Source of the DNA: Ischnura elegans
Lineage: Eukaryota > Arthropoda > Insecta > Odonata > Coenagrionidae
Assembly: GCF_921293095.1 (NCBI RefSeq)
Contig: NC_060254.1
Span: 56,466,069 to 56,530,068, forward strand
Direction of reading: 5' to 3'
Length of the DNA: 64,000 bases
Positions 1 through 64,000 of this stretch are shown here, one piece after another. Numbering within the stretch: position 1 is the first letter of the stretch; the number at the start of each line of letters is the position of its first letter. Made by a program: the position numbers and the translations under genes. The notes under the pieces were generated by a model. It was not told where the DNA came from, did not search any database, and worked only from the letters and a program-made list of their open reading frames with translations.

Positions 1-983
1 TATACAATCAAGAAGCTGTTCAACTTAACTTGAAAATCCAAAACAAGTTATATTTGCCACTGAAATTTTGCAAAACATTATTTCAATACTGTGGATAGGA
101 GAGAAAACTCTCCCAACATGATGTTCAGAATGAATGGACCTTTGCATAAATTACTAGCACTTGCAATATATACACCATAGAAGAGAAACAATCTTATCTG
201 CATAGTCATAGCTGATAGCTGTATGCAATAACAAAAAAATTTTGCTTTGTCAAAATCCATTTTCAATTACATAAGTGCCACCCCAACTGGTACTTATTCT
301 AATTATTAAACATAAAAATATATAGGTGGGGTGAACAGTGATTTAAAATCGCAAGCTCTGAGATTGATTCTTTTAACGTTGGCCTCATACTTACATAATA
401 CATTGATGAAGAATATACATAAGTACTACTCTCCCCCCTGCCAACATTAACATCAATAAACAAGTTGACTCAGACTCAACGTGAGCTAAGAACAGTATAA
501 GCCAAGGTCACCTACACTTCCTTCAGAGCCAAATAATGCAGAAAGCACATTTTCCCCTTAATCAGCGTTTTTCACACCGATCACATAGATAGGCGATTCC
601 AGGACCTGTTACACTGTGAACCACTTAGGGTATGCAGTACCCCTTTCATCCAGAAAACGCAACAGTAACGTCTCGGCCAATCCAGTAGTATGCGATTTCC
701 CAAGTTAGGCAATTATGACAGAAAAATTCTTCACTTCCATTGACATTTACGGCTTCGGATGTGGCAAAACATACATTTAAGTAAATACATAATGCTGGAT
801 ATCGAAAGAGATTGATCTCCTCTGCATTTAAAGTTGAAATATGGGACGCTGAAGATTGCGACAGAAACGAAAGAAGTAGCATTTAGTCATTGGAATACCT
901 ACGGATAGCTCGAATAGGTATTTGCATACCAATGGTATTCGGAATATTTGTAATTGGTACGAAACAAAAAAAACAGTACGTAC
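1..983 (-). other. Intron of the SNX-like gene
   Basis: This is AT-rich sequence downstream of exon 2 of the SNX-like gene on the minus strand. A 78-codon open frame at 646-882 has no splice-compatible continuation and no recognisable domain. I see no repeat or RNA gene here. Confidence 0.4.
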
Positions 984-1603
984 TGTAAAGAGAGATCCAT
1001 CTTCCGTTTTCTCGTCCCTTTTCAGATCAATTTCTTCTCCATTTTCAAATGGACTATGATTCGGCGAACCTTTAACATTGGATGACTGAGTCTGTGAAAA
1101 ATACAACATTAGTTCGTCAGTACTATGATTAAGCCATAAACTCTTGAACATACGCAGATTAACAACGTCAAAATTATACCAGAAAACGAATAATAACACA
1201 CTGCAAACAATATTTGTTTCCCCGAAGTTCACAAGTCAAATTGGATGACTAACAGTCACTCTGATTGAACATCAATCACAACACTTATAAAAAGTTAACT
1301 TCATATGCGAACGAAAGACAACATATAACTAAATTCCTTTAGTTTACTAAAATAAACCTCCATCCTTCAGCTCTGAAGTACAGGTCCTAAAATCGCAAAC
1401 ACATAAATGGATGCAGACACTTGCAAAAGAGGTGAATTAAGATTAGATGCCAAAGGTGGCAACCTGACGAGCCCTCCAAAATCAAGTAAATAAGAAAAAC
1501 TCAGCATTACCTCTACAGCTGACTGAAACAAATCATCATTGTCATCTTCCAGACAATTTTTTTCACTGTCAAACAAAGGAGGCGGTTCCCTGAACTCCGC
1601 CAT
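984..1603 (-). CDS. Snx1: Sorting nexin 1/2-like, N-terminal exons (partial)
   Basis: Two coding exons are readable on the minus strand. Exon 1 is 1603-1511 (31 codons, opening MAEFREPPPLFDSE, ending in a DDLFQSAVE motif, donor GAG|GTAATG). Exon 2 is 1091-984 (36 codons, acceptor TTTTCACAG, donor ACA|GTACGT). Both introns are phase 0, so the reading frame is continuous. The REPPPL opening followed by an acidic stretch and a DLF motif resembles the unstructured N-terminus of SNX1/SNX2, retromer-associated proteins that bind endosomal phosphoinositides through a PX domain and tubulate membranes through a BAR domain. Neither PX nor BAR is in view: the rest lies beyond the left edge, so identification rests on about 67 low-complexity residues. 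The ATG context (AAACATGG) is good. Positions 1-983 would be intron, and no further exon was recognised there. Another acidic-N-terminal protein remains possible. Confidence 0.55.
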
Positions 1604-2454
1604 GTTTCCTTGATGAATATGTGACTTCTGCAGCGACTAGTAACTACTTCAACCGGGGTATCGGAGGAGTCGGCTGAGTCAACGTTAGAGATAATAGATG
1701 GTAGCACCAGTGGCTCCGGCAACGCTGGCAACACTGCTGATCGTTGGCAGATGCCGCTGATAACGTTGGCGACAGTTCAAATCTCGTTTGAATGGCTCAG
1801 ACAGTATCAAGTAATTACTTTCGTTTCTGAAGCCGTTCAACGTCGATAATGATTGCTCTACAATGTAAATATGCTAATATAATTAATTTATATATTTTTT
1901 AACTTTCTGTTGATCGCAAATTAAGTTTTTTTTTATATTTAAATGAAATTTACAATATGGACAAATAGAGATAAGTGGAGATTTTACTTCAGCAAAGGAC
2001 TAAATTTTTATAGGGAAATCTTCATGCATTATTTTTTCCTACGTTGAAATCCACAAAAGAGTAAAATAGTAGAGAAAAGGAATGCGCGATAAAAATCATT
2101 ATTATGAAGTCAATGTTATGCCTATCCATTGTGCGACTACAATTTCCAACGTATAATCTCTGTGGTCTTCTTCGGTCCTCTGTGGTCCATCATAGTGTGC
2201 ATATCTGGGGGTGCCAAAATCGCAAGATATTGAAAAATATTTCATATCAGCTCCCGTATCCTAGCGACACAATAATATTTTTTAAATATTTAAAACGTTT
2301 GTTAAACTCGAAAGGTCTTAAAAAGTGACCTTTTCAGTTACACCCGGGTACCCACGCGTATTTGGTTCACTTGGTAAAATCAAATCGCAAATAGCAATTA
2401 TTTTATTCTGGTAATAGTTTTAACAACAAAAATCATATGAGACTATAATTAACA
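1604..2454. other. 5' flank of the SNX-like gene, nothing recognised
   Basis: This holds the promoter and 5' UTR side of the minus-strand SNX-like gene. The first about 200 bp are GC-balanced and the rest is AT-rich. I found no TATA box at a convincing distance and no coding signal. The short open frame at 2104-2328 has no recognisable content. Confidence 0.3.
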
Positions 2455-3368
2455 ATTGAAGCGTTGGCATAGGGAAAGGCAGTAAGTCACAATAAATCGA
2501 AATTTCAGTTTTTTCATGGAGAAGGTGGTACATGCACATGCCAATGCCATAGACAAGGTAGGAAGTCAATAGGGTAGTTTCCTTCATCAAAGAAAACGAA
2601 ATGCATTGATTGCGATTCGTTACCCACCATTAGTGTATTCATAATACACAAATTATTTGGTTTTTGAAATACCGGTTTAGACGAATGGCAAGGGTCAAAT
2701 TTTATCCTCATTTGAAAAAGGCCAGATTGGCGCCCATGCGATTCCACTCCACGTGACGTCACAGGGACCTAGTTTCCACACGAGAGGATAGGAGTTATAC
2801 ATCGTCTGAGGTTACCAATGCATGCATGAGGCACAGAGCTCAGGGAAACATGTCTTAATAATCACCTACTAAAACTGGCTAGGGTCGGAAAGTTTTCTTC
2901 GTTTGATAAGGTATTAATAAACCTTTTTTAAGCCAAGCGCTACCTTTCAGCAAGGTACTCAGCTACCCGCTGGCAGCCTGCGACGTATCAGCGCTAAGCC
3001 TCACCTCAAGGTCACCTCACCGGGCGGGAGGGGGAACCAGAAATACGACGTACGGACATATTTCCCGGCATTCATACTTGAGCGTCGCGTTTTCGCGCGC
3101 TTGAAAATTTTCACTTTTCATTTGATCGCGAAAAATAGATATTGTCATTTAAAAATCTAAAAGCGTGAAATACGTACTCCAGGAGTAATAATCATTCGAT
3201 TAAGGCAATAAAAAAATAATAGGAAACCACCCTATTGGTACAATATATTAATTGCTACGATTGACGAAATTTGCACACTAATATAAGGTAAATCCCTTTC
3301 TTTCGACTCCTATAAAATTCACAGTTGGTGACTTACTGCCTTTCCCATGTCATCGCTTCAATTATTTT
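2455..3368. repeat. Inverted-repeat (foldback) element split by a Spy-like insertion
   Basis: The sequence at about 2455-2491 (AATTGAAGCGTTGGCATAGG followed by GAAAGGCAGTAAGTCAC) recurs inverted at about 3332-3368 with two or three differences. The arms enclose Spy-like copy 1. This looks like a small TIR element that later received the insertion. Its outer limits are not clear. Confidence 0.5.
2570..3234 (+). mobile_element. Spy-like non-autonomous DNA transposon, copy 1
   Basis: This 665-bp element begins TAGGGTAGTTTCCTTCATC and ends AGGAAACCACCCTA. It is flanked by AA on the left and TT on the right. It carries an internal CACGTGACGTCACAGGGA block and a GTACTCAGCTACCCGCTGGC block shared with the other copies. 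It is nearly identical to the copies at 19922 and 46825, so this subfamily is relatively young. There is no transposase; the 82-codon open frame across it is a by-product of the repeat. The family call rests on the AA^TT placement without duplication. Confidence 0.75.
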
Positions 3369-3949
3369 GAATAAATTTCCATAAAATATGCTAAAAAAAT
3401 TTTTAAATTATTTTCCCCGCATTTATGACTGACAGGATTCGCTGATTCTGTACACTTTAATCTGTTAACCTGCGGCTTAATATTTTTCTGTATTTAAGAT
3501 TATTTTAAGTCTGTAAATTTGTGAAATTATTGTTCAATGCAATAATTTTCTACTAAATTCGTCGAGAACCACACGCACTTTTACCACCCTCTCGTCATAT
3601 TTCGCCAGTGTTACCAGAGTTATTTGCTTTCCGAGAGCTTGTGCATTGTGGAATCCATTAAATCATACCCATTGGTGCACTACACATATATTATGTCTCC
3701 GAATTTGCCATCTATACTGAAAATACACTAAGTAAACCTAAGTAGATGAATATACCCTACTATCAGTCAAAACAATGGACTTAAATATAAGAGCAAAGCG
3801 GATCAATACTTTCACGTAAATATTGTGAAGATAAATTAATGTGAAACATTGTCAATAATATTCTATTTTATTGGCAAAATATCATCGAACATCACATAAT
3901 TTATTCTTAAAAGCGATTGACTAGCTATTAATAAGACGGATAAAATACC
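3235..3949. other. Intergenic, no gene seen
   Basis: AT-rich single-copy-looking sequence, apart from the right arm of the foldback element near 3332-3368. No open frame longer than background, no RNA gene and no recognised repeat. Confidence 0.4.
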
Positions 3950-4097
3950 GGGAGGAGGAAAATTATGTCACGAAATTTAAACACTGGATAGCTGATGCCA
4001 GAAGGAACCAAAATTACCTATGATGTGTAGGTTGAAAACGCTCAATATATAAGCAACGGAAACTTTGAGCCAAGCGCTCCGATTGGCCGCTAGTATA

Positions 4098-4357
4098 CAG
4101 TGGCGCCGACTCCATGGGGCTTGAGGGGGCCCGAGCCCCCCCAATAATTCGTTATGGGTGTGAGGAAAAAAGTGTCAGGCTTGTCGATTTTCCCTGGAGT
4201 GTCCAGATATCGAGATTAGAGTTATCAGGGTTCTAACTTTGATCATATGACTCTCATAAAATGCATAAAAGACTTACAATTCACTACTTATAAATTTTCC
4301 CGGGGAAGGATCCCCGGTTTGGGCCCCCCCAATATTTTTTGTAAGTCGGCGTGCCTG
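4098..4357. mobile_element. hAT-type non-autonomous element (CAGTGGCGCCGACT group)
   Basis: The left terminus CAGTGGCGCCGACTCC and right terminus AGTCGGCGTGCCTG are inverted copies. The 8-bp flanks CTAGTATA and CGAGTATA match at 7 of 8 positions, fitting a hAT target duplication. The interior is G-rich then C-rich near the ends (gggggcccgagcccccc). The copy at 5601-5952 belongs to the same group. Confidence 0.7.
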
Positions 4358-4374
4358 CGAGTATACCCTGTTGG

Positions 4375-4587
4375 CTAGGGGCGGATCCAGGATTTCTTCA
4401 TAGGGGGGCACCAGCAAGGCCGTATCCAGGATTTTACCCTGGGGGGGGGGGGCACAAGGATACCCTGTAATAACAAACGAACGCAATGATATTAACGGGT
4501 CCGTATTAAAAATCTTGCATATTTTTTAAGGGTCTTGGGGGGGGGGGCATGTGCTCCCGTGCCCCCCCGCCCCCTAGATCCGCCTAT
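4375..4587. mobile_element. hAT-type non-autonomous element (GGCGGATCCAGG group)
   Basis: The left end GGGGCGGATCCAGGAT is mirrored by the right end ATCCGCCTAT. The flanks CCTGTTGG and GCTGTTGG agree at 7 of 8 positions. Long runs of G and C lie inside. It is decayed, and the exact right end is uncertain by one base. Confidence 0.5.
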
Positions 4588-4609
4588 GCTGTTGGCGGAT
4601 GCTCAGGAC

Positions 4610-5484
4610 CAGTGGCGCAGCGAGGACATTAATAGGGTGGTTTCCTTCATCAAAGAAAACGAAAGGCATTGATCGCGATTCGTTACCCACCATTAGTGTA
4701 TTCATAATATACAAATTATTTGGTTTAAGAAATACCGGTTTAGACTAATATTTGAAAAACGCCAGATTGGCGCCCATGCGATGCCACTCCACGTGACTTC
4801 ACAGGGACCTAGCTTCTATACGAGTAGATAGGAGTTTTACATAGGAAAGTTTCCTTCGTTTGATAAGGTAATAATAATCCTTATTTAAGCCAAGCGCTAT
4901 CTGCTGGCAGGGCACTCTGCTACCTGCTAGCAGCCTGCATCGTATCAGCGCTCTAAGCCTCGCCCCAAGGTCACCTCACACGCTGACAGCGGGAACCAAG
5001 ATGATCGTTTTCCCAGCGTCACACGGCGTTTTCCCAGCATTCATACTTACCCGTCGCGTTTTCGCGCGCTTGAAAATGTTCACCTTTTATCTCATCGCGA
5101 AAAATAGGTATCGTCATTTAAAAATCTCAAAGCGTGAAATACGTACGCCAGGAGTAATAATCTTTCGATTTAGGCAATAAAAAATAATAGGAAACCACCC
5201 TATTATGTTTTGGCGGATAAACACCCCCCCCAGAGCTCAGAGAAATTTTAAGTTTTATCCATTTTACTTAATTGGATTGATATTACTAATAGAATAGTGT
5301 AAGGATTAATAAAATATCCCTCAGAAAGCCGTAAAACTCACCATTTTGAACCATTTATCTTAAAATTCCGCAATTTATAAATCTCGCACCTACCGCTTAT
5401 CCTGGTGGGAATTCAATGCCCCCACACACCCCGGTATTTGTTGCACCTAAACCCCCCCAGCCGTAATTCCTTGCTGCGCCCCTG
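4610..5484. mobile_element. hAT-type element interrupted by Spy-like copy 2
   Basis: The left terminus CAGTGGCGCAGCGAGG pairs with the right terminus CTTGCTGCGCCCCTG. The 8-bp flanks CTCAGGAC and CTCTGGAC differ at one position. The body (CCCCCCAGAGCTCAGAG, then AATATCCCTCAGAAAGCC, then CGCACCTACCGCTTA) recurs at 34115-34384 and 35670-35973. A Spy-like element lies at 4633-5202, joined as ACATTAA then TTATG, again at AA^TT. Confidence 0.7.
4633..5202 (+). mobile_element. Spy-like non-autonomous DNA transposon, copy 2
   Basis: It has TAGGGTGGTTTCC and GGAAACCACCCTA termini at 570 bp. It is shorter than copy 1 because internal blocks around the first third are missing, and it is more diverged. 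The CRE-like block reads CACGTGACTTCA. It sits inside the hAT element at 4610-5484, so it is the younger insertion there. Confidence 0.75.
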
Positions 5485-5600
5485 CTCTGGACAACTCGTG
5501 ACTTCGAATGCTTTGCCCTCAGAGCAAGGATAAGGGCGTATCATAGAGCATGCTCTATGGGGCGTATATTTGCTCTGATGACCTGTCGGAGACCGCGATG

Positions 5601-5952
5601 CAGTGGCGCCGACTCCATGGGGCCTGAGGGGGCCCGAGCCCCCTCAAAGATTCGTTTGGGGGGGCGGAGCCCCCTCAATAATTCAAGAAAATAATTAAGT
5701 TATATTATGCTTTGTGAAATCACATAAATATATTTGTTATTTTTATTTCCCATGTTTGGCGATAGTTACCTTTTAAAATAAATTCAACAATGTGTTGAAA
5801 CAAAAATTATATGGTTAAGCAGGTTAACTGAATCAAGTGGTGTGAATCATGGTAGTGTTTCGGTGCTGCGACACACTTTGAATTTAACCTCTTCCCGGGG
5901 CAAGACCTCCGATATGGGCCCCCCCAATATTTTTTATAAGTCGGCGCCCCTG
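5601..5952. mobile_element. hAT-type non-autonomous element with perfect 8-bp duplication
   Basis: The termini are CAGTGGCGCCGACTCC and AGTCGGCGCCCCTG. Both flanks read CCGCGATG (5593-5600 and 5953-5960), a perfect 8-bp target duplication. It is the same group as 4098-4357. Short open frames inside are repeat-derived. Confidence 0.8.
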
Positions 5953-6195
5953 CCGCGATGTATCCGAGGCATCCGGAAACGGGGCAAACTCGCGGCCAAT
6001 CGGAGCGCTTCTCTAAAAGTATGTGTAGTTTAAAAAAAAAATGGTGCGTTTTCGACCGAAACATAATAGGTGATTTTGGTTCCTCCTGGCATCAGATATC
6101 AATGGATAAATTTCGTGATGCAATTTTTCTCCGTCCTTTGTGTTACACTTTCCTCCAGTAATGGACAAATGGAGATGGGAATAAATTATCGGAGC

Positions 6196-6669
6196 CAGTG
6201 ACGTAACTATGATAATGAGGGGGATGAGGGGATTGATCCCCCTCCAAAGTCTCAGACAAATAAAAAAAAAGACTTAAAACCACAGTCTAGTTTAAATAAG
6301 CAAAATTACGTAGAACTTTTCCGCAAAATTTCGTTTCAGCTCATCTGTACCATTATCTGGTTATACCAGATGATAGCTCAAATATGTCTAACTTCCACCA
6401 ATTGAAGCCTGAATCTGTTAAACCATAGTCATTATTATTTATCAAAACTAGACTATGGTTTAACAGATTTTCTAATTGTAAACGCTCAAAATTTAACTTT
6501 AAGTAGATGCAGTTAATTGCATCTGCTTAAAGTTAAATTTTAAGCGTTAAAATGATGTGAAATGTATTTCCAGACTTGTCCTTTTTCAAAAATTTTCCCG
6601 AACCCCTGTTGCCTGTAGGGGGGGGGGGATTTTTACCCCAGGCCATCCCATATGCATGGTACGCCACTG
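6196..6669. mobile_element. hAT-type non-autonomous element (CAGTGRCGTAAC group)
   Basis: The element runs from CAGTGACGTAACTATG to a terminal TACGCCACTG. Perfect 8-bp flanks ATCGGAGC lie at 6188-6195 and 6670-6677. Two internal palindromes are present (AAACCATAGTC with GACTATGGTTT near 6420-6470, and TAACTTTAAGTAGATGCA with its inverse near 6500-6540). Length 474 bp. It has relatives at 8985, 41572, 44620 and 46449. Confidence 0.8.
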
Positions 6670-6724
6670 ATCGGAGCATTATCTGCTATTTGAGGGGATA
6701 AATCAGGAACTGTCTGGGGTGATT

Positions 6725-7090
6725 GGTGGCCCTAGACTGGAGCTCAAGACGGGACTCTTCTTACGGGGGGAAATTTTTAGGAAATTGCATTCCCGGAAAT
6801 GGATTTTGACGCTATATTGTGCCTCTTGAAAACTGGATAAAAGTTAATAACAATATAAATTTCGTTAAAGAAAAAAAAAGAAAAGTGAGACCATGGAAGA
6901 AGATGGTGAGACTTTCACAGTTTATAAAATTCAGCATTATGGTTGTATTATCTATTGAGTGAATTTATTCATTGAAACTGCACTGAAAAAAAAACTTCCA
7001 TAATAACCTTTTCAAAAAGCATCATGTTCTTCTTGACCTTCTGACACACTTACTCACTTATATTTTATTCTGTAAATAAAGTACTTTTAA
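6725..7090 (+). repeat. Interspersed repeat (GGATTTTGACG family), copy
   Basis: The segment with GGAAATTGCATTCCCGG, GGATTTTGACGC and TCAAAAAGCATCATG recurs in the same order at 48940-49850 and 51375-51835 and, inverted, at 55560-56100. No coding capacity and no clear termini. The nature of the family is unknown. Confidence 0.5.
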
Positions 7091-7226
7091 TGTGATATTT
7101 TCAATAATGTATCTATCATAGAATGTATAATGAATATCCATTGGTGCACTCTAATGTATATCCAGCCATGGTTATCCAATACATATATATGAACAGTGGA
7201 CATTATGGATATCCATTGGACATTCA

Positions 7227-7660
7227 TTGGATATTTTTGCTCAGTGGGTAATATCTTACAGCCTCTATTTATATTTGAAGTCTGCCAATTTGAAGGCTCA
7301 TGATGAACTTACGTTTTTCTGGTTTTTGGCGCGTTTGGTGGTTGCGCTCGACCATGGCCCTTATATACAACGGCCAATATATAAGGGCCTTGCCATAGAG
7401 CATCTATGGGCCTTGCGCTCGACATTTCGCCCAGCCAATGGAAGTGGGAAATGCGACCCCTTGGAAACCAAGAAGTGGATCACTGAGTCATGAGAAAAGT
7501 AATGGATCCAAGGTTCTCGAACGTTATCCTGAAACCTCTAAACGTAAACCACTGCGAACACTACGCCCTAAATGTGGTACTAAAGTGAAAAATCTTGGTT
7601 ATTTGTGCTTTCAAGAACCATCAAAATTACCAACATTGTGCACATAAAAGGAAATTAAAT
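7227..7660 (+). other. Weak open frames and a 12-bp palindrome upstream of HSCB
   Basis: Two overlapping plus-strand frames of 88 and 69 codons (7227-7493 and 7438-7647) occupy a moderately GC-rich stretch. The second ends with a Cys-containing tail (RPKCGTKVKNLGYLCFQ). I recognise no domain and see no splice-supported continuation. A perfect inverted repeat, GGCCCTTATATA with TATATAAGGGCC, lies at 7356-7389. This may be a decayed or very small gene; support is weak. Confidence 0.2.
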
Positions 7661-8081
7661 ATTTATTAATTATTTTTTATACTCATTGGCACTTTTTCTT
7701 TTTGACTTTATAACTGCGAAAAAAGCTTGCAAAAGTACTCAAGAATGAGTGGACGTCAGAGACATCTACAAAATGCGGAAGAAGCTCATATGCATGCACC
7801 TGCAACAGCTATCGGCCCTCGATAACGAATGACCGTAATTTATCATTTACTCCATGCTTCAGAAAAAGGACTGGCGGAATCGGCGTAATTATCGCCTTTT
7901 AAATGAAAACCTTAAAATGTGTTGCTACCAGCTAGTCATTCAGTGCGATTTGGACATATAAGGACCGACGTATTTTTGACTGTAGTCATTACTTTTATGG
8001 TATTGTTCTTATGAAAACCAACTATTATTATGTTAGAGTTTTTTCCTGGAGTTTGGGTTAGCGTTATGAGGTTCTAGAGTA
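7661..8081. other. 5' flank of HSCB
   Basis: AT-rich upstream sequence of the HSCB gene. No TATA box or repeat was identified. Transcription start not determinable here. Confidence 0.3.
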
Positions 8082-11000
8082 ATGAATCTACAAGCAGTTT
8101 CCCCAATGCTACGCAGAGCACTCATCAGGAGTTGTTACTATAGTAAATTACTGTCATCGCCCTCAGCCTGTTATGTGTGCACTATATCCAAAGTTGCGCG
8201 TAGTGAAGAGAAACTCGGAAACTATTTAAGGTCTAAGTACTCTTCTTTTCAGAGTAAAACTTGTTGGAAATGTGACAGTGCGGTGGAAAAATACGATTTG
8301 TTTTGTAGTGGCTGTAATACTATTCAAAAGTTAGATACAGGTCGCAATTATTTCGATTTATTTGGTATAAACGAGAGGTATAGTGTTGACCCCAAACTTA
8401 TTCAGAAGACTTTTCGCGATCTTCAGCGACAGCTTCACCCAGACTTGTACAGCAATAAAGATGAGGTAATTGGCTTTGAGGTGGTGAAGCTTTTTTAAAG
8501 TAATAATTGGACATTATAAATAGCATTCTTACTGATATTTCCTCATCTTAGGAGGAAAAAAAACTATCGGAGGAGCATTCTTCTCTAGTAAACAAAGCAT
8601 ACTCTGTGTTGAATCATCCCCTGCGTCGCGCACAGTACATGCTTCTGTTAAAAGGAGTCGACATTGAGAAAGCTCCAGCTGACCTGAGTCAAGAATTTTT
8701 AATGGAAATAATGGAGAGGAACGAAGAAGTGGATGGCTTGGAAGATGAAGACAAAATTCATCACTTGAGTCTAATGTATAAAAATGTGATGATGGAGCTG
8801 TCTAAGTAAGTTTTGGTGATATAATATCCCAATAACATATACTGGCATACGAAAATATAACTGGCACCATTCATACACTGGAAGCTGCTTGCAGCATGAA
8901 TATGGCCTAAAGGATTGATTTCATGTGTGGTCTTACATTTTGGTAATATGGTGCAATGTCAATGAATGCTCACACAAAGGGGATCAGTAGCATAACTAGG
9001 AATATTTTTTGGTGGGGGTGAGGGGGCTATTGGGCGACCCCCATACGCCACCCCAGGCAATGAGGGGTCTGGGTAAAAAATGGCATGGCATTTTACATCA
9101 TTTTGGCATTGGCATTTACTCCAGTTATTATATGCCAAAAGTAGGCAATAGTTTTAAATATTTTTTTAAATTTCACGGGAGGCTTTGGGGGGAATCTAAT
9201 AGTTACACCACTGCAGGGAATGTGTAGTGTTTTGTCAGGGTGGTAACTTCTCAGGAACTTTGAGAATATCGTACTGCCAGGGAAAATGGGAGGAGAAATC
9301 ATCTTTGTTTTACAGGCAAAATAGCGGTATTTCTTTCTGTTAACTGTAAGGATATCTTTGAAAACGATGGTATAAAGGTGACCATTTTGACTCCTCAATT
9401 ATAATTTAATCAAGTTGTCTAGTGTCACTTAGAGTATTTAGGGTATAAAGTTTGAGCTGTGTACCAATTGATGAGGTGAATCTGACAGCAAGCATCCACA
9501 CCCTAGAGTGGTGAAAGGCCTTCCAAGGTAGGATTTGTGACCCACAATGTCCAGTTTGGGGTTTTCATTCCCTGAGCTAAGTAAAGGCCTGTTTATTCAG
9601 ATTACCTGCGTTCACATTTGCTTGTACTAGTAAATTGCGAAATCTATGAATGTGAGAAAGAATAGGGTAGTTTCCTTCATCAAAGAAAACAAAAGGCAAT
9701 AATTGCGATTCGTTACCCACCATTAGTGTATTCATAATATACAAATTATTTTGTTTTAGAAATGCCGGTTTAGATGAATGGCAATGGTCCATTTTTATCC
9801 TCATTTGAAAAGGGCCAGATTGGCGCCCATGTGACGTCACAGTGACCTAGTTTCTATAGGAGAAGATAGGAGTTATACATCGTCTGAGGTTACCAATGCA
9901 TGCATGAGGCGCAGAGCTCAGGTAAACATGTCTTAATAATCACTTATTAAAACTGGCTAAGGTCGGAAAGTTTTCCTCGTTTGATAAGGTATTAATAATC
10001 CTTATTTAAGCCAAGCGCTACCAGCCAGCAGGGTACTCAGCTACCCGCTAGCAGCCTCCGACGTATCAGCGCTAAGCCTCGCTTCAAGGTCACCTCACCG
10101 GGCGGGAGGGGGAACCAGAAATACGACGTACGGAGAGATTTCCCGGCATTCATACTTACGCGTCGCGTTTTCGCGCGCTTGAATATTTTCACTTTTCATT
10201 TAATCGCGAAAAATAGAATTCGTCATTTAAAAATCAAAAAGCGTGAAATACGTACTCCAGGAGTAATAATCTTTCGATTTAGGCAATAAAAAAATAATAG
10301 GAAACCACCCTATTCCAAAATGTGCCGTGTAACCACCTAACTTGTGCAAATGCATCAACAGAAAATAGAACCTGTTCTAATTTGATTCACGCATTCATAC
10401 TTGTTCCGTTCCGGGCAAAAAATCGTTTGTGCAATCAGACATTAACTGGTACATGCTAATGTATCATGTAACATTATTTGTGTGGTACTGGTGAAAGGAG
10501 ATATGCATCTGTGTAACAAATCACCGTTGGCTGTCTCTCTTCTCCCAGTTAATGTTTTTCTTCAATTCAAACTAAGACCTATTACTGTGTTATTTTTATT
10601 CACGAGCCCTTTTCTTTTTATCCTCCTTTCCTAATGACTCGGCATTCTTCTCTGCTACATGGTTTTCATCGTTCCATATCCAGTAGGTACACTCTTCATG
10701 TATGTCCTCCGCCTCCTTGTATCCCCTTGCAGTTTCCTCTCTTCACCCAACACTTTTTGAACATCATTTCTCTGCCTTGATTTTTATTTCACCTTCTTCA
10801 TTCTCGTCCTTACCCACATCTTCAATGAGTCCAGGTTTTACTCTATTCCTCCTTATTCATGTTTCTGACCTATCACGCTCTATGCTCATTAGGCCCTTTG
10901 TTGTTATATACAATTATCACCCCATCAGCGCTCTCCTATTCATGAACACTTTCTTTGTCGTCGTAAATAATACTTTTCTTGAATCAAGTCTGATGTATAA

Positions 11001-12304
11001 GACTATAAATTGAAGCTCGTAAAACCAAATGAACAACTGCGTAGATCGTATGTATTTCCATGATAAGCAAGCATGATCTGAGATTACCTTCAGGAAGGTT
11101 TAAATCAAAATACAATGTAAATGCATTAAAAATGGCAAATCATTTGCCTTAAATCGTTTTTAATTTACTGCTGAGTCATATTGATCATGAGTAGTACTTC
11201 CAGAAATCATTATAAATTTTGTCTTTGCTCACTGGTGGCGAGTATCATTACTTAGAATAAATATTTTTTTTTGTTCCTTTTCAAATTCCACTCACGAGTG
11301 ATACCATTTCAGAAACTTGTTCAATCAATTCAAGAATCACAAATGCTATTTAATGTAGCAAGTGTTATATTCCTGTGGCTTCATATGATACAAAGAATCA
11401 CTCAATTTCTTTTGACGCTGACTTCAACTTTTTCTGTAACAGACAAAATGGAATCAATTATAAATGCAATCCCATAACTTTACCATCACAATCTGGTTGA
11501 ACTGATCCTCCAGTCTATGATCTTCCATTTGATTCTTTGCTCCAATTTCATGATTTTCTGGCTGAACCAGTATGCTAATGGCTGTTTTGATGTAACTGGA
11601 AGTCCGGAAGATTGATGATTGACTTGCATTTCCTCAGAGACTTGGCCACCATTGCTATTACACATTGCTTTAATAATAATATTCTCATAGCATTAAAATT
11701 TTAATGATCCTGTTGTATAATTATGGGAAAATTTGAAAATGTTGAAATCTTTAAGGGGGATTGCTAATGAAAGTTTTTATTTAACAAGCTTCACAAACAA
11801 TGCTTAAAAATACATAATGAATATCTACAAGCCAGATGTCTATGCCTACCTCAATGTGAGAGGTATTGTATACCACAAATGTGATTTGGAATGCTCCAAA
11901 AATCAACGACCTTACTCCCCCTGACAGTGGCACCGCATGCATGTTAAAGGTAGTTAAAAAGCATTTTCTAGAATAAATTAGATTCAATTGCAATCAGAAA
12001 ATGAATTTGATGAAGAAAGGTACTTCAAATCAGAGATTAAACAAAAATAAGTAAGAATAAGGGGACAAAGGGCCCTGCTTGCCCGCATACATTTTAAGAT
12101 GCTCAGATAAGGATTAAACCAAGTTTATTTTCCTTAAATAAAAAAAATATAACCCACTTTCTATTTCAAAACAGGGAGGCTGAGAAAGCCTTTGACAAAG
12201 GAGACTTGGAGAAGGCTAAAGAAGTCGTAGCCAAGATGAAGTACTTTTACAATTTGGAGATGAAAGTGCAAGACCTTAAGAGGAAATACGGCATTATGGA
12301 TTGA
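8082..12304 (+). CDS. HSCB: Fe-S cluster co-chaperone HscB (J-protein), mitochondrial
   Basis: There are three coding exons: 8082-8465, 8552-8805 and 12175-12304. Donors are GAG|GTAATT and TCTAA|GTAAGT, acceptors CATCTTAG and TTCAAAACAG. The first join is phase 0 and the second splits a Lys codon. The product is 255 aa. An Arg-rich N-terminus without acidic residues up to about residue 41 suits mitochondrial import. A four-cysteine zinc-binding module follows (C61-W-K-C64 and C75-S-G-C78), as in metazoan HSCB. The J domain spans about residues 88-160 with the HPD motif at 119-121. The C-terminal helical part is the scaffold-binding HscB domain. In known biology HSCB recruits HSPA9 to the ISCU scaffold and passes nascent clusters to recipient proteins. 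Length is close to the human protein (235 aa). Intron 2 (8806-12174) carries a hAT and a Spy-like insertion. AATAAA lies about 50 bp past the stop. Confidence 0.95.
8985..9213. mobile_element. hAT-type element in HSCB intron 2
   Basis: CAGTAGCATAACTAGG on the left mirrors AGTTACACCACTG on the right. The 8-bp flanks AAGGGGAT and CAGGGAAT match at 6 of 8. The G-rich then C-rich interior resembles the 6196 and 46449 elements. Confidence 0.6.
9663..10312 (+). mobile_element. Spy-like non-autonomous DNA transposon, copy 3 (HSCB intron 2)
   Basis: This 650-bp copy has TAGGGTAGTTTCC and GGAAACCACCCTA termini, flanked by AA and TT. The CRE-like block reads CATGTGACGTCACAG. It is moderately diverged from copy 1. 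It is sense-oriented relative to copy 1 and lies mid-intron, far from splice sites. Confidence 0.75.
10324..10500. repeat. MITE-like segment sharing CCTGTTCTAATTT with two other loci
   Basis: The stretch AAATAGAACCTGTTCTAATTT followed by a CACGCATTC box recurs inverted at about 33100-33220 and in part inside the TTA-flanked element at 58743-58976. It is probably a decayed member of that family. The ends are not defined. Confidence 0.4.
10501..12174. other. Rest of HSCB intron 2
   Basis: This is pyrimidine-rich sequence at 10600-10990, otherwise AT-rich. The open frame at 10702-11013 is a composition effect with no recognised domain. I see nothing else. Confidence 0.35.
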
Positions 12305-12354
12305 TGTTACCCTGAAGGCATGTTTCCTTCTTCTCTTTCATAACTGTTACTGTA

Positions 12355-12360
12355 AATAAA
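12355..12360 (+). terminator. HSCB polyadenylation signal AATAAA
   Basis: A canonical AATAAA starts 51 bp after the HSCB stop codon and is followed by a T/GT-rich stretch (TCACTTTTGTTG). Confidence 0.7.
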
Positions 12361-12674
12361 TCACTTTTGTTGACCAATGTCTCTCTCTTCGATTAATCTT
12401 CTCACCTGTCAAGATTTTCCTGTCAGCTTTCTGTCAGTCTACCACCACAATACCATATTTCTCCAATTATAGTCCCCACCTTAATTATGAGGCTTCATTT
12501 TCGGGAAAAATTCAAATAATGCATTTGAATATAGTTCCCCCTTTTCTTTTACCAATGGCATTTCGAAAAAATAGAGGGGATTATATTCAGATAAATACGG
12601 TAATTGTCATGGGAAAAAAAGACTCCTTAACCAGGAAACTAACCATAGACATACAGCTTTCCAGGCCACTGCAC

Positions 12675-13800
12675 AGAACACAAAGCCATCCCGGCTCCAT
12701 GACTGGCAATTTACATAGCATGTATGGTATTTTTAGAAGGTAACTGACAGCTAAGGTCATTTGTGCTCCAAGGGAAGGGTGGAGAACAAACCCTGACATT
12801 TCCATTAGCCTACTCTTAACCCTTTCGCGCCGAATGCCACACCTGTGCGGCGAGGATTTTCTTCCATAAACAACGAATGCCACACCTGTGCGGCGTTAAT
12901 TTTCCTAACCTAAGCAACGAATGCCATGCCTGTGCGGCACAGGTCGAAAAAAGTGACCGTGGCGGACACAATAGACTCACGGACGCGGTCGCCCCTCGTG
13001 ATCCGGCTTAGCTCGAGCCCAGTCCCATCTTCGGCTGCTCAGGTCGACCCTTTCTTATCCTCTCCATGCGGTCAACTACTGTTATTTGCAGTGTGTCTTA
13101 CAAAACTATATTTGTTGCTTACTTTTGATATTTTATGCTATAAATGAATTCATCTTTTTTTGCTGACCACATGGAAATTTCAAACAAAATTCTAACGTTA
13201 ATATCAACGGAGATATAGACCAACTAGTAAATATACTAAATCCGTCTATATCAACGTTAGAACTTGGTTTAAAATTTCTGCACGTTCAGAAAAAAAACAC
13301 AAAATTCATTTTGAATGTAAAAAATCGATGCGAACAACAAGTATTTGCATATATTTTGCACTAATATTTTAGCCAGTTGACCACGGACTCGTCCTAGGAA
13401 GGGGCTTTTAATCCCTCTAGGGTCTGGGACAGAGGCCGAGGAAAGGGATCGGCGCCCCACTGAGTTGGGTCCAAAAATGGTTATGGAGGGAATCACTGCC
13501 TTCAGTGAATGCGAAAAAGCTCCGTACAAGGGAGTAAATAAAACTTTCAAGAGACTCGTATTGAGGACGAATTTCCCTCAACGAAGGTCCGGCGCGAAAG
13601 GGATAACAAAAGGCATCAACAGGACCATGGCTTGACGCCCCATTTCACAGACATTGTGACTGACAGAGACAAAGGGCTCAGAGTTTTACTGGGTAATTTA
13701 CAGTGTGTAGCATTGGAGGAGGCAACCCACAGCTGAGACCATTTGCACCAGGAGGGAAGGTTGGGGACTAACCCTGGCATTGGGATCAGCCTACTCTTAA
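12675..13800. repeat. Diverged direct repeats flanking the piggyBac-like element
   Basis: About 130 bp at roughly 12675-12815 (AATTTACA, GGTAACTGACAGCTAAGG and CATTAGCCTACTCTTAA) recur at roughly 13690-13800 in the same order with substitutions. The piggyBac-like element lies at the end of the first copy. This looks like an older tandem repeat of unknown nature. Confidence 0.5.
12820..13602. mobile_element. piggyBac-like non-autonomous element
   Basis: The termini CCCTTTCGCGCCG and CGGCGCGAAAGGG are exact inverted copies. The left flank is TTAA (12816-12819) and the right flank is ATAA (13603-13606), consistent with a TTAA target with one later change. Three subterminal copies of AATGCCACACCTGTGCGGC begin at 12833, 12876 and 12920. 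An internal hairpin (TTCTAACGTT with AACGTTAGAA) spans 13190-13262. Length 783 bp, no transposase. Confidence 0.75.
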
Positions 13801-14192
13801 TGGAAGCCACCACAGGGATCATGGCTTGACGCCCAGTTCAACTGAAGGAGATGAAGAGAGCTCAACAAAACACCTAAGTAGGGATCAAGCAGTCTCCAAA
13901 AATCTCTCCCACCACCAGGATTGACACGCAACTGGGTTGGAAGACAACACCAGCTACTTCACCAACCTGAATCCCCAATTCACAGTGGTTCATTGTGATG
14001 AGCCCATGCATTTCATCAAGGATAGGAACACAAGGGAGAGTAGGCTTCAAATAAGCCACAACCAGTGGTGAATCATGGGCTAAAGCCATGGATAGCAGCA
14101 AATGGGATGTGTTTCTAAACCTCTGCGGTACAGTACGTGAAATTCATGATGCGTAATTGTCATGAGAAAAAAGGGCAATTTTTATCCATGGC
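13603..14192. other. Unrecognised repeat-like sequence
   Basis: Moderately GC-balanced sequence containing the second copy of the direct repeat and two short minus-strand open frames (13616-13822, 13874-14101) without recognisable domains. GACCATGGCTTGACGCCC and a close variant occur about 190 bp apart, suggesting a decayed tandem or composite element. Confidence 0.3.
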
Positions 14193-14194
14193 AA

Positions 14195-14828
14195 TAGGGT
14201 AGTTTCCATCATCAAAGACAACAAAAGGCATTGATTGCGATTCGTTACCCACCATTAGTGTACTCATAATATGCAAAATATTTGGTTTTAGAAAATCCCA
14301 GTTTAGACGAATGTTAATTATCCTCATTTGAAAACGGCCAGATTGGTGGTCATGCAGTGCCACTCCACGTGACATCACAGGGACCCAGATGCTATAAAAG
14401 TAGTCAGGAGTTTAACATTGTCTGAGATTACCAATGCATCCATGAGGTACAGAGCTCGGGGAAATATTTCTTAATAATCACCTATTGAAATTGCCCATGG
14501 TCGGAAAGTTTCCTTTGTTTGATAGGGTATTAATAATCCTTATTTAAGCCAAGAGCTACATGATAACAGCCTGCATTGTAGCAGTGCTCATAGTCCCTCA
14601 CCAAGGTGGCCACACACGGCAGCAGCTGGAACCAGAATGACATCAACAGGCTTTTCCCAGCATTCGTACTTAGCCATCGTGTTTTTACGTGCTTGAAATT
14701 TTTCACTTTTCATTTAATCACGTAAAATAGATATGTATTGTCATTTAAAAATCTAAAAGCATGAAATACATACTCCAGGAGGAACAATCTTTCGATTTAG
14801 GCATTTAAAAAAATAGGAAACCACCCTA
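14195..14828 (+). mobile_element. Spy-like non-autonomous DNA transposon, copy 4
   Basis: This 634-bp diverged copy is inserted in a tandemly duplicated unit of about 39 bp (14158-14194 and 14831-14869, sharing GGCAATTTTTATCCATGG with one change). The first unit is split GGCAA / TT. The second unit is intact as GGCAATT, an empty site showing no target duplication. Confidence 0.75.
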
Positions 14829-14869
14829 TTTGTCATGGGAGGAAAGGGTAATTTTTATCCATGGCAATT

Positions 14870-16658
14870 ATTGCAAATACTATTACTGCCACTCATGCAG
14901 CTGGTTAGATATACATATATCACAGCTGTCTACCTTCGCACCCAAGTGTGTACAATATGGATTACAACAAATGGATAGGGCTCCTTGAATGTGGTAAATG
15001 AAATCTTCATAAAGCAAGCCAAAAATCAGTTTAAAGATCCAGTTTGCGATAAAGGCAGTAAATAAAATTATGTACTAAAGAAAACCTTTTTTAAGCAAGC
15101 AATTTTAATGATCCAAGTGCACTTTCAATGGCAGATTAGAATTCTGTGAAAGCATAAGTAAAATGGGTGGGTTGTACTTTGAGGGGTAGATCTGATTTTG
15201 GTGGACCATCCTTCACAAACACTGCAGGTCAAAACAATTTTTAAAAATCAGTCCTTTAGGTCATTTATTTCATGTTCACCACAAACATAGTAATTTTTCA
15301 GTCCTAAAGAACTCAATGCTGGGTCCTTATCACTTTGGGTCATGGGGAACCCCTAAGCAAACTTAAAGCCTGTGAATATAAACGTAGCTGTTATCATATG
15401 AAGATGAGGAAAACATCGCTTGCAGATTTAACCAGAATGTTTGATTGGTGAAGTTAGAGTTCTTGCAGATTGAGCCAGAGGCAAGGGTATATCACATAGC
15501 CTGAGTTGGGAGGCTAGTTCCTTTCGCTGTGACACCTTGTGCCTATCACGGATTTTGAATTGGGGCACACGAAGGCTTCACCAGCAAGTGGCAGCCTTAG
15601 ATCAACAAACAAGCGCTCAACATTATTCCCTTTTCTTACACCAGGTTTCCTAAATGTGATAAATAATAGTGACCTCGTGCTGATCACAATACATAATTAC
15701 AGTAAGCCTACTAAAGCATGGTTTTCCATTTTTTGTGGTATATTGGCTTTAGTGTGGTTTCCATTGCTAATGCCGGCTTTCCTTGGCATTCAAAGAGAAA
15801 ATGCACTGCATATTTCATTAGATTTCTTATTGTTTCTAGTCCCTTGATATTGCTTTCCATAGTTTTACCTTGATTTATCTAAATTGCCTGCTTTAAAGGT
15901 CATTAATTCAGAGAAATTGATATGTACTTGTATGATAGAAAGGCAATCAGAACTCAACAGTATGAGGGCCCTCTAGTTGGTTTCCCGTCACTTAATTGTA
16001 GCATTGGAAGGAAGACCAAACAATAGCATTTCATTACTAATGTTTTTCTTTGATTATAATCAAGTATCATTCTTCGTTTCTTCAAATGTGTGTCATTATG
16101 CAAGATTGAAGACTGTGCGACATCTGTCATGAAAAATCGAATTCAATAATGATGGGCTCTTTAAAATGGAGGATTTAAAATCAATATTCTTAGAAAGAGG
16201 GCACAGCATGTAAGCATTTAATTCGATACATGCCACCTTACCCAGATGCAAGTGAACATGAGTAGTTAGTTCTCTAAGTGCTACAGCAGTGGTTGCTTAG
16301 TTATTCCATGAATGTGTCCGCTCATAAGTACATATCCAGATTGAGCGCTGGGTCATTTCATGTTTGTGTAGTTTTTACAGAAAAAATAGAACTCTTTATG
16401 AGCGGTGTACAGATAGCGATTGCCACATTAGATGGGGAATTTTAGGATAACATATTGTGGTGGCATTGAGAATTCAGTGTTTTAATCTGTGGTTTGAACT
16501 TACATCACGGCATTGGTAAAAACAACAATTACTTGTTGTTTGAAACTTATAAAGTAGCAAAATGATCAAACCCAATCATATTTAAGCAATAAACCTTTTC
16601 AAATGATAGAAAAGGCTGTAGCAAAAGCCAAAAAACCTTTGCTATCGAGTAAAATCCA
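14870..16658. other. Intergenic, no gene seen
   Basis: AT-rich sequence. The open frame at 15539-15847 has no recognisable domain or splice context. No RNA gene or repeat recognised. Confidence 0.35.
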
Positions 16659-16660
16659 TA

Positions 16661-17500
16661 CGAGGGGTACCCAGGAATAACCGGCCGGAAATCGCTGTGC
16701 TAGTAACTTTTATAATGTGGGCCTCTCCAACTAGTTGGCTGTTATTTCATCATTTCTGAATCAGTACGCGAAATGGCGTGGCTTTTGACCATTTACTTTT
16801 GAATAGTTTTTTTATTTCTTCGATTTTTGAGATGGCTGATATTTGAGAACAGCATGCAGCGTTGAAAATTTGTTCTCTGCTTGGTAAAATTTAGTTCGAC
16901 AGGGTTAATCTTTTGTCTACAGCTAATAAAGAACATGCCTTAAAAAGAGCTGAATTGCATAAGTGGTATTCGGAATTCACACTCTGCAACATGTTCATCG
17001 AAGACATTCAACGTCCGGGCCAGCTTTCCAAGTTGATGACTGATGAAAATGTGGAAAAAAATCGTGTCCTAGTGCACGAGGATAAGAGGCGTACAATTTA
17101 TGAACTCGCTGAACAATCTGGTCATTCTTTGAGTTCATTGCTGTGAATTTAGGCTGAAGATTAGCAAATGAGACGAATCGTGGCGAAATTCATCCCTTGT
17201 TTGCTGACTCCTGATCAAAATGTGGCACGAGTTGCTGTTGGCCTCGACTCGAGGTTTTGGTAAAAAATTTCATGTCGCTGCTTTCTCACCCACCCCACTC
17301 ACTAGATCTCACACCTTGTGATTTCCTTTTGTTCTCCCGGATGAAAATGGTGATGAAAGGGAAACATTTTCATAACATTACGGAGGTGAAAATGGAATCT
17401 AGGGCAGTCCTACAAGGAATCACAAAAAAACCAATAGCAAAGTGTGTCAAAGTAGAAAAACCAATGAGTGTATCAGTTTAAATGGAGAGTACTTTCTAAT
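16661..17500 (+). mobile_element. Decayed mariner-family transposon
   Basis: After a TA, the sequence CGAGGGGTACCCAGGAATAA resembles a mariner-type left terminus. Downstream, 16913-17146 encodes a helix-turn-helix-like part (RPGQLSKLMTDENVEK, RTIYELAEQSG) and 17257-17481 the catalytic-domain tail (SHPPHSLDLTPCDFLLF, with the second DDD/E-region Asp in SLDLTPCDF). These are familiar mariner transposase blocks. The middle of the catalytic domain is missing and frames shift, so it is inactive. No right terminus was found; LINE sequence follows directly. Confidence 0.75.
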
Positions 17501-17504
17501 GTAG

Positions 17505-17895
17505 CATTCTGAACTCTTCCATTGACTGTCCCGATCTCGTCTCCAATCTAAACTTTAAAGTTCCATGCAGACCCACTCGAACGCATTCGCTCCTCCATGT
17601 GCCCATTCCCAGATTGTCACTAACCAAACGTTCCATCCTCTTCCGCCTCTCTTCCCTCATAAATTCCCTTCCAGATCACATTGACCCGTTCTCCATTCCA
17701 AACCACTACCTTACAAACCACGCTCTTTCCTACCTTAATGTAAGCTCTTAAGGTCAAAGAGCTTCTTACTTCAATGTATTGTTATTTATTTAAATTAATT
17801 ATGTTTGATTGTGTTTGTGCTTTTATGTTTGTTATACTGTGCCACTATAAAATGGCAAACTATGCTGTATGTGGACAATTTGATAAATAAATAAA
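17505..17895 (+). mobile_element. 3' end of a Jockey/CR1-like LINE
   Basis: A decayed frame reads like the C-terminal tail of a LINE ORF2 (RSILFRLSSLINSLP, then DPFSIPNHYLTNH). It is followed by an AT-rich 3' UTR and a (GATAAATAAATAAA)-type tail at about 17880-17894. 5' truncated, abutting the mariner remnant. Confidence 0.55.
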
Positions 17896-18080
17896 GTACT
17901 TTGAAGGTGACTAGCATTTGTAACACAAAAAATTAAATTTCAAATATTTAAAAAAATTGTGTCCAGTTATCTTTGGATCCCCCCTCGTAAATAGTATATA
18001 CTCTTTGGGCAATGGTGAGTTTTGGAATGAGATAAATTGAAGGGAGCACAAAATTCCAAAATCCACATTGACGAGAAATA

Positions 18081-18662
18081 CAGTGCAACCTCGATATAAC
18101 GACACCCCACGGTGCACTAATAAACACTCGTTATAGCGAGTTATCGCTTTACCGGAGGTGGAGCAAATAATAGCCAATATATCTGTTGCGAACAGATATA
18201 CAGGAAAAGGAGTGGTGCGGCGACAGATAAACATCTATCTGATAAACGTAAGCATAAATCCAGGCGAAAGGCGATGTTTTTTTGCATCACTAAATTTCCT
18301 TAATCAAATAACGACTAACTATTCAAACAATTTATAAGCGCCGCACTGAATAAAAATCATGCAAAGCATTGTTTCGTCAATCATTATATTTATCGAACGA
18401 CAGTTTACCACATAAATTTGAGACTGAGCACTCCATTAACTTCATTCCTAACAGATCGCTAGCAATTACAGAGGTTAAGGAGTCTTGATGAAAGTCTTCC
18501 GGCGGTGAAACCCTCGCTATGGCGAGAGCCAACACCATAGGGTCTCGTAAAAACGAATTTTTTAACATGCTTATTATAGGGTCAATTGGCGGTGCATCGG
18601 CTATCCCTCGTAATAGCGGGGGTGTCGCTATAGCCCGTACTCGCTTTAACGAGGTTCCACTG
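18081..18662. mobile_element. pogo/Tigger-like element, internal-deletion derivative
   Basis: The left end CAGTGCAACCTCGATATAAC and right end GAGGTTCCACTG are inverted, with TA at 18079-18080 and 18663-18664. Subterminal TATAGCGA motifs repeat in both halves. Its 582 bp match both halves of the 1871-bp element at 27053-28923. The interior 27360-28648 is absent, joined at a short TTAT overlap. It lies just 3' of the tsu stop codon. Confidence 0.8.
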
Positions 18663-18888
18663 TAGAAGAGAAAACTTAAAATTTTTGAGCTAGAAATGAA
18701 TTCAAACCAACAGTCATTGAAAGACAAAAAAAATATATTACACTCACAGTAGAAGATACACTTTTGTTCAGTGGAGAGTAAATTTGCATACATTAAAGAC
18801 AAAAGTAGTCCATTGTAACAAAGTGAGAACTTTGTGAAACAGTAGAACTTCAATCCACAAAAACGTCGACAACTGCTCTTTTCACAGT

Positions 18889-21800
18889 CTATCTTCGCCT
18901 GCGACTCTTCCTGGTCCTGAAACATTGAAGAAAACCTACGTTAACATAAGTTCTATTTCAATCTCAGATTAAGAATGCTAACAGCTACATTATTCAGGAA
19001 AAAGTCAATAAAGTACATAATTGAAAGGGCCAGAGTTGGGCCAAGAGTTATCAGCAAACCTTTCCATCTAGACATAGTCATTTCTGATGTGAAACTTGTG
19101 CTCTATATTATTAATAATACATATATACATGCCTTTACAGCAGCAACTATTTAGAACCAATATTGAAGGTGCTTTGCTGGATGCGACAGGCCCCGTTTGC
19201 ATGTTATTGACAGCATTACAACAATAATAACAAAGGTCTGATAACAAAACGTACTTAGTGCCACCAGCTTATACATTGGCTCAAGTGTAGACCAGATTTA
19301 AAATCATAATAAGGAAATACATTTTACTTCATCTTTCATCCAATGTATTAAAATCTTATGACCAACAAAGAATTCCTTTTCAGTGAAATAAAAAAATGTT
19401 ACATTGATATCTAATTATTAACATCATATTGTGTTTTTTCATAAAGAGCTACAAAATTCTTATATTTACATTGGCACTTTTTGCCACTACTACCAAATTT
19501 GGTGGCACCAAGACGGTAAAATTTTGTATTTTAACTGCATTTTGGCATAAAGCCTTGAGATATTAAGACAAACTGATTAAGTGCAGGATAATTGGGCACA
19601 TAATGAGACTGATTTAAGACTTCCAGCAAAGGACAGCTTAATAGGAAGAATGGCAGAGTGAGGCCTAAGAAGATATTTTTACCCTGATTTCCATTAAGCA
19701 TATGACTGCATAACTTCAACAATGTTCATGTGAACATGCACTTCAAAATGCCTTGTGTAAAGGTGGCCAATTAGCCACTGCTCTCATTTAAAAATGATTG
19801 TTTGTCTTACTGAGCAAAAGATGCAGTTTGAAGATGTGCAATTACAGGTGACGGGTATAGTTTATCGAATTAGAGGTATAGTTTTATCGAATCTCCAATT
19901 TTCGTCGGATCTTCACCAAAATAGGGTGGTTTCCTATTATTTTTTTATTGCCTAAATCGAAAGATTATTACTCCTGGAGTACGTATTTCACGCTTTTAGA
20001 TTTTTAAATGACGATATCTATTTTTCGCGATTAAATTAAAAGTGAAAAATTTCAAGCGCGCAAAAACGCGACGCGTAAGTAGGAACGCATTTCTGGCTCC
20101 CCCTCCTGCCTTGTGAGGTGACCTTGATCGAGGCTCTGAGCGCTGATAGGACGCAGGATGCCAGCGGGTAGCTGAGTACCTTGCTGAATGGTAGCGCTTG
20201 GCTTAAAAAAGGTTTATTAATACCTTATCAAGCGAAGAAAACTTTCCGACCTTAGCCAGTTTTAATAGATATTTATTAAGACATGTTTCCCTGAGCTCTG
20301 TGCCTCATGCATGCATTGGTAACCTCAGACGATGTATAACTCCTATCCTCTCGTGTAGAAACTAGGTCCCTGTGACGTCACGTGGAGTGGAATCGCATGG
20401 GCGCCAATCTGGCCTTTTTCAAATGAGGATAAAATTTGACCCTTGCCATTCGTCTAAACCGGTATTTCAAAAACCAAATAATTTGTGTATTATGAATACA
20501 CTAATGGTGGGTAACGAATCGCAATCAATGCCTTTCGTTTTCTTTGATGAAGGAAACTACCCTATTAGTCTACATAACTTATTTCACATACTAAACAATC
20601 CAAGGGGTGGGCAAAAGCGGTTCGAGTACAAATAAAAATTTAATAATTCATTACTTATCTTGGTGTCGGACGGGTAACACATTGCAGGAGCCATCATAGA
20701 CGAGAGATGACGATCGAAAACTAAACTTGCTCAGGTGAACAAATTAGTTTGTATCAGAGGGTTTTCATGTAATTTTGAGGGACAAGTTAATGTTTTTATT
20801 ACAAAAACCATGCCTCGACCAACCCTGGCATAATCCGACCCGCCCAAATAATCTCGCTTATGCCGTCATAAGTCCGCCTGTCGGAGTCTGCCGACACATA
20901 AATAAGAAAGAAGCCGCACCTACGGCGAGGCTTCTGCCGTGCGCTACCCGACCCACCCCTCCGGTCCTAAAACTGTACACTAGGAATAAGCCGTTCATTT
21001 GCTAGGATTTTACAAAATGTAGAGAGGAAAATTTGCATCCTTTACAAAACACATCATGCCCCGTCTATACCCAAACCTTAGCAACAGTTTGTTTTCGATC
21101 GTCTTTTCTCATCTATGATGGCTTCTGCAATGTATAAGTTACCCATTTGACACCAAGATAAGTAATGAATTATTAAATTTTTATTTATACTCGAACCGCT
21201 TTCGCCCACCCCTAGGATTGTTTAGTATGTTAAACAAGTTATGTATACTAATTTTGGTGAAGATCCGACGAAAATTGGAGATTCGATAAAACTATACCGT
21301 AGCCCAATTACATACCCTGAGAACAATAGGCTAAAGAGAGATTCTTGAATAATCTAAAACAAACTAATTATGAGAGTATGGTAAGACTGCCTCATTGGAG
21401 AAATGAATGGAGAGATGTCTTTGAGTTGAAGGTCCAGGATGATCACCAGATTAGAGTGACCCTGATAAAGGAAGACATTAATGACTTACTTTTTTGGGCC
21501 TTTGACAAAGCACCAGTCAACGGATATGGGCTGCCCCAAAATGCTCGTTCCATTCAATGAGTCACGCGCTGCCTGGGCTTCCTTGAATGTTTCATACTCG
21601 ATGAGAGCATAGCCCTGAAACAAAGAGAAAGATGAAGAAGTCTATGGGGATTGCTGGTCTAGCCAAAGCATTAAATTTATTTGAACAAAAACCTTCGCAA
21701 ATGAATGGGCCATACAGAGACTAGAATGCAAACATCGAAACTGAAATAATTAGTGGAGTCGAAAAGTATAAAATACTGATCATTGAATATTTCCTCATGA

Positions 21801-22595
21801 ATGAGTTACTTCGGTGGCTACAATTACATTCCTTTTATTATTCATGGGCCCGTAATCATTCAAACCACAGAAGTATGGGTAATTGAAGGGACTCGGATAC
21901 TCTCTAAGAAGAACACAAGAAGCCTTAAGAAATATTAACGAGAATCTGCGACGGAATTACCTTCAAGAATCCTGTGCGGCGATCGAGATTCAGGTGTATA
22001 TTCTTTATTTCGCCAAACTCAGAAAATTTTTCATGTATGTCGTCTTCTTGGGCCTCTTCGTGTACTGAAGTCACACATAAGATCCATCCTTCAACGGCTG
22101 AAATGATACAACCACACATTACCAAACTTGTACTTTCCTAGGTCATTCAAAGCTTCATACAGTCTCCCATAGCTATTGCTTCCACATCCTAACGTTTCCT
22201 CCGCAAAGATTACAAATTGATAATAAGACTAGTTGATGGTAATTGAGACTAATAATACAGACAAACATAGAGAGACTTACATCTTTGGGGTCCGGGCTCT
22301 TCATCACCATCAACCTCCATTGACTCATAGTCACGGATTTCCTCTCTTGCTGAATTATCAGCGCCAAATCCTCGGCCCTTACGTTTCCTAGCCTTTTCTT
22401 TCAATCTTGCAATACCTTCTACAGAGAAATAAAAGAAACACTACAGTTAAAAACATGAGCACAATAACGACTAGGATTCCATGCGGTACATTCTTATATC
22501 TTAACTTCAAAGATTCATGATAGTATATACTCACGATCGCCCTCGTCATCCACTTCAAACTCCTCCGCATTATCAATATCTAGCACATCAGCCAT
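18889..22595 (-). CDS. tsu: RNA-binding protein 8A / Y14 (tsunagi), exon junction complex core
   Basis: There are five coding exons on the minus strand: 22595-22535, 22418-22281, 22097-21961, 21614-21490 and 18916-18889. All splice sites are GT/AG. The product is 162 aa (Drosophila tsu is 165). It opens [20 protein letters not shown], the conserved Y14 N-terminus, followed by KGRGFG. The RRM runs from about residue 68 to 147 with RNP2 WILCVTSV and RNP1 KGYALIEY, then [13 protein letters not shown]. The tail [10 protein letters not shown] comes from the 28-nt last exon after a strong AAAAA|GTAAGT donor and TTTCAG acceptor 2.6 kb away. Without that splice, a TAA would follow directly at residue 154 and the basic tail would be lost. 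In known biology Y14 pairs with Mago nashi, clamps eIF4A3 on mRNA and acts in mRNA localisation, splicing and decay. Intron 4 holds a foldback element with a nested Spy-like insertion. Head to head with RABGGTB. Confidence 0.96.
18960..19874. other. tsu intron 4, repeat-free part
   Basis: AT-rich intronic sequence between the last coding exon and the foldback element. The 63-codon frame at 19531-19722 has no recognisable content. Confidence 0.4.
19875..21298. mobile_element. Long-TIR foldback element in tsu intron 4
   Basis: Arms of about 220 bp (without the insertion) begin GGTATAGTTTTATCGAATCT and end with its inverse. The left arm is 19875-20735 (interrupted by a 643-bp Spy-like insertion) and the right arm is about 21066-21298. 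The arms are about 90 percent alike by eye, and the loop of about 330 bp is partly GC-rich. Without the insertion the element is about 780 bp. An extra decayed copy of the terminus (GGGTATAGTTTATCGAAT) precedes the left end. Superfamily unknown; no transposase. Confidence 0.7.
19922..20564 (-). mobile_element. Spy-like non-autonomous DNA transposon, copy 5, with in-window empty site
   Basis: This 643-bp element lies in reverse orientation to copies 1-4. It is inserted in the left arm of the foldback element as CACCAAAA / TTAGTC. The unoccupied right arm reads (inverted) CACCAAAATTAGTATAC. The insertion therefore added TAGGG...CCCTA between AA and TT with no duplicated bases. Confidence 0.8.
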
Positions 22596-23702
22596 ATTCG
22601 AAAGAAAAATAAACTTAATTTCACTACTTCACGCTTAATTAATTGTGAATTCACCAACGAAGGACACTCCAAACCGATCTCACGCGAAAACAAATAGTCA
22701 CTTGTTCACAAATGCACGCGGAAGGATTCCATACTAGAGACGCCAACAACCTGCACCTGGCCCAGGCAGAACTTTGCTAATCCTCCATATTTGATGACGT
22801 TGATTTGGCATATTCGCCAATCTGCAACATATCCTGGATTAAAATACGGCTTATACAAAAAAAAACATTTAAACTATGGTATGAGCGTATAATGTCATAC
22901 TAAACCAGCATGGCCACGAAAATTTCCCTATACGAATGCTGCTTCGTTGAAATTGTGAACTCCGACTATACAAATGCATCAAATACACAATTTTTCAAGG
23001 CGTACCAAATCATAGGTAGAAGGAATAAAGAAACCAATTTGAAAGGATATATTATATTTTGAAGTGCAGCATGAACACTCTAAAAATGTACTCAAGTAGA
23101 TCCAAATTAAATATAATATATTTTTTCGTTTCCCTGTCTTCATCCTTTTTTCGCGTTCTGGGGGACCACCGAACCCCTATGAAAAAATTGTATAAAACTG
23201 TTTCAAAATTTTATACAATTTATACAATTACCATGGCAATTGTATAAATTGTATAAAATTTTGAAACAGGTTTATACAATTTTTTCATAGGGGAAGGTTC
23301 TCTTGCCTTACAGCTACATAATTTAATATAAAATATTTTGTGTATTGGTCTCATACGAAATATAAAATACATTTTAATATGAATTCATAGAATGCATCTC
23401 CAAAGTTATATATTAAAAACAGAGGAGTGAAATAATCCCTCTTTATTTTTTTCTATTTCAAATATTCTGGCACTATTGGAGACAACCCGCGGCGACGGCG
23501 GACGTATCTAGCTACTACAAACGCTCTAAACAATTGAAGTTTTTTGTGCGTCGTATCGAAGTGGGATGGTGGTGCAAGGAGAATAGGTGGTGTTTGTCAG
23601 GAATTGGTTAAGTACGCTAAGAAAGGCATGCACAGTTTTGCATTGAAAGAGGATTCTTGAATTTTACTTCGCCTGCAGTTGGCTGTGTTCTATCTACGAA
23701 CA
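22596..23702. promoter_or_regulatory. Shared 5' intergenic region of tsu and RABGGTB
   Basis: This 1107-bp gap separates the two start codons on opposite strands and must hold both promoters and 5' UTRs. I see no clear TATA box near either start. A 120-bp perfect-looking hairpin element at 23174-23293 divides it. Sharing of regulatory sites is an inference from the arrangement. Confidence 0.5.
23174..23293. mobile_element. 120-bp palindromic MITE
   Basis: The two 60-bp arms start CCCCTATGAAAAAATTGT and meet at ACCATGGC. They differ at about two positions and one boundary base. There is no spacer, so transcripts across it would fold into a long hairpin. Flanking duplication not clear. The near-identity of the arms suggests a recent insertion or arm homogenisation. 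Confidence 0.75.
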
Positions 23703-26700
23703 ATGGTGCGTAATTTTCTTGTTCAGGCGGTGGACGTCAACTCAAACTCCCTTTGTTGAACCACCTTTCTATTTGTGGATCAAGCATTTCAATCACTTCC
23801 ATGCCGTATCATTATCAGTACATAATTATGTCCCTTCTTTTATTTCAGGCTTCGATTCAGAATGACGTTTCCATTAAAGACAATGCCCCCAAATCTTTGT
23901 TGCTAGATAAGCATGCAGACTTCATTGAATCCTATGGTGCCAATAAGGACAATTACGTAAGTACTGTATATAGTTAAACCAGTAATCAATGAAATGCTAA
24001 TATATATTTACTAAAGGGGGTGCTCTTTTTGTAGGAATATTGCATGACAGAGTATTTAAGAATGTCTGGCGTTTATTGGGGACTTACTGCGATGGAACTC
24101 ATGGGACAGCTCAAAAGAATGAATAAGGACGATGTGCTTGATTTCATCAAGTCATGCCAGGATGACTCCGGAGGTTTGAGCGCCAGTGTCGGGCATGATC
24201 CTCATTTACTTTACACCTTAAGTGCAGTTCAGGTGAGGACTGAAGAATGCTCGTAGATGTATAACTTCCAAAGTTGTTTAGCTGTTTGAATTCTGCGAAA
24301 ATGCTCCTAACAAGTCTGGGAATATGAATTTATTGTTCCTTTTATTTTGCAGATCCTGTGTATGTACGATGCGACTCACGTCATTGATGTGGAAAAAGTT
24401 GTTAGCTATGTGAAAAGTCTCCAGAGGGAAGACGGCAGCTTCACTGGTGACAAGTGGGGTGAAGTGGATACCCGATTTTCATTCTGTGCTGTAGCCTGTC
24501 TCTATCTATTGGTGAGTTCTTTTGCTCTGAAGATGATCAACTGCTACATGACCTGTTTAAGCTAGCAACCCCAGGCGTTGCTTTTACATTGTCCTAGCGA
24601 AGATTTGGGGTAACTTTTTTGGGGGAAATTTACTCCATAATTTTCCAAATTCCTGTTAGCCAACATCACTTGGCCCCTGACAATGCAAAGATAAGAAAAA
24701 ATAATGTAATGATACTAATAAAGTTTCTCCATGAATGTGTTTAAGGGAAAATGAAATAATAAGTTATTGAGCAGCAAAATAGTATTATAAATAAATATGG
24801 TCAGCACCTAAATTAAGGGATGCAGAGGTGCTCGCCTGCTCTTTCAAGTGCATTGAAATCATATTAATTTGGATACCATGCAGAACTGACTAGAACAAAG
24901 AAATTTCATTGGAGACATTTATTTGTACTTATTGGTTCAAGGAAGCCACTACAAAACCCTTGATTTATGATAGGTTGGACTTCCGATGGATTCGGGATAC
25001 TATTCGAGCCGATTTATCGAGCACTTCTCAAAACATTAAAATTTGATAAGTTTTTTCCCAGTGCACAATATGCCATAAAGTGTGTGTAGATATGACTCCT
25101 TTGTTAGCATGACACATTTTAATGCAGCAATGTTTAAATACTCATTAAACTGATTTTTCACTGGGAAATAATGCTGGTTCAGCACACAATACTATTGGCT
25201 TTATGATCAGTCCTCTTGAACGAATTAATATTGTAATGAAAGGGGGTAGTGTACATAAATGAATGTATGGACGATTCAAAAACTAACAGTCTGCTTGTTG
25301 ACCCTTCAATCGTCTCAATATCAATTGTGGTGGGTGAAGTTAAACTGAAATTTGCAATTGGCTTTGAGAATGGAGTTCGATTTCCTCTCAGAACCATTGG
25401 CAGCCATTAAATGTCTACATCTTTTAGGGGTAGATTAGGGTCAATGTTTTGTGGTTCATTACTTTCATAGGCCCCTAGAGAGTATGCAAAACCTCTCTCC
25501 CCTATTGTGTTGAGATCTTATAAGTCTCTACTTATGGCTATAAGATTACCGTCAATTATTTTTAGGGATTGTTTGTCAAACTTGCCCCGTAAAAGATCTG
25601 GATCCTCCATCTAGGAATGTGTGATATTCATATGCTTGTGACTTAAACCTGATTCACATGATCACTTTTTCCGTCCCTCAGAATGATAGCGTAAGGGATA
25701 GGTTTTCCAGGACCAAAAGAGTGGCCGCTCACTCTGGCATCATTTTCCTGATCACCATTCCCACCGTCCCCTTTTCCATCTCTAATTCTGTTACTTTCTG
25801 TAAATAAGACTGTCATTCAATTCAAAACCAATCCTGGCATTACTATTTGGTGTAGGCAGCCATGCATTCTGATTGGTGAATGGTTTCAGCTGTAATGTCC
25901 TGGCCCACCTCCTGCGCTTCGACTCCAATTGATGGCTACATTGTGACTGACTACTGACGAGAGACGAGTGGCCAATGACTGTGTATGATTAACTGAGTGA
26001 CAATAGCATCTCCGCTGTGAAATTATATAGGGGAGGTGAAACAAGGATGTTTTCAACGAAGAGGAATGGGAAGATGAAGGTTTAGGCATTCTCGTAAGTG
26101 GAAGGTAAAAATCCCAAGGCATAGTTTGACCAAGAAGGATAGACTATTCTGAGTTGTCACACAAGAACATTTTTATCCATATTTTAGAAATGGAAATCTT
26201 CCATTTCCGGATCACTACACAGCGACGGAAAAAGGGACGTGCCAAGTGATGGGAAAAGGAATGGGATTTCCATCCCTCGACCCATGGCGGAATAAGATTG
26301 CATAAAATAGTAATTTTTTCCGCCATCATTGGAGTTATTCCTTGAAAGGAATTGAAAATATGATCATATGATTCAGGCTTAGTCTGGGGTGAGCTCTACT
26401 CAAGTAACTCTACCAACCTTTAAGTTGAATCTCTGGGTGAGTGATGCTTGCTCATAACGTAATGTATCTGCTTTATTGCATCATTTCTATTTTACCTGGA
26501 AAATAGTATTGTTTTGAGGTGATGTCCATTGTGCCACTCTGGTGTAATATCCCATGCCCATTTGCTCCTGGATACTCAGTCTATGTAAAAGCTATTGCTG
26601 TGATTAAGTACAAATACCTATCAGTTGCTGCCTGGTTTCCCCATTTTTAGAAGGAATTAATATTTGCCTACATTATAGTTGTGGTGGTTGGATCCATCTA

Positions 26701-29700
26701 TGCCTTTCATTCTACATTTGTTTGCATTTTTGTGCTCTTTTTTCCCCAACAGGGCAGGTTGGATGCCATTGATGTGGACAAGGCAGTGAAGTTTGTTGCG
26801 TCATGCATGAACTTTGATGGTGGCTTTGGGTCGAGACCAGGCTCGGAGAGTCACGCAGGCCTTGTCTACTGCTGTGTGGGCATGTTGTCTTTGACAGGTG
26901 AGGGTGACTGTCTTTGTTGTGTATACATAAGCAGATGCCTGTTGTTGGGTCATGCAATATCAAATCAGTGGTCTTTTTTTTACTCATGGGGAGACAATGC
27001 TCAAGTGATTCTATGGAAACAAAAAGGGTAGTGATTTTCTGAAACTAAAGTACAGTGCAACCTCGATATAACGACACCCCACGGTGCACTAATAAACACT
27101 CGCCATAGCGAATTGTCGCTTTACCGGAGGTGGAGCAAATAATAGCCAATATACCTGTTGCGAACTGATATACAGGAACAGGAGTGGTGCGGCGACAGAT
27201 AAACATCTATCCAATAAACGTAAGCATAAATCCAGACGAAAGGCGATGTTTTTTTGAATCACTAAATTTCCTTACTCAAACAAGGACTAACTATTCAAAT
27301 AATTTATAAGCGCCGCACTGAATAAAAATCATGGAATGCATTGTTTCGTCAATCATTATGCCAATGCACAACCAACGAAGCCATTTTTCTATGCACTTAA
27401 TTAGTTCATTTACGTGATCATTCTATTATTTTTGTATTTTCCACTGAAAATTCAAAAATTAACTGATAAAACAGTATCGCGGTTATTTAATGCCTCAAAT
27501 GTTTCCATTGGTGTATGTTTATTGTTTCTGTACGTTAAGCAGCAGTGAAGTGAAATAATGCATTACATTTGATTCTACAGTCGAAAACGGTGGAAGGTTG
27601 TATAAAGTTCCCGCCTTGGAAGACTTTTTCTATCAAATAATGTAATATCTACATCATCTACGGTAAAAAGTTTGCTAAGCTTGAAAAATGATGTGATTAA
27701 AATTGCCGTTGTTGAAAAAAGTTTCTTTTTGAGTGTTACGCTTGCGACGTATTTGAAATAATACACCGAGTTTACCACTACACTGCAAACGAGAGTTAGC
27801 TCTTCTGTGAGTTCTTCCAGCGGCCACCAGGGGATGCTCGGCTACCCACGTGACAAAAGAGAGCGCCAGTACGACTCCAACCACTGACGCGAATAGTTCA
27901 CCCTTGTAAATCCGCAACGGAGAATAAATGCGTCCATCCGGACAATTCACGCTGAGTATCATTGCTTCGTACATCCTACATCATCGCTAAGGCGCACTAC
28001 CTACCTTTAGAGGCATCATTGCAAGAAATACCTCATACTGCAAGGGTTTTGTCGGGGAGTTGTATGTAAAAAAGTTCCGTTTCGTCTATGTTATATGACG
28101 CGGGGAATACTTCTAAAGATACTTATGATCGGAGTCCTTTCTTCCACGACTTCGGGTTTACACCGGAGGCATCACCAGCAATTATGAGGGGAGATAACGC
28201 TTTGGTGCTTCGCATTAGTATAATCAACCTTCTGCACTCTTAAAATTCTCGATTCGCAATCTATCCCTGAAATATTCCGCTTTAGGCTTGGGCGTAGCCC
28301 CTTTCTCAGAAGTTCCCGCAGATTGGAATGTGCAAAACCACCCGAACAAAGCTCCTTATAACTATCGTCTGCATTCCTTGGGCGCTTCTGTTTTTTTTAA
28401 TTTTGCAGAGCGAATAGGAAGATAAATTAATTTCGACACTCTCATATTACTCCTTTATTTTTATTTTCCCGCTTAGACGTGTTTGGTGTTTTTTTGGTCA
28501 TGGTGACTGCCATCAAATGCTTTCTATTCACGCAACTCACGGACGTGCGGGTATGCTGCCGACTGCTTTCTGCCGCCCGAGGAACAAAAGAAGATGAAGC
28601 ATTCGCGAATGCTAATGCCACAATATTTTCACCAAAATTAACTACTTATTTATCGAACGACATTTTACCACATAAATTTGAGACTGAGCTCTCCATTAAC
28701 TTCATTTCTAACAGATCGCTAGCGATTACAGAGGTTAAGGAGTCTTGATGAAAGTCTTCCGGCCATGAAACCCTCGTTATGGCGAGAGCCAGCACCAAAA
28801 GGGTCTCGTAAAAACGAATTTTTTAACACGCTTATTATAGGGTCAATTGACGGTGCATCAACTATGTCTCGTTATAGCGGGAGTGTCGCTATAGCCCGTA
28901 CTCGCTTTAACGAGGTTCCACTGTATAAAGTAAGTGCTGAAAAAGTGTCACAGGTTTCTTTCTCACTAGCCCTGGTTCAAGAGAAAAACGCTGGTAAAGA
29001 TTTGGTGCAGCATCACTCACATTCAGTGCTGTCCTATCTCATCAATCCACGGTAGCTGAGGGTATGATAAAAGAATTTCTGGATTAGAAAAGTACTATGT
29101 AGTTAAGATAATTTTTTTCATCATATTTATATGTTTTAATTAAATGTCTGGAATTTCAATTTGAGTTCTCTGTCAAGGAAGAGCTAGAAAATTAGTTATG
29201 AATGTACATGGAATAAAAAAAGCCACCAACTACCTAATTGGGTCCCATGGCTCATGGATAGGGTATTAATAATCCTTATTTAGGCGAGGTGCTACCTGCT
29301 AGTAGCCTGTATCGTAGCGGCGGTCATAGCCTCCTACCAAGGTGGCATCCGGAACCAGAATGAGGTCACACAGGCTTTGTCTCATCTCTCAGCTATTCGA
29401 ATGTTTTCCTCTCTCCTCTGGTTTATTCTTTGATAGTTTTTATATTGTTATTGCATTTTGTCTAATTCATGTTTTGTTAAAATTTTCACCTTAAATTGGC
29501 ATCACAGATGCTTGTGAAAAATGATTTAAATTCATAAATATATTATTATGCATGGAAAATTTTTCCCAACTGTCCTCAGTTTTTAACATTCATCTACATA
29601 TACTTACCACCCTGCAAGCCGAATAAAAAGGCGTGTGGCAGGGGAAGTTAGGACATCAGCCGTTTACTTATAAAAGCAAATATTAAAACAAAATTACGAC

Positions 29701-31181
29701 TAGCATTTATTTAACTCCTTTATGGTTCAAGGGAAAAACGAATTCCCATTCAGCTTGGAGGTTTTCGGGATTACTACCGTGCAAATTCATCTCTGTAACC
29801 CCGAAAACCTCCATGCTGAATCCTCACTACACCAGGAAAGCCTACTCAAGGATTTCAACGAATTCCCGTACCTTATCTATTCGGCAAAGTATCTCTCTCA
29901 ATTTATTGCTTCTGTCGGACCTGGAAATATTGTGGGGCTATAAGGTGGTATTCTCCGTGTCACTCTTAAAGATATCTATTCTCAATTATTCAAGCAATCT
30001 AAGCCTAGCTCGCAGCCTCCGAGTCTCTTGCGGCTCCCATATTAACACTTTGAGTGCTGGCTGCTAAATTTAAAGCCCTACTGAAAAATCCAGCCATTTT
30101 TACTATATCCGTAAATTTTTTTAAAACATAAGCATCAAAAATATATTTATATCGATGTGCATTTCAATAAAAATGGACTTTGCTCTTCTTTATGAATGAG
30201 TTGAATAACATTTATTGCTAATTTTTAAATATATAATTGAACAATGAAAACCTACTGTTTTTGAAAATTAAAAAAGTTGCAACATATGATGTACCGCCAT
30301 AACATGCATAATAATTTTTTTAATACGCTCAATTTGAACTATTTAAAGCATGGAAATCATAAAAAAGCATTGTTCCAAGCTAAGCATTGAAAATCCTGGA
30401 TGAATAAAAGGGTCAATGCACCCTCAACGAACGGTCCATTGGCCCAAAGAATTTTCACACTAAGTGGCCTAAGATGAGGATGCCGGTAGCTACGGAGGAT
30501 ATTTCGTCCTCAAGACATAAAGTGAACTCTTTTTCCATCGAGCAGTTGATTTTTGAAAAAGCAGAACCACTAAGCAGTAAACTGGAAAAGTACCACGGGC
30601 GAAATATTACAGCTTCACGTATACAAAGCCAATTAAATGGAAAGACGTAATATTACGTCCATGGCAATCCTCAAAAGGATTAGCAGGACATAAAATTATG
30701 TCCATGGCACGCAAAGTGTTAAAATCTGAGAAACACTGTCTGTACGCCTGTACATTGAGGTCCAACATATCTGATTCTTGTTTGTATTACAGGTCGCCTG
30801 GATGTGGTCAATGCCGATCTACTCGGATGGTGGCTCAGCGAGCGTCAGCTGCCATCTGGGGGCCTAAATGGTCGGCCCGAGAAACTGCCCGATGTCTGTT
30901 ACTCGTGGTGGGTGCTTGCATCGCTATCAATCCTCGGTCGTCTTCACTGGATAGATGCTCACCACCTCTCCACGTTCATCCTTGCGTGCCAGGATGCAGA
31001 GACTGGTGGTTTTGCGGACCGACCTGGTGACCTGCCTGACCCTTTCCACACACTGTTTGGCTTGGCAGCGCTGTCGCTGCTCGGGAACTGCAACGTTGCC
31101 CCTGTTGACGCCACGCTGTGCATGCCAACTCATGTTCTCTCTAGGCTCGGCCTCTCTCCTCAGAAGCTGTCTCAGTGCTGA
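23703..31181 (+). CDS. RABGGTB: Rab geranylgeranyltransferase subunit beta
   Basis: There are six coding exons: 23703-23705, 23849-23956, 24035-24232, 24353-24511, 26753-26897 and 30793-31181. All splice sites are GT/AG and the frame joins exactly to 333 aa (human 331). The first coding exon contributes only the ATG before GTGCGT. The next starts [20 protein letters not shown]. Prenyltransferase alpha-alpha repeats follow, with [31 protein letters not shown] and [18 protein letters not shown]. The zinc ligands fall at D238, C240 and H290, the same positions known for the mammalian enzyme. In known biology this subunit, with RABGGTA and Rab escort protein, transfers geranylgeranyl groups to C-terminal cysteines of Rab GTPases. 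Intron 4 carries a Harbinger-like element. Intron 5 (3.9 kb) carries a pogo-like element, a Spy-like fragment and a piggyBac-like element ending about 70 bp before the last exon. Confidence 0.97.
25646..26378. mobile_element. PIF/Harbinger-like non-autonomous element (RABGGTB intron 4)
   Basis: The left end AACCTGATTCACATGATCA and right end CATATGATTCAGGC are imperfect inverted copies. TTA flanks both sides (25643-25645 and 26379-26381), as expected of PIF/Harbinger. The element at 60211-60677 shares the terminus. Length 733 bp; the two short minus-strand frames inside have no transposase signature. Confidence 0.6.
27053..28923 (-). mobile_element. pogo/Tigger-like transposon with decayed transposase (RABGGTB intron 5)
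   Basis: It has termini CAGTGCAACCTCGATATAAC and GAGGTTCCACTG, with TA duplications at 27051-27052 and 28924-28925. On the minus strand between about 28400 and 27990, stop-broken frames read [10 protein letters not shown] then LPDKTLA, the DDE block around the second half of a Tigger/Jerky transposase, preceded by an HTH-CENP-B-like stretch. Several stops and shifts mean it is inactive. Its first 307 bp and last about 275 bp match the deletion derivative at 18081-18662. It is inserted antisense to RABGGTB. Confidence 0.8.
29252..29385 (+). mobile_element. Spy-like element, internal fragment
   Basis: The segment with GGGTATTAATAATCCTTATT, CTAGTAGCCTG, TCGTAGCG and GGCATCCGGAACCAGAATGA matches the middle of copy 7 (48051-48609) and related copies. 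Both termini are missing. It lies in RABGGTB intron 5. Confidence 0.65.
29582..29660 (+). repeat. Hairpin repeat module (CCGCAAGCC...GGCGTGTGGC), copy A
   Basis: The sequence CATCTACATATACTTACCAC, then CCTGCAAGCCG...AAAAAGGCGTGTGGCAGGGG, then GTTAGGACATCAGCC matches the modules at 39504-39580 and 60869-60960. The pairing arms are kept although individual bases differ. It is probably part of a widespread retroelement UTR. Confidence 0.5.
30046..30718. mobile_element. piggyBac-like non-autonomous element (RABGGTB intron 5)
   Basis: The termini CACTTTGAGTGC and GCACGCAAAGTG are inverted copies flanked by perfect TTAA on both sides (30042-30045 and 30719-30722). The right subterminal region repeats ACGTAATATTACGTCCATGG and GACATAAAATTATGTCCATGG-like blocks. 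The end lies 74 bp before the acceptor of the last RABGGTB exon. No transposase. Confidence 0.75.
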
Positions 31182-31463
31182 GTGTACAAATGTTAAGATT
31201 GAGCATTTTCAATGCTTGTTTCCTCGTGGACTTGACGTACTTTTCTGGTCATTTTACCGTGCAAGTGTTATAAAATGGTGTGTTTGGAGTACGCATGTTG
31301 GTTGCAATGATTCTCCAGTTGCTCCAGCTGATGCATGCGTTAGGCTGTGAAATCGCTTCTCCATCTTGATCACTCCCATCAGTTCATGGTGAAGTGTGTA
31401 TGCTTTAAGGAGATCTTAATGTCATGGAGTAAAAATCCTGCTCAACAGTGCAGGACAGTACAT

Positions 31464-31613
31464 AATAAAATTTGTAGGGGCTTATAATGCAACTCAAAAG
31501 TTTCCTGTTATTTTTTTCTCATGTAATGTCTCTGTTAATTAGACTTAGCTGTTCATTATAAATATCAGTTGTTTTCATTCCAAATATGTTCAAATGCAGG
31601 AAATGCAAATAAA
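31464..31613 (+). terminator. RABGGTB polyadenylation signals
   Basis: AATAAA occurs at 31464-31469 and again at 31608-31613, 283 and 427 bp after the stop codon. Either could define the 3' end; use of both would give two 3' UTR lengths. Confidence 0.55.
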
Positions 31614-31619
31614 AATCTA

Positions 31620-33070
31620 AGTTGAAAGAAAAAATATCCCGGAAAACAGTTTTTTGTTTGCCTTAGCGCATCAGCAACTGTGAAAATAACAGGTATTAAC
31701 CAGCTTAGAGCTAGGCTTAATACTATTAGAGTTACCACCAGGCTGACACTGCTATAGTCTTATCAAAGCCCTCGGCAGGTTATTGCCAGTTCTCCCTCCT
31801 CTTGATGATTGGCTGAGACAATAAAAAACTGGTTGCAGAGATATTTTTCTCTCTAACTTTAATTGACATTTGAATTTCCTGTCTGTGGACACATTCTTGT
31901 TAACCAATTGGTAGCTCAACTTAATTATTCATTTTCATTCCAGATGCTAATTCTTCACGGTCAGACCACTCATGCCTGAGGACTTACTTCCCATTCTCCC
32001 CGACCAGGGTTCGCCAGTATTCTTCAGGGCTCCCTCTCCCTCCCCGCGCAACAATTGCCCAATCATTACGACCCCTTGCACGATTCCCTCTTCAGAGCTC
32101 CCACTCAACTGTGAAGACCTTAAAACCCTGAATAAGCCGTGAATTTCATTATAAAACCGTAAAAGTCTCTCATACTTGATTTTAGAACTAGGATTGACAG
32201 ATCAAAAGAAAAATTGATATTTTGATCATATTTCAAGGTCAGTAACGTGCAGGCACTGTCCACTCATTTATCTGCACACATATATTCTAAGCGCAATTAA
32301 TATTCCATGGTCCAATTATTGGTCCATGTGCTGTGACGACACATTTACCTTAAGCCGGAAGACTGGTAACCAAAGTGTTCATTAAACCTGGCGAAAATTC
32401 AGACACCTTTAGCCAGAGCTGAATTTTGCAAATGATATGTGACGTCAGGAGAGATAGCACTTTCATTGCTGCGTTTGCATTCCTGGAGTCTGTCGCGTTT
32501 GTTAAATTTTTAGGTAACGTGCGGCCGATGATTCTTATGCAATCATTTTTTCTGCCTAAAACGGTTCAACTACAAACCGTGAATTTGACGACACTGAGAC
32601 CGTGAAAACCTGGAAAAAACCATGAATTTTATAATTTATTTGGAGTGGGAAACCTGCTCTTCTTTCCTATGCTGGCATCATTCCCTCTTCAATCTTGTCC
32701 TCATCCATGCAATCCATGCTTCTTCTTTCGAGACCCATCTTCTGGCATAAACTAGAGCTATTTGACCTCTGTACATTCATTTGGATGTCATGATGTATAT
32801 GATCATCATTTATATATTCGTGATCTGTGCTGTGCTGAGCTATGATGTTCCCTATTGCTCATTGAAACTGGCCAAACCTTCCCATTCAAATGTGACTGAG
32901 GCAAGTTTGAACTAGTGCAGTTCCCTAGGTTGGCTAGCTTTTGTGCTGGTGAATAAAAGCAAAGGAGATGCTCATTTTGAGATGGGCCTCTCCATTGCTC
33001 TGAAATAAACTCTTTCCTTTGTTGTCTGCATTCCATCTTGAATTTGATGATGATTACATTTTCCAGCACT
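31620..33070. other. Intergenic downstream of RABGGTB
   Basis: No gene seen. Blocks reading AACCGTGAATTT and AAACCTGGAAAAAACC occur near 32140-32160 and 32570-32640, suggesting a decayed interspersed repeat. The remainder is featureless. Confidence 0.35.
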
Positions 33071-33240
33071 GGTAAACTCTTAAGGCCTGGTTGCACGTTG
33101 CGATAACATGTGCTATTTAATGTTTGAATGCGTGAACAATTTAGATTGACTGAAACATGACTCTTATGAATGCCTGAACAAATTAGAGCAGGTTCTATTT
33201 TCTGTTCAGGTATTTGTGTGAGTTGGGTGGGCACAGGGCA
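33070..33240. repeat. MITE-like segment, relative of 10324-10500
   Basis: It begins TTAAGGCCTGGTTGCACG and ends with the inverse of the CCTGAACAGAAAATAG box. The stretch AATTAGAGCAGGTTCTATTT matches, inverted, the segment near 10370. The left end resembles the TTAAGGCCGTTTTACACGG terminus at 58743. The right terminus is not identified. The open frame at 32806-33234 overlaps it and is not believed. Confidence 0.4.
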
Positions 33241-33434
33241 TTTTCAGGTCAGTTCTAGCATTCATGTATTTACGTATTTACTCATACATTTTAATGTACC
33301 CAATAACCAGGTATTCAGGTGTTTAAAAGTGCTTGATTAAAAACATTGTCTCAACATTGTTTTGGTGCATTTCATTGTCATCAAAGAACTCAAGGTGTAG
33401 ATTTTGTGTTCAAGCGTAGTTTTGCATCACCTTA

Positions 33435-34110
33435 GAAAAATCATATCAATTTTGAGCCTTCATTTGAAGCACGTTAGCAAGAAGTTGATTAAAATGGAAA
33501 GTTGCAATGTTCAAGAAAGCATTTCTTTCCATATCTGCATAATGTTGAAATACTTTCTTCTGTATGAATGTTGTCTCTCTGACATTTACATGAACAGCCT
33601 TTCTATTCATAACTTCATGAGGTATTTAAAGGTGCTTCTTGTTTTGCTTGTGAGTTGTTGATTTATTTTTCAAAACTGCACAACTACTTAGAACACAGTA
33701 ATACATATATCTATCAGTGCCAGGAATGTGATTCTGTGCATTGTTTGAATCTGTATGCAAGGAAATCATTAGAAAAGGGAAAGAGATAGGCACTGTAAGT
33801 AGTACGTTAGAACTGGCATGTAAATGTACAAAATTTATGTCTTTTATCTGTTCATTAAAAGCCTTGTACATATATTTTATCAAGAACATTTGTCATTTAA
33901 AATATCTTGAGTAATTTTAAAAATAAATTATTGAAAGTTGAGTTTATACAATTTTTTTAAACATAATTTTGAATACAGTACCCTTCATCTAAAGAACGTT
34001 GGCAAGAAGTGGATTAAATAGAAATTTGCAATGTTCAATTAAAGCACCTCTTTTCGTGAAAAAATTTTATCGGTGTGAATTAATGTTGAAATGCATTTTT
34101 TTGAATGAAT
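33435..34110. repeat. Diverged direct repeat pair
   Basis: About 130 bp at 33435-33585 (AGCAAGAAGTTGATTAAAAT, TTGCAATGTTCAA, AATGTTGAAAT) recur at about 33985-34110. The spacing is about 550 bp. No terminal structure seen. Confidence 0.45.
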
Positions 34111-34114
34111 GTGG

Positions 34115-34384
34115 TTTTGGGGAATAAATCCCCCCCAGAGCTCAGAGAAAATTTTTATTTCAATCCATTTTACTTAATTGGATTGATATTACTAATATTA
34201 TAGTGTAAGGACTAATAAAATATCCCTCAGAAAGCCCCGTAAAACTCACCATTTATCTTAAAATTCCGCAATTAATTAGTTTCGCACCTACCGCTTATCC
34301 TGGTGGGTATTCCATACCCCCACACACCCTGGTATTAGTTGCACCTAAACCCCCCCAGCCTTAATTCCTAGCTTCGCTCCTGCG
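34115..34384. mobile_element. hAT-type element (same family as 4610), left-truncated
   Basis: The body with CCCCCCAGAGCTCAGAGAAA, ATATCCCTCAGAAAGCC and CGCACCTACCGCTTATCC, and the right end CTTCGCTCCTG, matches the 4610-5484 element without the Spy insertion. The left terminus is lost. Confidence 0.6.
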
Positions 34385-35369
34385 GTTTAGAGTTGGGAGA
34401 ATGGACATTTATGTGCTTAATTAAGATGATGTCTACTTCCCACCCAATCTACCTTTTTTTAGTGACATATTACTCAATTAAAACTTAAGCTATCCTATTG
34501 AAATTGTCATTGTTTAGTCCATTTATCTTCATAATTTCTCTGAGTGGCACAACATTTCAAATGACTTCTATGCTTCTGAGTCACTGTGCAATATGGGTTC
34601 TGCTACTGTAACTCTGGCTGTTACTCAATCCCTCAAAAACTATCTCGATAATGAAAAACAAGTTTTGCAGGAAGACACTCAACATATTCCTTTCTCACAT
34701 ACACTTTAGAGCAAAGGCTTTAGGGCCCACAAGGACCTATCATTGCTCAATATGAACCTGTAAGAGAATCTTTTCTTGTTAAACCCTGAAGTGCTGAATG
34801 TCTGGTAAAGCTGATGAGCATTTTCATTCGCAGAAGACCTAATGTCTGGTGTGGATGGCAAGGATTTTTCATCACAAACATCCAAACGTTGGTGTGGGGG
34901 AGGGAAGTGATTGCTGCAATGGCAGCGATTGTCAGATGCATGAAGTGCCTGCCTGAAACCCAGCTTCGCGAAACCTTAGGGCCATTCCTAGGCAATTAAG
35001 TGAGACTCCCCCACTCATTTATGATACTCCTAGCTGTAAGAATCTGTTGTGAAGTGGTTATATTGTCAATGGTATTCGTGATAAAACATTTTGCTGCATA
35101 CTGCAATTTTTTTTCTTTGAAATGAATCCTTCGTTTTGTTCTGTGCGTAAGCAATTTTTAAAGGAAATTTTAGCATTACTAATAACATTTGGAGTAGAAG
35201 TCTTAGTATCTAGTGTTCACTAACTTTGTTCTTATCAACGCTAGTAATCAGATTAAAATTCTGCTATGCTTAAAAAATTGCTATAGTATTAGTTGTTAGT
35301 ATTGCTATAGAGTATATTATTGACAATCAAGGGCAATATGTATATGGTTTAAAAAAACACTGGTAACAC
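34385..35369. other. Intergenic, unrecognised open frames on both strands
   Basis: At 34747-34999 both strands are open for 60-80 codons in a GC-richer patch containing TTGGTGTGGGGGAGGG. A TTAAACCCTGAAGTGCTG motif at about 34779 resembles a piggyBac-type terminus but no matching end was found. The rest is AT-rich. Confidence 0.3.
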
Positions 35370-35584
35370 AACAAGTTGACCATGAACTTGTGGTAAGAAA
35401 GGGTTGGAGGGTCTAGTCCAGTGGCTGGGATAAGCCCCAAGTCAGGTCCCAAATCGGCGGAATGAGAATACCATGGGAATTCCACCCAAAAAGAGAGCTC
35501 TGAACAGAGAGGTTAAAATTATTCCTATGCTACCCTTAGCATGGAAAAATTTTCTCTCCTAAGTGCTGGCAGGAAAGGATTAAA
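35370..35584. mobile_element. Fragment related to the right half of the 12820 piggyBac-like element
   Basis: The order GTTGACCA..GAACTTGTGG, GGGTCTAGTCCA, GGGGATAAG..CCC and a terminal GGCAGGAAAGGATTAA parallels 13375-13606. Similarity is weak; left end not found. Confidence 0.35.
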
Positions 35585-35669
35585 AGGTACTGATATGATT
35601 GTGCATGCATCAATTTTGGGGGTCATTATGAGTTAGCCAGGGATTGGATTTGGAGGGGTGTATTGGACC

Positions 35670-35973
35670 TGTGGTGCAGCGAGGGCGGGGTTTTGGGGGA
35701 TAAAACCCCCCCCCCCCAGAGCTCATGGAAATTTTTAAGTAAATCTATTTTACTTAATTTGATTAATATTTCTTATAGAATAGTGCAAGGATTAGTGAAA
35801 TATCCCTCAGAAGACCGTAAAAATCACCATTTTGAAGCATTTATCTTAAATTTTTTCCGGCGGAAGGCCTTCGCACCTACCACTTACCCTGGCGGGCATG
35901 CGATACCCCCACACCCCGAAGTATTAGTTGCGCCTAAATCACCCCCTAGCCTTAATTCTTAGCTGTGCCCCTG
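35670..35973. mobile_element. hAT-type element (same family as 4610), uninterrupted
   Basis: It runs from CTGTGGTGCAGCGAGG to GCTGTGCCCCTG, with the family body between. It lacks a Spy insertion, so it shows the normal layout of the family. No matching 8-bp flanks remain. Confidence 0.6.
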
Positions 35974-36880
35974 GTCGCAGGTGCATATTTGCCAGCTTTG
36001 AGGTTTTTTTTTCTTGTAACTCATCTGACCTTCCTTTCTACCGCATTCTACGCATTAATTGCGATTTCGGACCAGAGCAAACAACCCCATTCATGCAATA
36101 TATGGTTCAGTTCAGAGGGAAGTGTATAATTCTCTGCATGAGGTTGAAATAAATGTAAATATTAGTGCCTGGCAAAGATGTGTTAAAACACTTAATCTAT
36201 GTTCAAACTGATTGTTACTCGCTCTAATAAAAAGAATTTTTAGATGTTTTAGAAAAATGGCCTTTTTTGGAAATTTAGATATTTAGGTTATAAATAGTAT
36301 ATTTTGTTGAATCGTTACCCTGATGGTAGAATATCAGAAACGATAAAATTAAACATGGGTATTTTTTGGTATTTATACCTTAGTGTTGATTAGCTCGAAA
36401 AATTTATGATATGATGTTTGAAGGAGGAATTATATTTGCTTCCCAGTATTTTTTCCAACTAAAAAAGCGAGGTCAAATTTCAAGGTTTCTCTTCTTTTTA
36501 GAACTGCTTCGTTTGTGTGTAATTTTGTTAGTTTTTCGTTTGTGTCGAGTACTACCGTCTAAATGTTTTAGTTAAGTTGGATTTCACCTGCCGCTGTTTG
36601 AAACCTGCGCTCGTTACCCGCGGATTTTCAAGAGTCCCACAACACCTCGAACGGTAGAGTCAGCAGGTCAGCATTCGTTAGGAAGTGCTGCTCTCAGCGG
36701 AAAAATAAAAAAATACATCAGGCTGGTGTGGCGCGTATATTGGTGTTTTATAAATGACGTTCAGGTACGCCGTTCGTGAATTTCTGAAGGTAGTCCAATG
36801 GTTAAGACATTTCTTCCTCTCTCGGAAATAGTAAAGGCATTATATTGTTTAAAATTTGTATTTAACTAGTCGATTGCCTT
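35974..36880. other. Intergenic, no gene seen
   Basis: AT-rich. The short frame at 35928-36152 overlaps the hAT end and is not coding. Nothing else recognised. Confidence 0.35.
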
Positions 36881-36884
36881 CAAG

Positions 36885-37430
36885 TTACCCAGATGTTAGA
36901 AACTAGGAGGCTGCGCGCTAGGCTTAGATTGCTTGGTATTAACCTAAAGGCAACAGATGAAGTGAGGTACTTGAGTTATGATAACTTCGAACCTCTCGTG
37001 GGGAACAAATATGAGGAATGTATTTAAATTATAATAATAAATGTAGGTAAATTTAATGAAGGTAGAGCTGCTAAGAAGTTAGGATTCGTCAAGCGCATTG
37101 TGGGAAGATTTTCGGTTGAGAAAGTAAAAGAAAGGATTTATTTCGCATTCGTCCGACCACACCTTGAATATGCAGCGAGCGTGGGATATGGTATCTAGTG
37201 TAGAAAGACTTAATCCATGAACTGAATAAAATTCAAAGGAAAGCGGCGCAATTCGTGAAAAACTGCTACGGGCGTACAGACAGCGGTACCTACCCAGATG
37301 TTAAGCGAATTAGGCTGGCAGCCGCTGGAGACTCGGAGGCTGCGCGCTATAATATAGGCATAGATTGCTGGAACAATTGAAAAAAGATATCTTTGCGAGC
37401 GACACGGCGAAGATCACTTAGAGATCTATT
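36885..37430 (+). mobile_element. CR1/Jockey-like LINE, C-terminal RT fragments
   Basis: Translated pieces read KKLGFVKRIVGRFSVEKVKE, FVRPHLEYAASV, LNKIQRKAA and FVKNCYGRTDS, then a decayed LxxLGWQPLETRRLRA block. These are familiar post-RT blocks of insect CR1/Jockey-type LINEs. The last block also occurs upstream at 36885-36940, so two fragments or a rearrangement are present. Stops and shifts throughout. Confidence 0.7.
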
Positions 37431-38349
37431 ATATTAGATGGATGGCATTTCAAGGGCAATACTCCGTCTGTTGGATGGGACATATATCCATTTTCCCCTG
37501 GGCGCTTTTCGTACAGAACAGGCGAACAGGGTTTCTCTCTACACATTCCTCCACGCCTTTACCGATCGCGGAAATTACCCTAGTGTCGATCGCCGCCACC
37601 AAATACCCACCTATAAGTTGATTACACAATCACAGAGTATCGAAATGCTATCGGGATTTTTGTAATTTTTCCTTATCTTCCATTTCATGATGCAACTAAT
37701 AACATCTACCCCTTTCGCTGAAATAACGGGTCCTGCTCTTCATTAACTTCCGATGACAAATCGCGCAATAAAGTGTGCAGCTTGCTATCAGATATTCATA
37801 ATTTTAGCACTATTTAGCGGAAAAATATAAATATTTTAAAGTTTAACAATGTTAAAAAATCCATAATGAACATAAAAAAAACTCATATTTCATGATTAGT
37901 GATACGTGAAAATCGCATATGCGATAAATACGATATTGATGCGATACACGTGAATAAATGCGATATAGGCACGATGACTGGACTTTTATGATATTTAAAC
38001 CGCAAATTTGCCTCTTCGATGGCGAAATTCGCAAATTTAGTGCCTAGCCCGCCTCTCTCTACGCCACTGGACGTTGGGCCTTACTGTTTCTTAGATGGTA
38101 TTTTCATCGGCAGCTACTTGAGAGGTTGAGAGAGAACTCTGGTAGATTCTGCGAGTTAAGCAAATATTTCTTGCCTTCTGCCTAGAAAAAAACTGAGTTT
38201 GGTAATGCTGAACACCACACAATCTGGACAGAGGTTTACAGAGAGGTTTTTCAGCCAGTAAAATCTAGTTGTGACTGACAGACGCAACCGGTTGAAGGAA
38301 GAGAGTTTTGAAACTAGTTCAATGTTGATGTTCAACTAGCGTAAATGAT
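37431..38349. other. Intergenic, no gene seen
   Basis: The 75-codon frame at 37438-37665 follows directly on the LINE remnant and has no recognisable domain. CGATATTGATGCGATACACG-like near-repeats occur at 37915-37980 (GCGATA words). Otherwise featureless. Confidence 0.3.
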
Positions 38350-38352
38350 ATT

Positions 38353-38547
38353 GGGTGATTTCAATTCATTGACACGCGTCGACACAAGTCGACTTGCGTC
38401 GCGGTTTTCGTGTTCCATTCTGTGTGTGTCGCTGACTGTTGTGACACAAGTCAACAAACGGTAACGCACAGGAATTGGAGGGTTATAAAGGAAGTTTTCG
38501 TGAGTCGACACTAGTCGACGCGCGAGTCGCATGAATGGAAAGCACCC
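38353..38547. mobile_element. 195-bp MITE with 3-bp ATT duplication
   Basis: The left end GGGTGATTTCAATTCAT and right end ATGAATGGAAAGCACCC are inverted copies, with GACGCGTCGACACAAGTCGA and GTCGACACTAGTCGACGCGC just inside. ATT flanks both sides (38350-38352, 38548-38550). The right flank CAGGCTACTAATATCAATT recurs at about 38627 after GATATT, giving an unoccupied sister site with one ATT. Confidence 0.65.
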
Positions 38548-38550
38548 ATT

Positions 38551-39150
38551 CAGGCTACTAATATCAATTTTGATTATTTACTTTATGCCTTATTCCTTAA
38601 TTAAGTGTTGTTGTCAATGATATTCAGGCTACTAATATCAATTATAATTATATTATCAGTATTTTTTTCAAATACTGTGTTTCATCACACTTTGTCGTCA
38701 ACTACTAATGCTACAATATGAAAATCCAGAAAAAATAGATGCTACAAAATGCTAGAAACTATAATTAAAAGTGCTATAAAATTAAAATGAAAATGCTATT
38801 TTAGCGTATCTCTATTCATGATACATGGTGTAATGATTGAAATGATTTAATTAGTAGCGGGTACTGAAAAAAACTCGAGGGAGGGGGGGCAAAATATATC
38901 TTAAGTTACCTTTACTTTTATCACGATCACGATAAAAATAATCAAGTCACACGCAAAATTAGAGAAAGTTTTAATTAAAGTGATTATACGCATATACAAG
39001 ACAATATCATCTTATGATATAAAAGCATACAATGAGGAACTTGCATGGGTCGTAGATTGCTCTAAAAACTATTTTGAATAAGTCAAATGGATACATTAGC
39101 TCGCAAAAATACCTTCAGTTTCTCCATTCAACATCAAAAGAAATAAAAAA
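38551..39150. other. Intergenic, AT-rich
   Basis: It contains a partial tandem repeat (ATTCAGGCTACTAATATCAA at 38548 and 38625). No gene or other element recognised. Confidence 0.35.
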
Positions 39151-39179
39151 ATTGCATTTAAAATCGAGAAAAATTTCTC

Positions 39180-40985
39180 TGAGCCGACCACTGCGCGAAG
39201 ACACCCGAGCGTTGCCGAGGCCAGGCGTGACGTCATAGGTGCCTAAACAACCGTTGGGAGTAGGGAAATACGCTGAGCGCATGGTGTAAAATTTGTTTTG
39301 AGGGAGTATTTAGCCGCTCATCGTCACTTTATTTTGTTCTGTTATTCTTGGGAAAGTTTTCCTATTGCTATTGTGCCTAGATTATTACTTGGGATATTAA
39401 TAATGCGGCATCGGGATGATGAAGTACAAGCGTTTCACTTCGTGTGTTTTGGTTATCAGAAAAATGGATGATAACGTTGCCACTCGTTCGAATAGTACAC
39501 CTGAAATTCATCTACGTCTACATAATACCCCGCAAGCCGCCTAAAAGGCGAGTGGCATGGGGTGTTAGGACACCAGCCTTTTTTTAGAACACCAAAAATT
39601 GATGCCACGACCCTCATGGAATTTGTTAAGACAAATTATTGCTATACGTCGGCGGCAAATCGAGTTGTAAAAGAAACTTGTAATACTGGAGGATAACGAT
39701 CGTAAGCTGTGCTGTTGACATTAGAGTAAGCTGTGCTGTTGAATTTGGCAACGCCGGATTAACGGAGAAGGTAGTCCTATCCGTCCTACGGTACGAATTC
39801 ACAGCAAAACAGTCTGCACACAATCCACATGTGAGATCGCGAATCGGTTCCGCTGCCAACACACACACAAGCTACAACCTATTTCAATAATATAGGTAAA
39901 TCCATAAACAATATACTAGCATATACCATAATAATATAGTGGGAAATAGGCAAATACTCTTATCAAAAACTGGATGTCACTATCACATTCTTATATTCAT
40001 CACGTACAACTTACAATAACAGAACTCGTTATGATGAATACAACTATTTATTCACTGATTTAAACCCTTAAATTATCCCACACAAGTGACACAGGTGACA
40101 TTTCTCACTACTATTCGTTGAAATAATGGAATAACAAACTTCACACACAGTTTTTATTTCAATAGCGTGATCGTGAAATGTCATATCTACGGTGAACAAC
40201 GGAGATTAGCACGCCACTGACAATTTCTACACTACTGTTAGACATTTATCGATAGCGTAGTAGCACTTTTTACAATTCAATCACGATGGAACACTGATAA
40301 CTCATGGCCGATATTTTTCAACATTGTCAAACTTTGTGCATTACAACCACTGGCACTGTGATTATTAGCAGTAGCTAAACGGGAGATGTCACGTTGAAAA
40401 CAACACTATTTTGGCACAAAAATGTTCCTAGATGTCTCCAATCAGCGAGCAAAAGTTGCATTGACTGGAATTCACCCCATAATACAAGCACAGACAGTCC
40501 TAAACGACGAATTCTCCGGTACCTACGAATAAACGGATGAAGTTATTGTATATAAAAGCTAAGCGGACATTAGTAAACATCAAAATCGTTCTAATTACAT
40601 ACTTAAATGAATGATATGCCGTCGATAACATCAACTTACAATTAACGTATCCCCTTTCCAATGGCCGTGGCTCAGACTCCTACAACGATGTTATTTAGGT
40701 ATTATCAAATTTTTGGTTTAACTGCTCCAGTTTTATATTTTATGCCCTTACTCAGATATTAATATTATAAATAATGCAAAATACGAGGGCTTCCGAGCCT
40801 CTACCGTCGGATATTTATCTTTAAATATAATATAATCAACACGTCTAACAAACGAAGCTCTCACAACTGCTGGCAACTATTACAAACAATCACAACAATA
40901 GCTTCGCGTGATGTTTAGGCACCTTTGACGTCATCGAGGCTTCGTCGGCAGTGGCTTGGGGGGTGAGGGAGTTTTTCCCGCGCTT
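39180..40985. mobile_element. Possible large TIR element (inverted TGACGTCA-AGGTGCCTAAACA motif)
   Basis: CACTGCGCGAAG...GGCGTGACGTCATAGGTGCC, then TAAACA, at 39197-39250 has an inverted counterpart at 40912-40955 (TGTTTAGGCACCTTTGACGTCA and CGTCGGCAGTG). The roughly 1.7 kb between has no intact gene. A hairpin-module copy lies at 39504-39580. The arms match only in part, so this is tentative. Confidence 0.35.
39504..39580 (+). repeat. Hairpin repeat module, copy B
   Basis: CTACATAATACCCCGCAAGC then CGCCTAAAAGGCGAGTGGC and ATGGGGTGTTAGGACACC. The arms CCCCGC/ATGGGG and GCCGCC/GGCG pair. It matches the modules at 29582 and 60869. Confidence 0.5.
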
Positions 40986-41198
40986 TAAAATTCGTAATAT
41001 TTATCATTAAATATCTCGCGAAGGAAAACTCAGATTTACATGCGGTTTCCTTTGTTGTATTCAGAAAATAATTTTCTGTCCGCCTATGAAATAAAAAAAA
41101 TTCATGCAAGTTCCCCATTGTGGTTATGCAATGTTTGGCAATATGAGCGGCCCCGCAATGGGGGGGGGGGGGGGGCACCATATGTATCCGCCACTGGA
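40951..41198. mobile_element. Probable hAT-type element with long G run
   Basis: GGCAGTGGCTTGGGGGG on the left and a 17-base G run then ATCCGCCACTG on the right resemble the terminal layout of the other CAGTGGC elements. No 8-bp duplication could be matched. Confidence 0.4.
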
Positions 41199-41571
41199 CT
41201 GAATACGAGTGGCGATAGCTGTGTTCTCGATGTTCTAACAGAAAGAGGGTTCGTTTCAAAATGAAACAATAAGCGCAATAATATGTAGAACGATATATAA
41301 TGGTAATAACTTTCTATTTCAGTGTTCTATGTTGATTACAAACTACAGAATTTAATTTCATTGCCTACCATTCCATTTAAAAAGAACCACAGAAATAATA
41401 AGTAGGAGCACGATAATAAAAAAAACGAAGTTGAAATGGAAGAGGTGAAAATAGTATGAGATAAGATATGGATCTGACTGAGCGAATAGAGATAGATTTG
41501 ATCAGCAAAATGTGGAAAAATCGGGGTGCGCAACCAAACGCGAAGGTCATATCACTGAACATCACTACTTC

Positions 41572-41800
41572 CAGTGGCGTAACTATGGGGGGATGTATCC
41601 CTCCAAAAGCCTCAGAGAAATCAAAAAATTATTTATATAAAAATCTTTTATGGATTTTATATATAGTAACTGCATCTGCTTTAATTAAATTTTAAGTGCC
41701 AAAATGACGTAAAATGCATTTTCAGGCATGTTATTTTTCAAAATATTTCCTGAACTCCCCGTTTCCTGGGGGGTAGACCCCACTAACCCCCTAAGGCCGC
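41572..41800. mobile_element. hAT-type element (CAGTGGCGTAAC group), right end decayed
   Basis: The left end CAGTGGCGTAACTATGGGG and the body (AACTGCATCTGCTTTAATTA, then AAATGACGTAAAATGCATTT) match the 6196 and 46449 elements. The right terminus is not recognisable. Confidence 0.55.
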
Positions 41801-42215
41801 CTATATCTGGCGCCGCAACAATACTTTCGTTCACCTTGGAAACCGGTAAAACGTAGCCGTACGGTGACATTTTATCAATTGGATTTTCCAAGCGATAGAA
41901 AGCGGATGCGATAGCATATTGTGGTGTTATAAACGAAGTTTAAACGCACTGGTTCCAGTAAAAATCAGCCACAATGAATAATACATCAATCACTTGAGTA
42001 GCAGAGGAAGAAAATAGTCATCTCGCAGGGATTTGCAGTGAGCTACAGCCGGCGGAGTTCCAACTTCGACCAGAGCAGAGTTCGAAAATAACTCCTGCAA
42101 ATAAGATATTGCATTTATTTCCTGCTATTGAATCTCACAATCGATTCCATTCAGTGGATTTGGAGTTGATACCAAAGAGCAGATCTCGCCATCTATATTT
42201 TCCGCCACGTACATC

Positions 42216-42674
42216 ATGGAACGGATTTTAAAGAGAGTTGCATCGAGCATCTCTGAAAGTGTGCTGGGCAACAGCCTGGAGGAGAGGCTGGATTATGAGT
42301 ATACTGTCCACCTGGAGCACATTCAACCGAACTTGAATGGAATGCCCAACGAGCTTCTCAATCAGGCAGAAAAATTTTTGATTTACCTGGTCGGAGTGAC
42401 TACCAAAAGCCTGGAAGAAAAGGAGAGGCGAAACATCAACCTGTTCGTTCTCCTCACTAACATGGCATCTGGAACTCTCACGGGTATACACAAGAACACG
42501 AATCCCCCAAAACCAGGAGAACCAATGCCTCCGCGTCCGAGAATGCACTTCGACGACACTGAGGAGGAATCGCTGATCGCGGAAGTCATTGGATAAGACC
42601 TGAGCGATGCTTTGTGCTCAGAACTCAACGAAGAAGAAGGTGATGGTGCAAATTCGGCCAAAAGAGGGCGTGTT
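42216..42674 (+). pseudogene. Unrecognised ORF, coding-like, with an in-frame stop
   Basis: An ATG in good context (ATCATGG) opens 126 codons starting MERILKRVASSISESV and including HLEHIQPNLNGMPNELLN, LVGVTTKSLEEKERRNIN and MASGTLTGIHKN, with a proline-rich and then acidic end. A TAA at 42594-42596 is followed in the same frame by 26 codons ending NSAKRGRV and TAA (42672-42674), which look like a continuation with a basic nuclear-signal-like tail. I do not recognise the family. The frame also runs open upstream to about 42132. It may be a host gene or a retrocopy that acquired a stop, or an accessory ORF of a transposon. No introns or poly(A) tail are evident. Confidence 0.4.
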
Positions 42675-42679
42675 TAAGA

Positions 42680-44110
42680 GCATCCAGTGACAGCAAGAGC
42701 GTCCAGATAACTCCCCTTAATACATGGTTCTCCTAAAATCGAATAAATGAACAGGAAAATACAATGAAGTTACCAACTCGTGGAAACTGGGTGACAAATT
42801 TCGTGTTTTCTTACATTGAACTTAAAAGAGAAAAAAATACATGTGAAGGATGTTTTGGTCGAAGCCTATCTTAATTTTCTATTAAAAAAATTCTTTCAAT
42901 GAGTTTCGACTTTCTGTGTGAACGACACCATTCAAAATTTAATTCTCTTAGTACATTAGAGATAAGTTAAACATTATCCATAACAGTATGTTATCTTTTT
43001 TCACACACGAATCGCATGGATTACGGCAATGCATGTTGGGAAGGTGGAGAGAGAAGACATCATTCCCTCACTATTGTCGTTCATCCATGGAGGAATGAAA
43101 CCAGTACCAACGCAGAACTGGATATCTGGGAGGAATGTTAGCTGGTGAAACTCAGCTGCGAGGAACACAGCGGAGAGGTACATCAGATATGGCTTCCGAT
43201 ATCCAAGAGTACGAATAAATGGTACACGAATTGAAAATGCTTGAGAAGAAGAGGAACTCCTTGATAAGGGCATACAACTAAGGGCTGATTCACTGTTATT
43301 ATGTCACAATAGGTGATCAAGTTCCAAATTATATTCCTTTGCTCTTTGTAAAATCGAAATTGGTTAGTTGTCACGCATCCTGTTCATACAATGGTATGAA
43401 CAATTGTGTGAGAGCAGTAGGTCTTTCACAATTAACTATACTAGCTTAAATAATACTAATCGAACGCTTTCATTTCGGTGAGTTTTCAATTCTGTGTGTT
43501 AATGTGATTTTTCCCTGGATGGCGAAATCGTCCTACATATCACGATGCATGTCGCCAAAGGCATCGTCACAATATCACTATGGCATGCCAAAACCAATTT
43601 ATATTTCATTGAATGTACCTAGGGATTCATTAAAATTTGATAACGTGGTAGGCATCTAATTGCATTGCATTATAATTTTTTTACCCTTATTCTCCCATTG
43701 ATCTCCATAGATTATATATTCCACTGAATTTCATTATTTGAATAACATCCACTACGCGTTAATTTTTTATCAACGACCCAGAGCTGTTTGCTAATTATTT
43801 GTCCAGGTTTCTTGTTTTTAATTATTGCCACCATAAATCTCTATTTATGCCAAATTAAGTTAGAATGACGCGACCAATATCCATATACTAGTTCAGGGAT
43901 GGCGAAAATGACGGCTCAAACTATTACTCTCCCAAGTAATAATTTTCAGAGATGGCAGGGATGATCACAGTCCGTATTTCCATCATTTTTTTCCATTGAG
44001 TTTGCCATCACTGAACACTTATGTGGAATCAACCAAAGTATTTTTTTTTCAATCGAATACATCGAAAATTTAGGAAAAACACGCAAAAATAGCGCGAGAA
44101 TTTCGTATTT
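42680..44110. other. Intergenic, no gene seen
   Basis: AT-rich sequence with short frames (43001-43273, 43183-43374) lacking domains. Nothing recognised. Confidence 0.35.
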
Positions 44111-44289
44111 GTAGCCGTGTGGCGCTGGCCAGAACGCCCCAATCCATCACCATACAGTTATATGAAGAGTGGTAGTGCTGCGTCTAAGCTCGTGCCTTAT
44201 GGAAGTCTTGGGACGCCGCACGAGCATGCGCAGTGCGACGTATCTATTGAGTTGACATCGCCGCACCGGCCGGCGCGGCGCGGCGATTT

Positions 44290-44620
44290 TCATCATTTAA
44301 TTCATTGTACGAAGTGTAACGTAATTATTGGAACTGAAAGGTGGCTAATAGACGATGCTTCAGGCATTGAGATCTTCCCAAAATCGTTCACCGTTTATCG
44401 GAAAGATAGAATTAATCGAGCTGGAGGCGGAGTATTTATAGCTGTAAAGAATTCAATCGTCAGCGGTGACCGTAACTTAGACCAGCGTTGAATCTGTGTG
44501 GTGCTCAATTAAATGCCCAAAATCCAAAACAATATTAATATGCTCGTATTACAGACCTCCCAACTCGGATATAACATCAGTGTTGGATTTTGAAACCCAT
44601 ATAAAGTTATTGTTTATGTT
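44290..44620 (+). mobile_element. LINE endonuclease fragment (CR1/Jockey-like)
   Basis: The frame at 44299-44490 reads VIIGTERWL, EIFPKSFTVYRKDR and AGGGVFIAVKNSIVS, the front half of an AP-endonuclease domain. Shifted frames continue with a decayed YRPPNSD block near 44550. It is truncated at both sides and runs into a hAT-type element. The GC-rich sequence just upstream (GCACCGGCCGGCGCGGC) is not LINE-like. Confidence 0.7.
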
Positions 44621-44795
44621 TGACATGTAATAACTGCATCTGCTTAAAGTTAAATATTAAGAGCCAAAATTACGTAAATATGTTTTTTCAGGCATGAGAA
44701 TTTTCAAAAATTTGCCGTTGACTCCTTCACCCCCCCCCCCGTTGCCATCCCAGGCTATCCCATTCCCCCAAAGCATATTCCTAGTTACGCCACTG
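44620..44795. mobile_element. hAT-type element, right half
   Basis: AACTGCATCTGCTTAAAGTT, a C run and a terminal CTAGTTACGCCACTG match the 6196/46449 group. The left half is missing. Confidence 0.5.
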
Positions 44796-44799
44796 CTGT

Positions 44800-46440
44800 G
44801 AGTTTTGTGTTCCCTTTGATCGTGCCAAGGGATGTGTCCACCCGGCATCATGTCCAACCTCAGAGCTTGAATGACGTGACGTAACCAACGGTAATGCAAT
44901 AATGACGCAAAAGACTCGTCGAACACAACTAGAAGTAGCACTGCGGGCTTTGGGAACATGAGATGCACCTGCGTACTAACTTTGTAATCCGTGCAGCCGA
45001 ATGGAAATGCACAGCGGACAGATAAACAGATATCCTCCTGTATATATTCGACAAATGAACAAAATTACCATTTCATCTGGTGTAAATTGGTTAACCAGAT
45101 ATCCAGCCCTTCTCTGGATCCGCCACTGTAAGGAATCATATCCCGAGTGGAGCACTCAAGCAAGCAACCAACACGTTCCTGTAAAGTAGACCACGCCGAA
45201 GAATTTGTTTGCACTCTCTCATCCGAGGAAAACTTAACTGGTGCCATACCATAGCTGAAATACTTTACAGTCATCTAATGAGTGGAAATTCCACACAACC
45301 AAACTCCATCCCCCTCAAAAGTAGGTAAAGTCTTGTTCTTCACCACGAAATTCACTATTTCTCAATATTCGAAGGCGATGCGCGACTTTTAAACGTTATT
45401 CAATTGAGCCCAAATTGTTTTACTATATTTCCGACCCGATTAGCATCAAAATAAAAAAAAGCCCGAAATAATTTCGATACTTATTGTTATTGATTTTGTA
45501 ATCACCTTAACCCGCCTGCCATTCGCATCCTTCTTGCGGACTTGACGTATTGACTATCAAGGCCACTAGCCGGTGTCTTGAAACAATATACAGGCACGAC
45601 GTTTAAGTTTGTAAAGAATTCTACGCATATTGTGGAGATGTGTAAGGATACCAGAGACAGCCGATCTTATCGTGAGTTTAGGTGTAGATTTGTGGATATC
45701 TCAGTTAGGCACGTAACCAAGGGAGGGGGGCTCCAGCCCTCAGAGTTACTAGTTCACTGGTTGCAGGAAATGAGCTCGTTCTACAATTTTTAAAATAATT
45801 TTCGAATGTGATGAAAGTTTGAAAAAATAATTGATCCGGATTTTTCCACTGTCGATTCGTCCCCTAATTCACGAGCTATTCGTGACGAAAATTTCAAAAT
45901 TTCTTCAATCCTATGATTGATGACGTCACTAACTCATTCCTAGCATGTCTCCGATACTCGCGCATTTCATCACTGTTTTTCACTTTCCTAAGCTGTTCCC
46001 TTCATGAATGAAATTTTCATTCTAATCGATTTGTTGAACCAAAACTGTAACACCCACTTTACATAAGTTGGTGACGTACTGACATCACTTTTCATGAAAA
46101 GTGAGCAGAAACTTTCGCCGTTTTTAATTTAAAAAAGTTTAAATTCTATCATGAGTTTTAGATTTGAAAAATATTTTCGAATTTTAAATTTACGAGAAAA
46201 TTGGTTGAATGGGGATAACTTTATTTTGAGTCCTAACATATCTTTCGCCCCCATCCACCGATCTCTATCGATGAATTGAGATTTTGGACCTGAGTGGACG
46301 AGTCCCTCTATTCATTTATTCAATTATCATCTTCCGGATACTCATTCACCCATTAAGATACCGTCCATGTACGTCTACTCTCCCGTCAGAACAGGAACCG
46401 GCCGCTCGACCAGGAAAACTTGAACTGCAAACATTTTACA
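44800..46440. other. Intergenic, no gene seen
   Basis: Only short frames are present. A perfect palindrome, TCACTTTTCATGAAAAGTGA, lies near 46085. A lone GGATCCGCCACTG at 45117-45129 is a leftover element end. A CTCGGGAT/GAGTGG-containing stretch near 45140 is unremarkable. Confidence 0.35.
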
Positions 46441-46448
46441 ATTGAGGG

Positions 46449-46736
46449 CAATGGCGTAACTAGGCATATGCTTTGGATGAATGGGGTGGGGGGGGGGGGG
46501 GGTGGGATGGCCTGGGGTGGCGACCCCCCCAGGCAACAGGGGTTCCGGGAAAATATTTGAAGAAAAACGACATGCCTGGAAATACATTTTACATCATTTT
46601 GGCGCTTAAAATTTAAGTTTAAGCAGATTCAGTTATAAAACGTCAAAACTAGACAATAGTTTTATATATTTTTATTATTTTTCTGAGGCTTTTGGGAGGA
46701 ATCCATCTCTTCGTCCCCCCCATAGTTACGCCACTG
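46449..46736. mobile_element. hAT-type element with perfect 8-bp duplication
   Basis: The element runs from CAATGGCGTAACTAGG to CATAGTTACGCCACTG, flanked by ATTGAGGG at 46441-46448 and 46737-46744. The long G run at 46485-46503 and the C-rich right end are typical of the group. Confidence 0.8.
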
Positions 46737-46824
46737 ATTGAGGGGGTGAAAAGCCAAGGGTACAAGTGCTTTTTTTTCTAAGCCATGTTAGGTATAGAAA
46801 GCGATAGAAGAAATACACAAAAAA

Positions 46825-47489
46825 TAGGGTAGTTTCCTTCATCAAAGAAAACGAAACGCATTGATTGCGATTCGTTACCCACCATTAGTGTATTCATAAT
46901 ACACAATTTATTTGGTTTTTGAAATACCGGTTTAGACGAATGGCATTGGCCAATTTTTATCCTCATTTGAAAAAGGCCAGATTGGCGCCCATGCGATTCC
47001 ACTCCGCATGACGTCACAGGGACCTAGTTTCTACACGAGAGGATAGGAGTTATACATCGTCTGAGGTTACCATTGCATGCATGAGGCACAGAGCACAGGG
47101 AAACATGCCTTAATAATCACCTATTAAAACTGGCTAAGGTCGGAAAGTTTTCTTCGTATTATAAGGTATTAATAAACCTTTTTTAAGCCAAGCGCTACCA
47201 TCCAGCAAGGTACTCAGCTACCCCCTAGCAGCCTGCGACGTATCACCGTTAAGCCTCGCCTCAAGGTCACCTCACCGGGCGGGAGGGGGAACCAGAAATA
47301 CGACGTACGGAGATATTTCCCGGCATTCATACTTAAGCGTCGCGTTTTCGCGCGCTTGAAAATTTTCACTTTTCATTTAATCGCGAAAAATAGATATTGT
47401 CATTTAAAAATCTAAAAGTGTGAAATACGTACTCCAGGAGTAATAATCTTTCGATTAAGGCAATAAAAAAATAATAGGAAACCACCCTA
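46825..47489 (+). mobile_element. Spy-like non-autonomous DNA transposon, copy 6
   Basis: This 665-bp element has AA left and TT right. It is near-identical to copy 1 (2570-3234) across its whole length, including GGGAACCAGAAATACGACGT. The CRE-like block reads CGCATGACGTCACAGGGA. Recent subfamily. Confidence 0.78.
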
Positions 47490-47491
47490 TT

Positions 47492-48048
47492 GGTGTCCAA
47501 GGGATACGGGTGTCTTTGTTTTTCGCTAACATCGAGTGGAAAATCTAATACACTACAAAATATCTATTTGATTTCGTTTGTTTTCTTTACCTTATTTATG
47601 TACCTTACTCTGTTAAGGAAATAATAACTTGTATCCCTTCGCTTCTTACCCCCTTCATACGTAAAAGTGATGTGAGCCACTCAAAGTGTATGCATCAAGG
47701 CACAGCCATTATTCGCCTTTTCCACCATTTAGAAGAGCTTTTCTAATTAAGGGAATCGCTTGTAACATGAGTGAAGTGATGAAATACTTAAATCTTTTCA
47801 CTTTAATTACCCCTTAAAAGCGTATAATTCACCTCGCTTCCCAACAGTTCCGTTTCGGTTACGCGACGGCAGTTTATTTGAAAACCAGCCGCTCAACTGG
47901 ACGTTGGAATTCCGTTTTTTTTTGGGAGTGACCGCGGAAGCAAGAAAGAAGGCAGCGGCGTGGGCGATTTGTGACGAGGTGCAAGCGGGTGCAATCACCT
48001 CACGCGAGATGCCTTGCAACTTTAAAACGCTGATAAATTAAAATAAAG
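47492..48048. other. Between two Spy-like copies, no gene seen
   Basis: This 557-bp spacer holds a 70-codon minus-strand frame (47807-48019) with no recognised domain. Nothing else seen. Confidence 0.35.
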
Positions 48049-48050
48049 AA

Positions 48051-48609
48051 TAGGGTAGTTTCCTTCATCAAAGAAAAGGAAAGGCATTGATTGCGATTCG
48101 CTACCCAACGTTATTGTATTCATAATATACAAATTATTTGGTTTTTTAAACCCCAGTTTAGACGAATGTTAATGGTCAATTTTAACCTCATTTGAAAAAG
48201 GCCAGATTGGCGCCCATGCGATGCCACTCCACGTGACGTCATAGGGTTCTAGATTCTATACGAGTAGATAGGAGTTATACATCGTCTGAGTTTACCAATG
48301 CATGGATGAGGTACAGAGCTCAGGGAAAAATCTCTTAACGATCACCTATTAAAATTGCCTATATTCGGAAAGTTTCCTTCGTTTGATAGGATATTAATAA
48401 TTCTTATTTAAGCCCAGCGCTACGTGCTACAAGAGTATTATACTACGTGCTAGTAGCCTGCATCGTAGCGACGGGTATAGCCTCGTACTGAGGTGGCCTC
48501 ACACGGTGGCATCCGGAACCAGAATGACGTCACTCAGGCTTCTCCCAGCATTCATAATTAGCCGTCACGTTTTCGATTTAGGCAATAAAAATAATTGGAA
48601 ACCACCCTA
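48051..48609 (+). mobile_element. Spy-like non-autonomous DNA transposon, copy 7
   Basis: This 559-bp copy belongs to the diverged subfamily (GTAGCCTGCATCGTAGCG, GGCATCCGGAACCAGAATGA). It has lost a segment near the right end. It is flanked by AA and TT. The CRE-like block reads CACGTGACGTCATAGGG. Confidence 0.75.
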
Positions 48610-48679
48610 TTCTCCAGTGGCCACTAGAAGATTTGTCATCAGTCACTGCGCATAAAAACCTTGTCTATTGTTGTCTGGG

Positions 48680-48933
48680 CAGTGGCGTAGCCAAGGGGGG
48701 GGGGGTCCGATCCCCCCGAACTATAAAAACACATTTATATTCCTTCATAAAAGAAAACAAATGATGAAAAATCATAAATTTACAAAATATCTCTTAAACA
48801 AATAAAGTTTTTCGATTATAGAAAGTGTTTAAATTAGTTTTAAATCCTCTACTTAGTAGGTGATGTTCTTCAAAAATTTTCCTCCCTGGTGTCGGACCCC
48901 CCCCCCCAAACGAAATTCCTGGCTACGCCACAG
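48680..48933. mobile_element. hAT-type element (CAGTGGCGTAGCC group)
   Basis: The left end CAGTGGCGTAGCCAAGG and right end CCTGGCTACGCCACAG are inverted copies. The flanks TGTCTGGG and GTCTGGGG share GTCTGGG, a duplication with a one-base offset. The body (CATAAAAGAAAACAAATGAT) is shared with 54367-54619. Confidence 0.65.
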
Positions 48934-48939
48934 GTCTGG

Positions 48940-49850
48940 GGTTTTTGGGGGCCCTCGTCTGACGCTACGAAAAGTGAGTATTTCATAGCTTCTAAAGGTT
49001 AAATATGAAATATGATTTTATTTTTTATTCAGTGAATTTTTCCTGGAAAGTACATTGAAATAAAAAAAGCAACTCAAAAATCATCTTTTCGAAAACCCTT
49101 GCTAAAAAGCGTCATGTGATGGGGCCCTCCTGTTCGTGGCCCTCCCCCGGAAAATTATAGGAAATTGCATGCTCGAAAATTTATTTATTTATTTATTTCC
49201 ATAACACCGAAAACAGGTCTATAGAGCCTTTACATCGAGGTTTTTAACAAGTTAATAGTTTAACATAAACATAACAAGCCCTGGATAGGGATAACTTACA
49301 CAGGCTGGACTCGAACTCGCGACTTCCTGTTTGGCAGGTGACCCGAGGCCGGCAAGGAGGATTGGAGAATAAAGGGATTTTGACGCAATTATGGCTCTTA
49401 AAAACTAAATTAAAGTTAGTAAAAATATCAATTTCGTGAGAAAATATACTACAAAAAGTAAGAATTTTACAGTATCTTAAATGTAATAATGTATTATGGT
49501 TCTATTTACTATTTAGTGAATTCTTCCTGAAAACTGACCTGAAATCTAAAAAACCTCCGAAATCACATTTTCGAATAACCCTCTCAAAAAAGCATCTGGT
49601 CATCTTTTACCTTCTGACAACTTTATTTTATTTTTTGTATAATGTTTTTGCTCAGAGTGTAAATATATCAACTTATGAAAACGAATAAAATAATTGTTGA
49701 AAATCTTTCGTCCAAGTAATCCGACAACGAGTCTTTTTTATTGCACCTTTCATATATGCTTCACGATAGGTACGAGCGTTGTGGGGGCCCCTTAAACTTG
49801 GGGCCCTCAGCGATCGCTGACCAGGGGACCTGGCTAGACCACCCCTGTTG
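48940..49850 (+). repeat. Interspersed repeat (GGATTTTGACG family), nested copies with SINE
   Basis: Two successive partial copies lie here. The first (48940-49130) ends AAAAGCGTCATGTGAT. The second starts GGGGCCCTCCTGTTCGTGGC and continues past a SINE insertion to a final GGGGGCCCCTTAAACTTGGG block. The GGAAATTGCATGCTCG / GGGATTTTGACGC junction around the SINE is continuous in the uninterrupted copy at 6770-6820. Confidence 0.5.
49181..49372 (-). mobile_element. tRNA-like SINE insertion
   Basis: On the minus strand the right side reads GCCGGCCTCGGGTCACC (box A-like), then GCGAGTTCGAGTCCAGCC, a good RNA polymerase III box B. The left end is a TTTATTTATTTATTT run, that is, an (AAATA)-type tail. 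The layout of tRNA-like head, short body and A-rich tail fits a SINE. The parent tRNA was not identified. Confidence 0.55.
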
Positions 49851-49859
49851 TCTATAGAG

Positions 49860-50630
49860 TAGATTATACTGTTACGTAGATGCTCGAATATCAAAAAAAA
49901 GTGAAGAAAAAAAAATTCAATCTTCTAAGAAATATTTCTCCTTGAACTCCCAGATACCCACGATTTAGCATTTAAAATATGCAAAAACACTTAAAATACT
50001 TATTTAACGCGCGAAACCAATTCGATTGCTATTTAAAAAAATGAGCTTCCCGGCCACAGCCTGATAGCAGCTTTTTTCACTATGATTCACTTTTCAAACT
50101 TCAAATGTTTATTATTTTGTGTTATTACCTAATTAAATTTACCATTGATATCAAATAAATATTATGTAATGCAGCCACTTCATTGGTGATTTTCAATCTC
50201 TTTTCAAGTTTTTGTCGCAGTTCTGCGATAAGTTAAGAGGGAGATATTTATTCCAAATATGTGTCATAAAAATTTTACACACGCGAGGAATAGCATTGAA
50301 AAGTAATATTTTTTTCATTAAGTCTCCTGAAATTGAATTTCGTTTAACAGCCATAATTATAGCTTGCTTCCCCGTAAATTTCAGATCATTCAGACGTCAG
50401 CAACGCGAGTGGCGACTTTAATAAGTCCATTTAAATTCATATCGGAGGAAATAAATCTGTAGCTCGACTTGAGTACTTATTGCAATATTTATGTTCACGG
50501 TATTGGGCAGTGGACAATATTGGGACTGGAAGAGTCTATCTCTTCCGCTTTTTGGAAGTGCCTGGCAACACATCTAACAGCCTCCTAAAGAATCCTTTAT
50601 TGTAATATTGGTGATTATGATAATCACCCC
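49860..50630. other. Intergenic, AT-rich
   Basis: No gene or repeat recognised. The 69-codon frame at 50212-50421 lacks features. Confidence 0.35.
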
Positions 50631-50639
50631 CAGCTACGC

Positions 50640-51140
50640 AGACCGCGCCGCTCCCTTGACATACCGCCCATTCCCGCAACTAGAGCGCCGATGACAGACA
50701 AGTGAATGGTGAAATGCGATCCAAACGTCTCATTAGAAACCCGAAAAGAGAGTCAAATGGGATTTTTTTCTGCCCACTTTATGGCCAATTAGAAGTCGTT
50801 AAACGGAGCTACACGGAAAACTAAAGACTATGGGAAGTGTGCAATGCGGAAAGGATGAGGGAACGAAGTTCGGTGACGCTAATGGCGACCGAGTCACGTG
50901 GGAAGCAGCAAAGAACGAAGTAATGGGGCATTTGGTGGCGGCACTAAATGTCGCAAATGATACGGCGAATTTCGAAGTAATTAATGAGCCTCTAATTAAA
51001 AAGCCCTCCTCACCTGCTAGGCCGAAAGTCTTTTTCATTTATTCTCCAAATTTTCCTCTCACTTCTCCCCCCTCCCTCATAACGCGCGTTCCCGCCGACA
51101 GTTTCCATGGCGATCGAGGAAAACATAGTCCCGGAAGATA
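50640..51140. other. GC-rich non-coding island 1
   Basis: This patch stands out from its AT-rich surroundings. It contains an ACTTTATGGCCAATTAGAAG segment, CACGTG at 50898, and TAATTAATGAG...TAATTA homeodomain-type words at 50980-51000. Open frames on both strands (50830-51141 and 50799-51038) are best explained by composition. It could be a regulatory element or a first exon; neither is shown. Confidence 0.3.
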
Positions 51141-51177
51141 GAGTATTTATCCACGGGAGTGGTTCAAGACATCGAGT

Positions 51178-52010
51178 TGGGCCGAGTGTGGAGTAGGCCT
51201 TTTCTCGTGAGAGGACCTGCTCTCTTCTTTTGCCCAGTTACGAGAAATCGTATTGCTATGTTATTAATACGATAGAATATATCATCAGAGATCTAAATTT
51301 TCGTTGACATATTAAATCATAACGTATTTGTTCTATAGAATCATATTAAATTGAAATCATTGATATTCTTACCGGGAGATTTGGGGGACATTCCTCGGAA
51401 AATTTTAGGAAATTTGAAAAAGATTTTGACGTCATTTTGGCTCTACAAAAATCGGTTAAAAGTTTATTACAATAGAAATTTCATAAGAAAAACATACCAT
51501 GAAAAGTGAAGATATAATATCTTGAAAAATTTAACAATGTAATTTGGTTCTATAATCTATATCTATTTAATAAATTAATTTCTTGAAACTGCACTGCAAT
51601 CTAAAAGAACCCTAAAATAATATTTTTGAATAATCCTTTCAAAAAAGCATCAAATTCTATTTTATCTTCGGACACCTTGACACTCTCCTGATACAATTTT
51701 ATTTATTTTTTGAAATATATTTTTACACTGAAGATGTTGTAAACAAGATAACCAATGAAACCTTAGAATTTTTGAATTGCAAAAAAAACTCTTTGGCTCA
51801 AGTAATCTGACAATGAGTCTTTCTTCGAAATGGGCCGAGTATGGAGCCTCGGGAGAGGACCTACTGTCTTCATTTGCACAGTGACGAGGAACAGCATATG
51901 AATACGTTATTAAATCGATAGGATATATCATCACAAATCTAAATTTCCGTTGGCATCTGTAAAAATAATGTATTTTTCCTGCACATTAATATTAAATTAC
52001 TATTATAGCT
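51178..52010. repeat. Diverged direct repeats around a GGATTTTGACG-family copy
   Basis: About 190 bp at 51178-51370 (GGGCCGAGTGTGGAG, GAGAGGACCT, ATATATCATCA, ATCTAAATTT) recur at 51831-52010. Between them, 51375-51830 is a copy of the repeat seen at 6725 and 49370. This may be one larger composite unit or a tandem duplication. Confidence 0.5.
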
Positions 52011-52689
52011 ACAATTTTATCTTTATTTTTGCATCGATACTAGAATGGGCGAAAAGGCCCAACCATTGAATCTTGGTTAAAAGACGTCACCTCCATATGA
52101 TAAATATACACATTTATATGCAAGTCATAGCTCCTGGAACTGAGCCCGTAGACGAAATACGCACGAAAGTAATAACTTCATTCAGTTATTTATTATATTT
52201 AATTCTCTTGAAGGCTTTCCTGGGTTGATGTAAATGAATTCTTGTCTCTTCCGAGATTTACTCTGTGAATTTCCACCCCAATTCCATTTACGTTTATCCC
52301 TTGCGGTCTTAAGTTTTTGTTAAAATTGCTGTGTAAGTGTATATACAGAGGAGAAGAACTATAGTGGAATGATAGAACTTACTACTCGAGAAAAAATCTT
52401 TGATAATGTTGTGAAATTATCATGAGGATACGGAAGGCCGTCACCAACCAATCCTGTGGGATCGAAAAGAACAGAAGAAGATGCTGATGAATTCAGCTTT
52501 GCACCGCTTGTGTTAATAGGCTCTCTCTAACGCCCACTATGGTTATATTTGATAGCAAATTATGCCTCCCTTAGTCATCGAAGTCTTTTTTTCAGCGCCA
52601 AAATTCCCATAAATCCTCATGCTCATTAATTTCTAGCAGCAATGACGAGTATAGACAGCAAGAGCAAACTGACAGATGATGAGTTTACA

Positions 52690-53530
52690 GAAAAGCTGAT
52701 GCGAGGCGCCGCCCAGGGCGCGCAAAGTAACTAACAGAACGTTTATCGTCGCTTTGCCTGCCTTCACTCAGCGTTTCTTCTGGCATGAGGAGGAACCATA
52801 TTAGGCGGCAGAGGGTAAATTGCATCGCTCCTCTTTCTTCCATTCTTTCCTTTGATTCCGAACAAAGCGATACAGTGCTCCCCGGAATAATTGGTAATGA
52901 TAGTGGTCGTCCCGTGGGCTGATTGATTCCGGACGGCAGGCGCAGCCATCCCGAAGAAGCGCACGCCAGCCGCTCAATTGTTTCCAACGTGCTACGGCGA
53001 CGCGCCGAACCGGGGGAACGACTTTCTTCTTGGGTCTTCGTATCGGCGAGGAAATGATTGAATCCGGGAGGAAGAACCCTCGACCTTCTATTGTCTTCCG
53101 TCCCTCGCGGCAAAACTCTTCTTCCGACAAACAGCCACCGGTCCATCGCCAAATTACAGAGCCATTCGATCGCGCTTCCCTGGCAGTGCACGGATAAGTG
53201 AGTCCACGTCCATCTAAACACGACCCAAAACAATGGAGGAACGCGCGCGTCGTGACGATGCTCATTTGTCGCTTCGCCGGCGAGCGCCTTCTTTTGTTTC
53301 GGTGACGCGATTGCGGCACATCCTACCGGGGATGATTGCTGCGAGAGGCCCATCATTTCCAATCGTTTCGAGTAACATCTCCTTCGCCACGTGGGCCACG
53401 TGCGACGAGGTACGGCCCTCGTCGCTGCCATCAAGCGGTGTTTTCTGGAAATGCACAGACGCGAGCTATTGGCCCGCAATCACAACGAATCCTTTCCCTC
53501 AACTCAATTCTCTACTCGAGGTCATCAACT
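52690..53530. other. GC-rich non-coding island 2
   Basis: Strongly GC-rich relative to its flanks and open in several frames on both strands at once (up to 264 codons on minus, 124 on plus), which points to composition rather than coding. Motif words include CTTTGAT close to AACAAAG (TCF/Sox-like) near 52850, ACAATGG at 53230, and CCACGTGGGCCACGTG near 53390. I recognise no protein domain in any frame. A cis-regulatory element or CpG-type promoter is possible. Confidence 0.3.
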
Positions 53531-54335
53531 CGTACCAATCCAAGACTACAAACTTGGTAAATGACCTCATATTTCTACAGTACTTCCAGTGTAAGCAATA
53601 TACCTAACAGCTATGGACCTCTGGTAGTTGTATACCGCTCGTTTCGAAATGGAGTCGTTCATTCAAACCCGAAATCGCAACTCATTATAAAGCGATTCGT
53701 AGAATGGAAGGTTTGATATTTAATTATTGATGTTGTTAGGGAGTTATTGATGGGAGGAGATTTAGGAGTGATTGTTTAGAAGAGAGAAATAAGGAAAATT
53801 ACTCGAAATAGTGAGGCAAAAAGAAACTATCTTTAAGAAAATTAAGAGGATTTGGAACAAAACAAATGCCTGACGTTGCGAGTACAAAGGAAAGTTAAGT
53901 TATGACAAAATATATATTAATGTTCCTCTTACAGCCACGCCCCCATATTTTTGAATAAAAAAAGAGAAAGCACTTTTTATGAGATGGTGACGTCATTATA
54001 GTTTTGGCTCATTAGGCCGTCCAGAGAGACATTTTTATTGAGAGAAATAATCGGCACCAGAGTGGAAACAAAAACGAGCCTCACAAAGCCGATGCTCGAG
54101 ACCCAGGAGTGGTTGACATGTGTTCAGGTCCCTCCGCTCGTCAGGAGTAGGTGGCTTCATCAATTTGTCCTAAAATTTGATATCCGCCGATTTTCGTCGT
54201 GAATTAGTACGCGACATATCGAAAAAAAAACAGAAAAATATGAGTTTCTTTATTTTTATAGCTCTATCACGCTTACCATTTATTTTAAATGGTTAACAAG
54301 CTCATTAAAGCGACCCCTGTTTGAAAGCTTATCAT
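53531..54335. other. Intergenic, no gene seen
   Basis: AT-rich with short GC-balanced patches. No repeat or gene recognised. Confidence 0.35.
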
Positions 54336-55060
54336 CATCATCATTATAAGTCACCAATCCTACAGGCAGTGGCGTAGCGAGGGGGAGGGCCCGGGGAGTC
54401 CGGACTCTTCCCAAATATTTGAACACAATTACTTTGCTTCATAAAAGAAAACAAAATATTGAAACATCATGAATAAAAATATGTCTTTGTAAAATGAAGT
54501 TTTTTCGATCATGAAAAGTGGTAAAATTAGTTAAAAACCCTCTGCTTAGTACCTCGTTTTTAAAACATGTCCATCCCTGGTTTTGGACACCCCGAACGAA
54601 ATTCCTGGCTAGGCCACTGCATACAGGTATGATTGGTTTGACCCAGCTCTCCATTCCGCTCTACAATCGGCTAGCACTTTCATAGTGGGGTATTTTTACT
54701 CTATTACATCCTTTATAACCTGTCCTATGTAACTTATTCGGGGCCGTCCCTTGCTCTTTTTCCCTTCCACCTGTCCATCCACGATTGTTTTCATCAGGTC
54801 ATCATGTCTCATAACTGTGGCTAACTAATTCGTCCCGTCTTCTGCTTAAGGCTTTTAGGAGGCTTCTCTTTTCCCCCACTCTTCTCAGCACTTCCTCGTT
54901 ACTTACACGGTCGATCAAATTTATCTTCATCATTCATAGATAGCACCATATTTCGAATGCTTCTACTCTTGACTTCTCTGATGCTGTCAACGTCCAAGCC
55001 TAGCTCCCATACAGGGACAGCCTTATCCACATTGACTAAAATTTTATTTAGATCCCTCGA
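54336..55060 (-). mobile_element. RTE-like LINE, 3' end, interrupted by a hAT-type element
   Basis: On the minus strand, decayed frames read FEIWCYL, KINLIDRVSNEEVLRRVGEK, RSLLKALSRRRDELVSH, GQVEGKKSKGRPRIS and EWRAGSNQS, the familiar C-terminal end of RTE-type LINE ORFs. The 3' end CTGTAGGATTGGTGACTTAT with a (GATGAT)n tail lies at about 54336-54366. The hAT-type element 54367-54619 splits it. Several stops and shifts. Confidence 0.75.
54367..54619. mobile_element. hAT-type element (CAGTGGCGTAGC group) inside the LINE
   Basis: The left end CAGTGGCGTAGCGAGG and right end CCTGGCTAGGCCACTG are inverted copies. The 8-bp flanks CCTACAGG and CATACAGG differ at one base. It is inserted into the 3' part of the RTE-like LINE, so it is younger than that copy. 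Confidence 0.75.
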
Positions 55061-55559
55061 AGTAGGCGAATCAGTCATTCGCTGGATCGCCCTCCGACGT
55101 CCGAAATCCAAGGGGCTCAGAGGGCAGAGCCCTTACTCACTAAAACATCATAATGTGGTCAACTAGGCCTGTTCGGAAACCAATCAGAACTAGCTCACTT
55201 TAAAGACAGCATTTACCTGTATCTCTGATGAAATTTGTTCTAAACGATTTGTTTACATTTTAAAATTTTAGGCTTACGGCGAATATGACTTGGGTATCAG
55301 ATTCAGATGATATGGGCTATGACCAATGGATAGCGCGGGTTTATGAGTTCAGTTGAGGCCGACAGGTATTAGTAGTTCCAAATAGATTATATTATTATCC
55401 AAATAGATATTAATAGATATAAGGTAATCCTTCATTTTTCATAATATTTATGAAATAGCGTATTATAATAAAAAAAGAACACAATTTTCAGTGTTTTTAA
55501 TTGCAGCTGTGCAACCAAAACAGGATTATCCTCTGCATTTCATCGAAAACATATGATGT
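55061..55559. other. Intergenic, no gene seen
   Basis: The start of this stretch may still be LINE-derived (a frame at 55061-55166). The rest is AT-rich and unrecognised. Confidence 0.3.
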
Positions 55560-56100
55560 ACGCAGGGGCTTTTGGGAACCCCACAATGCTCTCATCTATC
55601 GTGAAGCGCGTATATGAAAGCTGTACTTAATGAAAAAAGACTCAGAGTACACGAGCCATAGTTTTTTTTGCAATTAAAAAATCTACGCTTTCATTTGTTA
55701 CCTCTTTTACAATAGCTTCGCTGTAAAAAGATATTTAAAAAATAAGTAAAATTAAGGTTTTCATCAGATAAAAGAGAACCCGATGCTTTTTTGAAAGGAT
55801 TATTTGAAAAAGATTATTTTAGAATTTTTTTTTAAGATTTCAGCACAGATTTAATGAAAAAATACACTAAAGAGGCAATAGAACCATAATAGGTACATAT
55901 TTTATAAGCAGTGAAATTTTCATTTTTCATAGTATTTTTTCTTACGAAATTGCTATCTTATATTAACTTTTATCTATTTTCTAAGAGCCAGAATAGCGTT
56001 AAAATCCATTTCCAGGGATTCAGCTTCGAAAAATTTTCCGAGGGAGAACCCCTGAATTCCTCGGTAAGGATGGCTTCATCATAAGCCCAAGCCGAGGGCG
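55560..56100 (-). repeat. Interspersed repeat (GGATTTTGACG family), inverted copy
   Basis: On the minus strand it reads GGATTTTAACGCTATTCTGG then CTCTTAGAAAATAG and, further on, TCAAAAAAGCATCGGGTTC, matching 6725-7090 and 51375-51830. Diverged; no coding. Confidence 0.5.
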
Positions 56101-56284
56101 CCCAATCACCACAGACCGCCCCTTGATGTACGATATACGAGTGTGGATGAAGTTTATGGGGATTTTCATGCTCATCTGCAAAAAACTGTAGCGAGGAACT
56201 TATCTTATACCAAATCTGAATTCTGTATTACTATACATGTTCTTGCGATGGCGGTTGGCGTAACATGGTGGAACTCCTTCATGA

Positions 56285-56374
56285 TGCACAAATGTCAATA
56301 AAAAGACTTCGCTGTTCCACAAAATAAAATATATTTGCGACCGGTTACGATTTCTTTTTATTGACATTTGTGCA
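56285..56374. repeat. 90-bp inverted repeat with perfect 21-bp arms
   Basis: GCACAAATGTCAATAAAAAG at 56285-56305 is mirrored by CTTTTTATTGACATTTGTGC at 56354-56374. The 48-bp loop contains TATTTGCGACCGGTTACG. The arms are identical, so the hairpin is either recent or maintained. Confidence 0.6.
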
Positions 56375-56459
56375 TACATGTTCTTTATAAAATAGTGCAC
56401 ATCTCTCGAAGTATTTCTCAAATTCATCTACAATTTGGAATTATCGTACTTCGCAGGCA

Positions 56460-58740
56460 CGCGGATTGGGAAGCTATAATTGTCGTCGGACGTAATTTTT
56501 CAGGACTTTTGTAAAGTTAATTGTAGAGTAATCCTTTTAGGCTCTTTGTGTATATGATTTAATGTATGATATTGATTACAATCATCAATTAAAGCATAAG
56601 TTTTGTGAAGTGCAACCTCTATCACGCAGCCCTGATGCTTTTTAGGGAGAAAATATAGCTGATATTGTAAATTATTTGCATTTTTAAATAGATATCACGT
56701 GAAAAAGCAATATACACAACCGAGATGTATGCTGCTATCATCTTCAATCTTCATCTGAGGCTTACGATGTCTTCGAAACTTGTCGATTCTGACAAGAGCT
56801 ATTTCCCGTACATGGTATAGTTACTCATCCTTTAGAAAATGAAATTCGTTTAGAATTACGAATTCATTAAAATTTTCTAGATGATGAGTAATCCATTAGC
56901 TATGTAGCTCATATTTTATTCCAACCTTAATCGTCTATCTACGAAGCACTATTTCCGTTTTCATCTTAAACATTTCGTCCGATTTGTTTCACTGGTTACA
57001 CAATGACTCTAAGTAGGTTTAAACATTATTGGTTAGTGCATTGCAATGTTGTACTTTATCGAAAAAACCGATGGATACATAATATAAATCGTCGAGAGTG
57101 CTTTTGATTAATATCCATTCCATCGGAAAAGTGAGTGCATGAATTCTTATGACAATATAAATAAGAAAATACGTGAGGAAGGAATATTCACGTAACACTA
57201 AGAAACATGGATATTTGTTAGGTAGCAGCTACTTTAGATAACGCGATTAAATTACGTCATATAATCGTAAAATCAAACAGAAATCTAAATTCAAAGGCTG
57301 GTGTATGTGAGCGATGTATATCGGAATGTAAAAGTATTCATGTAAAAGTAGAATAAGTATGCTGCGTTGATTTCGCTTGCAATTTAATGGACGCATCGTC
57401 AAAGTATTGACGCCATATTTGTTTCGCATACTCCCTCCGGTACTCCACCCCAATTTATCCACCCAGCATCTAACGTCTTCACCGATTGGCTGACTTTATC
57501 GGTCACATGATCTAATTCCTTGGCAGCAATAAAGTCGTTATAATTTATAGGTAATGTTTAAACTCTAAAATGAATTAACCAACGCAGGGATGGAGGCAGT
57601 ATTTTGATTATCACAGTGATTTGAAAGTTGGATCGTGAACTCAAAAAATTCACTTGTATTAGAATATTTGTCTTCAACTCCGGAATATTCAATTATTTTG
57701 AAAGAACATAGCACCAGTTAAAAAAAATGTCATTTATATTCCAAAAATAATTACGATTATTATCTTACTTACACTAATGTAGTCGTCAGAAGGTTTTAAA
57801 AAGCATGTCATTATCGGAGACCTCGCGACGAGTTAATAACTCTTTTGCGTTACCAAATAGTTTAGCCAAGATGCCGTCAAAAAGAATCTTGATATGAAAG
57901 TTTTGGTTCCTTCTTCTCAAGGAAAAATGATTCTTTAAACAGTAAATTACGTAAGTAAAAATTACATAATTAAGGAATAGCGCAGTAGAAAAGAAATCTC
58001 GGCTTATTGCTGGCGATTAATTCGAATGCACAGGTTCATTGAGGTCCCCTCCCCGAATTCCTCACTCAGACTTCTAAATTATTAAGCGATAAGAAAGCGT
58101 GCGCATGGAATGAATTATTAAAGAAAAATATGTTTTGACCACTTCAAGAAGTCGTATGTTTTATTATATTTTGAGTTTTTGCTGATTTTTATATAAATTT
58201 GCAATTTGACGTTAAGACGGTCATTTTCAGACTAAGCACTGAAAAAATACATAGGCATAAGTTATCATTGTCTGAATGCGCAAAAATCGTAGCTTGCTAG
58301 GCTAATTCCGGAGAAACTTGGTTTTTAAGAAAAGGGCATAATAATTCAATTCTCAATGGTTGATTAGAGAAAAAAAAATCAATGTAATAAAATTTTTAAG
58401 AAAATACGTGTATTTAGATTTTGAATGGATATTTATCAAGTTAAAAGTTAATGACATTTCGAGTTTTAAGAAAAATCCATTAGGTACCTTTCAAAATTTA
58501 ATTAGAAATATTACAAGGCTTTATAATGTGCCATTATCAAGTGAAATCGTTTTCGAGTTCAATGGATGACGCATGGTAACATTTTCAACCACTTCCAAGG
58601 AGAAGAAAAGTAACGGTCATTTCCAAGTTAATAACTTAGGTGCTGTTGTTGATACTACTGTGAATTCCCTGCTCATTTTTTTAAAATCAACTCTCACCGC
58701 CAGATGTCTCCTCCGTCCAAAACACTTAAGCATAGTTTCT
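56460..58740. other. Intergenic, AT-rich, no gene seen
   Basis: This 2.3-kb stretch holds only short frames (57247-57462, 58360-58569) without domains. No terminal repeats, RNA genes or tandem arrays recognised. Confidence 0.4.
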
Positions 58741-58742
58741 TA

Positions 58743-58976
58743 AGGCCGTTTTACACGGTACACGGAATTGCGCAATCTGACGTACTTGCGAAGGCGCAAT
58801 CAAAATTGCGTCGTGTAAAGCGGTGAATTGCTAGAGCACATGAGAGAATGTGTGGATGCGAGACGGCAAAATAGCCCCTGTTCTAATTTCGTTCCTGCAT
58901 TCGCGCAATGCCACGCCATTTTAGAAATTAATGCAGCACTAACCTGAGCAATTCCGTGCCCCGTGTAAAATGGCCT
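58743..58976. mobile_element. 234-bp MITE with TTA duplication
   Basis: The left end AGGCCGTTTTACACGG continues into a CACGGAATTGC box. The right end is its inverse, ending CCGTGTAAAATGGCCT. TTA lies at 58740-58742 and 58977-58979. PIF/Harbinger-type by target duplication. Subterminal TTGCGCAATC and AATTGCGTCG words are short. Confidence 0.7.
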
Positions 58977-59099
58977 TTATGAAATCGTTGCCTAGCGTCA
59001 GCAATCAAACCTAAAATTAATTTAACATGATTATTGGCTCATTGGAACACGTCCTTAAGTCCTAGAAGGTAAGGTTTTAAACATTTTCCGAATGGGAAG

Positions 59100-59560
59100 C
59101 ACCTCTTGAAATGGGGGTACCCCTTAGTTCCCCTGAGGGATGGGTGGTCCTCGCTGTGGTCCCATGCCCTTCCTCAGCCAAATTCCCATGGCAGTGCGTT
59201 GACTTGCTTTCAGCTCCATGACCACCTTTTTTCAGTCACCACCCCCACTCATTATGCTAATTCCGTTTCCATTTATTTCACTCCATGGAAATTCGTCGCA
59301 GGAAATGTACGCGGGACAGTATTTCTCGGTTCGTCCCGAGGGAACCTTTATTTCGGGTCGTCGTCGTCGCTCGTGATTATATGATTGGCGAGTGATTGTG
59401 GTAGTAATTCGAAGGGAAAGAGCGCACAGACCCCTTCCCACAGGCAGGAGACACACAGCGAATCATTAAAAGCAATGGGCTGATTCCGACAATCCCGTTC
59501 GCGTGGGAAAAGAATAACGCGGTGCGATACAGTTCTTCATCTTCACCTGCAATATTGTTA
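59100..59560. other. GC-rich non-coding island 3
   Basis: GC-richer than the flanks and open on both strands for 66-92 codons. It contains a GTCGTCGTCGTCGCTCGTGA stretch and an ATATGATTGGCG segment. No domain, splice pattern or repeat family recognised. A possible regulatory element. Confidence 0.25.
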
Positions 59561-60210
59561 CTGTTATCACTCAACATGCCATAGGCCTAACTATCTTTTT
59601 CAGGAACTGTTTTTCTATACCATTGCGGTCATTGCACGACCGGAAGTTGTTCCTTTATTCACACCATAGTAAATGCAATGTTCTAATCTTAAAAAATAAA
59701 AATACTGGGAAATAAATGAACCATTACGTTTAAAAATAGTACATTAAAAATATAAAAAGAACTTGTAAAAATGGGAAGTTTTCAATATTTTGGTACATTT
59801 TATGCCCTAGGCGTGGAGATCTAAACCAAATTTGAACGCAATGTTTGAAGTCTCTATTTGAAGACTTTACAGACTATCAAATCACGAAAAAATCTAATTA
59901 AAAAGTTAAAAAAATTATAGTAAAAATGAAGTTTTTTTCATATTCCGTTCAACTTTAGGCCTGATGCGCAAGTGGAAGATGTCAACCGATTTTGATATTT
60001 TTTCTTTCGTTTTGTAAACATTATTCGCAACTTTTTCTTTCCTTTCGCTATTACAACTTTGAAATAAAAAAATGAGTTTTTTCGGCCCACCCTAATCTAT
60101 ATACTTCCCCTTGTGACGCAGGATTGACGTGACCTCATATTATATTAATCCCTTGAAGTCACAATTTGGTATTGCCCCATATTAGCATTTATTACACGTC
60201 TCCTGTCATA

Positions 60211-60677
60211 AGTCTGAATGACACGATCATTTGTTCCGTTCCTCTTAGTGATAACTCGAGCGATCGCTTTTCGGTACCGGAAAAGTGATCGCTCGAGTGA
60301 TCATTTTTCTGAATCACACGGTCCCTCCCGCCGTCGCTTTTCGCATCACTTCCGATATCACAGCTCGTTGTCATAGGACCCGCATCAAGAAAATATATAG
60401 CATGTTTATGTTTACCTACTTATATCGTTTCTACGATTGTCAAACGTTGCGTTGCAATCGCTCCATACGGGAATTTGTTCTGATTGGCTGATATGGTGTT
60501 TCAGGGATGGTTTCAGCGACGGAAAAAGACGAGTGATGAAAAAAGTTATGGGAAACCTCATCATTGTAGTGATCGCGAAAAACAATTGCGCGCGACGATC
60601 ACTTCCGAGAGAACACTCGAATGATCGCTGGATTGATCACTCGAAAATGACGAAAAAAATGATGTGTGATTCAGGCT
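60211..60677. mobile_element. PIF/Harbinger-like non-autonomous element (same family as 25646)
   Basis: The left end AGTCTGAATGACACGATCAT and right end ATGTGTGATTCAGGCT are imperfect inverted copies flanked by ATA and TTA. An inner palindrome CTCGAGCGATCGCTTTTC with its inverse lies at about 60256-60298, and several more GATCGCTC/CGATCACT words follow. Length 467 bp. Confidence 0.55.
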
Positions 60678-60868
60678 TTAAACTTCCATTTTAACAATCC
60701 CTTTCCTTTTATCAACAGCACATAGCAACGTTCTTTTATAAAAACAATAAAAAATCTAAAGCTTCAACCTGGCAAAGCATACATTAACATATAAATTAAT
60801 ACAACCAAAACCCAAATAAGGAAAGAAATTAAATAAATAAAATAAATACAAATTGAGTTGGACAAAGC

Positions 60869-60960
60869 ACGACGTTACACCCACAAGACGCCTCAATAGA
60901 CGTGTGGCGCGGGTGTTTGTACACTAACCGCTTACAAATAAGCAATGTTGCGCCTATCTT
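60869..60960 (+). repeat. Hairpin repeat module, copy C
   Basis: GACGTTACACCCACAAGACG then CCTCAATAGACGTGTGGCGC and GGGTGTTTGTACACTAACCG. It is aligned with the modules at 29582 and 39504. The arms changed together in part (ACCCAC...GTGGCGCGGGT). It lies just upstream of the LINE at 61151. Confidence 0.45.
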
Positions 60961-61150
60961 TTATTTAAGTCCTTTATTGCTTGGTGGAAAAACGAATTTT
61001 TGTCCGGTGGAGATGGTGGTCGATAGGAGAATTGCTTCTCGCATCGGCTCTATTATTTGATATAGTCGTAGATGATGTCCCGGATGTGACCTCGCGGAGC
61101 CAAGGGCGGGTAATTATTGGCAGTAAAATAAATATCTTTGTATACTTTGA

Positions 61151-64000
61151 TTGACCCTTTTCGTGCTATCCTTATTCCTGGGGTATTGGCGCGAAATTCG
61201 GATAGTTTTTTTAATAAAATGTAGCAACTATGAAAAAAACGATACAAAGCAATTTTATTACATATTTTTTTTCGGAGCGGATTTTCAAGCGGATTCGTAC
61301 GAACACTTGCTTCTCAGTGAATCTCTCTGGCCCGAGAATGTGGCTTTCAGGCCATTCCATTTCCCTCGAAACCGCTCCTCCCAAGGTGACGTTTCGTCGA
61401 GGGTCAATATCCCAAAAGTTGCCGATGTTGCTGTCGATATCACGGATGTTAGCTCCGAGCCTACGGTCAGTTCACAATCAATTGACGCCACTCCTACCCA
61501 GGTAAATCGTAAGTCAAGTGATACTGTAGGTATCCAAACCGGAATGGTCACACGGAGACAAACGAACTCTACGGAAAAAGACTCCACGAACTTGTGACTA
61601 TATTTTCAAAATGTTCAATGTTTAAACAACAAATTATGTGACGTAGAAATTTTGCTTAAAAGTGATTTGATAAACGTTGATGTTCTCTGTTTGGCCGAAC
61701 ACTGGCACAACAGCTGTGATATAATGTCCATAAATTTTCCAGGCTACACTCTTGGAAATTATTCTTGCAGAAGTGTGAACAAAATGGTGGGACTTGTATT
61801 TTCCTCAAAAATGGTATTAACTTCAAACCCATTGACTTAACTGACCTTGTGCAAATTGAAAAAGATTTTGAATTTTCAATTATCAAACTGTTGAAATCTA
61901 AGATATTTATTGTCTGTACAGATCTCCAAATGGTAATTTTAATACTTTTATTGATTACCTAACAATACTACTGGAGAAACTTAAAAAAAAATGGGAGTTC
62001 TATCATTATATGTGGAGATCTCAATGCTAACTTCCTGCAAGAGCATTGTGGAAAAGTATTACAAATAAAATCAGTTTTGGATTCATTCCAGTTTAGGGCC
62101 TTATTAAGCGAACCTACCAGAATTACAAAAACGAGTGTGACCATTATTGATCAAATAATTGCTAACTTAAGTAAAGAAAAAAATGTAGTGCTTCAATTTT
62201 CAACACCGGCTTTTCAGATCATAAAGGTGTTTTAGTTAGTGCAAGTGTAAATGAAACTTTGAACCACAGCTCATACTATGTGTATAAAAGGTACTTTCAT
62301 ACAAACGAAATGCAGCTGCTGGCTTTTGATCTGCAAAATGAAACATGGGATGATGTTTATGCAGCAAACACATTTGATGATAAAATGTATGCTTTTATGA
62401 ACAAATTCAAATTCTATTTTGATACTAACTTCCCTGTCAAGAAATGCAAAATTTCAAACTCACAAAAAGTTAAGAATACTTAAGAATGCTGGCTGACAAA
62501 TGATATTATAAACATGAGTCGTTATAAAAGGGAACTATTTGAGCTTGCCAAATCATCTGATAATAATATACTCAAAACTGATTATAAAATCTTTAATAAA
62601 TTTTTTAAAGAAACTGTTAGGAAAGCCAAATCTGCATGCAATGATCAGTTTATTGCCAGCTCTAAGAATACCTCTAAAGCAGCTTGGCAAGTTATAAAAA
62701 GGGAAACATGCAGTAAAACTACTGTTTCAGACTTAGAACTCACTTTAAGGGGCAATGTTCTAACGAGTCCTAATGAAATTGCAGAGGTTTTTAACAACTA
62801 TTTTGTGGAAACTCCAGGAAAAATAATTTCAGCAATTATAAAAAAGAGTTACTCTAGCAGAGCTGATGTCACCCAAAGAGTTTTACACTCAATTTTCTTG
62901 TACGCTGTAACTCATGATGAAATTATTGGTATAGCTCATACCTTAAAAAATAAGTATTCCTCAGGAGTCGATGATATACCGGACAAATTAATAAAATTTG
63001 CTATACCTTTTATGAGAAAACATTTAATATATCTTTGTAAACCATCTTTCACAGATGGAATTTTTCCAAACTGTCTTAAACTAAGTAAAGTCATACCACT
63101 TCATAAAAAAGGAAAAGTAAATGATGTAGAAAACTTTAGGCCAATAAGTTTGCTATCAGGAATCTCAAAAATATTTGAAAGGGTAATGTTTAACCGTGTA
63201 ATGAAATACTTGGAAATAAACTCTATACTTTCCAAGCATCAACATGGGTTTAGAAGAGGTAGTTCAACAGCTAAAGCCCTTCATGAATTCATCACCAAAA
63301 CACTTACTGCAATTGATACAAATAATTTGCCAGTAGGGGTATTCTTCGATCTCACGAAGGCTTTTGATATTGCCAACCATGAAGTCCTTCTGAAAAACTA
63401 AATAAAAATGGGATTTCGGGCATAGCTAATAAATGGTTTCATTCGTATCTACAGGAAAGATTTCAGCTGGTTGAAATTTCTCATTTTGATTCGTCGACAA
63501 ACCAAAAGCTAAATTTTCAGTCTGCTAAAAGAGCAATGAAATCTGGCGTCCCCCAGGGCTCGATACTCGGGCCCCTACTTTTTTTGTTGTATATAAACGA
63601 CTTACCAAGTTGTGTCCCAGAAGCTGAAACTGTTTTATTTGCAGACGACACTAGTATATTAATTTAAGGGATTACTCCAGAGTCATTACAATACAAAATA
63701 AATTCTACTATGAAATCTTTTCAAAATTGGTTACATGATAATCTGTTGGCCATAAATGTCCAAAACTCTGTGTGCCTAAATTTTAGCAAAGAACAGTGTA
63801 CATCAGTACAACTTAACGATGTTGACCTCTTATTTGCAGACAATGTAAAATTCCTTGGTGTTGTATTCGAGCCATCCTTAAAATGGTCCTCACACATCAA
63901 TTCAATAATACCCAAGCTAAGTAAATCTCTGCATCAGGTTAGATATCTTCGCCTTAGCTTAAGCTTTAATATTCTGAAGATGCTATATTTTTCTTACTTC
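61151..64000 (+). mobile_element. LINE (Jockey/CR1-type) with endonuclease and reverse transcriptase, runs off right edge
   Basis: The open frame 61151-61597 (ending TRRQTNSTEKDSTNL) is followed, after one TGA in the same frame, by the endonuclease domain: YFQNVQCLNNKL, VLCLAEHW, then ICGDLNANF near 62015 and FSDHKGV near 62215. The stretch 62259-63401 is open except for a TAA at 62481 and includes the palm/finger blocks: FRPISLLSGISKIFERV, QHGFRRGSS and GVFFDLTKAFD. A one-base slip at about 63395 shifts to the frame carrying [20 protein letters not shown] and LFADDTSI, with a TAA soon after at 63665. Further slips lie near 61785, 61925, 61990 and 62195. The order EN then RT and the FADD box fit the Jockey superfamily; exact clade not determined. 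Inactive by itself. The 5' limit is uncertain. Confidence 0.85.

Follow-up and report, generated by a model that had tools for sequence, protein, structure and literature searches.

A stretch of 64,000 nucleotides from the Ischnura elegans genome (contig NC_060254.1), here called the window, contains several copies of a MITE that begins with TAGGG and ends with CCCTA. One of them sits within one arm of a foldback element whose other arm is intact and represents a paralogous empty site. The locus raises the question of which group of DNA transposons has spread this MITE and whether its insertion duplicates target bases. An earlier note on the window, made from the sequence alone, had concluded that no bases are duplicated and that the element is of the Spy type.

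Copies of the MITE and its target site

With the copy at position 2570 as query, BLASTN identified seven copies of 559-665 bp in the window, all with the ends TAGGG...CCCTA; the matches of two of the seven are fragmented and have internal indels. The copies and the parts of the foldback, the latter delimited by alignment across the junction, are located as follows.

2570..3234, plus strand: MITE copy, 665 bp, TAGGG...CCCTA (locus L001)
4633..5202, plus strand: MITE copy, 570 bp
9663..10312, plus strand: MITE copy, 650 bp
14195..14828, plus strand: MITE copy, 634 bp
19875..19921, unstranded: outer segment of the foldback arm that is interrupted by the MITE
19922..20564, minus strand: MITE copy, 643 bp, within one foldback arm (basis of the empty-arm comparison)
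20565..20736, unstranded: inner segment of the same interrupted arm
21075..21298, unstranded: uninterrupted foldback arm, which serves as paralogous empty site
46825..47489, plus strand: MITE copy, 665 bp
48051..48609, plus strand: MITE copy, 559 bp

As the earlier note had stated, all seven copies are preceded by AA and followed by TT. A 41-bp scrap at 29257-29297 has 83% identity to the middle of the MITE and is devoid of its ends.

The ends of the MITE read AGGGTRGTTTCC. Across the genome (1.72 Gb in 110 contigs) the exact 28-bp left end AGGGTRGTTTCCTTCATCAAAGAAAACG, with A, C or T allowed at position -6, occurs 10,784 times as compared with zero occurrences of the reversed control, and this number is thus not due to chance. 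Flanking bases were read at the first 100 left-end places listed, all of which lie on one contig (C1) and include at least one duplicated locus. Positions -2 and -1 are A in 95 of 100 places each and position +1 is T in 93, while position -3 is C in 45, G in 23, T in 22 and A in only 10 places; AAAT is present at eight left ends. T occupies position +3 in 11 of 62 copies and in 6 of 55 short reads, and A at -3 is combined with T at +3 in two of the 62 copies. The target of the MITE is AATT, which is near-obligatory, and its extension to AAATTT is seldom seen.

The split and the intact arm of the foldback align without a gap over the junction (ACTAA^TTTTGGTG versus ACTAATTTTGGTG). Excision of the MITE copy at 19922-20564 rebuilds the arm without adding or removing a single base, so that the exact restoration claimed previously is correct to the base. 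The foldback at 19875-21298 is itself a dispersed repeat with 79 matches listed, mostly to the arm and with 85-94% identity; matches elsewhere often consist of two inverted arms with a few hundred bases between them.

The earlier note had also proposed a comparison with further empty sites, and 22 sites from the genome could be added. Twenty of them are foldback arms, belonging to 19 elements, that were picked by hand from the 79 matches listed and compared over 61 bases around the junction. All 20 are collinear over the homologous junction and 18 read CTAATTTTGG with an exact AATT, the other two being CTGATTTTGC (L202) and CTTATTTTGG (L206). The remaining two sites relate to an insertion separate from that in the foldback, L026, in which a whole MITE adjoins a DDE_Tnp_4 gene that we read as Harbinger-like. 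Both empty relatives of L026, L025 (98.6% identity) and L032 (98.7% identity), read CTCTGCAATTCTGAA and have AATT. Together with the intact arm of the window, 23 empty sites fix the target motif of the MITE, and the net gain at an occupied site equals the span TAGGG...CCCTA. Loci L049 and L065 and the window copies at 4633 and 9663 were discarded as candidates for empty-site comparison by BLAST because divergence or gaps close to the junction made the matches unusable. In L049, position -1 is T, but two of its three empty relatives show A there, as would be expected if the copy had mutated.

Target duplication and what the letters can reveal

A filled site that reads AATAGGG...CCCTATT and an empty site that reads AATT are expected both from insertion with no duplicated base and from duplication of AT, in which case the filled site is to be divided as A-AT-AGGG...CCCT-AT-T. 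Since the two schemes yield the same letters at filled and at empty sites, the earlier argument that the element lacks a target duplication and therefore is of the Spy type does not follow. The AT dinucleotide is a palindrome and the terminal inverted repeat (TIR) abuts it as AAT-AGGG, which makes a duplication invisible to empty-site comparison; because the letters are identical, AATT empty sites cannot separate the two schemes, however many are collected. What had been described as absence of a duplication is indistinguishable from a 2-bp AT duplication at A-AT-T.

Copies inserted at targets with a divergent centre are more informative. If the centre of the target was not AT, duplication places the same variant at both ends of the element, whereas blunt insertion does not. 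Copies whose left dinucleotide differs from AT were taken in list order: 90 came from the 462 that differ in the first base and 40 from the 667 that differ in the second. Of these 130 copies, 100 had a recognisable right end; the remaining 30 were left out. On the right side, 80 of the 100 have AT, nine have the same variant as on the left (GT in five, AC in two, TT and AA in one each) and 11 have another dinucleotide. Same-variant ends are more frequent than in shuffles of the right ends (9/100 versus a mean of 4.4; p=0.015), whereas the reverse complement of the left variant was found on the right in one of 100 copies as compared with a shuffle mean of 3.3. The excess persisted when L097, whose right end is probably one base off, and L072, which represents the same duplicated locus as L070, were dropped (9/98 versus a mean of 4.2; p=0.009). 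However, GT is a frequent right-hand dinucleotide in any case: it accompanies GT on the left in 5 of 26 copies, and of the 74 copies with a different left end six have it as well. For the same-variant copies L039, L052, L055 and L063, no empty relative was present among the matches listed. The co-variation leans towards a real 2-bp duplication, weakly and not decisively.

Flank variation alone was discarded as a means of deciding between 0 and 2 bp. Variant bases at positions -2, -1 and +1 were found in 5, 5 and 7 of 100 left ends, respectively, and MITE copies diverge from one another to a similar degree (group medians of 6.3-6.8% at non-CpG sites, subfamilies mixed). Most flank variants therefore look like mutations acquired after insertion, and this leaves flank variation with little power on the matter.

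ISL2EU-like elements and the search for an autonomous partner

Profile searches of the genome scored 150 of 2,144 first-look candidate places for DDE_Tnp_4 and 150 of 309 for YqaJ. A YqaJ place lies no more than 4 kb away, on the opposite strand, in at least 18 of the 50 DDE_Tnp_4 places that scored best. This pairing of genes is that of ISL2EU, and the genome contains many ISL2EU-like elements.

One of them, T022 (G000:C9:114967406-114973147; 5,742 bp; also L171, L022 and L172), has a frame that encodes both DDE_Tnp_4 (7.3e-39) and HTH_Tnp_4 (2.5e-12), while a frame running against it encodes YqaJ (2.8e-15). A THAP domain was not detected by Pfam in the two frames scanned, unspliced, on the transposase side. 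The ends of T022 read A-AT-AGGGAAATTGCATA and TATGCAAGTTCCCT-AT-T. A nearly identical copy is present on contig C19 and an altered one on C12; similarity stops at the exact end bases at both ends of the C19 copy and at the left end of the C12 copy, whose right end was absent from its expected place. All five ends of the T022 family that were read have A-AT or AT-T on the outside. T022 and the MITE thus have in common the edges AATAGGG...CCCTATT and the first four TIR bases, AGGG, and no other common stretch was found beyond AGGG and the flank. In the 59.6 kb of the window outside the seven MITE copies, AATAGGG or CCCTATT occurs only twice, which makes it unlikely that the pair of edges around T022 arose by chance.

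The earlier note had suggested looking for a DDE transposase gene between the termini of the MITE. We examined 30 DDE_Tnp_4 loci together with 1.5 kb of sequence to either side; for five families 3 kb was added at both ends, and eight families, four of them new, were extended upstream only. Within these limited flanks, the ends AGGGTRGTTTCC surround a transposase gene at none of 34 DDE_Tnp_4 places (from the 150 scored). That search accordingly produced T022, with the same edges, and no element with the TIR of the MITE. The same holds for an autonomous relative from another group, a finding that the note had considered as speaking against its own assignment: T022 qualifies by its edge layout and its first four TIR bases, and does not by its full TIR. 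A weak TIR pair around T009 was rejected as being within chance expectation by our own informal estimate. Two more transposase genes (L183 and L185) have AATAGGG upstream, in each case as a single match that is a possible left end.

Several other elements came to light in these searches. L028-L030 (C5:3892605, C19:119343128 and C19:121366393 of G000) are three copies of a DDE_Tnp_4 gene that is opposed by a YqaJ gene; they are about 99% identical over the 3.5 kb compared and possibly represent a recent ISL2EU-like family. L035 and L036 are copies, 99% identical and with different flanks, of an element that spans about 3 kb and encodes DDE_Tnp_4; L035 has the inverted repeat TATTGGGATTTAAA...TTTAAATCCCAATA. 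YqaJ frames of 216 or 274 amino acids are repeated at many places (e.g., C10:93951954, C12:2076993 and C11:51098273), many of them with no DDE_Tnp_4 place nearby among the places listed, and possibly have been amplified separately.

Assignment of the MITE family

Based on its target, its edges and the company it keeps in the genome, we consider it probable that the MITE is a high-copy non-autonomous family of the ISL2EU group within the PHIS superfamily. For ISL2EU elements, AT duplications at the target A-AT-T have been described and are backed by paralogous empty sites (PMC4482050). The MITE has the corresponding AATT in 7/7 window copies, 18/20 foldback arms and 2/2 relatives of L026, it is a TIR element, and it resides in a genome with DDE_Tnp_4-HTH_Tnp_4/YqaJ elements of which T022 has the same AAT-AGGG...CCCT-ATT edges. 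By contrast, the TIRs of both the MITE and T022 start with AGGG, whereas those of ISL2EU usually, and hence not strictly by definition, begin with GG (PMC4482050). In the T022 frames scanned, HTH_Tnp_4 was found and THAP was not; the ISL2EU transposase is assigned a THAP domain in PMC4482050 and 'HTH or THAP' in PMC9179366. A partner with the full TIR of the MITE is missing from the 34 places, and the link to ISL2EU is therefore drawn from the target, the layout of the edges, the AGGG and the genomic company, not from a common full TIR. The AATT target, the identical edges of T022 and the excess of same-variant ends favor ISL2EU over Spy. We propose that an ISL2EU-type DDE transposase mobilises the MITE in trans: it would cut at A-AT-T with a 2-nt stagger, the AGGG and CCCT ends would be joined to the target, and gap repair would double AT. 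On this view, the outer T and A of TAGGG...CCCTA, which the earlier note had assigned to the element, would belong to the two AT copies, each of which contributes its inner base.

Spy-clade transposases are encoded by one ORF of more than 500 amino acids. A Spy-type MITE would be placed by blunt cuts as TAGGG...CCCTA, with AA on one side, TT on the other and no base duplicated, an assignment that now appears unlikely. It is compatible with the exact restoration at 23 empty sites, window arm included, and with the 80 of 100 left-variant copies that retain AT on the right; however, AT duplication predicts the same restoration equally well, and the same-variant dinucleotides exceed the shuffles. 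Spy, the sister group of ISL2EU, has been described as inserting at AAATTT with no duplication, although about 60% of the insertions of the active cgSpy in human cells were in AAWTT, a looser motif (PMC11304231). The MITE resembles Spy in its A/T palindrome target and lacks the AAATTT preference (A at -3 in 10/100 and AAAT in 8/100 left ends; T at +3 in 11/62 copies and 6/55 short reads; both in 2/62), for which reason we reject the Spy label. What endures of the earlier description is a non-autonomous transposon with TIRs that looks like a member of PHIS, has the palindrome AATT as its target and leaves the site unchanged upon removal, in agreement with the empty sites.

It also seems unlikely that the MITE depends on some other, perhaps undescribed, DDE transposase from within PHIS or elsewhere, which would target AATT and duplicate 0 or 2 bp. 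The lack of the true partner from the 34 places and the restriction of the likeness of T022 to the edge and the first four TIR bases speak for such a source, whereas the target and the edges match those of ISL2EU, and many ISL2EU-like elements are present in the genome, so that a new source is not needed. Tourist-like MITEs of the PIF/Harbinger type likewise have TIRs and are moved by a DDE_Tnp_4 transposase, as the present MITE probably is, but the 3-bp TWA duplication is lacking here: empty sites have AATT, and the edges AAT and ATT contain no 3-bp direct repeat. An element GGG...CCC with a TA duplication, a Tc1/mariner-like target, would account for the TA found on either edge of a filled site and is extremely improbable because empty sites should then read AATATT, as none of the 23 does.

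Within the ISL2EU assignment, blunt insertion at AATT by a transposase from the ISL2EU side is improbable. If it were true, the MITE family would be intermediate between ISL2EU (A-AT-T) and its sister group Spy (AAA-TTT), and the behaviors of both groups could be understood as cleavage of a single target that is staggered by 2 nt in one case and blunt in the other.

As far as we have seen, the MITE family is a new one of a known type; it is not named in the literature searched and may have a Repbase entry. Our study describes a very abundant MITE, whose exact left end is present more than 10,000 times, that shares one large genome with ISL2EU-like elements, and it corrects the plausible but unsafe step from an apparent lack of duplication to Spy. 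Where a palindromic target abuts the TIR, element boundaries and group labels derived from empty sites need a second line of evidence.
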